Shown: positions 1 through 43,852 of the stretch, piece by piece
How positions within the stretch are numbered: position 1 is the stretch's first letter
Layout: each line of letters opens with the position of its first letter
Source of the DNA: Flavobacterium psychrophilum
Lineage (GTDB): Bacteria > Bacteroidota > Bacteroidia > Flavobacteriales > Flavobacteriaceae
Assembly (NCBI GenBank): GCA_945905915.1
Contig: CAMDQL010000006.1
Coordinates: 1-43,852 of the forward strand
Reading direction: 5' to 3'
DNA: 43,852 bases
Position numbers and translations under genes: made by a program
Notes under the pieces: model-generated
What the model was told of the DNA's origin: nothing
Databases searched by the model: none
What the model saw: the letters and a program-made list of their open reading frames with translations, nothing else

Positions 1-170
1 TGCAATCGTTGGTAATCATCCAGCAAAGAACTTTTTTGCTTATGCGGATTATGCGGCGTAACCACCATCCAAATTTGATCCAAATCAGAATGCTCTATCA
101 TATGATTAGCAATGATTAAATGCCCAATATGAATGGGATTAAACGTTCCGAAATATAGACCTATTTTCAT
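1..170 (-). CDS. nadD: nicotinate-nucleotide adenylyltransferase, N-terminal part (cut by window edge)
   Basis: The minus strand from 170 reads [20 protein letters not shown] and runs off the left end after about 56 codons. [10 protein letters not shown] is the nucleotidyltransferase signature (GxFxPxHxGH) of the NadD/CoaD superfamily. A TPHNPHK stretch follows at about residues 39-45, as expected for NadD, which adenylates nicotinate mononucleotide in NAD synthesis. It lies downstream of gmk with a 64-bp gap and the same direction, so it probably ends the yicC-gmk-nadD transcription unit. Only the N-terminus is visible, so the total length and C-terminus cannot be judged. Confidence 0.9.
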
Positions 171-174
171 TTTG

Positions 175-218
175 TTACACAGAGTTTCGCCAAGTTTTAC
201 ACAGAGTTTCACGAAGTT
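175..218. repeat. 22-bp tandem repeat, two copies, between gmk and nadD
   Basis: Two adjacent 22-bp units (175-196 and 197-218) start with TTACACAGAGTTTC and differ at two positions. They fill most of the gap between the gmk stop and the nadD start. The CACAGAGTTTC pattern is reminiscent of intergenic repeats I associate with Flavobacterium genomes, but no comparison was possible here. Confidence 0.6.
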
Positions 219-234
219 TTTTGTGCTATACTTT

Positions 235-807
235 TTATTTACTAATAAAATCTTTCACCAATTGATACGCATCTTGCTTGGCTACCTCTAAATCATAATT
301 TTTAATAATCGTATCAAATTGTGGCGCAGTAGCTAATTCTACCGATGCTTTTGCTATACGCATATTAATTTTGTCTTCACTTTCTGTAGAACGTTGTTTT
401 AACCGGCGTTTTAATTCGTCAACACTTGGTGGTTTTACAAAAACAGCCAATGTCTCATTCGGAAATTTATGTTTTATGCGCAAGCCTCCAGCTACATCAA
501 TATCAAAAATTACATGTTTACCTAATGCCCAAATGCGCTCTACTTCAGCTTTTAAAGTGCCATAAAAATTATCAGTATACACTTCTTCCCATTCTACAAA
601 TTCCTCAGCCTTGATGTGCTTTTTGAACTCGTCCCACGAAATAAAATAATAATCTTTTCCATCAATTTCTTCCCCTCGAGGCGCGCGTGTAGTACACGAA
701 ATGGAGAATTCTAAATTCAAATCGGGTTGGGCTAATAAATGCCTTACTATGGTTGTTTTTCCTGAACCTGATGGTGCTGAAAATACTAATAATTTTCCTT
801 TAGTCAT
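235..807 (-). CDS. gmk: guanylate kinase
   Basis: A 190-aa protein that phosphorylates GMP to GDP with ATP in the cytoplasm. The P-loop APSGSGKTT is at residues 11-19. The GMP-binding region follows ([19 protein letters not shown], about residues 38-56, with the conserved TTRxPRxGE-type motif). The lid region with [11 protein letters not shown] is near residue 133. Length is normal for bacterial Gmk (about 190-210). It starts at the ATG at 807. No promoter is evident directly upstream, and yicC lies 92 bp upstream in the same direction, so co-transcription as yicC-gmk-nadD is likely. The gap to yicC carries a long perfect inverted repeat. Confidence 0.96.
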
Positions 808-825
808 TGTTTAGGTCTGTATTAT

Positions 826-895
826 CCTGCAAGGTTTCCAAAACCTTGTAGGTTTGATTTAATTGACACCTACAAGGTTTTGGAAACCTTGCAGG
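826..895. repeat. perfect 28-bp inverted repeat between yicC and gmk
   Basis: Arms 826-853 and 868-895 are exact reverse complements of 28 bp, separated by a 14-bp AT-rich loop. Each arm is itself partly palindromic (AAGGTTT-CCA-AAACCTT), so the element can form one long hairpin or two small ones. There is no T-run on the minus strand after it, so it does not look like a standard terminator. It ends 4 bp from the yicC stop. Confidence 0.9.
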
Positions 896-899
896 AATT

Positions 900-1760
900 T
901 TATAAAACGTTTAAAACTTGCTCCTTAATCTTTTCCAATTCATCTTTCATCATTACCACCAATTTTTGCATTTCGGTATGGTTCGATTTAGAACCCATCG
1001 TATTGATTTCTCTTCCCATTTCTTGGGTGATGAAACCTAATTTTCTTCCGTTGGCTTCCATCCCGTTAAGGGTGTCTAGAAAATAATTCAAATGGTTACC
1101 CAAACGCACTTTTTCTTCGGTAATGTCGTATTTTTCAAGATAAAAAATCAATTCTTGTTCGAAACGATTTTCATCAACGTTCACTTTTAATTCGTCTAAG
1201 GCAGTGCGTAAACGCGTTTTCACTGTTTCAACGCGTTCGGCATCGTAAGAAACCGCTTCGCTCATTAAATTATTAATGTTAGCAATTCTTAATTGGAATT
1301 CTTTTTCCAAAGAAGCACCTTCGTCTTTTCTAAAATTCGCGATGTTTTCTAACGCTTCATCAATCACGGATTGGATTTGTTTCCACTCATTTGCATCGAT
1401 TTCGTCGCGCTCTGTTTTTAATGCATCGGGCATACGAACCGCCATTTTTAATAGTTCGGTTTCATCAGCATTTGGAAGTACCGCTTTCATTTGATTCATG
1501 TAGCCATTTACTATTGGTACATTAATTTTCGAACTCGTTTCTTCGCCTGTAACTTCCACATAAAGCGAAAAATCTACTTTTCCACGCTCTAAACGTTGCG
1601 AAATCAGATTGCGTAAACCCAGTTCCATTTCACGAAAAACAGAAGGCATACGTGTATTTAAGTCTAAACCTTTGCTGTTTAGCGATTTGATTTCTACGGT
1701 AATTTTTTTGGTTGGTAATTGCAAAGAAGCTTTCCCAAAACCCGTCATGGATTGTATCAT
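900..1760 (-). CDS. yicC: YicC family endoribonuclease-like protein
   Basis: A 286-aa protein matching the YicC/YloC family over its full length. The N-terminal MIQSMTGFGKA and the C-terminal block with NHLNYF (about residue 225), FITQEMGREINTMGSKSN (about residues 244-261) and a final I-K-E-Q-V-L-N-V tail are family hallmarks. Escherichia coli YicC is reported to be an endoribonuclease that affects small RNA decay, but the substrate in Bacteroidota is unknown. It is the first gene of the minus-strand unit yicC-gmk-nadD, and a -7 box lies about 20 bp upstream of the start. Pairing of yicC with gmk is common in many bacteria. Confidence 0.93.
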   Translation of the reverse strand: MIQSMTGFGKASLQLPTKKITVEIKSLNSKGLDLNTRMPSVFREMELGLRNLISQRLERGKVDFSLYVEVTGEETSSKINVPIVNGYMNQMKAVLPNADETELLKMAVRMPDALKTERDEIDANEWKQIQSVIDEALENIANFRKDEGASLEKEFQLRIANINNLMSEAVSYDAERVETVKTRLRTALDELKVNVDENRFEQELIFYLEKYDITEEKVRLGNHLNYFLDTLNGMEANGRKLGFITQEMGREINTMGSKSNHTEMQKLVVMMKDELEKIKEQVLNVL

Positions 1761-1779
1761 AATTCTATAAAAATGTCTT

Positions 1780-1787
1780 CAAAGATA
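1780..1787 (-). promoter_or_regulatory. flavobacterial -7 box (TATCTTTG) for yicC
   Basis: The minus strand reads TATCTTTG, an exact match to the Bacteroidota TAnnTTTG -7 element, 19 bp upstream of the yicC start. The predicted transcript start is about 10-15 bp before the ATG. Confidence 0.6.
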
Positions 1788-1799
1788 AGAAAAAGTTTT

Positions 1800-1850
1800 C
1801 AGTCGCAGTCGCAGTTTTCAATACTATACTGTGACTGTTAATTGAGACTG
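1800..1850. repeat. CAGTC-type imperfect palindrome between yicC and the EamA gene
   Basis: The left half has CAGTCGCAGTCGCAG. The right half, reverse-complemented, has CAGTCTCAATTAACAGTCACAGT. The motif CAGTCnCAGT thus recurs in both orientations in the 91-bp gap. It ends one base before the stop codon of the EamA gene. Function unknown; possibly a dispersed repeat or weak transcription end. Confidence 0.5.
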
Positions 1851-1851
1851 C

Positions 1852-2730
1852 CTACTTTTTCTGCGTAACCAAATAAACTCCGACAAATATCAACACTGCC
1901 GAAATCAATTTTACAAAACTCAAATCGTCTTTGCCTAAGCTTACGGCAAAAATAGTAGCAAAAAGCGGTTGTAAATAAATGAAAACAGCAACGGTTGTGG
2001 GTTTCAATTCGCGCATGGAAACTAAATTTAGTAAATAGGTTAAGAAGGTTGAAAACACGACTACAAAACCGATTTTCCAGAAAATATCGTTTGGTAAATG
2101 AGCAAAATCTATCGCTTGAAATTCGTTCCAACCAAAAGGCAAAACCATCAAAAATCCAAACGTATAAATCCACTTTACAAACGTAAAAGCGTTGTATTTA
2201 TCCATTAATTTCTTCACGATAATCAAGTAAAATGCATAGGAAACCGCATTTACAAAAACCAATAAATTCCCTAAACTCGCATTTGTAGCGTTAACTAACG
2301 ATTTTCCATATAAAATTAAAGTTACTGTTCCGGCTAAGCCTAAAATGATGCCCAATATTTTTCGGTTTTCCATGCGCTCTTTCATGATGAAAGCGGATAA
2401 AACCAAGACAATCATCGGTGTGATGACCATTAAAACGGCTCCCATAATGGGTGAAGTATAACTTAATCCTTTGAAAAAAGTAAGCATATTGAAAGCAACT
2501 CCAAAAAAGGCAGCGGCAACAATGCGAGGAAAATCTTCTTTGGCGATTTTCTCTTTGGGTCCGAAAAAGGAGATCAACCAAAATAACACCACCGAACCAC
2601 CAACGCGCATGACAATGAATCCGAATGCGTCGACATATTTGGGCATAACATCTTTAGCAATCGTAAAGGTTATACCATAAATGATAGAAACTAAGGTTGC
2701 GGCAAATAATGCCCAATTTCTTTTAGACAC
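1852..2730 (-). CDS. EamA/DMT family transporter
   Basis: A 292-aa polytopic membrane protein with about ten hydrophobic segments and two related halves, the EamA (DUF6) drug/metabolite transporter layout. The N-terminal half contains the typical NWALFAATLVSIIYGITFTIA start, and the second half begins near GNLLVFVNAVSYAFYLIIVKK (about residues 153-173). Substrate cannot be inferred: EamA proteins export amino acids, metabolites or toxins. The start codon overlaps the end of the ArsC/Spx-like gene by 8 bp, so the two are translated from one message. Confidence 0.9.
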   Translation of the reverse strand: MSKRNWALFAATLVSIIYGITFTIAKDVMPKYVDAFGFIVMRVGGSVVLFWLISFFGPKEKIAKEDFPRIVAAAFFGVAFNMLTFFKGLSYTSPIMGAVLMVITPMIVLVLSAFIMKERMENRKILGIILGLAGTVTLILYGKSLVNATNASLGNLLVFVNAVSYAFYLIIVKKLMDKYNAFTFVKWIYTFGFLMVLPFGWNEFQAIDFAHLPNDIFWKIGFVVVFSTFLTYLLNLVSMRELKPTTVAVFIYLQPLFATIFAVSLGKDDLSFVKLISAVLIFVGVYLVTQKK

Positions 2731-3079
2731 TTTGAAGAGCTTTCGTTAATTTAAGAACATTGGGTTGTGTGTTTCCGATAAAAATTTCATCATTAAAAAG
2801 AACAACAGGACGACTCAAAAATGTGTAATGTTCTAAAAGGTATTTTTTGAAATCAACTTCGGTTAGATTCTTATCTTTTAAACCCAATGATTTATATAAT
2901 TGTGCTTTTTTACTGAATAACGCTTCGTAACTTCCTGAAAGTTGGTACATTTCTTCTAAATCGCTTTCAGAAATTGGATTTTCACGAATATCTATAAACG
3001 TTAATTTATTTGAATTGGGTAATGATTTGATGATTTTTCGGCACGTATCGCACGAAGCCAAATAATATATTTTGTTCAT
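2723..3079 (-). CDS. ArsC/Spx-like thioredoxin-fold protein (arsenate reductase family)
   Basis: A 118-aa protein of the ArsC/Spx/YffB family. Cys10 and Cys13 form a CDTC motif in the N-terminal thioredoxin-like strand-loop. FIDIRENPIS (about residues 28-37) and FLSRPVVLFNDEIFIGN (about residues 88-104) match the family core, including the Arg of the RPVV loop. True arsenate reduction is unproven: many family members without an ars operon have other or unknown redox roles, and there is no arsenic resistance gene nearby. First gene of a two-gene unit with the EamA transporter, divergent from the trans-sulfuration enzyme gene. Confidence 0.85.
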   Translation of the reverse strand: MNKIYYLASCDTCRKIIKSLPNSNKLTFIDIRENPISESDLEEMYQLSGSYEALFSKKAQLYKSLGLKDKNLTEVDFKKYLLEHYTFLSRPVVLFNDEIFIGNTQPNVLKLTKALQSV

Positions 3080-3103
3080 TTTATAGATTTTTATTTTATG
3101 TTA

Positions 3104-3111
3104 CAAAAATA
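3104..3111 (-). promoter_or_regulatory. -7 box (TATTTTTG) for the ArsC-like/EamA unit
   Basis: The minus strand reads TATTTTTG, an exact TAnnTTTG match, 24 bp upstream of the ArsC-like start. It lies back to back with the metB -7 box only 25 bp away. Confidence 0.6.
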
Positions 3112-3136
3112 CAGCCTTTTGAATTCTAAAAATCAG

Positions 3137-3144
3137 TAATTTTG
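3137..3144 (+). promoter_or_regulatory. -7 box (TAATTTTG) for the trans-sulfuration gene
   Basis: An exact TAnnTTTG match 17 bp upstream of the ATG at 3162. A TTTTG at 3117-3121 could serve as the -33 element, although the spacing is short. Confidence 0.6.
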
Positions 3145-3161
3145 TAAAAAAATAAATCCGA

Positions 3162-4304
3162 ATGAAATTCAATACTAAAACCATACATGGTGGGCAACAT
3201 CATGAAAAAATAACGGGAGCCGTTATGCCGCCTATTTTTCAAACGTCAACTTACGTTCAAACAAGCCCAGGAAAACCAGTAGGCGATTATGAATACAGTA
3301 GAGCCGCAAATCCTACAAGAACTGCTTTAGAAGACGCTTTAGCTAGTATCGAAAACGGGGCAAGAGGATTGGCTTTTGCTTCAGGGTTAGCCGCAACTGA
3401 CTGTTTGTTACGCATGTTCAAAGCAGGTGACGAAATCATTGCAATGGATGATTTATATGGCGGAACGTATCGATTATTTACAAGATTATATAAAGATAGC
3501 GGTATCAAATTTCATTTTGTAGATATGAACGATTTGGATCATTTCCAATCGTTAATCAATGAAAACACCAAATTAGTTTGGGTAGAAACGCCAACCAATC
3601 CATTAATGAAATTAGCCGATATTGCGGCAATTGCACAAATTACTAAAAAACATCAAATTTTGTTTGCAGTAGATAACACTTTTGCAACGCCATATTTACA
3701 AAAACCGTTAGATTTAGGCGCAGATATTGTAATGCATTCAGCAACTAAATATTTAGGAGGTCACTCAGATTTAATTGCAGGAGCTTTAATAATTAAAGAT
3801 AAAGCATTAGGTGAAGAACTACATTTCAAACAATTTGCAACCGGTGGTATATTAGGGCCAATGGATTCCTTTTTAGTTTTAAGAGGAATTAAAACCTTGC
3901 ATTTGCGTGTACAACGTCATTGCGAAAACGGTGAAAAAGTAGCCGCATATTTAGACAATCATCCTTTAGTAAAACGAGTATATTATCCCGGATTAACATC
4001 GCATCCCTTTCATGAAATCGCAAAAAAGCAAATGAGCGGTTTTGGTGGAATGGTAACCTTTACTTTTAAATCGGGTAAAAAAGAAGATGCCATTAAATTC
4101 TTAGAAAATTTGAAAGTATTCACCTTGGCAGAATCATTAGGCGGGGTAGAATCGTTAGCGAATCATCCAGCTTTAATGACACATGCATCAATTCCTGAAG
4201 ATAAAAGAAAAGAAGTAGGTATTTCAGATGATTTAGTCCGCTTAAGTGTTGGAATCGAAGACATAGAAGATTTATTGAAGGATTTAGAGCAAGCATTCAA
4301 ATAA
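3162..4304 (+). CDS. PLP-dependent trans-sulfuration enzyme (cystathionine gamma-synthase/lyase family)
   Basis: A 380-aa Cys/Met-metabolism PLP enzyme of fold type I. The N-terminal TKTIHGGQ, the tetramer and cofactor region [11 protein letters not shown] (about residues 44-54), the [20 protein letters not shown] block, and [12 protein letters not shown] with the Schiff-base Lys196 are all present. The C-terminal [13 protein letters not shown] block contains the SLGG substrate-binding loop. Sequence alone does not separate cystathionine gamma-synthase (metB) from beta- or gamma-lyases, and Bacteroidota genomes often call this one cystathionine gamma-synthase. It has its own promoter and is monocistronic. 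Confidence 0.93.
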
Positions 4305-4375
4305 AATTTGTTTTCTTTATTTTTCGTAGACAGCACAAATTTTTATCAAAAATTTATCAAGTAATTTTTAAAATG

Positions 4376-4383
4376 TATATTTG
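4376..4383 (+). promoter_or_regulatory. -7 box (TATATTTG) for gdhA
   Basis: An exact TAnnTTTG match. It implies a leader of about 75 nt before the ATG at 4465. It overlaps the more distant in-frame TTG at 4381, which argues against translation starting there. Confidence 0.65.
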
Positions 4384-4464
4384 CCAACTCAAATTTACGA
4401 AATCGTTATCGTACAAAAAAACGGAATAAATTTAAGCCCTTACCTAAACTATTTTTTTAATATT

Positions 4465-5808
4465 ATGAACCAAAGAATTAATGATTTTATGGCATTAGTT
4501 GCCGAAAAAAACCCTAACGAACCAGAATTTTTACAAGCAGTTAAAGAATTTTCAGAAACCGTTATCCCCTTCATCGCAGAAAATAAAAAATATGATGGGA
4601 AAAATTTATTATTAAGAATTGCCGAACCAGAACGAGCAGTCATTTTTAGAGTTCCGTGGGTAGATGATAAAGGAGAAGTTCAAGTAAATAGAGGATTCAG
4701 AATTCAAATGAATTCAGCAATTGGACCTTATAAAGGAGGTATTCGTTTTCACAAAACAGTAAACTTGTCCGTGCTTAAGTTTTTAGCTTTTGAGCAAGTT
4801 TTTAAAAATAGTTTAACCACATTACCAATGGGTGGCGGAAAAGGAGGATCTGATTTTGACCCTCAAGGAAAATCAGACGGTGAGGTAATGCGTTTTTGTC
4901 AATCATTTATGACTGAACTATGTCGCCATGTTGGTCCCGATTTAGATGTACCTGCAGGTGATATTGGTGTTGGAGCTAGAGAAATTGGCTACATGTTTGG
5001 TCAGTATAAAAGAATTAGAAATGAATTTACAGGAGTGTTAACTGGAAAAGGTTTAGCATATGGAGGTTCGTTAATTCGTCCAGAAGCAACTGGTTTTGGG
5101 GTGGTTTATTTCACCGAACAAATGTTAAAAACAAAAGGGGAAAAAATAGCAGGAAAAACAGTTGCTATCTCGGGTTTTGGGAACGTTGCTTGGGGAGTTG
5201 CTTTGAAAGTAAATGAATTTGGAGGTAAACTAGTTACTATTTCTGGTCCTGATGGCTACATTTATGACGCAGAAGGAATTTCGGGAGATAAAATTGAATA
5301 TATGCTGGAAATGAGAGCCAGCGGAGATAATAGAGTTGAAGCATTCATTGAGCGTTACCCTAATGCTATTTTTCATAAAGGGAAAAGTCCGTGGGAAGCC
5401 AAAGTTGATATTGCAATTCCATGCGCGACTCAAAATGAACTCAATGAAGAAGATGCTAAAAAATTAATTGCTAATGGCGTAATGTGTGTTACAGAAGCAG
5501 CAAACATGCCATGTACTTTAAACGCTATCAAGCAATTTTTAGATGCCAAAGTCTTGTTTGCCCCAGGTAAAGCAGCCAATGCGGGTGGAGTTGCGGCTTC
5601 AGGGTTAGAAATGACACAAAATTCCATTCGTTTAAATTGGACCAGTGAAGAAGTAGATATGCGTTTGAAAGATATTATGGTAGGCATTCACAGCCAGTGT
5701 AAAGCTTATGGTACAGATCCAGACGGGTATGTAAATTACGTGAAAGGAGCAAACATTGCTGGTTTTGTCAAAGTAGCCGATGCCATGTTAGCACAAGGAG
5801 TTGTTTAA
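4465..5808 (+). CDS. gdhA: NADP-type glutamate dehydrogenase
   Basis: A 447-aa hexameric-type glutamate dehydrogenase that interconverts 2-oxoglutarate plus ammonia and glutamate. YKGGIRFH (about residues 90-97), LPMGGGKGGSDFDP with catalytic Lys126, and the ALVTGKG-like GVLTGKGLAYGGSLIRPEATGFG block are diagnostic. The Rossmann motif SGFGNVAWG lies near residue 236. The length and the N-terminus MNQRINDFMALVAEKNPNEPEF match the biosynthetic (NADP) bacterial class. The frame is open back to a TTG at 4381, but that lies on the promoter. A stem-loop with a T-run follows the stop, so the gene stands alone. Confidence 0.96.
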   Translation: MNQRINDFMALVAEKNPNEPEFLQAVKEFSETVIPFIAENKKYDGKNLLLRIAEPERAVIFRVPWVDDKGEVQVNRGFRIQMNSAIGPYKGGIRFHKTVNLSVLKFLAFEQVFKNSLTTLPMGGGKGGSDFDPQGKSDGEVMRFCQSFMTELCRHVGPDLDVPAGDIGVGAREIGYMFGQYKRIRNEFTGVLTGKGLAYGGSLIRPEATGFGVVYFTEQMLKTKGEKIAGKTVAISGFGNVAWGVALKVNEFGGKLVTISGPDGYIYDAEGISGDKIEYMLEMRASGDNRVEAFIERYPNAIFHKGKSPWEAKVDIAIPCATQNELNEEDAKKLIANGVMCVTEAANMPCTLNAIKQFLDAKVLFAPGKAANAGGVAASGLEMTQNSIRLNWTSEEVDMRLKDIMVGIHSQCKAYGTDPDGYVNYVKGANIAGFVKVADAMLAQGVV

Positions 5809-5832
5809 AAACAATTCTCAAAAATATACGAG

Positions 5833-5861
5833 CGCTTTCATTAATTTGGAAGCGTTTTTTT
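5833..5861 (+). terminator. intrinsic terminator after gdhA
   Basis: Stem CGCTTTC (5833-5839) pairs with GGAAGCG (5848-5854) including one G-T pair, with an 8-nt loop, followed by seven T. Confidence 0.85.
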
Positions 5862-5899
5862 ATTGCTACATATCAAAATTGAAATTAATGCGTTTATAG

Positions 5900-5907
5900 T
5901 ATATTTG
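5900..5907 (+). promoter_or_regulatory. -7 box (TATATTTG) for porZ-recO
   Basis: An exact TAnnTTTG match ending only 6 bp before the ATG at 5914. The transcript would start at or within a few bases of the start codon, so the mRNA may be leaderless or use the ATG at 5923. Confidence 0.6.
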
Positions 5908-5913
5908 TAGTTT

Positions 5914-8187
5914 ATGAATTCAATGAATAAATCGGTTTACATTTTTGTTTTTTTTCTTACACAACTATTGTTTTCTCAGCAAAACAATCAATTGTGGAAA
6001 GGCTATTTTTCATATAACGAAATTATTGATTTAGAAGGGACAACGGGTAAAATATTTGCCGCAACACAAAACACAATTTTTTCCAAAACAATAACTAGTT
6101 CAGAGCTCAGCATTCACAATTCGGTTACAGGCTTTAAGCCAGAATTTATTACTGCTATTCATCATTCGGAAACCACAAATAAAATTTTTGCGGGAAATAC
6201 TAACGGCTTATTGGTAATTATTAATTCCGATGGATCAGTAATCAATAAAGTAGACATTATTAACGAAGTGCCTGTTGCTCCTAATAAGAAGAAAATTAAT
6301 GATTTGTTTGAGCATAATGGGCGATTATATATTGCTACAGATTATGGAATCTCTGTTTTAGACATTACAACTTTAGAATTTATATCTACTTATTTCATTG
6401 GCACGTCTGGAGAAGAAACACAAGTACTTCAAACCACAGTTTTAGGAACCGAACTATATGCTGTTACAAGAGATTTTGGTATTAGAAAAGGGACATTGAC
6501 AAATCCCAATTTATTTGACTTCAATCAATGGCAAACATTTGATGCGGGTTTTTGGTCAGGAATTGTTACTTTTAACAATCAGTTGGTTGCCATGAACTCC
6601 AATGCAAAAACCTATAAGTTTATCGGAAATAATCCTCAAGAAGTTCTTAATCAAACGCAACCTGGATTAAAACTAAAAACAAATGGCACCGAATTAATCG
6701 TTACAACAGCCAATCATGTTTTTGTATTAAATCAAGCATTTTCTCAAGTGGCAAATATTACTTCAATTCCTAGTTTTAGTGCAATTTTTACTGCAGCAAC
6801 AGTGGCAGGAACTAAGTTATACATTGGAACTGAAAAAAACGGTTTGTTTTCAACTGATCTAGCAAATCCAACTACTTTTGAAAGCATGTCGCCAAATGGA
6901 CCAGTCCGAAATTATATTTTTAGGATAAAAAAAGCTCCAAATTTTTTATGGGCGGTGTATGGCGATTATACCTTTGATTATAATCCGTTTCCTTTAGATG
7001 AATATGGAATTAGCAAATATTCTACAAATACTAGTTGGGAAACTATTCCTTATGAAAATTTATTCGAAGCAAAATCTATTTCTGGATTAGCGATTAGTCC
7101 TATTAATACTAATTTAGTTTATGCAACGTCATACTATTCGGGAGTTTTAAAAATAAACAACGAGGAAATAGAGCTTTTTAATAATATAAATACTGGACCT
7201 GATGGTTTAGAACCAATTGCTGCAAACCTTTTAGACTTTAGAATTAATAGTCCAGCATTTGACAAAAATGGAAATTTATGGGTAACCAATAGAGGAACAG
7301 ATAAAGCTATAAAAGTACTGCGCACAACAAATCAATGGCAATCATATGATATTGGTGACTATATAACGAACGGAAGATTTGCATCAATGGGAATTGATAG
7401 AAACGACACTAAATGGTTGCCAACTCGCGATGATGGTGTTATTGCTTTTAATGATACTCGAAACAACAAAACTTTAAGAATAGATGATAGTAGCGGATTG
7501 CCTACAACAAATGTTTTATGTATTGCAATTGACAAACGCAACCAATTATGGATAGGTACAGCAGCTGGACTTAGAGTTTTATCTAGTGTAGATCAGTTTT
7601 TACAACAAGACGAACTCACGGTTTCAAATATTGTTATACAAGAAGGAGATTTAGCACAAGAGCTTTTTTATCAGCAAATAATAACTGACATTGCAGTAGA
7701 TGGCGCCAATAGAAAATGGGTTGCAATTGATAATGGAGGTGTTTTTTTAGTTTCAGGGAATGGACAACAAACGCTCTACCAATTTGATAAAAATAATTCT
7801 CCACTACCTAGTAATTCAATAAACGATATAGAAATTGACGATGTAACCGGTGAAGTTTTCTTTGCAACCGACAAAGGAATGGTTTCTTTTTTAGGCGTTT
7901 CTACCAAGCCAAGCGACAATTTAGCAAATGCTTATGTGTATCCAAATCCTGTGCGACCTGGGTTTTCTGGAACCGTAAAAATAAGCGGATTAACCGATAA
8001 AGCTAATGTAAAAATCACGGATATTGAAGGAAATTTAGTCCACGAAACCACTACTGCTGGCGGAACCATTGAATGGGATACTACCGCCTTTGGAAAATAC
8101 AAAGTAGCTTCTGGAGTATATATGATTTTTGTAGCTTCTCAAGACGGATTAGATACTACAGTTAAAAAAGTGATGATTATTAGATAA
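5914..8187 (+). CDS. porZ: type IX secretion system protein PorZ (beta-propeller)
   Basis: A 757-aa exported protein. The signal peptide spans about residues 1-24 (hydrophobic YIFVFFLTQLLFSQ). Repeated two-component-regulator-type propeller blades follow (for example GRLYIATDYGISVLD, KLYIGTEKNGLFS, QLWIGTAAGLRVLS, EVFFATDKGMVSF). The C-terminal domain with YVYPNPVRPG, DIEGNLVHE and GVYMIFV resembles a type A sorting domain. In Porphyromonas gingivalis PorZ is an outer-surface T9SS component linked to delivery of anionic LPS to the PorU sortase; that role is family knowledge. Its last base overlaps the recO start, a gene order seen widely in Flavobacteriia. The start may be ATG 5923 (MNKSVYIF). 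Confidence 0.88.
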   Translation: MNSMNKSVYIFVFFLTQLLFSQQNNQLWKGYFSYNEIIDLEGTTGKIFAATQNTIFSKTITSSELSIHNSVTGFKPEFITAIHHSETTNKIFAGNTNGLLVIINSDGSVINKVDIINEVPVAPNKKKINDLFEHNGRLYIATDYGISVLDITTLEFISTYFIGTSGEETQVLQTTVLGTELYAVTRDFGIRKGTLTNPNLFDFNQWQTFDAGFWSGIVTFNNQLVAMNSNAKTYKFIGNNPQEVLNQTQPGLKLKTNGTELIVTTANHVFVLNQAFSQVANITSIPSFSAIFTAATVAGTKLYIGTEKNGLFSTDLANPTTFESMSPNGPVRNYIFRIKKAPNFLWAVYGDYTFDYNPFPLDEYGISKYSTNTSWETIPYENLFEAKSISGLAISPINTNLVYATSYYSGVLKINNEEIELFNNINTGPDGLEPIAANLLDFRINSPAFDKNGNLWVTNRGTDKAIKVLRTTNQWQSYDIGDYITNGRFASMGIDRNDTKWLPTRDDGVIAFNDTRNNKTLRIDDSSGLPTTNVLCIAIDKRNQLWIGTAAGLRVLSSVDQFLQQDELTVSNIVIQEGDLAQELFYQQIITDIAVDGANRKWVAIDNGGVFLVSGNGQQTLYQFDKNNSPLPSNSINDIEIDDVTGEVFFATDKGMVSFLGVSTKPSDNLANAYVYPNPVRPGFSGTVKISGLTDKANVKITDIEGNLVHETTTAGGTIEWDTTAFGKYKVASGVYMIFVASQDGLDTTVKKVMIIR

Positions 8188-8900
8188 TGTTAGTTAAAAC
8201 CAAAGCCATTGTCCTTTCTTCCTTAAAATATCAAGAAAAAAGCTTGATCGTCAAATGCTTTACTGAAGGCGACGGATTAAAAAGTTATTTTGTTCCAAGC
8301 GCTTATTCTAACAAAAAAGTAAATCAAAAAATTGCTTATTTTCAGCCCTTAACCATAATTGAAATCGAAGCCAATCATAAGAATAAAGGCACGCTCGAAC
8401 ATTTTAAAGAAATTCGATTAGCACACAGCTACCATTCTATAAATACTAATGTTGTTAAAAGTACGATTGTTATTTTTCTTTCTGAAATTTTACATCACGC
8501 CATCAAAGAAGAAGAAAAAAACCAAAGCTTATTTTCCTTTTTAGAAACGGCACTTCTTTGGTTTGATACGCACCAAGAGACCACCAATTTTCATCTTATT
8601 TTAATGATGGAAGTTACAAAATATTTAGGCTTTTATCCTGATCTGACCGAACTTGATTTTCCTTATTTTGACATCAAAGAAGGTTATTTTACGCCATTTC
8701 AAAGCATCAATTCGTTAACCGAACACGAAACACATTTGTTTAAACGATTATTACAATTAAAATTTGATTCAGACCAAAAAATATTTGCCGGAATTGAACG
8801 CCAATTGCTGTTAAAAATTCTCCTAGATTTCTTCACTTTACATCTCGATGGCTTCAAAAAACCAAAATCTTTAGAGGTCTTAACAGAAGTTTTTTCTTAA
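8187..8900 (+). CDS. recO: DNA repair protein RecO
   Basis: A 237-aa protein of normal RecO length. The N-terminal OB fold (LVKTKAIVLSSLKYQEKSLIVKCFT, about residues 2-26) is the family signature, with the short basic stretch HKNKGTLEHFKEIRLAH near residues 64-80. A mostly helical C-terminal part follows (SEILHHAIKEEEKNQSLFSFLE and LGFYPD). RecO anneals SSB-coated single strands and helps load RecA with RecR in gap repair. The C-terminal zinc cysteines of some RecO proteins are absent. It is translationally coupled to porZ by a 1-bp ATG/TAA overlap. Confidence 0.92.
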   Translation: MLVKTKAIVLSSLKYQEKSLIVKCFTEGDGLKSYFVPSAYSNKKVNQKIAYFQPLTIIEIEANHKNKGTLEHFKEIRLAHSYHSINTNVVKSTIVIFLSEILHHAIKEEEKNQSLFSFLETALLWFDTHQETTNFHLILMMEVTKYLGFYPDLTELDFPYFDIKEGYFTPFQSINSLTEHETHLFKRLLQLKFDSDQKIFAGIERQLLLKILLDFFTLHLDGFKKPKSLEVLTEVFS

Positions 8901-8993
8901 ATTTTAACGCAAAGTACACAAAGTGTTTTCGCAAAGTATTTAAAGTATCGTGTTCTTTGTGCTTTTTACTTTGAGAACTTTGTGGTTAAATTT
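8899..8993. repeat. imperfect palindrome of CAAAGT motifs between recO and ileS
   Basis: The left part (TTAACGCAAAGTACACAAAGT) is echoed in reverse complement by the right end (TTAACCACAAAGTTCTCAAAGT), with further CAAAG units between. It begins at the recO stop codon. It resembles short dispersed palindromic elements rather than a terminator, because the hairpin is long and interrupted. Confidence 0.6.
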
Positions 8994-9012
8994 TTTTAAA
9001 AAGAGGGAAAAA

Positions 9013-9040
9013 CTCATAACTCATAACTCATAACTCATAA
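9013..9040 (+). repeat. 7-bp tandem repeat (CTCATAA) x4 upstream of ileS
   Basis: Four exact copies of CTCATAA in a row, followed by CT. The array ends 8 bp before a near-consensus -7 box (TACTTTCG, 9049-9056), so it occupies the place where a -33 region would be. Confidence 0.9.
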
Positions 9041-9081
9041 CTATTTATTACTTTCGCAAATGGATTTAAGTAAGCGACAAA

Positions 9082-12000
9082 ATGAGTACAAAATTTACTG
9101 AATACAAAGGACTTGACTTGCCAACAGTTGCATCAGAAGTTCTTGATTTTTGGAAAAAAAACCACATCTTTGAACAATCGGTAACTTCTCGTGAAGGAGC
9201 TACACCCTACGTGTTTTTTGAAGGGCCACCATCTGCAAATGGTTTGCCTGGAATTCACCACGTAATGGCGCGCGCGATTAAAGATATTTTTTGTCGTTAT
9301 AAAACTCAAAAAGGCTACCAAGTTAAACGAAAAGCGGGTTGGGATACACACGGCTTGCCTGTAGAATTAGGTACCGAAAAAGAATTGGGTATCACCAAAG
9401 AAGACATCGGAAAGACCATTTCAGTTACCGAATACAACGAAGCATGTAAAAAAACGGTGATGCGTTATACAGACGTTTGGAACGACTTAACTGAAAAAAT
9501 GGGCTATTGGGTAGATATGGAAGATCCGTATGTGACTTACAAATCCAAATATATGGAATCGGTTTGGTGGTTGCTAAAACAAATTTATAACAAACATTTG
9601 CTTTACAAAGGGTACACCATTCAACCGTATTCGCCAAAAGCAGGAACAGGTTTGTCTTCGCACGAAGTCAATCAGCCTGGTTCGTATCGTGATGTTACGG
9701 ATACGACTGTAGTAGCGCAATTTAAAACTAAAAACGAAACGTTACCAAGCTTTTTACAAAGTTTTGGAGACATACATATTTTAGCTTGGACGACTACGCC
9801 TTGGACGTTGCCAAGTAATACTGCATTAACTGTTGGACCAAAAATCGATTATGTTTTAGTTCAAACGTTCAATCAATATACTTTTGAACCTGTAAACGTT
9901 ATTCTAGCTAAGAATTTAGTAGGAAAACAGTTTGGAAAAGGATTTTTTGAAAGTGATGACTTTTTTGACTTTTTTAATATTCCTAAAAAAGTTGATACTG
10001 ATTCAGTAAATATCCAAGCTATAAAAGAGATATATTCTACCAAAGAAGTTGATGGTGTTGTTGATTTTATTAATTTAATGAAAAACATAAACACAAAATT
10101 ACCTTATAGAGTATTAAGTGAATGTAAAGGTTCAGATTTAGTCGGAATTCGTTACGAACAATTAATGCCATTAGCGTTACCGTATCAAAACCCTGAAAAT
10201 GCATTCAGAGTAATTTCAGGAGATTTCGTAACTACCGAAGACGGAACTGGAATTGTACACACCGCACCTACTTTTGGAGCTGATGACGCTAAAGTTGCTA
10301 AAGAAGCCACTCCAGAAGTGCCGCCAATGTTGGTTTTAGATGAAAATGGAAACGCAGTTCCTTTAGTAGATTTACAAGGAAAATTTATTCAAAATTTAGG
10401 CGAATATTCTGGTAAATATGTTAAAAACGAATATTACAACGAAGGCGAAGCGCCAGAACGCTCTGCCGATGTAGAAATTGCTATACAATTAAAAGAAGAA
10501 AACAAAGCCTTTAAGGTTGAAAAATACGTTCACAGTTACCCACATTGTTGGCGAACAGACAAACCTATTTTATATTATCCTTTAGATTCTTGGTTCATTA
10601 AAGTAACAGAAATCAAAGACCGAATGTTCGACTTAAACGAAACCATCAACTGGAAGCCAAAAGCTACTGGAGAAGGTCGTTTTGGGAATTGGCTAAAAAA
10701 CGCCAACGATTGGAACTTATCGCGTTCAAGATATTGGGGAATTCCTTTGCCAATATGGAGAAATGAAGAAGGCACAGAAGAAATTTTAGTAGGTTCTGTA
10801 GCAGAATTAGTTCAAGAAATTGAAAAAGCAATTGCCGCTGGATTTATGACTGAAAATCCATTTAAAGGATTCGAAATCGGAAATATGACTGAAGAAAATT
10901 ACGATTTAGTGGATTTACACAAAAATGTGGTGGACGAAATCGTATTAGTTTCAGCATCAGGGAAACCGATGAATCGTGAAACCGATTTAATTGATGTTTG
11001 GTTCGATTCGGGCGCAATGCCCTATGCACAATGGCATTATCCTTTTGAAAATTTAGATTTAATTGACGAAAACAAAGCATTTCCTGCCGATTTCATTGCA
11101 GAAGGAGTAGATCAAACGCGTGGTTGGTTTTATACACTTCATGCTATTGGAACCTTAGTTTTTGATAAAATTGCCTATAAAAATGTAGTTTCAAATGGAT
11201 TAGTATTAGATAAAAACGGACAAAAAATGTCAAAACGTTTAGGTAATGCCGTCGATCCATTTACTACTTTGGCAGAATATGGTCCAGATGCAACGCGTTG
11301 GTACATGATTTCAAATGCGAACCCATGGGACAACCTAAAATTTGATATCGAAGGAGTAGCTGAGGTGCGAAGAAAATTCTTTGGAACACTTTATAATACC
11401 TATTCGTTCTTTGCTTTATATGCAAATATTGACGGGTTTACCTATGCTGAAGCAGAAATTCCGTTAGCGGAACGACCTGAAATTGACCGTTGGATTTTAT
11501 CGGAATTACATACTTTAATTCAAGTTGTGGATGAAGCGTATGCCGATTATGAGCCAACCAAAGCTGCACGTGCGATTTCTGATTTTGTTCAGGAAAACCT
11601 TAGTAACTGGTATGTTCGTTTGTGTAGAAGACGTTTCTGGAAAGGCGAATATGCGCAAGATAAAATTGCTGCCTATCAAACGCTTTATACGTGTTTAGTT
11701 ACGGTTTCTAAGTTAAGCGCACCAATTGCTCCATTTTTCATGGACAAACTTTACAAAGATTTAACTCAAGCAACAGCTACAGAAAAATCAAACAGTGTAC
11801 ATTTGGCCCTGTTTCCAGTTTCGGTTGAAAACTTTGTTGATAAATCGCTGGAAAGCAAAATGTTAAAGGCGCAAACCATTTCATCATTGGTATTGTCGCT
11901 GCGTAAAAAAGAAATGATTAAAGTGCGTCAACCATTGCAAAAGGTAATGATTCCAGTACTTGACAATGTATTTAGAGCAGAAGTTGAAGCCATTTCAGAC

Positions 12001-12582
12001 CTGATAAAAGCGGAGGTAAACGTAAAAGAAATTGACCTTTTAGACGATGCATCAGGCGTTTTGGTGAAACAAATAAAGCCTAATTTTAAAACACTTGGGC
12101 CGCGTTTTGGAAAAGATATGGGACTGATTTCCAAAGAGATACAAAATTTAAACCAAGAACAAATCAATCAATTAGATAGAGAAAATCCGTTGGAAATTAG
12201 TATATCAGGAAAAAGCATAACTTTAACATCCGACGATGTGGAGATTACTTCGCAAGATATTCCGGGGTGGTTAGTAGCTAATGCAAACGGAATAACTGTA
12301 GCGTTAGACATTACCATTTCTGAAGAATTACGTAAGGAAGGGATAGCGAGAGAGTTGGTGAATCGTATTCAAAACATCAGAAAAGATTCAGGATTTGAAG
12401 TGACCGATAAAATTGTGGTAAAAATGTTAAAAAATCCGCAAATAGAAGAAGCGGTAGCCGTTAATTCAGAGTATATTAAATCGGAAACATTAACAAAAAC
12501 CCTACTTTTTGAAGATAAAATTGAAAATGGTATAGAAATTGAGTTTGACGATATAAAAACAAGTATATTCATTTCAAAATAA
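9082..12582 (+). CDS. ileS: isoleucyl-tRNA synthetase, type 2 (eukaryote-like), with GIHH signature
   Basis: A 1166-aa class I synthetase that charges tRNA-Ile. The Rossmann half begins with GPPSANGLPGIHH (residues 48-60), where the usual HIGH is replaced by Gly57-Ile58-His59-His60. KMSKR is at 715-719. The CP1 editing domain is present, with TTTPWTLPSNTALTVGP and GTGIVHTAPTFGADD, so proofreading looks intact. The anticodon-binding domain (WILSELHTLIQ, ENLSNWYVRLCRRRFW) and a long C-terminal extension follow. KMSKR, the great length and the absence of a C-terminal Cys4 zinc site fit the type 2 class. Type 2 enzymes are known for low mupirocin sensitivity. It is probably transcribed from a weak -7 box just downstream of a CTCATAA array. 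Confidence 0.95.
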   Translation: MSTKFTEYKGLDLPTVASEVLDFWKKNHIFEQSVTSREGATPYVFFEGPPSANGLPGIHHVMARAIKDIFCRYKTQKGYQVKRKAGWDTHGLPVELGTEKELGITKEDIGKTISVTEYNEACKKTVMRYTDVWNDLTEKMGYWVDMEDPYVTYKSKYMESVWWLLKQIYNKHLLYKGYTIQPYSPKAGTGLSSHEVNQPGSYRDVTDTTVVAQFKTKNETLPSFLQSFGDIHILAWTTTPWTLPSNTALTVGPKIDYVLVQTFNQYTFEPVNVILAKNLVGKQFGKGFFESDDFFDFFNIPKKVDTDSVNIQAIKEIYSTKEVDGVVDFINLMKNINTKLPYRVLSECKGSDLVGIRYEQLMPLALPYQNPENAFRVISGDFVTTEDGTGIVHTAPTFGADDAKVAKEATPEVPPMLVLDENGNAVPLVDLQGKFIQNLGEYSGKYVKNEYYNEGEAPERSADVEIAIQLKEENKAFKVEKYVHSYPHCWRTDKPILYYPLDSWFIKVTEIKDRMFDLNETINWKPKATGEGRFGNWLKNANDWNLSRSRYWGIPLPIWRNEEGTEEILVGSVAELVQEIEKAIAAGFMTENPFKGFEIGNMTEENYDLVDLHKNVVDEIVLVSASGKPMNRETDLIDVWFDSGAMPYAQWHYPFENLDLIDENKAFPADFIAEGVDQTRGWFYTLHAIGTLVFDKIAYKNVVSNGLVLDKNGQKMSKRLGNAVDPFTTLAEYGPDATRWYMISNANPWDNLKFDIEGVAEVRRKFFGTLYNTYSFFALYANIDGFTYAEAEIPLAERPEIDRWILSELHTLIQVVDEAYADYEPTKAARAISDFVQENLSNWYVRLCRRRFWKGEYAQDKIAAYQTLYTCLVTVSKLSAPIAPFFMDKLYKDLTQATATEKSNSVHLALFPVSVENFVDKSLESKMLKAQTISSLVLSLRKKEMIKVRQPLQKVMIPVLDNVFRAEVEAISDLIKAEVNVKEIDLLDDASGVLVKQIKPNFKTLGPRFGKDMGLISKEIQNLNQEQINQLDRENPLEISISGKSITLTSDDVEITSQDIPGWLVANANGITVALDITISEELRKEGIARELVNRIQNIRKDSGFEVTDKIVVKMLKNPQIEEAVAVNSEYIKSETLTKTLLFEDKIENGIEIEFDDIKTSIFISK

Positions 12583-12627
12583 AAACTTAACGAGTTATTT
12601 AAAAGTATAATTAAAATAATTGAACGT

Positions 12628-13008
12628 ATGATAGAGGAGCAATTAAGATATTCAGACGCAGATTTAGCAGAATTCAAAGCATTAATTCATGCTAAATTAG
12701 AAAAGGCAAAAGGAGACTTAGAACTTATTAAAAGTGCCTATATGAATGATTTAAATAATGGAACTGATGACACATCGCCAACATTTAAAGCGTTTGAAGA
12801 AGGCAGTGAAACTATGAGTAAAGAGGCAAATTCACAATTGGCCATTCGTCAAGAAAAGTTTATAAGAGATTTAAAAAATGCCTTAATTCGTATTGAAAAT
12901 AAAACCTACGGATTATGTAAAGTTACAGGCAAATTAATTAATAAAGAACGTTTAAAAATCGTTCCTCATGCCACAATGAGTATCGAAGCAAAAAATTTGC
13001 AACGTTAA
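12628..13008 (+). CDS. DksA/TraR-like zinc-finger-family protein with degenerate zinc site
   Basis: A 126-aa protein with an N-terminal coiled coil (about residues 8-90) and the DksA/TraR C-terminal block YGLCKVTGKLINKERLKIVPHA. DksA binds the RNA polymerase secondary channel and tunes transcription with ppGpp; whether this one does is unknown. Of the four zinc-binding cysteines only Cys97 remains: the other positions are Thr100, Ser118 and Ala121. It sits 45 bp after ileS and before lspA, an order I recognise from Flavobacteriia, and is followed by a strong terminator. Confidence 0.88.
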   Translation: MIEEQLRYSDADLAEFKALIHAKLEKAKGDLELIKSAYMNDLNNGTDDTSPTFKAFEEGSETMSKEANSQLAIRQEKFIRDLKNALIRIENKTYGLCKVTGKLINKERLKIVPHATMSIEAKNLQR

Positions 13009-13028
13009 TCTTTTTACAAAATTTTACT

Positions 13029-13052
13029 AACGCTCCGCTTGGAGCGTTTTTT
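13029..13052 (+). terminator. intrinsic terminator after the DksA-like gene
   Basis: A perfect 8-bp stem AACGCTCC/GGAGCGTT (13029-13036 with 13041-13048) with a 4-nt loop, followed by a run of T. It separates ileS-dksA-like from lspA. Confidence 0.92.
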
Positions 13053-13068
13053 ATTTGATAAAAACCAC

Positions 13069-13076
13069 TATTTTTG
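13069..13076 (+). promoter_or_regulatory. -7 box (TATTTTTG) for lspA
   Basis: An exact TAnnTTTG match, 15 bp before the ATG at 13092. It overlaps the further upstream in-frame start at 13074, which supports 13092 as the true start. Confidence 0.6.
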
Positions 13077-13091
13077 CTAAAAATTTTGCAA

Positions 13092-13715
13092 ATGTCTTTA
13101 AAGAAAGCCTACTTACTAATCATTAGTATTTTATTAATCGATCAAATTTCAAAAATCTACATCAAGACGCATTTTTTCATTAATGAAGAAGTAAAAGTGT
13201 TTGATTGGTTTCGAATTCATTTTATCGAGAATGAAGGTATGGCTTGGGGTGCTGAAATTCCAGGAGCATATGGCAAATTGATTTTAACTTTGTTTAGAAT
13301 TATTGCAGTTGGCGGTATTGCTTGGTGGTTGTGGGATTCGGTTAGAAAACAAGCCTCAAATTTTCTTATTGTAGCGGTTGCATTAATTTTTACGGGCGCC
13401 TTAGGAAATATTATAGATTCGGTTTTTTATGGCGTAATTTTTAATGATAGTTACCATCAAGTAGCAACAGCTTTTTCAGACCAACCTTATGGCACTTGGT
13501 TTCATGGTGAAGTAGTAGATATGTTTTATTTCCCAATGTGGGATGGAAATTTACCCTCTTGGTTACCATTTTGGGGCGGAAAACACTTTACTTTTTTTAA
13601 TGCTATTTTTAATATAGCTGATATGGCAATTTCTACCGGTGTTGGGATTTTAATTGTGTTCAACAAAAGAGCTTTTGCGGCATCAAAAGAAGAAGCGCAT
13701 TTTACAGAAGATTAA
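13092..13715 (+). CDS. lspA: lipoprotein signal peptidase II
   Basis: A 207-aa inner-membrane aspartyl protease that removes signal peptides from prolipoproteins. Four hydrophobic segments are visible. Conserved pieces are NEGMAWG (about residues 47-53), GALGNIID (102-109), VVD with Asp143 and FNIAD with Asp177; the two Asp are the catalytic pair by family comparison. Compared with E. coli LspA (164 aa) there is an insertion of about 25-30 residues between GNIID and VVD and another before FNIAD, and the usual DR after GN is DS. These are probably class-typical. The stop overlaps the convergent cyclo-ligase gene by 4 bp. Confidence 0.94.
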   Translation: MSLKKAYLLIISILLIDQISKIYIKTHFFINEEVKVFDWFRIHFIENEGMAWGAEIPGAYGKLILTLFRIIAVGGIAWWLWDSVRKQASNFLIVAVALIFTGALGNIIDSVFYGVIFNDSYHQVATAFSDQPYGTWFHGEVVDMFYFPMWDGNLPSWLPFWGGKHFTFFNAIFNIADMAISTGVGILIVFNKRAFAASKEEAHFTED

Positions 13716-14281
13716 TTTCTAAAAGAGAAAATCGCGTCAGGCGTTACACAAAAATCCAATTTCACATCACTTTCGGAAACAGCCTCAATTTTTTCTTCTG
13801 GAGGGAAAAACGATAATCCAATTTTAATCGTTTTGGGCTTGCATTTACTGAGAAAGTTATCGTAAAATCCTTTTCCGTATCCCACGCGATTTCCTTGCTT
13901 GTCGTAAGCCAAAAGCGGCACAAAAACCACATCAATTTTTACATCTGGAACTTCTAAACCATCAATGGGTACAGGAACGTTGTAACTGTTCTTTTTAATT
14001 TTGGTATTATCGGTTAATAAAAAATGCGTCATGCTCAATGTTTCAAAATTACATTTCGAAATCACAATTTCTTTATCTTTTCCTGCTAATATTTGTAAAA
14101 TGTATTCGGTGTTGATTTCTTTTTGTTCCTCAATCGTTAAGAATAAATGATAATACAGTTTGTCCCAAATGTCTAGGCGCAACAATTGGTTAGCAATTGC
14201 CAAACTTTTATCTTCGATTTCTTCGGCACTTAAAAATTGTCTTAATTCTTTATACTTTTTTCTTAACTCTTTCTTATTCAT
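13712..14281 (-). CDS. 5-formyltetrahydrofolate cyclo-ligase
   Basis: A 189-aa protein of the 5-FTHF cyclo-ligase (YgfA/MTHFS) family, which converts 5-formyl-THF to 5,10-methenyl-THF with ATP. The N-terminal KKELRKKYKELR is the phosphate-contacting Lys/Arg helix. VFVPLLAYDKQGNRVGYGKGFYDNFL (about residues 120-145) contains the diagnostic GxGxGxYD motif. Length is normal. It overlaps the upstream AstE-like gene by 8 bp, so the two are co-translated. Its 3' end overlaps lspA by 4 bp in convergent orientation. Confidence 0.94.
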   Translation of the reverse strand: MNKKELRKKYKELRQFLSAEEIEDKSLAIANQLLRLDIWDKLYYHLFLTIEEQKEINTEYILQILAGKDKEIVISKCNFETLSMTHFLLTDNTKIKKNSYNVPVPIDGLEVPDVKIDVVFVPLLAYDKQGNRVGYGKGFYDNFLSKCKPKTIKIGLSFFPPEEKIEAVSESDVKLDFCVTPDAIFSFRN

Positions 14282-15245
14282 TTTCTAATTGCGTTGAAAT
14301 ATGAAAAATAGCATCGCCTTGAAAAATAATTGGCGCATCGTTTACATTGATGATGAAGCCAGCATGTGGCGCTTTTACTTTGTGCTCCACTTTTCCATAC
14401 GGGTCGGAAATGGTGGCCAATAAATCGCCTTTTTTGACAAAACTGCCAATTGCTGTTAAGCCATGAAACAGGCCAGAATGTTTGGCACGCACCCAATTTG
14501 ATTTCTCGATATAAATCGTTTTTTTTTCATTTGAAATTGCTTTTTTTCTTGGATTAAGCATGTCTAAATGAGTAAGAAATCGTTTAGTGCCTTCAATCGC
14601 TTCTTTAGTAATTGCATCATTTATGTCTAATGATTTCCCGCCTTCAAACAACAACATTTTTACATCTAATTTATCACAAGAATTTCGAAACGTTCCCGAA
14701 ATATTTTTAGAATATAACGTAAAAGGCGCACTAAATACCTCGGAAAGTTTTTTTAATTCTTTGTTTTCGGGAACAATTCTAATTTGCGGCGCATTAAATC
14801 GACTAGCACCACCAGCATGAAAATCAATTGCATAATCAATATGCGGCATAATATCTTTCAAAATATAATAGGCAAAACGACTGGCTAACGAACCCGTTTT
14901 ACTTCCTGGGAAAACCCTATTCAAATCGCGGCCATCAGGAAATTCTCTTGTTTTATTGATGAATCCAAAAATATTAATGATTGGAATACATATAATGGTT
15001 CCTCGTTTTGGTTTGTTGATTTTTTGAACTATCAACTGCCGAACAATTTCAGTCCCGTTGATTTCATCGCCGTGTAAACATGCTGTGAACAACACTGTTG
15101 GACCATCTAATTTTGAACGTTCCACAATGATCGGAATTTTCAATTTGGTCATAGTGTGCAACTTTGCAATTTCCATGTTAATGGTTTTGCTTTCACCAGC
15201 TACAATGGTTTCTTTGAGTATTACAAGTGGTTTTGAGGCTGTCAT
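14274..15245 (-). CDS. succinylglutamate desuccinylase/aspartoacylase family zinc hydrolase
   Basis: A 323-aa protein of the AstE/AspA subfamily of M14-like zinc hydrolases. HGDEINGTE (about residues 59-67) holds the His and Glu zinc ligands. DGRDLNRVFPG (about residues 102-112) and DFHAGG (about residues 140-145) supply substrate and third-ligand residues, and LLFEGGKS (about residues 198-205) the catalytic Glu. The last 80 residues form the small beta domain (SGLFHGLTAIGSFVKKGDLL). Family members deacylate N-acyl amino acids; some neighbours of RimK trim polyglutamate, but no rimK lies here. Substrate unknown. Confidence 0.9.
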   Translation of the reverse strand: MTASKPLVILKETIVAGESKTINMEIAKLHTMTKLKIPIIVERSKLDGPTVLFTACLHGDEINGTEIVRQLIVQKINKPKRGTIICIPIINIFGFINKTREFPDGRDLNRVFPGSKTGSLASRFAYYILKDIMPHIDYAIDFHAGGASRFNAPQIRIVPENKELKKLSEVFSAPFTLYSKNISGTFRNSCDKLDVKMLLFEGGKSLDINDAITKEAIEGTKRFLTHLDMLNPRKKAISNEKKTIYIEKSNWVRAKHSGLFHGLTAIGSFVKKGDLLATISDPYGKVEHKVKAPHAGFIINVNDAPIIFQGDAIFHISTQLENE

Positions 15246-15374
15246 TTTTAAAATCTAAAGTGTTAAAAATACAAAAACAAATCTCATTTAGGAACCCAGA
15301 TGTAAGAAATTTGAGAAATTAACTATGTAACCGCAAAGAGCCCATAGATTTACGCTAAGTTTGCCAATTTTAAA

Positions 15375-15415
15375 ATCCGTTTTATCCGCGCTGCAATGCA
15401 TCCGTTTTATCCGCG
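15375..15415. repeat. 16-bp direct repeat upstream of uvrC
   Basis: ATCCGTTTTATCCGCG occurs exactly at 15375-15390 and again at 15400-15415. The preceding 50 bp carry CGCAAAG and ACGCTAAG motifs similar to the element after recO. This 219-bp gap between divergent genes holds no ORF. Confidence 0.85.
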
Positions 15416-15436
15416 TTCCAATTAAAACAATTCTCT

Positions 15437-15444
15437 TATCTTTG
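15437..15444 (+). promoter_or_regulatory. -7 box (TATCTTTG) for uvrC
   Basis: An exact TAnnTTTG match 20 bp before the uvrC ATG, just downstream of the 16-bp direct repeat. Confidence 0.65.
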
Positions 15445-15464
15445 CTCTATCATCTTTCAATAAA

Positions 15465-17258
15465 ATGCAAACACCATTAGAACTTCAAATTCAAACCTTG
15501 CCCGATAATCCTGGGGTATATCAGTATTATGATAAGGAAGGGAAAATTTTGTATGTTGGGAAAGCAAAAAATTTAAAAAAGCGTGTTCAGTCCTATTTTA
15601 CCAAGAATCATGACAATTATAAAACTTCGGTTTTAGTCAAGAAAATTGTTACGATTAAGCATATTGTGGTTCCAACGGAAACCGATGCCTTGTTATTGGA
15701 AAATAACCTGATAAAAAAATTACAGCCTCGTTATAACGTATTGCTTCGCGATGATAAAACATATCCATGGATTTGTATTAAAAACGAACGATTTCCGCGA
15801 ATTTTTTCTACACGAAAAATGATAAAAGATGGTTCCGAGTATTTTGGTCCCTATACCAGTTTTAAGACGGTTCACACCATTTTAGATTTGATAAAAGAGT
15901 TATATCCGTTGCGAACGTGTACTTATGATTTATCGAAAACCAATGTCGATTCAGGTAAATATAAAGTATGTTTAGAATATCATATTGGAAACTGTAAAGG
16001 GCCATGTGAAGGATTTGAACCATTAGAAAATTATCAAAACCAAGTAGAGAAAATCCGTCAAATTTTAAAAGGAAATTTCAAAGAGAGTTTGAGAGATTTT
16101 AAAAAATTAATGGCAGATTTAGCTCAAGAAATGCAATTTGAAGCCGCTCAAAAAATCAAAGAAAAGATTGAAGTTTTGGAAAATTATCAATCGCGTTCAA
16201 CAGTTTTAAATCCGAAAATTACCAATTTAGATGTGTTTTCCATTATTTCAGATGAAACGATGGCCTATGTAAACTTTTTACAAATTTCGCATGGTGCTAT
16301 TGTGCGATCACATACTTTGGAATTAAAGAAAAAATTAGACGAAACCAACGAAGAATTATTAGAATTGGCCGTGGTAGAATTGCGCGAACGATTTCATTTG
16401 AATGCAAAAGAAATTGTAGTGCCGTTTCCGATAGATTTAGGTGAAAACATCAAAGTAACGGTGCCACAACTAGGCGATAAAAAGCAAATTTTAGAGTTAT
16501 CAGAACGCAATGCTAAATATTATCGATTAGATCAATTAAAACAAATTCAAATTGTAGATCCAGAACGACACACCAATAGAATTATGGCTCAAATGCAAAA
16601 AGATTTGAGGCTATCGGTTGAACCAAGACATATTGAGTGTTTTGATAATTCAAATATTCAAGGAACGAATCCGGTATCGGCCTGTGTGGTGTTTAAAGAT
16701 GGAAAACCAAGCAAAAAATATTACCGCCATTTTAACATAAAAACGGTCGAGGGTCCAAATGATTTTGCATCCATGGAAGAAGTGGTGTACCGAAGATATA
16801 AACGTATGTTGGATGAAAACCAGTCCTTACCCCAATTGATTATTATTGATGGAGGAAAAGGGCAATTGTCATCAGCATTAAAAAGCATTGATGATTTAGG
16901 TTTACGGGGTAAAATTGCAATTATTGGTATTGCAAAACGTTTGGAAGAGTTATTTTACCCAGGCGATTCGGCACCCTTATATTTGGATAAAAAATCGGAA
17001 ACTTTAAAAGTAATTCAGTTTTTAAGAAACGAAGCACACCGATTTGGAATCACCCATCATCGCGATAAGCGAAGTAAATCGGCATTAAACAACAGTTTAG
17101 AAAGTATTCCTGGTATTGGTGAAAAAACGATGATAACGTTAATAAAACATTTTAAAAGTGTTAAAAGACTACAAAATGCAAATGAAAAAGAAATTTCGGA
17201 AGTAATTGGACTTTCAAAAGCCAAAAAAATTTCCGCCTTTTACAAGACTAATAATTGA
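15465..17258 (+). CDS. uvrC: excinuclease ABC subunit C
   Basis: A 597-aa protein that makes both incisions in nucleotide excision repair. The GIY-YIG nuclease is N-terminal (PGVYQYYDKEGKILYVGKAKNLKKRV, about residues 17-42). Four Cys surround residues 145-185 (RTCTYD, KVCLEYHIGNCKGPC). The UVR motif is near residue 210, the RNase H-like 5' nuclease begins at ECFDNSNIQGTNPV (about residue 390), and the helix-hairpin-helix tail (LESIPGIGEKT) ends the protein. Normal length. The patatin gene starts 6 bp after the stop, so both are probably one transcript. Confidence 0.97.
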   Translation: MQTPLELQIQTLPDNPGVYQYYDKEGKILYVGKAKNLKKRVQSYFTKNHDNYKTSVLVKKIVTIKHIVVPTETDALLLENNLIKKLQPRYNVLLRDDKTYPWICIKNERFPRIFSTRKMIKDGSEYFGPYTSFKTVHTILDLIKELYPLRTCTYDLSKTNVDSGKYKVCLEYHIGNCKGPCEGFEPLENYQNQVEKIRQILKGNFKESLRDFKKLMADLAQEMQFEAAQKIKEKIEVLENYQSRSTVLNPKITNLDVFSIISDETMAYVNFLQISHGAIVRSHTLELKKKLDETNEELLELAVVELRERFHLNAKEIVVPFPIDLGENIKVTVPQLGDKKQILELSERNAKYYRLDQLKQIQIVDPERHTNRIMAQMQKDLRLSVEPRHIECFDNSNIQGTNPVSACVVFKDGKPSKKYYRHFNIKTVEGPNDFASMEEVVYRRYKRMLDENQSLPQLIIIDGGKGQLSSALKSIDDLGLRGKIAIIGIAKRLEELFYPGDSAPLYLDKKSETLKVIQFLRNEAHRFGITHHRDKRSKSALNNSLESIPGIGEKTMITLIKHFKSVKRLQNANEKEISEVIGLSKAKKISAFYKTNN

Positions 17259-17263
17259 GTTGC

Positions 17264-19465
17264 ATGAAAAAACACCTTTTGTTTTTAAGTTTATTTATTG
17301 TGATCCAAGTCAGTTTTGGTCAAGAACTGTCGCGCCCAAAAATTGGATTAGTATTAAGTGGCGGAGGCGCAAAAGGATTAGCCCATATTGGAGTTTTAAA
17401 AGTAATTGATTCGCTGGGCATTAAATTAGATTATATATCGGGCACAAGTATGGGGGCAGTAGTAGGAGGATTATATGCTTCAGGATATAATGCTCATCAA
17501 CTTGATTCTATTTTCTCATCAATTGATGTGGATGCACTCTTGCAAGACTACACACCACGTGAATCAAAATCGTTTTATGAAAAGAGAAATGATGAAATTT
17601 ATTCATTGACTTTGCCTTTTACAAATTTTAAATTAGGACTTCCGTCTGGACTTTCAAAAGGGCTATATAATTTTAATTTAATATCAAGATTAACAAAACA
17701 TGTAAGCCACATTAGAGATTTTGATGAGCTTCCTATACCTTTTTTGTGCATAGCCACCGATTTAGAAACAGGGGAACAAAATTCACTTGACTCAGGCATA
17801 TTAGCCCAAGCTATAATTGCAAGCGGAGCAATACCTTCTTTATACAATCCTGTTGAAATTAATGGGAAAACACTTATAGATGGTGGAGTGGTTAATAATT
17901 ATCCTGTAGAAGAGTTAAAAAATAGAGGAATAGATTTTATTATTGGGGTTGATGTTCAAGAGGGGTTAAAAAACAGAGAGCAGTTAAAAGATGTAACTTC
18001 GGTACTTTCTCAAATAAATAATTTTTCTATGATAGAGAAAATGGAGGGAAAGCGAAGCTTGACAAATATTTACATTCAGCCCGAAATTAAAGGCTTTTCC
18101 GTAGTTTCTTTTGATAGAGGTCCTGAAATAATTAAAAAAGGAGCTGAAAAAGCAAAAACGTTCATCAATCAATTACTTCCATTAGTTGAAAATAACAAAC
18201 GACCAGCTATTAAAGTGGCTTATCAAGATTCTATTTATATAGAAGAAATAGATTTTAACAATTTAGAAAATTATACACGCGCTTATGTTTTAGGTAAATT
18301 AAGATTCAGAAATAACACAAAAATTTCACATACTCAATTAGAAAAAGGCATTTCAACATTAAATGCCACACAAAATTTTAGCGCCATTAGTTATTCATTA
18401 GAAAAAATACAAAAAGGAGAACGATTAACTTTAAATTTAAAAGAAAATAAAAATAATACATTTTTAAAATTCGGACTTCATTATGATGGTTTGTATAAAA
18501 GCGGCGTATTAGTAAATTATACCCACAAAAGGATTGTTACTAAAAATGATGTTGTTTCTTTAGATGTAATTCTTGGCGATAATTTCAGGTATAATTTTGA
18601 TTACTATATAGATAATGGATTTTATTGGAGTTTTGGATTCAATTCAAAGTTAAATTCATTTAACAGAAATATTTTAACAGATTTTGAGAACGGAGCTGTT
18701 TTTTCTGATTTAGCAATTAATTCAGTTAATATTGATTTTACAGATTTAACTAATCAAGCGTATTTGCAAACAATTTTTGCTCAAAAATTTTCGGTTGGAG
18801 CCGGACTAGAATTTAAATATTTAAAAATAGCATCTGAAACACTACAAAACACGACTCCAATTTTTGATAAAAGTGATTATTTGTCGGCATTTGGCTTCAT
18901 CAAATATGATTCATTCAATCAAAAATATTTTCCTAAGAAAGGATGGTCGTTTTTTGGTGAAATGAAAACATTTCTTTACTCAACAGATTACACCAAACAG
19001 TTTGAACGTTTTTCAATTGTAAAAACCGAAGCCGGAATTGTCATCGAGCCGATCAAAAGACTTACTTTTAGGTCACATTCAGAGATTGGTTTTGCTGTTG
19101 GAGAACGCACCATTTCCTTCTTTGATTTTGTACTAGGCGGATATGGATTTGTTCCAGCAAATAACTTTAAACCTTTTTTTGGGTATAATTTTTTAAGTTT
19201 ATCAGGAGATAGTTATGCAAAACAAACAGCAACTGTTGATTATGAATTTTATAAAAAGCACCACATTAATTTCACGAGTAATTTTGCAAATGTGGGCAAT
19301 AGAATTTTTGAACACATAGAAGACTGGTTAAAAAAACCAAAACATACAGGATATGCCATAGGCTATGGTATGGAATCGATTATTGGGCCAATAGAAATTA
19401 AACATTCATGGTCACCTGAAATAGGAAATCATTTTACTTGGTTTTCAGTAGGTTTTTGGTTTTAA
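17264..19465 (+). CDS. patatin-like phospholipase with predicted C-terminal outer-membrane barrel
   Basis: A 733-aa exported protein. The signal peptide covers about residues 1-19 (MKKHLLFLSLFIVIQVSFG). The patatin domain has oxyanion loop GGGAKG (33-38), nucleophile elbow GTSMG with Ser62, and DGG with Asp206, so the Ser-Asp dyad is complete. A POTRA-like stretch (about residues 300-375) and an aromatic-rich beta region follow, ending in Phe (VGFWF). This patatin-POTRA-barrel order is that of type Vd secretion (PlpD-like) proteins. It would place a lipase at the outer membrane. It sits directly after uvrC; the longer TTG start at 17255 overlaps the uvrC stop and is less likely. No T9SS sorting domain is present. 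Confidence 0.88.
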   Translation: MKKHLLFLSLFIVIQVSFGQELSRPKIGLVLSGGGAKGLAHIGVLKVIDSLGIKLDYISGTSMGAVVGGLYASGYNAHQLDSIFSSIDVDALLQDYTPRESKSFYEKRNDEIYSLTLPFTNFKLGLPSGLSKGLYNFNLISRLTKHVSHIRDFDELPIPFLCIATDLETGEQNSLDSGILAQAIIASGAIPSLYNPVEINGKTLIDGGVVNNYPVEELKNRGIDFIIGVDVQEGLKNREQLKDVTSVLSQINNFSMIEKMEGKRSLTNIYIQPEIKGFSVVSFDRGPEIIKKGAEKAKTFINQLLPLVENNKRPAIKVAYQDSIYIEEIDFNNLENYTRAYVLGKLRFRNNTKISHTQLEKGISTLNATQNFSAISYSLEKIQKGERLTLNLKENKNNTFLKFGLHYDGLYKSGVLVNYTHKRIVTKNDVVSLDVILGDNFRYNFDYYIDNGFYWSFGFNSKLNSFNRNILTDFENGAVFSDLAINSVNIDFTDLTNQAYLQTIFAQKFSVGAGLEFKYLKIASETLQNTTPIFDKSDYLSAFGFIKYDSFNQKYFPKKGWSFFGEMKTFLYSTDYTKQFERFSIVKTEAGIVIEPIKRLTFRSHSEIGFAVGERTISFFDFVLGGYGFVPANNFKPFFGYNFLSLSGDSYAKQTATVDYEFYKKHHINFTSNFANVGNRIFEHIEDWLKKPKHTGYAIGYGMESIIGPIEIKHSWSPEIGNHFTWFSVGFWF

Positions 19466-19531
19466 AAATAAAAAAATAACAAAAAAAATACATTTAATGT
19501 AAATTTCTGTCAGATTGTTTTCAAAAAAGTT

Positions 19532-19539
19532 TATTTTTG
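19532..19539 (+). promoter_or_regulatory. -7 box (TATTTTTG) for the amino acid permease
   Basis: An exact TAnnTTTG match 25 bp before the start at 19565, with TTG at 19516-19518 (within AGATTGTTTTC) as a weak -33 candidate. Confidence 0.55.
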
Positions 19540-19564
19540 GAATTCAAATTTAAAATAATTACTT

Positions 19565-21025
19565 ATGTCTATTTGGAGAGTTAAGCCAGTTTCAGCATTT
19601 GAGGCTGATATGAAAAAAAGTGAATTGAAGAAAGTACTCGGAAAATGGAGTTTGACTGCTATTGGTGTAGGAGCTATTATTGGAGGAGGAATTTTTGTAC
19701 TAACAGGAACAGGTGCCTATTATCATGCTGGACCTGCATTAGCTATTTCTTTTATAATTGCTGGAATTGCCTGCGTTTTTGCAGCGCTTTGTTATTCAGA
19801 GTTTGCTTCTATTTTACCTGTTGAGGGCTCTGCTTATGCCTATGCCTATGGAACAATCGGTGAAATTTTTGCATGGATCATAGGTTGGGGATTAATATTA
19901 GAATATGCCATGGGATCCATGACGGTTGCCGTTTCTTGGTCTGGTTATTTTAATAAGTTGCTCAAAATGTTTGGGATAAAGCTCCCCGATTGGCTAACAT
20001 CAGATCCAGCAAGTTATACAGGAGAAGGATTTTCAATGAATTTACCGGCTTTATTAATTGTATTATTTGTAATTTCAATACTAATAAAAGGAACTCAAAG
20101 TGCAGCTAAAGCTAACAATATGATTGTTATACTTAAAGTTTCTGCAATTATATTTGTAATTATTGCGGGTGCTTTCTTTATCAACATAGAAAACTGGACA
20201 CCCTTTATTCCAGAAGCTACTAAAATTGTAGATGGAGAAACCATTCATGAAGCATATGGTTTTAAAGGTATCGTTTCTGGTGCAGCTGCAATCTTTTTTG
20301 CATACGTTGGTTTTGATGCCGTTTCAACACAGGCTGGAGAGGCAAAAAACCCTAAGAAAGATGTGCCATTTGCAATTATTACATCCTTATTAATTTGTAC
20401 GGTTTTATACATTCTAGTTTCTTTAGTGTTAACTGGAATGATGAATTATAAAGATTTTGATCCACTAGGACAATACCCAGACGCTATTAAAGCGCCAGTA
20501 GCTTATGCATTTGATATTGCTGGGCAAGCATGGGCTGGATATATTATTACAATCGCCGCTACAGTAGGATTAATTTCTGTATTGATGGTTATGATTATGG
20601 GACAGTCTAGAATTTTCTTAGGAATGTCTAAAGATGGTCTTATCCCTCAAGTGTTTTCAAAAATTAATCCAATTTCAGGAACACCAAAAACCAACTTAAT
20701 GATCCTTGGCGGAATTATTGCTGTAGTTGCAGCGTTTACTCCAATTAATAAATTGGCAGACATGACCAGTTTCGGAACATTATTTGCTTTTACAATGGTG
20801 TGTGTTGCGGTATGGATTCTAAGAGTAAAACAACCAAATCTTGAAAGAACTTTTAAAGTACCGGCACTTCCTGTTATTGCAGTTTGTGGAATACTTATTA
20901 ATACCTACTTGATGATAAACTTAAGTAAAGATGCGCAAATGTTGTCTTTAGGTTGGTTAGCTATTGGAGTAGTGGTATACTTCCTTTATGGAAAAAGAAA
21001 TGCTAAACTAGGCAAAAAAGAGTAA
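19565..21025 (+). CDS. APC family amino acid permease (cationic amino acid transporter-like)
   Basis: A 486-aa inner-membrane protein with about 12 hydrophobic segments. The first one carries the APC signature IGVGAIIGGGIFVLTGTGA (about residues 34-52), the unwound substrate-binding part of helix 1. FFAYVGFDAVSTQAGEAKNPKKDVP (about residues 244-268) is the helix 6 and loop motif of the CAT/YfnA subfamily. Such proteins import neutral or cationic amino acids with protons; the exact substrate cannot be read. Monocistronic, between its own promoter and a strong terminator. Confidence 0.92.
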   Translation: MSIWRVKPVSAFEADMKKSELKKVLGKWSLTAIGVGAIIGGGIFVLTGTGAYYHAGPALAISFIIAGIACVFAALCYSEFASILPVEGSAYAYAYGTIGEIFAWIIGWGLILEYAMGSMTVAVSWSGYFNKLLKMFGIKLPDWLTSDPASYTGEGFSMNLPALLIVLFVISILIKGTQSAAKANNMIVILKVSAIIFVIIAGAFFINIENWTPFIPEATKIVDGETIHEAYGFKGIVSGAAAIFFAYVGFDAVSTQAGEAKNPKKDVPFAIITSLLICTVLYILVSLVLTGMMNYKDFDPLGQYPDAIKAPVAYAFDIAGQAWAGYIITIAATVGLISVLMVMIMGQSRIFLGMSKDGLIPQVFSKINPISGTPKTNLMILGGIIAVVAAFTPINKLADMTSFGTLFAFTMVCVAVWILRVKQPNLERTFKVPALPVIAVCGILINTYLMINLSKDAQMLSLGWLAIGVVVYFLYGKRNAKLGKKE

Positions 21026-21030
21026 TAAAA

Positions 21031-21058
21031 AAAAAGCCACTTTTTAGTGGCTTTTTTT
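21031..21058 (+). terminator. intrinsic terminator after the amino acid permease
   Basis: Stem AAAAAGCCACT (21031-21041) pairs with AGTGGCTTTTT (21046-21056) with a T4 loop and T-run. The A-tract on the other side would also allow it to work on the minus strand. Confidence 0.92.
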
Positions 21059-21220
21059 AATTTTTTACGACATTTGTATTTATGAAACCATATTGGGAAA
21101 GCTTATTATCACATTTAAAATTCCTCATCAAGAGAAATCCTGAGTGAGTATATTTCTTTTTGTTTTAATAAGAAAGTATCCTAAAATACTTTTAAACCTA
21201 TAACTTTTAAACTTAAAGAA

Positions 21221-22378
21221 ATGCCAATATATCATAAATTAGGAAATTTCCCACAAAAACGCCACACACAGTTTGAAAAACCTGATGGTGGATTATATTA
21301 CGAACAACTTTTTGGTACCGAAGGATTTCATGGACATTCTTCATTATTATACCATGTTCACAGACCAACACAGGTTAAAGAGATTACTAAATCTTATTCT
21401 GTTGAACCAAAAATCGCTATTGGGAAGAACATTAAATCACTTTTATTAAAAGGTTTTGAATTACAACCAGCCGACGATTTTTTAGAAAGCAGAAAAGACA
21501 TGCTTGTTAATAAAGATTGTATTATCGGATTAGCCGCACCAAAAAAATCATTACGCAATTATTTTTATAAAAATGCCGATGCAGACGAAATGATATTTAT
21601 CCATAAAGGTTCTGGAAAACTTAGAACTATGATGGGAAATATTGATTTTGAATATGGAGATTACTTAATTATTCCGCGCGGAATGATTTATCAAATTGAT
21701 TTCAATTCAGAAGACAATCGCTTATTTTATGTAGAATCTTATGCGCCTTTTTATACTCCAAAAAGATATAAAAACGAATCGGGTCAACATTTAGAACATT
21801 CTCCATTTTGCGAAAGAGATTTTAAATTACCATCTGAAATAGAAACATATGACGAAAAAGGGGATTTCTTAATCAAAATCAAAAAAGAAGGAATGATGCA
21901 CGAGGTAGTTTATGCCACACATCCTTTTGATGTTGTTGGTTGGGACGGATATAATTTTCCTTACGGATTTTCAATTCATAATTTTGAACCTATTACAGGT
22001 CGTGTACATTTACCGCCACCAATTCATCAAACATTTGAAACAGCAACATTTGTAGTATGTTCTTTCGTGCCAAGATTGTACGATTATCATCCAAAATCAA
22101 TTCCTGCTCCTTATAATCATAGTAATATTGATTCTGATGAAGTATTGTATTATGTTGATGGCGATTTCATGAGTAGAAACAATATCGAACAAGGTCACAT
22201 TACGTTACATCCAAAAGGAATTCCTCACGGACCTGCACCTGGCGCTATGGAAAGAAGTATCGGTCATACCGAAACAAAAGAATTAGCAGTAATGGTAGAT
22301 ACGTTTCGCCCATTAATGGTTACAGAAGCCGCAATGGGAATAGACGATGGAAAATACTACAAGTCTTGGGTGGAATAA
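21221..22378 (+). CDS. hmgA: homogentisate 1,2-dioxygenase
   Basis: A 385-aa cupin-type iron enzyme that opens the homogentisate ring in tyrosine breakdown. The N-terminal YHKLGNFPQKRHTQF, the first cupin (MIFIHKGSGKLRTMMGNIDFEYGDYLIIPRGMIYQI, about residues 123-158) and the C-terminal GHITLHPKGIPHGP are typical. By alignment to the human enzyme, His300, Glu307 and His336 are the likely iron ligands. It is shorter than the human type (445 aa), as usual for Bacteroidota. hppD, the preceding step, lies downstream but is separated by a small gene with inverted repeats. The stop codon is part of the left repeat. No clear -7 box was found in the 195 bp upstream. Confidence 0.9.
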   Translation: MPIYHKLGNFPQKRHTQFEKPDGGLYYEQLFGTEGFHGHSSLLYHVHRPTQVKEITKSYSVEPKIAIGKNIKSLLLKGFELQPADDFLESRKDMLVNKDCIIGLAAPKKSLRNYFYKNADADEMIFIHKGSGKLRTMMGNIDFEYGDYLIIPRGMIYQIDFNSEDNRLFYVESYAPFYTPKRYKNESGQHLEHSPFCERDFKLPSEIETYDEKGDFLIKIKKEGMMHEVVYATHPFDVVGWDGYNFPYGFSIHNFEPITGRVHLPPPIHQTFETATFVVCSFVPRLYDYHPKSIPAPYNHSNIDSDEVLYYVDGDFMSRNNIEQGHITLHPKGIPHGPAPGAMERSIGHTETKELAVMVDTFRPLMVTEAAMGIDDGKYYKSWVE

Positions 22379-22894
22379 TTAGCGAATTAATGAATAAGCG
22401 AATGAGCGAATTCATATATGATCTAATTGACTAATCCGGTAGTTAACTAATTTTTAAATGAAATTCACAAACAGTTCAAAATATCAAAACAACCCTATCT
22501 TGAAAGAATCTTTTGAGTTCGCAATAATGGTTGTAAAATATGCAGAATTGCTTGATGAAAAAAGAAAATATATAATAGCAAAACAATTAGTTCGTTCTGG
22601 AACATCTGTAGGTGCAAATATCAAAGAAGCTCAAAATGCAGAAAGCAAAGCTGATTTTATTCACAAACTTAAAGTTTCATTAAAAGAAGCTGACGAAACA
22701 GAATATTGGCTTTTTCTATGTGAAAATTTAGAAAATTACCCAAATCCAGAGGGGTTAATTGAAAAATTAAATGGAATAATAAAAATGTTAAACAAAATAA
22801 TTAGTACATCGAAAAATAATATACAAATTAAAAATTAGCGAGAACAAAATAGGTATCTATTCGCTAATTATCTAATTCGCATATTCGCTAATTA
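22376..22894. mobile_element. putative four-helix-bundle cassette bounded by inverted repeats
   Basis: TAATTAGCGAAT at 22376-22387 (overlapping the hmgA stop) is found in exact reverse complement at 22883-22894, 18 bp before the hppD start, and once more at 22859-22870. Further GCGAAT units lie near both ends. The whole 519-bp segment contains one gene, a TIGR02436-type four-helix-bundle protein. No transposase is present. The idea that it is an inserted cassette is inference. Confidence 0.45.
22458..22838 (+). CDS. four-helix-bundle protein (TIGR02436 / 23S rRNA intervening-sequence protein family)
   Basis: A 126-aa all-helical protein. KQLVRSGTSVGANIKEAQNAES (about residues 43-64) and DFIHKLKVSLKEADETEYWL (about residues 66-85) are the family hallmarks. 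Relatives are encoded in intervening sequences of some 23S rRNA genes, act as accessory protein Avd in diversity-generating retroelements, or stand alone in Bacteroidota with no known role. They are basic and form pentamers, which suggests nucleic acid binding. Here it sits alone between hmgA and hppD, in the same direction, inside a pair of inverted repeats. No reverse transcriptase or rRNA is nearby. Confidence 0.92.
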   Translation: MKFTNSSKYQNNPILKESFEFAIMVVKYAELLDEKRKYIIAKQLVRSGTSVGANIKEAQNAESKADFIHKLKVSLKEADETEYWLFLCENLENYPNPEGLIEKLNGIIKMLNKIISTSKNNIQIKN

Positions 22895-22912
22895 TTGCAA
22901 TCACAAATTACT

Positions 22913-24073
22913 ATGAAAGATTTAAAATCAGTCGAATACGGCTTAGAAAAAATATTTGAAGGCGCACAAGATTTCTTGCCTTTATTAGGAACAGATTACG
23001 TAGAGTTTTACGTTGGAAATGCAAAACAAGCGGCTCATTTTTACAAAACTGCTTTCGGATTTCAATCATTAGCGTATGCAGGATTAGAAACTGGTGTAAA
23101 AGACAGAGCATCTTATGTTTTAAAACAAGATAAAATACGTTTAGTATTAACAACCGCTTTAAACAGTAATTCACCTATTGGAGAACATGTTAAAAAACAT
23201 GGTGATGGCGTTAAAGTCATTGCACTTTGGGTTGAAGATGCTAGAAAATCATTTGAAGAAACTACAAAACGAGGTGCAAAACCTTATTTTGAGCCTGTTG
23301 TTGAAAAAGACGAAGATGGCGAGGTAGTTCGTGCCGGTATTTATGGCGCATACGGAGAAACCGTATTTGTTTTTGTAGAACGTAAAAATTACAACGGAAT
23401 ATTCATGCCTGGTTATAAAGAATGGAAATCGGATTATAATCCAGCACCTGTTGGTTTAAAATTTATTGACCATATGGTTGGAAATACGGGTTGGAATAGA
23501 ATGAATGAAGCCGTAAAATGGTTTGAAGATGTAATGGGATTTGTTAATTTCCTTTCTTTTGACGACAAACAAATTACTACTGAATACTCGGCTTTGATGT
23601 CGAAAGTAATGAGTAACGGAAATGGAAGAATCAAATTTCCAATTAACGAACCGGCCAATGGAAAAAAACGTTCTCAAATTGAAGAATATTTAGATTTCTA
23701 TGAAGGTGAAGGCGTGCAACATATAGCAGTTGCAACAGATGACATCATTACTACCGTTGCCGATATGCGTTCTCGTGGAATTGAATTTTTAAGTACTCCA
23801 CCTCAAGCGTATTATGATGCCATTCCAGAAAGATTGAAAGATCACATGTCTAAATTTAAAGAAGACATCAACGAACTTCAAAAATTAGGTATTATGATTG
23901 ATGCCGATGAAGAAGGATATTTATTACAAATTTTCACCAAACCAATTGAAGACCGACCAACACTTTTCTTCGAAGTTATTCAAAGAATGGGCGCCAGGGG
24001 TTTTGGAGCAGGAAATTTTAAAGCACTTTTTGAATCGATTGAAAGAGAACAAGCATTGCGAGGAACGCTATAA
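22913..24073 (+). CDS. hppD: 4-hydroxyphenylpyruvate dioxygenase
   Basis: A 386-aa iron(II) dioxygenase that turns 4-hydroxyphenylpyruvate into homogentisate, the substrate of the hmgA product. Two VOC domains are visible; the C-terminal one carries the iron ligands His187 (DHMVGN), His270 (GVQHIAV) and Glu354 (FFEVIQR). The C-terminal GFGAGNFKALFESIEREQ is the conserved gate helix. The ATG at 22913 gives the expected MKDLKSVEYGLEKIFEGAQDF start; a TTG at 22895 would extend it into the repeat and is unlikely. No terminator is evident directly after the stop. Confidence 0.95.
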   Translation: MKDLKSVEYGLEKIFEGAQDFLPLLGTDYVEFYVGNAKQAAHFYKTAFGFQSLAYAGLETGVKDRASYVLKQDKIRLVLTTALNSNSPIGEHVKKHGDGVKVIALWVEDARKSFEETTKRGAKPYFEPVVEKDEDGEVVRAGIYGAYGETVFVFVERKNYNGIFMPGYKEWKSDYNPAPVGLKFIDHMVGNTGWNRMNEAVKWFEDVMGFVNFLSFDDKQITTEYSALMSKVMSNGNGRIKFPINEPANGKKRSQIEEYLDFYEGEGVQHIAVATDDIITTVADMRSRGIEFLSTPPQAYYDAIPERLKDHMSKFKEDINELQKLGIMIDADEEGYLLQIFTKPIEDRPTLFFEVIQRMGARGFGAGNFKALFESIEREQALRGTL

Positions 24074-24182
24074 AATCCAATTTTTATTAAACAATTATCA
24101 AAATACAACGTTGTAGTACTGTTATTTTTGAAAAAAATATGTTAAAGTTTGTTTTTTGTTGAGAATAACACAAAAAGCTTTA

Positions 24183-24190
24183 TAAATTTG
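24183..24190 (+). promoter_or_regulatory. -7 box (TAAATTTG) for a candidate small RNA
   Basis: An exact TAnnTTTG match in the gap after hppD, with T-rich TTTTTTG sequence about 20-25 bp upstream as a -33 candidate. The expected start (about 24195) coincides with the base of a strong hairpin. Confidence 0.55.
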
Positions 24191-24195
24191 TAGTC

Positions 24196-24308
24196 ACAAA
24201 ATCAGAGAGGTAGTTTGCTCTGTATTTTGTAGTAAATTTTCATAATTTATAGTTTTTTGGTTGGTTAATAGCATAAAAACTCAGTCATATTTTTGACTGG
24301 GTTTTTTT
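24196..24308 (+). ncRNA. candidate structured small RNA (~113 nt)
   Basis: Three successive hairpins fill the unit. The first has ACAAAAT-CAGAG (24196-24207) pairing with CTCTG-T-ATTTTGT (24218-24230), that is 12 bp with one bulged base and a 10-nt loop AGGTAGTTTG. The second is TAAATT/AATTTA (24233-24238 with 24244-24249). The third is an intrinsic terminator (24277-24308). A -7 box sits just upstream, and the following gene has its own -7 box after the terminator, so this is unlikely to be merely its leader. It could be a known Bacteroidota RNA such as the flavo-1 motif; I cannot match it from memory. Confidence 0.5.
24277..24308 (+). terminator. intrinsic terminator of the candidate small RNA
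   Basis: Stem AAACTCAGTCA (24277-24287) pairs with TGACTGGGTTT (24294-24304), with one G-T pair and a 6-nt loop, then further T. Confidence 0.88.
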
Positions 24309-24315
24309 GTTTTAC

Positions 24316-24323
24316 TATTTTTG
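24316..24323 (+). promoter_or_regulatory. -7 box (TATTTTTG) for the DUF3108-kynA-M23-pgi operon
   Basis: An exact TAnnTTTG match. TTTTTG at 24290-24295, 20 bp upstream, would be the -33 element and lies inside the terminator of the preceding unit. Confidence 0.65.
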
Positions 24324-24362
24324 GAACAGAAATTGCACATTCATTAATAAATGAATCATAAA

Positions 24363-25136
24363 ATGAAAAAATTAGTAGCCCTTTTTATTCTCTTCTTTTT
24401 TACAAATTCGTTTGTTCAAAGAGAAAACGCATATACAACTGGAGAATGGTTTAAAATGAGAATTCATTATGGCCTTGTAACGGCAGGATACGCTACTTTA
24501 GAGATAAAAGAAGCTACAAGAAACAACAAAAAAGTACATCATGTTGTGGGAACAGGCTGGACAACAGGAATGACTAAGTTTTTCTTTAAAGTTAATGATA
24601 ATTACGAAAGTTATTTTGATAAAGAGACCGGAAAACCCTATCAATTTGTTCGAAAAATTAACGAAGGGGGCTATACAAAAGATCAAGAAGGGTTTTTTAA
24701 TCAGGCAACCAACACTGTTTTAGTAAAAGACTATAAGAATAAAATTGAAACTACCGCAACAGTTCCAGAAGAAGTTCAGGATATTGTTTCCTCTTTTTAC
24801 TATTTAAGAAATCATCCCAAAATCGATAAATTAAAACCAAATGAATCTATAGCAATTGATATGTTTTTTGATGGTGAAACCACAAAGTTTAAGTTAAAAT
24901 TTATGGGAAGAGAAGATATAAGCACTAAATTTGGACAAGTTTCTTGCATGATATTTAGACCCTTAGTTCAAGCTGGAAGGGTTTTTAAAGAAGAAGAAAG
25001 TTTAACGGTTTGGATTTCAGATGATGATAATAAAATACCAATTCGCATTAAAGCAAGCCTAGCTGTAGGCTCATTAAAAGCAGACATTGAAGCCTTTAAA
25101 GGACTAAAGAATTCATTTAAAATTAAAGTAAACTAA
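24363..25136 (+). CDS. DUF3108 domain protein, exported
   Basis: A 257-aa protein of unknown function with an N-terminal signal peptide (MKKLVALFILFFFTNSF, about residues 1-17) and a DUF3108 body. Visible pieces are FKMRIHYGLVTAGYATLEI (about residues 31-49), FKVNDNYESYFDKETGKPYQFVRKINEGGY and LTVWISDDDNKIPIRIKASLAVGSLKADI near the end. The family is predicted periplasmic and beta-rich. An in-frame ATG at 24351 would add four residues. First gene of a tight operon: kynA begins 2 bp after its stop. Confidence 0.85.
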   Translation: MKKLVALFILFFFTNSFVQRENAYTTGEWFKMRIHYGLVTAGYATLEIKEATRNNKKVHHVVGTGWTTGMTKFFFKVNDNYESYFDKETGKPYQFVRKINEGGYTKDQEGFFNQATNTVLVKDYKNKIETTATVPEEVQDIVSSFYYLRNHPKIDKLKPNESIAIDMFFDGETTKFKLKFMGREDISTKFGQVSCMIFRPLVQAGRVFKEEESLTVWISDDDNKIPIRIKASLAVGSLKADIEAFKGLKNSFKIKVN

Positions 25137-25138
25137 TA

Positions 25139-26065
25139 ATGGAAATTACCCCAAAAATCCAAGAACAATTAAATCAATTGAATGATAAGTTTGAAGCTAT
25201 CAATCAAAACACTTCAACCCATTTAGAAGGACTACTTTGGTCAAAACCAATAACCTACTGGGATTATATTCAAACCGATGCATTGCTTAGTATACAAACA
25301 CAACGCACTACCTTGCCAGATGAAATGGTTTTTGTGATGTATCATCAAGTGAACGAATTGTTGTTTAAAATGATTCTTTGGGAAATGGACCAATTGTGTC
25401 ATAATGAACAACCTTCAACGGAATATTTTACTGAAAAATTAGGAAGAATAAGTCGCTATTTCGATATGCTCACGACCTCTTTTGATATTATGAAAGACGG
25501 AATGGAGCCCGAACAATACCTAAAATTTAGAAATACTTTAACTCCAGCTAGCGGATTTCAATCGGCGCAATATCGTTTAATTGAATTTTCTTCAACCGAC
25601 TTAATTAACCTAATTGACAACCGTTTTAGAGCTTCAATAGATCGAGATACAACTTATGAACATGCTTTGGAACATTTGTATTGGCAAGCTGCAGGTAAAG
25701 ATTATCATACGGGCGAAAAATCTTATTTATTAAGTGAATTCGAACGAAAATACAAGAAGTTATTTTTGGAATATATGGAAGAATACAACACCATCAATTT
25801 GTGGCGAAAATTTAAACAACTTCCTGATGCAGATCAAAAAAATCAAAATTTAGTGGCAGCCATGCGTCATTATGATGTTACTGCAAATATCACATGGGTA
25901 ATGGGGCATTTTAATGCGGCCAAAAAATACATAGAAAGTGTTCCAGGTAATCATGAAGCCACCGGCGGAAGTGATTGGAAAAAATACATGTTACCAAAAT
26001 ATCAAAAACGAATTTTCTTCCCAGAATTATGGTCAGCAGAAGAAATTGAAAATTGGGGCGCTTAA
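25139..26065 (+). CDS. kynA: tryptophan 2,3-dioxygenase
   Basis: A 308-aa heme enzyme that opens the indole ring of tryptophan to N-formylkynurenine. YHQVNELLFKMILWEMDQL (about residues 63-81) holds the distal-side His and neighbours, FRNTLTPASGFQSAQYR (about residues 130-146) is the strongly conserved substrate loop, and ATGGSDWKKYM (about residues 276-286) is the family GTGGS-type loop. No other kynurenine-pathway gene is in the window. It lies between DUF3108 and an M23 lipoprotein in one operon, an odd functional mix. Confidence 0.94.
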   Translation: MEITPKIQEQLNQLNDKFEAINQNTSTHLEGLLWSKPITYWDYIQTDALLSIQTQRTTLPDEMVFVMYHQVNELLFKMILWEMDQLCHNEQPSTEYFTEKLGRISRYFDMLTTSFDIMKDGMEPEQYLKFRNTLTPASGFQSAQYRLIEFSSTDLINLIDNRFRASIDRDTTYEHALEHLYWQAAGKDYHTGEKSYLLSEFERKYKKLFLEYMEEYNTINLWRKFKQLPDADQKNQNLVAAMRHYDVTANITWVMGHFNAAKKYIESVPGNHEATGGSDWKKYMLPKYQKRIFFPELWSAEEIENWGA

Positions 26066-26087
26066 CAACATTTGAAAAAGAATTACA

Positions 26088-27320
26088 TTGAGATATCTAA
26101 TCATAACATTTCTTTTTCTCTCTTTTTTTACTTCCTGTAATTCAAAAGACGAAAAAGAAGCAACTAAAATAGCTAAGAAAGAGCCAATAATCAAGGATTA
26201 TGGGTTCACTTTTAATGATTATAAAGTGGTGAGAGATACTATTCGATCTGGAGATACGTTTAGTGCGCTTTTGCAAAAATTCCCATTGAGAGATAGTCTT
26301 ACCATTCATCAAGTAACTGAAAAAGTTAAAGATTCATTTAATGTAAGGAGAATTAAAGTAGGCAAACCCTATATTCTTTTTTTAGACAAGAAAAAGCCCA
26401 ATACGCTTAAAGCGTTAGTCTATATAGAAGATCGAATACAATATACTGTAGTAGATTTTAGAGATTCTTTAGTCGTTTCAAATAAGCAAAAACCAACACG
26501 CATTAAAAGAAGAGTGGTGGCTGCCGAAATTAACGGATCACTTTCTGAAACCTTAAGTAATGCTGGGGTTAGTCCTGCATTAGCGCCTAAGTTAGCAGGA
26601 ATTTACGCCTATACAATTGACTTCTTTAAAATTCAAAAAGGAGATAAATTTGCCGTGACCATTAATGAAAAATATATGGAAGACTCTATTTACATTGGAG
26701 TTGAAAGCATCGAAGCTTCTTATTTTGAACACAAAGGGAAAAAGATATTTGCATTTCCCTATAAGTTAAATGAAAACCAAAAGAAAGAAGATTATTACGA
26801 TGAAAACGGTAAAGGGCTAAAAAGTATGTTTTTAAAAGCGCCTTTAGACTATTTCAGAATTTCCTCTCGTTTCACTGGGCGTCGTTTTCATCCGGTTCAA
26901 ATGCGATTTAAAGCTCATAATGGAACAGATTATGCAGCGCCACACGGCACACCTATTAAAACAACCGCTTCGGGCGTAGTAGAAAGAACGGGTTACACAG
27001 CCGGAAATGGTAATTTTGTAAAAGTCCGTCATAGTTCAACTTATGCAACTCAGTATTTACACATGTCCAGAATTTTAGTTCGAAACGGACAAAGTGTTTC
27101 ACAAGGACAAACCATAGGAAAAGTAGGAAGCACCGGATTAGCTACCGGACCTCACGTTTGTTATCGTTTTTGGAAAAATGGCGTTCAAGTGGATCCACTG
27201 CGATTAAAATTACCCAACACGGAACCCATGGGGAAATCAGACAAACAAAAATATTTAAGCTATATTGCGCCTTTAAAAAAAGAGTTAGACAGCATAACCG
27301 CACAAAAATTTAAAGAATAA
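26088..27320 (+). CDS. M23 family peptidoglycan endopeptidase-like lipoprotein
   Basis: A 410-aa protein with a TTG start. The signal peptide ends in a lipobox (LSFFTSC), so it is probably a lipoprotein. Residues of about 25-260 form an N-terminal part with a LysM/OapA-like [13 protein letters not shown] segment. The C-terminal LytM domain has HNGTD (His277, Asp281), YLHMS (His325) and GPHVC (His356, Cys358). The third motif is normally HxH; here the second His, a zinc ligand, is Cys, which can also bind zinc. Likely acts on periplasmic murein cross-links. Its stop overlaps the pgi start by 1 bp. Confidence 0.88.
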
Positions 27321-28957
27321 TGGCACTGCAATCGATCAATCCAACACAAACTCAAGCTTGGGAAAAATTACAAGCGCATTTTGAAACCATGAAAAACGTT
27401 CAAATGCAACATTTATTTGCAAATGAACCTACAAGAGCCGAAAAAATGCACCTTCAATGGAATGATTTTTTAGTTGATTATTCAAAAAATATTATTTCAG
27501 CCGAAACGATTTCTTTGTTACAGGAATTAGCCAATGAAGTACAATTAAAAGACGCTATTACAAAATATTTTGATGGAGATGTGATCAATCAAACCGAAAA
27601 CAGAGCCGTTTTACATACTGCGTTACGCGCTAAAGAAAATGCTTCTGTACAAGTAGATGGCGTTAATGTAATGCCCGAAATTTATTCGGTAAAAAATAAA
27701 ATCAAAAACTTTTCAAACGAAATTATCGCTGGACAACGAAAAGGATTTTCTGGAAAGCCATTTGCCGATGTTGTAAATATAGGAATTGGCGGATCAGATC
27801 TTGGCCCGGCAATGATTGTTGAAGCCTTACAATATTATAAAAATGATTTAAATGTTCATTTTGTTTCCAATGTAGACGGCGACCATGTGAATGAAATTAT
27901 TAAAAAAATAAATCCAGAAACAACTCTTTTTGTAATTGTATCCAAAACATTTACCACACAAGAAACGCTTTCTAATGCCGAAACCATAAGAAGTTGGTTC
28001 TTGCAATCAGCAACACAAGAAGATGTTGCAAAGCATTTTGTAGCCGTTTCAACGAATATTCAAAAAGTAACCGAATTTGGTATTAATCCCGAAAATATTT
28101 TCCCAATGTGGGACTGGGTGGGCGGACGTTTCTCGTTATGGAGCGCCGTTGGGCTATCCATAAGTTTAGCCGTAGGATTTGATCATTTTGACCAATTATT
28201 ACAAGGCGCTCATGAAATGGATGAGCATTTTAAAAACGAATCTTTTGATAAAAATATTCCGGTTACCTTAGCTTTATTAAGTATTTGGTACAATAATTTT
28301 TTTGGCGCAGAAAGCGAAGTATTAATTCCTTATACCCAATATTTGCAAAAATTAGCGCCTTATTTACAGCAAGGCATTATGGAAAGTAATGGTAAAAGCA
28401 TCGGAAGAGATGGTAAACCGGTCAATTATCAAACCGGAACTATTATTTGGGGCGAACCAGGCACTAATTCACAACATGCTTTTTTCCAATTAATTCACCA
28501 AGGCACAAAATTGATTCCGACTGATTTTATTGGATTCAAAGAGGCATTATATGGTAATAAAGACCACCATGATAAATTAATGTCAAATTTCTTTGCTCAA
28601 ACCGAAGCTTTATTAATGGGTAAAACCGAGGCTCAAGTACAAGCTGAATTTGATAAACAAGGAATTTCGGGTGATAAAGCCGATTTTTTATTGCCGTTTA
28701 AAGTCTTCTCAGGGAATAAGCCTACAAATACACTTTTAATCAAAAAATTAACACCTGCTACATTAGGTACTTTAGTCGCTTTATATGAGCACAAGATTTT
28801 TGTACAAGGCGTCATTTGGAATATTTTCAGCTATGATCAATGGGGAGTTGAGTTGGGTAAACAACTGGCAACTTCTATTCTTAACGAAATTGTAGATAAC
28901 GTTCCACAAAGTCATGATGGTTCAACTTCTTTTTTATTAAAAAAATATAAGAATTAG
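27320..28957 (+). CDS. pgi: glucose-6-phosphate isomerase
   Basis: A 545-aa cytosolic enzyme of glycolysis and gluconeogenesis. [15 protein letters not shown] (about residues 153-167) and [16 protein letters not shown] (about residues 208-223) are the first substrate-binding blocks. [18 protein letters not shown] (about residues 268-285) and [23 protein letters not shown] (about residues 374-396) include the PGI signatures with catalytic Glu and His. The C-terminal Lys lies in the [14 protein letters not shown] block. Normal length for the E. coli-type enzyme. Last gene of the DUF3108-kynA-M23-pgi operon. Confidence 0.97.
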
Positions 28958-29127
28958 TATATTATTTTTAGAAAAGCGCTTCAAAAAGCTGTTTTTACCG
29001 AAAGAAAATCTTTAATTAACATTTTTTTAAGTTTTTTATTATTCAAATAGCTTTTGTTAACATTAAATTAACATTAGAAATAAAATCTTGTAGCAACTTT
29101 GCATAAAATATTTTAAAAACACATCAC

Positions 29128-32100
29128 ATGAAAATTTTTAAAAATGCATTACTTTTTGGGTTTTTCTTTTTGACAACCCTAACAGTATTTTCTCAAGGTA
29201 ATACTAATTCCTCAATTAACGGTCAAGTTATTGATAATCAGTCTTTTGGAATACCTATGTCTAATATCATTGCAGTACACGTACCATCAGGTACTAAATA
29301 TGTGGCTTCAACAGATTTTGACGGATTTTTTAGAATCTCAAACATGAGAGTTGGAGGACCATATACTGTGACATTTAGTTATGTTGGTTACAAACAACAA
29401 GAAGTGAAAAACATTGTTTTACAACTTGGGGAATCTCAAAGTATGAAAATTGTGTTAGAACAAGAAGCAAATGAGTTAAAAGAAGTAATTGTTATTGCAA
29501 CTAAAGACAACGTTTTCAATTCAAAGAAAACGGGCGCTCAAACAATTATTGATTCAAAAAAAATAAATTCGTTACCTTCTATTTCTAGAAACATTGCAGA
29601 TTTTGCTAGACTTACGCCTCAGGCACAGTTAAGAGGAGATGATGTAATTTCAATCAGTGGACAGAATAACAGATACAATGCTATTTATATTGATGGTGCT
29701 GTAAATAATGATGTTTTTGGATTAGCTGGTAATGGAACAAATGGTGGACAAACAGGAGTAAGTCCTATTTCATTAGACGCTATCGAGCAATTCCAAGTTC
29801 AAGTAGCACCATTTGATGTTAAAATTTCTGGATTTGCTGGGGGTGCAATTAGTGCCATCACAAAATCGGGAACTAACAATTTTGAAGGTTCTGCTTATTA
29901 TTTAAACAGAAACGAAGGATATGCAGGAAAAACACCTCCAAGCTTAGTTGCTACCGGAGGGGAAAGAGAAAAATTAGCGGAGTTTAATGCTACCACTATT
30001 GGTGTAAGAGCTGCTGGTGCCATCAAAAAAGACAAGTTGTTCTATTTCATTAATTATGAAAGACAAGACAACGAAACGCCACAACCTTTTGACATCAATA
30101 ATTATGTTGGTAACGTAAAAAATTTAACTCCTAGCGCATCTGTTGCTGATGGAATTGAGTTTTTAAGAAATAATTTAGTTACACGATTTGGATACAATCC
30201 AGGAGCCTATACGAATAACTTTGCAACCTTAAAAAGTGATAAGTTTATTGCTAAAATTGACTGGAATATAAACGACAATCATAAATTAGCTTTAAGACAC
30301 AGTTTAGTTAAAGCAAATGACGTTTCACCTTCTAGATCTTCTGCAAGTTCTATAAATTTTATGGGTGGAGCGATTGATTTTCAAACCACTACTAATTCAT
30401 CCTCTTTAGAGTTGAATTCAAGATTTGGTAATAAATTCGCAAATAATTTAGTTATTGGATATACTTCAGTGGTAGATGATAGAAATCCATTTGGGTCACC
30501 TTTCCCTAATGTGGAAATTGTTGATGGATCTGGAAGAATTTTCTTAGGTTCTGAGCCTTTTTCAACTGCTAATTTATTAGAGCAAAAAACTCTTACCGTT
30601 ACTGATAATTTTGAAATTAATTCGGGTAAACATACGATTACTATTGGTACTCACAATGAGTTTTCATCTGCAAAGAATGTGTTTGTGGGTAGAAACTTTG
30701 GATATTACCGATTTTCAAACTTGAATGATTTCATTAATAATGCAAAACCTAACAGATTTAGATTAGGATATTCATTAGTAGGTGGCGATGGTGATGCTTC
30801 TCAAGGAGCGGCTGAATTTGATGTAATGCAATTTGGAGGTTATATCCAAGATGAATTCAGAGTAGCAAACAATTTTAAATTAACATTCGGTATTAGAGCT
30901 GATGTACCAGTTTGGGATAGTTATATAAACAATGCTGATTTCAACAATAGAACGATTCCATTACTTGAGGCTGCTGGTAAAGATTTACAAGACGCTAGAG
31001 TAGGAGAGCAAATAAGTACTAAAGTTCATTTATCACCTCGATTAGGATTTAATTATGATGTAAATGGAAACAAGAAGACTCAAATTAGAGGTGGTTTAGG
31101 AATATTTACTTCAAGATTACCTTTAGTATGGCCAGGTGGAGCATACAATAATAATGGGGTTACTCAAGGAGCAATTGATATTAATGGTGCTACAAATGCT
31201 TTAATGCCATTATTTGACCCAAATACATCTGTAGCAAGTCAAATTGTGAATCAAAACAATGCTAATTTAGGGCCGCTTCCAGGAAATCCAGGAGCTCCAG
31301 GACAATTCTCGGGTAATATTGATTTGTTTGCAAAAAACTTTAAATTGCCACAGGTTTTCAAAGCTAGTTTAGCAGTTGATCAAAAATTACCTTTTGGAAT
31401 TTTATTTAGCGGGGATATTACCTACAATGATAATATTACAGCTATAAAATATGAAAATTTAAATATTCAAAATCCAACAACAAGATTAACAGGAGCTGAT
31501 ACACGTCCAAGATATAATGCAACCGTGAGAGTTGATAATACTTATCAAGGAATTTATTTAGCTTCAAATACATCTGAAGGAAAAGCATGGAATGCGTCTT
31601 ATACATTATCTAAAACTTTTACAACGGACAAATTAGATGTATTTGTTCAAGGTACTCATGCTTATGGAGAGTCAACCGTTTTATTTGATGCTACTTCATC
31701 TCAAAACAGTTCACAGTGGAACAACATTGAAACTGTAAATGGTTCTAATAGCATAGGTGGAGTTTCAAGATCAGATTTTGATCAAGGTAACAGAATATTA
31801 GGAATTACTTCATTGACTTACAAATGGAACAATAATTTAAAAACTAAAATTGGTTTCTATTACGAGGGAACAGAGGGTACTCCTATAAGTTATGTATACA
31901 ATGACAATGGAAATATATTAAGAGATTCATTTTCAGAATCAGCTTTAATGTTTGTACCAGCAACTCAATCACAAATTAACCTTGTAAATGCAACTGGTGG
32001 TTTGACTGCTCAACAACAATGGGATGAGTTAAACGCTTTCATTGAAGGAAATGATTATTTAAGAAGCAGAAGAGGACAATATGCTGAAAGAAATGGAGAT

Positions 32101-32421
32101 CGTTTAAAATGGAGCCATGTTATTGATTTGAAATTTGCTCAAGAAGTTTCAGTGAATGTTGGAAAAAGAAAACATTCGTTCGAGATAACTGCAGATGTAT
32201 TTAATTTCACAAACATGTTAAATAAAAACTGGGGAAAACGTTACTTTGCTAACTTTGACCAAGTACAACTTGTTGACCATGTTGGTTTCTTAGCAGATGG
32301 AACTACTCCAACTTTCAGATTTAATCCTGATGCAGCTAAACAACTTAATCAAGTTGATGATGCAGGAGTTAATTCTTCAAGATGGCAAGCTCAGTTAGGT
32401 GTTCGTTATACATTTAACTAA
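29128..32421 (+). CDS. TonB-dependent receptor, Oar-like, with carboxypeptidase-regulatory-like domain
   Basis: A 1097-aa outer-membrane protein. The signal peptide covers about residues 1-22 (ending VFSQG). A carboxypeptidase-regulatory-like beta sandwich follows (SSINGQVIDN to MKIVLEQ, about residues 28-112). The plug runs from about residue 118 to 245 (SRNIADFARLTPQAQLRGDDVISISGQNN), and the remainder is the barrel, ending in WQAQLGVRYTFN with a terminal aromatic-rich strand. The pattern resembles the Oar family of Bacteroidota rather than SusC. The ligand is unknown; no SusD partner is adjacent. It has a 170-bp AT-rich upstream region with a repeated TTAACATTAAA-type motif and a strong terminator after it. 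Confidence 0.9.
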   Translation: MKIFKNALLFGFFFLTTLTVFSQGNTNSSINGQVIDNQSFGIPMSNIIAVHVPSGTKYVASTDFDGFFRISNMRVGGPYTVTFSYVGYKQQEVKNIVLQLGESQSMKIVLEQEANELKEVIVIATKDNVFNSKKTGAQTIIDSKKINSLPSISRNIADFARLTPQAQLRGDDVISISGQNNRYNAIYIDGAVNNDVFGLAGNGTNGGQTGVSPISLDAIEQFQVQVAPFDVKISGFAGGAISAITKSGTNNFEGSAYYLNRNEGYAGKTPPSLVATGGEREKLAEFNATTIGVRAAGAIKKDKLFYFINYERQDNETPQPFDINNYVGNVKNLTPSASVADGIEFLRNNLVTRFGYNPGAYTNNFATLKSDKFIAKIDWNINDNHKLALRHSLVKANDVSPSRSSASSINFMGGAIDFQTTTNSSSLELNSRFGNKFANNLVIGYTSVVDDRNPFGSPFPNVEIVDGSGRIFLGSEPFSTANLLEQKTLTVTDNFEINSGKHTITIGTHNEFSSAKNVFVGRNFGYYRFSNLNDFINNAKPNRFRLGYSLVGGDGDASQGAAEFDVMQFGGYIQDEFRVANNFKLTFGIRADVPVWDSYINNADFNNRTIPLLEAAGKDLQDARVGEQISTKVHLSPRLGFNYDVNGNKKTQIRGGLGIFTSRLPLVWPGGAYNNNGVTQGAIDINGATNALMPLFDPNTSVASQIVNQNNANLGPLPGNPGAPGQFSGNIDLFAKNFKLPQVFKASLAVDQKLPFGILFSGDITYNDNITAIKYENLNIQNPTTRLTGADTRPRYNATVRVDNTYQGIYLASNTSEGKAWNASYTLSKTFTTDKLDVFVQGTHAYGESTVLFDATSSQNSSQWNNIETVNGSNSIGGVSRSDFDQGNRILGITSLTYKWNNNLKTKIGFYYEGTEGTPISYVYNDNGNILRDSFSESALMFVPATQSQINLVNATGGLTAQQQWDELNAFIEGNDYLRSRRGQYAERNGDRLKWSHVIDLKFAQEVSVNVGKRKHSFEITADVFNFTNMLNKNWGKRYFANFDQVQLVDHVGFLADGTTPTFRFNPDAAKQLNQVDDAGVNSSRWQAQLGVRYTFN

Positions 32422-32440
32422 TTTAATAATATACAATTTA

Positions 32441-32476
32441 AACCTCTCACTCATTTTTTTGAGTGAGAGGTTTTTT
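32441..32476 (+). terminator. intrinsic terminator after the TonB-dependent receptor
   Basis: A perfect 12-bp stem AACCTCTCACTC/GAGTGAGAGGTT (32441-32452 with 32461-32472) and a T-run. Confidence 0.95.
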
Positions 32477-32482
32477 ATTTAT

Positions 32483-32490
32483 TATATTTG
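32483..32490 (+). promoter_or_regulatory. -7 box (TATATTTG) for the small membrane protein gene
   Basis: An exact TAnnTTTG match 24 bp before the start at 32515, directly after the receptor terminator. Confidence 0.65.
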
Positions 32491-32514
32491 TAATTCACAA
32501 TAAAATAATAAACT

Positions 32515-32952
32515 ATGTACAGCACTATTCTTTCCCTTCACTCTACACTAGCTTATGCAGCATTAGGCGTATTGTTATTAGCGGTAATAAATGCCATTTT
32601 AGGAGTAACCTCAAAAAGTTTATTTAAACCAAAAGACCGAAGCATTTCGTTAGTTGCTTTAATTATTTGTCATGTGCAATTAGTAGTAGGTTTACTATTG
32701 TATATTGTTTCAGATAAATTTGAACAATGGTCATTATTAGGCATGAAAATAATGAAAAACAGTGAATTAAGACAACTTCTTGTAGAACACCCTATTACAA
32801 ATATTATTGCAATCGTTTTGATTACTATCGGTTGGTCAAAACATAAAAGAGAAGAAAGTAATAACGGTAAATTCAAAAAAATTGCATTATTTTACTTGTT
32901 AGGATTAGTGCTTTTATTGGCAATGATTCCTTACAAACAATGGTTGGGATAA
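32515..32952 (+). CDS. four-helix membrane protein, cytochrome b-like hypothetical
   Basis: A 145-aa protein with four hydrophobic segments (about residues 7-29, 41-64, 86-103 and 120-138). His9 in the first helix, His53 (LIICHVQLVVG) in the second and His82 (VEHPITN) near the start of the third could be cofactor ligands. Similar proteins in Flavobacteriia are often named cytochrome B, but no recognised heme motif proves this. An rlpA-like gene starts 23 bp later, so they may be co-transcribed. Confidence 0.7.
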   Translation: MYSTILSLHSTLAYAALGVLLLAVINAILGVTSKSLFKPKDRSISLVALIICHVQLVVGLLLYIVSDKFEQWSLLGMKIMKNSELRQLLVEHPITNIIAIVLITIGWSKHKREESNNGKFKKIALFYLLGLVLLLAMIPYKQWLG

Positions 32953-32975
32953 GCAACTTTCAAAACAACCCATAA

Positions 32976-33452
32976 ATGAAACAATTACGTTATATAATCC
33001 CTTTAATCGTTCTCATTATAGCCATTAGTAGTTTCTCTGATTCAAGTAACAATTTGATCAGAGAAACCGCTATTGTTGATAGCATCAAAAAACAGGATTC
33101 ACTCGCCATTGTTTTGGCAAAAAAACAGGATTCACTCGCAAGAATCAAATTGACACCCTATAAAAAAAATGTAGAAGCTTCTCATTATGCCGATAAATTC
33201 AATGGAAGAAGAACGGCAAGCGGCGCTCGTTTTCACAACAATAATTATACGGCTGCTCACAAAAAATTAAAATTTGGCACAAAAGTAAAAGTAACTAATA
33301 CCGCAAATGGTAAAAGTGTTGTGGTTACGATAACAGATCGTGGCCCATTTACAAAGCAAAGAGAAATTGATATGGCTAAAAGACCATTTTTAGATATTTC
33401 ACACAACCGCGGAAGAGCACCTTTGCGCGTGAATCTTGAAATTATAGAGTAG
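32976..33452 (+). CDS. RlpA-like double-psi beta-barrel protein
   Basis: A 158-aa exported protein. A hydrophobic N-terminus (about residues 4-20) is followed by a short linker with an exact repeat of KKQDSLA (an 11-residue unit), then a DPBB domain: ASHYADKFNGRRTASGARFHNNNYTAAHKKLKFGTKVKV with the family ITDRGPF motif near residue 123. RlpA proteins are septal-ring lytic transglycosylases or cell-wall-associated proteins; the catalytic Asp of DRGPF is present. There is no SPOR domain, unlike E. coli RlpA. It ends 1 bp from the convergent CYTH gene. Confidence 0.88.
   Translation: MKQLRYIIPLIVLIIAISSFSDSSNNLIRETAIVDSIKKQDSLAIVLAKKQDSLARIKLTPYKKNVEASHYADKFNGRRTASGARFHNNNYTAAHKKLKFGTKVKVTNTANGKSVVVTITDRGPFTKQREIDMAKRPFLDISHNRGRAPLRVNLEIIE
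33088..33140 (+). repeat. 20-bp direct repeat inside the rlpA-like gene
   Basis: AAAAAACAGGATTCACTCGC occurs exactly at 33088-33107 and 33121-33140, a 33-bp (11-codon) period. It encodes the duplicated KKQDSLA linker and keeps the frame, so copy-number change would lengthen or shorten the linker. Confidence 0.9.
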
Positions 33453-33453
33453 T

Positions 33454-33924
33454 TTATTTCCAATTTTTATAAGGATTCATACTAATAGAAGCATTATAAT
33501 AGCGATCATCACCGGTTACTTCTTTACCTAGCCAATTTGGTTTTTCAAACGACTCGTTTTCATCTTCTAGCTCAATTTCTGCAATAATTAATCCTTTATT
33601 GTCGCCTTCAAAAACATCTACTTCATACAGGTGTTTTCCAAAAGGGATTTCATAACGAACTTTATCAATCACGCCATCTTCGCACAACAGTAATAATTGT
33701 TCCGCTTCAGTAACTTCAATTTCTTTTTCCCATTCAAAACGTATAGTTCCCGATTTGTTTCCTTTCCCTTTAATGGTAATAAATCCTTGTGTTCCTTTAA
33801 TGCGAATACGAACTGTTCGTTCCGGATTTGAATTGAGATACCCTTGTACTATTCGATTCGACTGTATACTTTCGGATAGAAATTCAGTAGAGGGGACTAA
33901 AAATTTGCGTTCGATTTCGTTCAT
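33454..33924 (-). CDS. CYTH domain protein (triphosphate tunnel metalloenzyme)
   Basis: A 156-aa protein whose N-terminal MNEIERKFLV contains the ExExK metal and phosphate signature (Glu3, Glu5, Lys7). VRIRIKGTQGFITIKGKG (about residues 38-55) and LIIAEIELEDENESFEKPNWLG (about residues 112-133) supply the remaining charged strands of the tunnel. Bacterial relatives include inorganic triphosphatases and proteins of unknown substrate. It is divergent from dinB and convergent with the RlpA-like gene. A substrate cannot be assigned. Confidence 0.9.
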   Translation of the reverse strand: MNEIERKFLVPSTEFLSESIQSNRIVQGYLNSNPERTVRIRIKGTQGFITIKGKGNKSGTIRFEWEKEIEVTEAEQLLLLCEDGVIDKVRYEIPFGKHLYEVDVFEGDNKGLIIAEIELEDENESFEKPNWLGKEVTGDDRYYNASISMNPYKNWK

Positions 33925-33980
33925 GATGTCGTTTTAAATCTAAAAAGAAATGGAATTTATTATTCTTATCAAATATACTA

Positions 33981-33988
33981 TAAATTTG
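33981..33988 (+). promoter_or_regulatory. -7 box (TAAATTTG) for dinB
   Basis: An exact TAnnTTTG match ending 4 bp before the dinB ATG. The transcript would begin at about the start codon, which suggests a leaderless message. Confidence 0.55.
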
Positions 33989-33992
33989 TAAT

Positions 33993-35093
33993 ATGCTTAC
34001 TCAAAATACGTTTCGGAAAATTATTCATATCGACATGGATGCGTTTTATGCTTCTGTGGAACAAATGGATAATCCTGCCTTGCGAGGAATACCATTAGCG
34101 GTAGGCGGAAGCGAAATAAGAGGCGTTGTAAGCGCCGCAAGTTATGAAGCAAGAAAATATGGCGTTAGAAGTGCAATTAGTGGCATACAGGCAAAAAAAT
34201 TGTGTCCCGATTTAGTTTTTGTGCCTCCACGATTTGATCGATATAAAGAAATTTCCAAAAAAATAAGAAAAATTTTCCTTGATTACACCGATTTAGTTGA
34301 GCCTCTATCTCTAGACGAAGCCTATCTTGATGTTACCAAAAATAAAAAAGGAAACCCAAGCGCAACGTTAATTGCTCAGGAAATTAGAAAACGAATTTTT
34401 GATGAAGTAGGATTAACGGCTTCTGCCGGAATTTCGGTGAATAAGTTTGTAGCCAAAATTGCTTCTGATTACAATAAGCCAAACGGACAGAAAACTGTTA
34501 ATCCAGAAGAAGTTGAAGCTTTTTTAGAGCGATTAGATGTGAAAAAGTTTTACGGAATAGGTAAAGTTACCGCAGAAAAAATGTATCAATTGGGTATTTT
34601 TACGGGATTTGATTTAAAGCAAAAATCAGTTGAATATTTAGAGAAACATTTTGGGAATAGCGGATTACATTATTTTCAAATTGTACGCGGCATTCATGAA
34701 AGTCCGGTTAAACCCAATCGAAAAATAAAATCAGTGGGCGCCGAACGTACTTTTAATAAAAATTTATCTTCCGAAATTTATTTAGAAGAACGATTACAAA
34801 ACATTGCAAAAGAGATAGAACAACGCTTACAAAAAAGTAAAATTGCCGGAAAAACAATAACATTAAAAATTAAATATTCCGATTTCACCCTTCAAACACG
34901 CAGTAAAAAAGTCCCTTATTTTGTAAATGATAAAGCAATTATTGCTGATGTGGCTAGAGATTTATTATATCAAGAACGCCTTCGAAATTCGGTTCGATTA
35001 TTAGGCATTTCTATCCACAATTTAAATAATGAAGATCCAAAACAATTGGTGCCACAAAAAAGTGTTTCGGCGCAATTGCGATTTGAGTTTTAA
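33993..35093 (+). CDS. dinB: DNA polymerase IV (Y family)
   Basis: A 366-aa translesion polymerase. HIDMDAFYASVEQ (residues 12-24, with metal ligand Asp14) and LSLDEAYLD with Asp108 and Glu109 form the active site. The thumb has the helix-hairpin-helix KKFYGIGKVTAEKMYQLGI (about residues 184-202), and the little finger domain follows from about residue 245 (SVGAERTFNKNL). The last residues AQLRFEF look like a variant of the clamp-binding QLxLF peptide. Bypasses lesions during stress. The start has almost no leader after the predicted promoter. No LexA box was recognised. Confidence 0.95.
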   Translation: MLTQNTFRKIIHIDMDAFYASVEQMDNPALRGIPLAVGGSEIRGVVSAASYEARKYGVRSAISGIQAKKLCPDLVFVPPRFDRYKEISKKIRKIFLDYTDLVEPLSLDEAYLDVTKNKKGNPSATLIAQEIRKRIFDEVGLTASAGISVNKFVAKIASDYNKPNGQKTVNPEEVEAFLERLDVKKFYGIGKVTAEKMYQLGIFTGFDLKQKSVEYLEKHFGNSGLHYFQIVRGIHESPVKPNRKIKSVGAERTFNKNLSSEIYLEERLQNIAKEIEQRLQKSKIAGKTITLKIKYSDFTLQTRSKKVPYFVNDKAIIADVARDLLYQERLRNSVRLLGISIHNLNNEDPKQLVPQKSVSAQLRFEF

Positions 35094-35095
35094 AT

Positions 35096-35120
35096 AAAAA
35101 AGCGCCCCGAAGATCGCTTT
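35096..35120 (-). terminator. intrinsic terminator of pyk, UUCG-type loop
   Basis: On the minus strand AAAGCG (35120-35115) pairs with CGCTTT (35104-35099), with TTCG in the loop, followed by a T-run. It starts 2 bp past the convergent dinB stop and may serve both. Confidence 0.75.
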
Positions 35121-35139
35121 AGTTGAAGGTATTTTATGT

Positions 35140-36570
35140 TTATTCTATTTCTGAAATGCGCAACGTATTTACCATTCCTTTGTCAATTACAGGCATAGCC
35201 GCAAGGTTTATTAACATGTCACCTTTACTAACATACTTTTTTTCTACACAAATTCTATTGATATCGTCTATGGTATCATCGGTACTTACTAATTTATCAT
35301 AAAAGAAGGCTCTTACTCCCCATAAAAGATTTAATTGTGTTAAGATTCTTTTATTTGAAGTAAAGACTAAAATATGTGATTTTGGACGCCATGCCGAAAT
35401 TTGAAATGCGGTATAGCCCGAATTTGTTAAGGTAGTAACTGCTTTTGCATTAATAGCATCTGCCATTAAAGCAGCATGATAACAAATCGATTTTGTAATA
35501 AAACGTTTGGTTCTAATGTTTGGCTGACTCAAAGGCACTTTAATTAGAGGTGAATCTTCAACGCTTTTAATAATACGCGTCATGGTTTCAATTACTTCAA
35601 CAGGATAATTTCCTACAGAAGTTTCTCCAGATAGCATTACAGCATCTGCTCCATCCATTACCGAGTTGGCAACGTCGTTTACTTCAGCACGTGTTGGCGT
35701 TAATGAAGTAATCATGGTTTCCATCATTTGAGTAGCCACAATAACCGGAATTCGAGCCGTTTTTGCTCTATGAATTAGTTTTTTCTGAATCAATGGTACT
35801 TCTTCAGCAGGAACTTCAACACCTAAATCACCACGGGCAACCATTAAAGCATCACAAAAAGCTACAATTTTGTCAATGTTTTCAACCGCTTCGGGTTTTT
35901 CAATTTTAGCAATAATTGGAATTTTATGATCAGAATGTTTTGCGATTAAGTCTTGTAATTCTTCTAAGTCTTTTGGAGTTCTCACAAATGAAAGCGCAAT
36001 CCAATCTACTTTGTTTTCTATGGCATAAAGTGCATCTTTAATGTCTTTTGGTGTTAAAGCAGGTAAAGAAACTTTAGTATTAGGTAAGTTAACTCCTTTT
36101 TTAGATTTCAAAGGGCCGCCTTGAACCACTACTGCTTCAACTTCGGTATTTTTATCGGTTTTAGTAACTTCAAAAATTAATTTTCCATCGTCTAATAAAA
36201 TTCTTTCTCCAGGATTTACATCTTTTGGAAACTCTTTGTAGTTCATGTAAACTCGTGAAGCAGTTCCAAGAACATCTTCGGCTGTAGTGAATGTGATGAC
36301 ATCGCCTTTACTTACAACAACATCTTCTTTCATAACTCCAACTCGAAGTTTTGGTCCTTGTAAATCGGCTAAAATAGAAGTAGTATATCCAAATTCTTCA
36401 TTCAGTTCTCTAATGATGTTTATGCGTTCAGTAACATCGGCATAATCGGCGTGCGAAAAGTTAATTCTAAAGACATTAACACCAGCATCAATCATGTTTT
36501 TTATGACTTCTTTTGAGCTACATGCAGGGCCTAATGTGGCTACAATTTTAGTTTTTTTGTTCGTTGGCAT
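35140..36570 (-). CDS. pyk: pyruvate kinase
   Basis: A 476-aa glycolytic enzyme converting PEP and ADP to pyruvate and ATP. KIVATLGPACSS (about residues 8-19), VFRINFSHA (about residues 33-41), IIAKIEKPEAVENID with the catalytic Lys (about residues 218-232), MVARGDLGVEVPAEEVP (about residues 242-258) and ATQMMETMI/TRAEVNDVANSVMDGADAVMLSGETS are all intact. A C-terminal domain of normal length follows, with no extra PEP-utiliser domain. The IPExxxVDY-type gene ends 2 bp upstream, so both are one transcript. Confidence 0.97.
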   Translation of the reverse strand: MPTNKKTKIVATLGPACSSKEVIKNMIDAGVNVFRINFSHADYADVTERINIIRELNEEFGYTTSILADLQGPKLRVGVMKEDVVVSKGDVITFTTAEDVLGTASRVYMNYKEFPKDVNPGERILLDDGKLIFEVTKTDKNTEVEAVVVQGGPLKSKKGVNLPNTKVSLPALTPKDIKDALYAIENKVDWIALSFVRTPKDLEELQDLIAKHSDHKIPIIAKIEKPEAVENIDKIVAFCDALMVARGDLGVEVPAEEVPLIQKKLIHRAKTARIPVIVATQMMETMITSLTPTRAEVNDVANSVMDGADAVMLSGETSVGNYPVEVIETMTRIIKSVEDSPLIKVPLSQPNIRTKRFITKSICYHAALMADAINAKAVTTLTNSGYTAFQISAWRPKSHILVFTSNKRILTQLNLLWGVRAFFYDKLVSTDDTIDDINRICVEKKYVSKGDMLINLAAMPVIDKGMVNTLRISEIE

Positions 36571-36572
36571 TT

Positions 36573-37046
36573 TTAAAAAATTAAATTATTTTTAGATTTT
36601 AAATTTGTTGTTTCAATTGTATAAGCCGTAGTTACATTTTTTATGGATAAAATTTTTTCAATCATGTCGTCTTCATCAAATTGATAATCAATGTTTTCAA
36701 TTTTTAACAGAAAATCGGCTTTTTTGTATTCTGGTAATAAAAAAACGGTAATATCTACTTGGTCAAACAACTGACTTGATTTCTTTTTTGAAGTAACAAT
36801 AGTGGTTTTATTTTCAATTAAACTCCATTGTACATCACTTTCTTCATCGTCAAAAATGTAATTACCAAAAGCACTTTTTCCTTCTGGAATAGCAATTTCA
36901 ATATTGGACTCATTTTTAATTAATCGTGTGTTTAAAATAGTATTAATAGCATAAGCTAATTTGTAATCCTCCAATGAAGAATGAATTGCAATTAGTTCAT
37001 AATCCTCTGAAATAAAATCGTTTATTTGAATTTTATGGATAGCCAT
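36573..37046 (-). CDS. IPExxxVDY family protein
   Basis: A 157-aa protein of unknown function typical of Flavobacteriia. The N-terminal HKIQINDFISEDYELIAIHSSLEDYKLAYAIN and the internal LPEYKKADFLLKIEN (about residues 104-118) match the family, whose namesake motif IPExxxVDY reads LPEYKKADF here. The ATG at 37046 is preferred over a TTG nine bases upstream. It lies between rnc and pyk, the usual place for this family, and its stop is 2 bp before pyk, so a link to central metabolism is possible but only inferred from order. Confidence 0.82.
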   Translation of the reverse strand: MAIHKIQINDFISEDYELIAIHSSLEDYKLAYAINTILNTRLIKNESNIEIAIPEGKSAFGNYIFDDEESDVQWSLIENKTTIVTSKKKSSQLFDQVDITVFLLPEYKKADFLLKIENIDYQFDEDDMIEKILSIKNVTTAYTIETTNLKSKNNLIF

Positions 37047-37148
37047 CAGATACAATTAGATTGTAAATATAGTATTAAAATCTATTAAAATTTTGAAGTT
37101 TAACGCTTCTTAACGTTAATTTAGTAACGCAAACGTTTTAGTTTTGTA

Positions 37149-37889
37149 TTATTTTTGAGAAATTTTTTCTTGCAATGCAAAATAAGCTCTTTGTGATGCT
37201 TTTTCTTCGGCTTTTTTCTTAGAAGTGGCTCGAGCTTTTGCAATAATTTTTTGGTCGATGAGTAATTTTACTCCAAAGTATTTTTGTCCTTCTATACCAT
37301 TATCTTCAAAAAATTCAAAAGCGAAGGTCTTTTTTTCTTTTTGACACCATTCAATTATTAAACTTTTATAACTGATTACCTTTCCTTCTAATTGGGCAAT
37401 GTTTACATATTGTTTAATGATTTTTGTGCGAATGAATTTTTCGCAATATTCAAAACCACGGTCTAAATAAATAGCACCAATAAAGGCTTCAAACAAGTTA
37501 CCGTGAATGTTTTCGCCAAATTGTGTTGAATTTACTTTACTCTCTACAAATTCGATCAGGTTAAAATCGCGTCCCAACTCATTAAGATGTTCACGACTGA
37601 CAATTTTTGAGCGCATTTTTGTTAAATAACCTTCATCGCCCGAAGGTACTTCGTTATAAAGATGCGCTGCAACAACACTGCCTAGCATGGCATCGCCTAA
37701 GAATTCTAATCGTTCATAGTTAAACGGATTGCCTTTATCGTCGAGTTTGTTCACCGAACGGTGTGTAAACGCTTTTTGATAATACTTGATTTCTTTTGGC
37801 GTGAAGCCTAGAATTTTGGTAATTTTTTCAAAAAAAATCCCGTCTTCATGAGAACGGGAATTTTTGAGTATTTTTTTTAACAGACGCAT
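37149..37889 (-). CDS. rnc: ribonuclease III
   Basis: A 246-aa double-strand-specific endonuclease for rRNA and mRNA processing. The signature NYERLEFLGDAMLG (residues 57-70) carries the catalytic Glu and Asp, and NLFEAFIGAIYLDRG (about residues 131-145) the second metal-binding Asp/Glu set. The dsRNA-binding domain is C-terminal (SYKSLIIEWCQKEKK to KKAEEKASQRAYFAL, about residues 168-240). It starts 3 bp after the fabF stop, so fabF and rnc are one unit, an order common in Bacteroidota. Confidence 0.96.
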   Translation of the reverse strand: MRLLKKILKNSRSHEDGIFFEKITKILGFTPKEIKYYQKAFTHRSVNKLDDKGNPFNYERLEFLGDAMLGSVVAAHLYNEVPSGDEGYLTKMRSKIVSREHLNELGRDFNLIEFVESKVNSTQFGENIHGNLFEAFIGAIYLDRGFEYCEKFIRTKIIKQYVNIAQLEGKVISYKSLIIEWCQKEKKTFAFEFFEDNGIEGQKYFGVKLLIDQKIIAKARATSKKKAEEKASQRAYFALQEKISQK

Positions 37890-37892
37890 GAA

Positions 37893-39146
37893 TTAGTTTA
37901 CTAATTTTTTAAACAATACACACGCATTGTGACCTCCAAAACCAAAAGTATTACTCATGGCAACATTGATTTCACGTTTTTGCGCTTTGTTCAATGTTAG
38001 ATTCAATGAAGGATCAATATTTTCATCAACGGTAGTGTGGTTAATTGTTGGAGGAACAATACTGTTTTGCATGGCTAGAATTGAGGCAATAGCTTCAATA
38101 GCACCGGCAGCTCCAAGTAAGTGACCTGTCATTGATTTTGTTGAATTAATGTTGATGTTTTTAGCATGATCACCAAAAACATGACTAATTGCTTTTAACT
38201 CAGCCACATCACCAAGTGGAGTTGATGTTCCATGCGTATTAATGTGATCAACTTGTTCAGGAGTCATTCCTGCATCACGCAAAGTGTTTTCCATTACAGC
38301 AATTACACCAATACCTTCCGGATGTGGAGCGGTTAAGTGGTAAGCATCAGAAGACATTCCGCCACCGCCAACTTCACAATATATTTTAGCACCACGTGCT
38401 TTTGCATGTTCATATTCTTCTAAAACAAGTGCGCCTGAGCCTTCACCTAAAACAAATCCATCACGAGTAGCGTCAAAAGGTCTTGAAGCTGTTTCTGGAC
38501 TTTCATTTCGAGTTGAAAGGGCGTGCATAGAATTAAATCCACCCATTCCGGCAATGGTTACCGCTGCTTCAGAACCTCCTGAAACAATAACATCACACAT
38601 TCCTAAACGGATATAGTTAAAAGCGTCAATTAAAGCATTTGCCGATGAGGCACAAGCAGAAACTGTCGTATAATTTGGTCCCATATAACCATTTCTCATT
38701 GAAATGTGAGCAGGAGCAATATCAGCAATCATTTTTGGGATAAAAAACGGGTTGAATTTTGGAGTTCCATCTCCTTTTGCATAATATAACACTTCGTCTT
38801 GGAAGGTTTCTAAGCCCCCTATTCCTGCACCCCAAATTACCCCAACTCTGTGTTTGTTCACATTATCGTGCGTAATTCCGGCGTCTTTAATAGCTTCATC
38901 ACTAGCGGCAATAGCATATTGCGCAAATTTATCCAATCTACGGGCTTCTTTACGGTCCATATAATCTTCAATGTTGAAGTTTTTCACTTCACATGCAAAT
39001 TTGGTTTTGTGTTTTTCTGTATCGTAATAGGTAATTGGAGCGGCACCGCTTTTCCCATTAATTAAACTTTCCCAATATTCTTTAACACTATTTCCGATTG
39101 GAGTTAATGCACCAAGACCGGTTACAACAACGCGCTTTAATTGCAT
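37893..39146 (-). CDS. fabF: beta-ketoacyl-ACP synthase II
   Basis: A 417-aa condensing enzyme that elongates acyl-ACP with malonyl-ACP in fatty acid synthesis. The N-terminal KRVVVTGLGALTPIGNSV, the nucleophile in TTVSACASSANAL (Cys165), the first His in HINTHGTSTPLGD (about residue 306) and the second in KSMTGHLLGAAGA (about residue 343) are all present, as is the C-terminal SNTFGFGGHNACVLF. Normal length. acpP lies 197 bp upstream in the same direction, but two hairpins separate them. Confidence 0.97.
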   Translation of the reverse strand: MQLKRVVVTGLGALTPIGNSVKEYWESLINGKSGAAPITYYDTEKHKTKFACEVKNFNIEDYMDRKEARRLDKFAQYAIAASDEAIKDAGITHDNVNKHRVGVIWGAGIGGLETFQDEVLYYAKGDGTPKFNPFFIPKMIADIAPAHISMRNGYMGPNYTTVSACASSANALIDAFNYIRLGMCDVIVSGGSEAAVTIAGMGGFNSMHALSTRNESPETASRPFDATRDGFVLGEGSGALVLEEYEHAKARGAKIYCEVGGGGMSSDAYHLTAPHPEGIGVIAVMENTLRDAGMTPEQVDHINTHGTSTPLGDVAELKAISHVFGDHAKNININSTKSMTGHLLGAAGAIEAIASILAMQNSIVPPTINHTTVDENIDPSLNLTLNKAQKREINVAMSNTFGFGGHNACVLFKKLVN

Positions 39147-39169
39147 AGTTTTTAATTTTCGGTTGATAT

Positions 39170-39216
39170 AAAAAAACCCAAAGCGCTTTTAATAATAACT
39201 AAAAGAAACAATGGGT
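39170..39216 (-). terminator. terminator-like hairpin just upstream of fabF
   Basis: On the minus strand ACCCA (39216-39212) pairs with TGGGT (39080-type arm at 39180-39176), enclosing a second stem CTTTTA/TAAAAG, and is followed by T6. It lies in the fabF leader, about 25 bp before its ATG, so it could be an attenuator. Function inferred from shape only. Confidence 0.45.
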
Positions 39217-39291
39217 ATTACATATTTTTTTTATTGTATGATTGTAATACAATCAATGTTTGCAAAATCTTTTAAAAGATTTAAAACGTTA

Positions 39292-39336
39292 GGTAAAAAA
39301 TAATAGCACCCACAAAAGTAATCTCTTATGGATGCT
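39292..39336 (-). terminator. probable terminator after acpP
   Basis: On the minus strand AGCATCCAT (39336-39328) pairs with GTGGGTGCT (39313-39305), including three G-T pairs, then a T-rich stretch. The ACP gene is usually expressed more strongly than fabF, and partial termination here would allow that. Confidence 0.6.
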
Positions 39337-39343
39337 TTAGATA

Positions 39344-39580
39344 TTATTTTTTTGCTTCCTCAATATATGAGATAGCTTGACCTACAGTAGCAATGTTTTC
39401 CGCTTGGTCGTCTGGAATTTGAATATCAAATTCTTTTTCGAACTCCATAATAAGCTCAACAGTGTCTAATGAATCAGCTCCTAAATCATTTGTGAAGCTT
39501 GCTTCTGTTACAACTTCGTTTTCGTCAACACCTAATTTGTCTACGATAATCGCTTTTACTCTTGATGCAATGTCTGACAT
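39344..39580 (-). CDS. acpP: acyl carrier protein
   Basis: A 78-aa acidic carrier of fatty acid intermediates. [16 protein letters not shown] contains Ser37, the phosphopantetheine attachment site. The helix pattern and length are standard. A clear promoter lies 31 bp upstream. fabF follows in the same direction after two hairpins. Confidence 0.97.
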
Positions 39581-39610
39581 AATCTTTTAATTTTTAATTT
39601 AATTTGTTGG

Positions 39611-39618
39611 CAAAAATA
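39611..39618 (-). promoter_or_regulatory. -7 box (TATTTTTG) for acpP
   Basis: The minus strand reads TATTTTTG, an exact TAnnTTTG match, 30 bp upstream of the acpP start. Confidence 0.65.
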
Positions 39619-39753
39619 AAAAACTTTATTTTAATACCACCTTTTTGTTGCTAAATATGACCACGAATTTAAAAAAAATAATTCATAAAGGCATCTTTTT
39701 TTTATTTTTTACCAATTATTATGCTTTTTTTTGTGGAAAGAAATTATTTATAA

Positions 39754-40320
39754 ATGAAGAATATTGTGCTTTTCGCTTCTGGTAATGGTTCAAACGCCGA
39801 AGAAATTATTAAATTTTTTAAAAGCAACAAAGAAGGTTCTGTTGTGGCTATTTTTTCTAATAAGGCAGATGCCAAAGTGTTAGATCGAGCAAAAAACCAT
39901 AACATTCCATCGGTAGTTTTTTCAAAAGCGCAATTAAATGAAGGTTTTGTACTCGAAAAATTGCAGCAGTTCCAGCCCGATTTAATTGTTTTGGCCGGAT
40001 TTTTACTAAAATTTTCCGAATCTATATTAAAGGAATATACAAAAGTGATTAATATTCACCCGGCATTGTTGCCAAAATATGGCGGAAAAGGCATGTATGG
40101 CATGCATGTGCATCAAGCAGTTTTAGACAATAAAGAAATAGAAACGGGAATTACCATTCATTATGTAAACGAAAACTACGATGAAGGCGAATTTATTTTT
40201 CAAAAGTCTGTAAATATCGAAGATTGTAAAACGGCTGAAGAAATTGCGCACAAAATCCACGAGCTAGAACATAAATATTTTTCAACGGTTATTTCCGAAG
40301 TTCTAAATTCTAAATTCTAA
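39754..40320 (+). CDS. purN: phosphoribosylglycinamide formyltransferase
   Basis: A 188-aa enzyme that formylates GAR with 10-formyl-THF in purine synthesis. The N-terminal FASGNGSNAE is the phosphate-binding loop. The catalytic set is Asn100 and His102 (VINIHPALLPKYGGKGMYG) and Asp143 (NYDEGEFIF). Length is normal. The last codons (LNSKF) and the stop lie within a 7-bp tandem repeat. rnhA begins 9 bp later. Confidence 0.95.
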   Translation: MKNIVLFASGNGSNAEEIIKFFKSNKEGSVVAIFSNKADAKVLDRAKNHNIPSVVFSKAQLNEGFVLEKLQQFQPDLIVLAGFLLKFSESILKEYTKVINIHPALLPKYGGKGMYGMHVHQAVLDNKEIETGITIHYVNENYDEGEFIFQKSVNIEDCKTAEEIAHKIHELEHKYFSTVISEVLNSKF

Positions 40321-40321
40321 A
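40301..40321 (+). repeat. 7-bp tandem repeat (TTCTAAA) x3 across the purN stop
   Basis: Three exact TTCTAAA units (40301-40307, 40308-40314, 40315-40321), then TTC. They encode the last residues of PurN and its TAA. Because the unit is not a multiple of three, a copy change would alter the C-terminus and the spacing to rnhA. Confidence 0.9.
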
Positions 40322-40329
40322 TTCAAATT

Positions 40330-40809
40330 TTGCAACACGAAGTTCACATATATACAGACGGCGCCGCCAAGGGAAATCCTGGTCCGGCTGGCTATGGCGT
40401 GGTCATGGAAATGGTAGGAACGCCGTATAAAAAAGAATTTTACGAAGGTTTTCGCATTTCTACTAATAATAGAATGGAATTATTAGCGGTAATCGTAGGT
40501 TTAGAAAAATTAAAAACCTTAAAAACCAAAGTCTTGGTCGTTTCTGATTCGAAATATGTGGTGGATGCTGTAGAAAAACGCTGGGTATTTCAATGGGAAA
40601 AAATCAACTTTAAAGCTAAGAAAAACCCCGATTTGTGGCTGCGGTTCTTAAAAATTTATCGCCAACATCAAGTTGATTTTCAATGGGTTAAAGGACACAA
40701 CAGTCATCCACAAAACGAACGCTGTGATGCATTAGCCGTTATGGCTTCGCAACAAGAACAATTGTCTATTGATGAGTTTTACGAAAGAGAAGATGATAAA
40801 TTGTTGTAA
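40330..40809 (+). CDS. rnhA: ribonuclease HI
   Basis: A 159-aa nuclease that degrades RNA in RNA-DNA hybrids. The catalytic four are Asp10 (IYTDGAAKGNPGPAGYG), Glu50 (NRMELLA), Asp73 (VSDSKYV) and Asp133 (NERCDALA). WVKGHNSHPQNE is the His-loop with His123. It starts with TTG at 40330: no ATG fits upstream of the first strand, and the family starts at this point. Transcribed with purN. Confidence 0.94.
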   Translation: MQHEVHIYTDGAAKGNPGPAGYGVVMEMVGTPYKKEFYEGFRISTNNRMELLAVIVGLEKLKTLKTKVLVVSDSKYVVDAVEKRWVFQWEKINFKAKKNPDLWLRFLKIYRQHQVDFQWVKGHNSHPQNERCDALAVMASQQEQLSIDEFYEREDDKLL

Positions 40810-40843
40810 ATAGATAAAAAAAGTAGCTTTTCAGCTCCCTTTA

Positions 40844-41752
40844 TTATTTTGTTTCTTTGGTTAAATCAAATCGATAAATTGCATCAAATCCTACATAAAG
40901 TGATGAATCAAATTCTGAATTAAGTCGATTTCTTTTATCAGTGCTCAGTGGGAACGTTAAAACTTGTGCGCCTACCTTTTGATTACTGTTAAAAACGCCA
41001 TAATCTGTAGTGTCAAATCCTACTTTTCCTCTTAATATAATTGAATTATCCATTAAACCAAGTGCTGCATAAAGCGCAAAGCGAATGGATTCCTCTTGAA
41101 CATAATTGTCAGAATTTAATTCGGAAAGATTATATGATTTAATAGAAGTCGCTAAATCAGAACCAACGCCGAAATTTTTTGATAACGCATAATTAGCATC
41201 CATACGAATTGGTAAAGTGGCATTAATATAAAATTTATTGTCTTTAGATCGGTGCCATAATCCAATTAATGGTGTAATTGTTGATCCGTGATTTTCAGAA
41301 GAAGCATACATTCCAAATTTAATTTTGTAGGATTCACTATATTGATAATCTAAAACGGCTATTCCTCCAAATTGGAAATCATTGGATCCAATATTATCAA
41401 AATCTGAGGCAATTTTTGGAAGAAAAACATAGGTTCCAGACCATTTCTCAGAATGTTGGTATTTCATTCCTAGATTTAAACGCGTCATAGTTAAGCTGCT
41501 TCTATCAGAGCTTGGACTTAAGTTTAATCGTGTGTTTTCAACGGTAAAACCGGTTAATAAAACGGCTTTATCTGATAATTTTTTTGGATAGTAAACTTCC
41601 ATGTTCAAGTTGTTTACACTGGTTTCATAATTATTATCAATGTTGCCTAGTGTTGCATTATTAGTAGATAATTTTACAATATCTACATAATCTTGCGAGT
41701 AAATTAAGTTTGTGCTCATTAAGAATACAACTACTACAATAATTTTTTTCAT
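40844..41752 (-). CDS. DUF6268 outer-membrane beta-barrel protein
   Basis: A 302-aa protein with a signal peptide (MKKIIVVVVFLMSTNLIYSQ, residues 1-20) and alternating beta-strand pattern throughout, e.g. LTMTRLNLGMKYQHSEKWSGTYVFLPKIASDF and KIKFGMYASSENHG. It ends with SLYVGFDAIYRFDL, a typical last barrel strand. It resembles proteins named DUF6268 outer-membrane beta-barrel; the function is unknown. Monocistronic with its own promoter, convergent with rnhA. Confidence 0.78.
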   Translation of the reverse strand: MKKIIVVVVFLMSTNLIYSQDYVDIVKLSTNNATLGNIDNNYETSVNNLNMEVYYPKKLSDKAVLLTGFTVENTRLNLSPSSDRSSLTMTRLNLGMKYQHSEKWSGTYVFLPKIASDFDNIGSNDFQFGGIAVLDYQYSESYKIKFGMYASSENHGSTITPLIGLWHRSKDNKFYINATLPIRMDANYALSKNFGVGSDLATSIKSYNLSELNSDNYVQEESIRFALYAALGLMDNSIILRGKVGFDTTDYGVFNSNQKVGAQVLTFPLSTDKRNRLNSEFDSSLYVGFDAIYRFDLTKETK

Positions 41753-41773
41753 ACTTTTATTTGATTAGTTTAT

Positions 41774-41781
41774 CAAAAATA
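41774..41781 (-). promoter_or_regulatory. -7 box (TATTTTTG) for the DUF6268 gene
   Basis: The minus strand reads TATTTTTG, an exact TAnnTTTG match, 21 bp upstream of the start at 41752. Confidence 0.65.
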
Positions 41782-42103
41782 CTACATAATCAAGTTATCT
41801 ATCACTAAGAACACCATTAATAATAATTATGAGTATCATTATATATTTTAATGGTTTAGTAAAAATAAACTTGTGTAGCGCGCATTTATCTTTTTATCGA
41901 ACTAAAATTACGTTTTTTTTAAATTATTTCAATTTATTTATTTCAAACGATTATTTTGCTAATGAATAAGCTATGACTAACTGTTTTAATATGGAGTTTA
42001 TAATGATTTAAGAACAATTGTTCAAGGTTTCCTTTTGCAGAGAAAAGAAGTAAAGTTGTTGTAAAGAATAACTTTTAAACTTTATACTTTGAAACTAAAG
42101 TTT
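41782..42103. other. gene-free AT-rich divergent intergenic region
   Basis: Between the promoters of the DUF6268 and PfkB genes. No ORF, tRNA or terminator is visible. It contains the perfect 12-bp palindrome GAACAATTGTTC at 42012-42023 and a shorter one, ATGAGTATCAT, near 41829. Either could be an operator, but this is a guess. Confidence 0.5.
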
Positions 42104-42111
42104 TATCTTTG
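42104..42111 (+). promoter_or_regulatory. -7 box (TATCTTTG) for the PfkB kinase gene
   Basis: An exact TAnnTTTG match 23 bp before the ATG at 42135. Confidence 0.65.
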
Positions 42112-42134
42112 CCTCTTATTTCAATTTCAATTTA

Positions 42135-43064
42135 ATGAACAAATTATTAATAGTAGGAACAGTTGCTTTTGACGCTATCGAAACACCTTTTGGTAAAACC
42201 GATAAAATTTTAGGAGGCGCTGCAACTTTTATAGGGCTTTCGGCTTCGCATTTTAATGTAAAATCAGGAATTGTTTCAGTTGTTGGCGAAGATTTTCCGC
42301 AAGAATATCTAGATTTATTAACCGAAAGAAACATTGATATTTCAGGAATCGAAATCGTAAAAGGAGGAAAAACCTTCTTTTGGAGCGGTCGTTACCACAA
42401 TGATATGAACTCAAGAGATACATTAGCTACAGAATTAAATGTTTTAGCTGATTTCAATCCGGTAGTTCCACAAGATTTTAAAAATGCCGAAGTAGTAATG
42501 CTAGGAAACTTGCACCCACTAGTTCAAACCGGTGTTTTAAATCAAATGACTACAACGCCTAAATTAGTAGTTCTTGATACCATGAATTTTTGGATGGATT
42601 GTGCCTTACCCGAATTACTAGACGTAATTAAACGCGTAGATGTAATTACTATTAATGATGAAGAAGCACGTCAGTTGTCTGGAGAATATTCTTTAGTAAA
42701 AGCGGCTGCTAAAATTCATACAATGGGTCCAAAATATGTCGTAATTAAAAAAGGAGAACACGGTGCGTTAATTTTCCATAACGAACACATTTTCTTTGCT
42801 CCAGCATTGCCATTAGCAGATGTTTTTGATCCAACAGGCGCTGGAGATACCTTTGCAGGAGGTTTCTCAGGATTTATTGCACAACAAGGCGATATTTCTT
42901 TCAACACAATGAAAACAGCAATCATTCAGGGTTCAAATTTAGCCTCTTTTTGTGTGGAGAAATTTGGAACAGAACGAATGGTTAGTCTAGATAAAAAAGA
43001 AGTAAATGCAAGATTAAAACAATTTAAAGCATTAACTCAATTTGAAATCGAATTAGAAGAATAA
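42135..43064 (+). CDS. PfkB family carbohydrate/nucleoside kinase
   Basis: A 309-aa ribokinase-fold kinase. GGAATFIGLSASHF (about residues 33-46) is the N-terminal substrate-side glycine motif. FDPTGAGDTFAGGFSGF (about residues 233-249) is the PfkB signature 2 with the anion hole GAGD and catalytic Asp. The lid strands FWSGRYHNDMNSRDTLATEL are near residues 82-101. The phosphate acceptor is not predictable: sugars or nucleosides. It is followed by a terminator and then a PurF-like gene. Confidence 0.9.
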   Translation: MNKLLIVGTVAFDAIETPFGKTDKILGGAATFIGLSASHFNVKSGIVSVVGEDFPQEYLDLLTERNIDISGIEIVKGGKTFFWSGRYHNDMNSRDTLATELNVLADFNPVVPQDFKNAEVVMLGNLHPLVQTGVLNQMTTTPKLVVLDTMNFWMDCALPELLDVIKRVDVITINDEEARQLSGEYSLVKAAAKIHTMGPKYVVIKKGEHGALIFHNEHIFFAPALPLADVFDPTGAGDTFAGGFSGFIAQQGDISFNTMKTAIIQGSNLASFCVEKFGTERMVSLDKKEVNARLKQFKALTQFEIELEE

Positions 43065-43069
43065 CAACG

Positions 43070-43096
43070 TGCCTCGAAATTTCGGGGCATTTTTTG
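43070..43096 (+). terminator. intrinsic terminator after the PfkB gene
   Basis: TGCCTCGAAATTTCGGGGCA (43070-43089) folds on itself with one G-T pair, then T7. Confidence 0.88.
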
Positions 43097-43111
43097 TTTG
43101 AAAAAAAATAT

Positions 43112-43246
43112 AAAACACATAGACACATAGTTTAAGTTTTATTAATGAGTTGGTTACCAGAAATAAATTTCACACATAGCTATGTTATCTATTTTGAGCG
43201 AAGCAACTTTTAATATTAAGTTTAACGATGAATCTATGTGTTAAAA
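43112..43246. repeat. ACACATAG-rich imperfect palindrome between the PfkB and PurF-like genes
   Basis: AAAACACATAGACACATAG at the left is mirrored by CTATGTGTTAAAA at the right end, with ACATAGCTATGT, a perfect 12-bp palindrome, in the middle. The 216-bp gap holds no ORF and no clear -7 box for the next gene. Confidence 0.6.
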
Positions 43247-43280
43247 AAGAAAATATAATAACACAACAACACAACAACTT

Positions 43281-43852
43281 ATGAGTGACGCTATACAACA
43301 CGAATGTGGAATTGCCTTACTTCGATTAAAAAAACCGTTAGAATTTTATAAAGAAAAATACGGAACTGCTTTCTATGGAGTACAAAAAATGTACTTGCTC
43401 ATGGAAAAGCAACACAACCGCGGGCAAGACGGCGCCGGATTAGCCAGCATTAAATTGGATGTCAATCCAGGGGAACGATACATCAGTCGCATTCGTTCAA
43501 ACGACCCGCAGCCTATTAAGGATATCTTCGCTCAAATTAACGACAGAATCAGTCGCGAATTAGAAGATCATCCCGAATATCAAAATAGTGTAGCGCTTCA
43601 AAAACAAAAAATTCCTTATTTAGGAGAATTATTTTTGGGTCACGTGCGTTATGGAACTTTCGGTAAAAACAGCATTGAAAGTGTTCACCCTTTTTTACGT
43701 CAGAACAATTGGATGCACCGAAATTTAATTATTGCAGGGAATTTCAACATGACCAACGTAAAAGAGTTGTTCCAAAATCTAATTGACTTAGGACAACATC
43801 CAAAACAAATGGCCGATACGGTTACCGTAATGGAAAAAATTGGTCATTTCTT
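43281..43852 (+). CDS. amidophosphoribosyltransferase-like class II glutamine amidotransferase, N-terminal part (cut by window edge)
   Basis: 190 codons from the ATG at 43281 to the window end. Cys9 after MSDAIQHE is the likely N-terminal nucleophile after propeptide removal. NRGQDGAG (about residues 48-55), GHVRYGT (about residues 127-133) and AGNFNMTN (about residues 159-166) are the glutaminase motifs, equivalent to RGQESAG, GHVRYST and NGN of standard PurF. Residues of about 65-110 are an insertion not expected in ordinary PurF. I recall a long PurF paralogue in Flavobacteriia with this N-terminus; whether it makes phosphoribosylamine is unproven. Confidence 0.8.
   Translation, partial: MSDAIQHECGIALLRLKKPLEFYKEKYGTAFYGVQKMYLLMEKQHNRGQDGAGLASIKLDVNPGERYISRIRSNDPQPIKDIFAQINDRISRELEDHPEYQNSVALQKQKIPYLGELFLGHVRYGTFGKNSIESVHPFLRQNNWMHRNLIIAGNFNMTNVKELFQNLIDLGQHPKQMADTVTVMEKIGHF

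Follow-up and report, generated by a model that had tools for sequence, protein, structure and literature searches.

The isoleucyl-tRNA synthetase (IleRS) encoded in the window, by which we mean the complete stretch of 43,852 nucleotides analyzed here, is in all likelihood the housekeeping type 2 IleRS of a Flavobacterium and belongs to the published GXHH kind, for which very weak inhibition by mupirocin is predicted. The first class I signature of this enzyme reads GIHH, so that the first and third residues of HXGH are exchanged. As part of the same well-supported explanation, the swapped motif was inherited across the phylum, by inference the Bacteroidota, and did not arrive through acquisition of a resistance gene. 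The features on which this account is based are the following:

9082..12582, + strand: ileS, type 2 isoleucyl-tRNA synthetase of 1166 aa, with ATG start and matches to TIGR00392, PF00133, PF08264 and PF19302
9250..9261, + strand: GIHH at the class I HXGH position (residues 57-60), placed by alignment to 8c8u/8c8w and kept in all relatives read
9934..10125, + strand: loop B in its long form (64 aa, residues 285-348), seen in the alignment of relatives and assigned to the CP1 editing domain by position
11224..11238, + strand: KMSKR, the second class I signature (residues 715-719), read from the sequence
12628..13008, + strand: dksA/traR-like gene, next downstream of ileS, with NCBIfam DksA/YteA matches below cut-off
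13074..13715, + strand: lspA, lipoprotein signal peptidase, with NF011369 at 315.1 bits, above the cut-off of 200

The ileS reading frame matches the NCBIfam model TIGR00392 (isoleucine--tRNA ligase) with 989.3 bits, well beyond the curated cut-off of 621.4. The sequence FEGPPSANGLPGIHHVMAR puts LPGIHH at residues 55-60 of its product (DNA 9244-9261). Aligned to solved structures, GIHH occupies the column of HVGH in 8c8u and of GVHH in 8c8w. The first-pass annotation of this DNA had reported the swapped HIGH order at these residues together with KMSKR at 715-719, and both readings were confirmed, the former by its alignment at the true HIGH position and the latter by the translation of the reading frame. 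It had also named a canonical HxGH elsewhere in the protein as evidence that would speak against the swap. A scan of the whole 1166-aa protein found no HxGH, and this objection therefore fails. The GIHH swap in the window IleRS is real.

The search of solved structures also gave the type of the enzyme. The best matches were the entries of Priestia megaterium IleRS2 (PmIleRS2) with 779-792 bits, headed by the GVHH mutant 8c8w (792), and were followed by 1ile with 701 bits, which we take to be the entry of T. thermophilus IleRS. Eukaryotic cytoplasmic IleRS scored 580-630 bits, the PmIleRS1 entries 8c9e and 8c9f reached 277 and 285 bits, and further structures, presumably all type 1 enzymes, were found at 213-291 bits. 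Since GIHH falls on the HVGH/GVHH position of PmIleRS2 and PmIleRS1, the type 1 counterpart from P. megaterium, attains only 277-285 bits, the window enzyme is, judged by score, a type 2 IleRS in which the swap is genuine. The comparison with type 1, type 2 and GXHH structures proposed in the first-pass annotation thus agrees with its assignment of the protein to type 2 IleRS with GXHH: type 2 is closest, and GIHH lies on the GVHH of mutant 8c8w. Non-canonical type 2 IleRS are recognized by a G/AXHH motif, a closer relationship to type 2 than to type 1 and a KMSKS-type second signature, and all three are present here. A structure prediction from an alignment of 28 sequences, of which the 27 others are 74-97% identical to the window IleRS, had a mean pLDDT of 55, with most of the catalytic domain below 50.

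The motif is uniform among relatives. G[I/V]HH was read in 199 of 199 aligned loci, in 35 of 35 further loci and in all of 122 proteins (121 homologs and the window), three sets which overlap in part, are not additive and consist partly of best matches, favouring close relatives. An even sample is provided by 99 genomes of the phylum, composed of 30 (L001 and L111-L139), 34 new ones (L160-L194, where L188 repeats the genome of L139) and 35 (L200-L234). That this phylum is Bacteroidota, taken in its wide sense, is deduced from those relatives which are named as Flavobacterium. All 99 genomes carry the swapped motif (GIHH in 73, GVHH in 26) and none has HXGH. A search with a simple expression found the motif in 109 of 110 loci and missed L018; the alignment reads it there too, giving 110 of 110. 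A sequencing or assembly error at GIHH, for which we found nothing in favour, has a negligible probability and was rejected on the grounds that the same motif recurs in the 199 and 35 loci. Since every phylum genome read has the swap, the idea that it distinguishes this particular organism was not borne out. Natural G/AXHH type 2 IleRS were described in 2023 (PMC10485003), and GXHH was therefore already known. The GIHH trait is thus not novel, nor is it confined to this organism, and noticing it was a correct but ordinary observation. The second signature varies more, being KMSKR, KMSKS, KMSKT or KMAKS in relatives. Within the window's class, 23 of 25 genomes in the phylum sample carry KMSKR, and of the 39 read from other classes 35 carry KMSKS. 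IKMSKSKG replaces QKMSKRLG (window site 11221-11238) in 14 of 200 aligned rows, some of them from the genus Flavobacterium.

The window ileS is very probably the sole ileS of its organism, judging from the genomes of relatives. In a sample of 61 genomes of the genus, 60 have a single gene that scores above the TIGR00392 cut-off, and the 61st holds a piece of ileS near a contig end. The phylum sample contains exactly one ileS match at E<=1e-150 in each of the 99 genomes, a count that would miss a second copy split between contigs or one with an E-value above 1e-150. The IleRS of E. coli and B. subtilis, which we take to be type 1 enzymes, exceed the TIGR00392 cut-off in the same search, so that an intact second gene of type 1 would normally show. 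The earlier statement that this is the only visible ileS is accordingly very probable, with the relatives as its basis. One ileS match of the phylum sample (G157:C5:3383-5968) contains a single in-frame TAG.

The gene order in the window is porZ, recO, ileS, dksA/traR-like gene and lspA. Among 80 fetched loci of relatives, the 66 over 13 kb were searched for these neighbours (E<=1e-8, recording presence and not order), and matches were obtained for the dksA/traR-like gene in 66, lspA in 64, recO in 53 and porZ in 42. The housekeeping context claimed in the first-pass annotation is therefore upheld, as far as presence is concerned. Family scans of 36 of the 38 ORFs listed for the window returned ordinary genes of the chromosome and one PF05635 gene, left two ORFs unmatched and gave no transposase or integrase family among these 36. 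This bears on the alternative that ileS was acquired on mobile DNA as a mupirocin-resistance gene of the mupA/mupB type. The MupA and MupB models do match the protein, at 722.7 and 746.3 bits, but these scores are far under the cut-offs of 1900 bits (NF000257 / NF000258). Furthermore, relatives hold a single ileS of the same kind beside the same neighbours, and the scanned ORFs are free of mobile-element families. On these grounds an acquired MupA or MupB was rejected as highly improbable.

Two other sites in the window were recorded. The PF05635 gene (22458-22838) encodes a small protein of the 23S rRNA-intervening-sequence type, and lies between homogentisate dioxygenase-like and HPPD-like genes. 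Short AATTAGCG-type repeats, oriented in opposite directions, border this gene on its two sides, and it may be a cassette that was inserted here. Just upstream of ileS (9011-9042), the heptamer AACTCAT is perfectly repeated in tandem with 4.6 copies. An exact search recovered this repeat in one of 234 fetched loci (L015), most of the loci from L140 on having little or no upstream DNA.

Within ileS, loop B varies in length. Its placement in CP1 follows from its position just before the structure matches at residues 354-425, whose chains we take to be the IleRS editing domain. The GC content over 9961-10110 in this loop is 0.23, compared with 0.36 for the whole gene, and the long loop accounts for the 33 codons by which the window ileS exceeds the commonest form (1133 aa). 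Among the 122 proteins, loop B has 31 aa in 98, 64-65 aa in ten including the window, 107 aa in two, 76 aa in one, 41 aa in one and 35 aa in two, with eight unread; a separate tally of loop lengths covers 142 of 200 aligned rows, the others being rows in which no loop anchors were found. The protein P0003 is 99% identical to the window outside both variable loops and has a short loop B. Over residues 280-345, P0001 shares 94% and P0002 58% identity with the window. On a tree built without the loops, the long class (13 rows of 64-65, 76 or 107 aa) needs eight changes, and at least seven when only well-supported branches are trusted; this tree was built quickly, comprised 116 rows and resolved 59 of its 111 inner branches, leaving 52 unresolved. 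Six of the 122 proteins (P0038, P0041, P0060, P0068, P0109 and P0119), in which the loop anchors were not found, were left out of it. Taken together, the likeliest reading of these alignments is that the loop is tolerated and has passed between Flavobacterium by recombination; repeated loss of the long form may also be involved. The long loop B, scattered among near-identical Flavobacterium enzymes, is perhaps more interesting than the motif. The second variable loop (residues 215-233) has 19 aa in 118 of the 122 proteins, 33 aa in P0055 and P0062 and 43 aa in P0060 and P0119. The form in P0055 reads SPLTPEGG...GLGEA and looks to us like a translated repeat element.

The statement in the first-pass annotation that a GXHH variant of type 2 IleRS had been described as hyper-resistant is correct. 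Brkic et al. 2023 (PMC10485003) classified 86 of 379 IleRS sequences as G/AXHH type 2 and linked the motif to mupirocin Ki values reaching into the mM range. Neither 'Bacteroid' nor 'Flavobacter' appears in the main text of that article. The published Ki of PmIleRS1 is 0.29 nM. The natural ALHH enzyme DrIleRS2 has a Ki of 6.6 mM, which dropped 823-fold once HVGH was introduced, and with the opposite exchange to GVHH the Ki of PmIleRS2 rose from 1.08 to 460 µM and that of TtIleRS2 from 0.20 to 35 µM (PMC10485003). The explanation given there is a shifted HIGH helix with the third His replacing the first in catalysis, and a modelled clash of this His with mupirocin. Applied to the window, the IleRS would activate isoleucine with ATP and charge tRNA-Ile, and the third-position His of GIHH would do in catalysis what the first His does in HXGH enzymes, as proposed from the PmIleRS2 mutant structures. 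The same His would, according to the modelling, clash with mupirocin at the ATP/Ile site and thereby lead to very weak inhibition, with a predicted Ki between tens of µM and mM. The predicted insensitivity at the enzyme level is well grounded in the published kinetics of other enzymes; the literature searched held no mupirocin inhibition values for a Flavobacterium IleRS.

Evidence from whole cells is thin and divided, and insensitivity to mupirocin at that level is not established. One of the organisms concerned bears the name 'Flavobacterium resinovorum', which we assume is now placed outside the genus. In tests with discs of 200 µg mupirocin, F. hydatis (two rows), F. resinovorum (one) and F. 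tirrenicum (one) are listed without resistance, whereas resistance is recorded for Chryseobacterium balustinum and Sphingobacterium multivorum (PMC5884911). The test separates poorly: rows of Pseudomonas fluorescens, Bacillus and Streptococcus are also without resistance, and P. fragi, Stenotrophomonas rhizophila, two Microbacterium and one Paenibacillus are resistant (PMC5884911). Uptake, identification and breakpoints could matter for these disc results. Mupirocin was predicted to raise the diversity of Bacteroidaceae on culture media (PMC13085705), which weakly favours tolerance in the phylum. A further study examined mupirocin on Staphylococcaceae (PMC7564983) and, given these organisms, has no bearing here.

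Why the motif exists is a separate matter. It may be a trait of the lineage with no role in resistance, that is, an alternative catalytic solution fixed early, with insensitivity as a by-product; such an account shares identity and chemistry with our best explanation and differs only in the reason for the motif. The occurrence of the swap in all 99 sampled genomes, each with one ileS match, speaks for it, as recent, patchy selection would hardly be expected to leave the phylum so uniform, although ancient selection by IleRS inhibitors would give the same pattern. The catalytic efficiency of DrIleRS2, whose non-canonical motif is natural, is reported as equal to that of canonical IleRS2, but the activity of canonical IleRS2 fell by up to about 10-fold when GVHH was introduced, and the motif is read as resistance-driven in the same article (PMC10485003). 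We therefore consider an origin without resistance conceivable but somewhat doubtful. The wider proposition can be put forward only tentatively, namely that GXHH is the fixed and sole IleRS active site throughout the phylum, representing ancient alternative catalysis in which insensitivity is more a by-product of descent than an adaptation. If this is true, the whole phylum would offer a natural test of whether a class I synthetase can manage without the HIGH order.

Regarding our explanation as a whole, an inherited housekeeping type 2 IleRS, the finding adds little to knowledge, because both the motif and its connection with mupirocin hyper-resistance had appeared in print in 2023; the survey of 99 phylum genomes sharpens one point. 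As all of these have the swapped motif and a single ileS match, mupirocin-type inhibitors are expected to act poorly on the enzyme throughout the group. For the same reason, a mupirocin-resistance call on IleRS in resistome analyses of such genomes may mark an ordinary housekeeping gene, and the IleRS row in the Ornithobacterium table of PMC10835994 could be a case of this kind.

Among known systems, the natural G/AXHH type 2 IleRS, described for Streptomyces griseus and Deinococcus radiodurans (PMC10485003), resemble the window enzyme in the exchange of the first and third HXGH residues, in type and in being widespread housekeeping enzymes. The difference is that DrIleRS2 carries ALHH with a measured Ki (PMC10485003), whereas the window enzyme carries GIHH and its inhibition is predicted. 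The closest solved structures are those of PmIleRS2 and its mutants (8c8u, 8c8v, 8c8w and 8c9d), of which 8c8w has GVHH at the same place. Natural PmIleRS2, in contrast, reads HVGH, and it has 17 residues between two aligned stretches which are separated by 77 in the window IleRS. MupA and MupB are IleRS relatives with a likeness to the window enzyme over the catalytic core, from which the latter is set apart by scores far below both model cut-offs and by its nature as a housekeeping gene with conserved neighbours.
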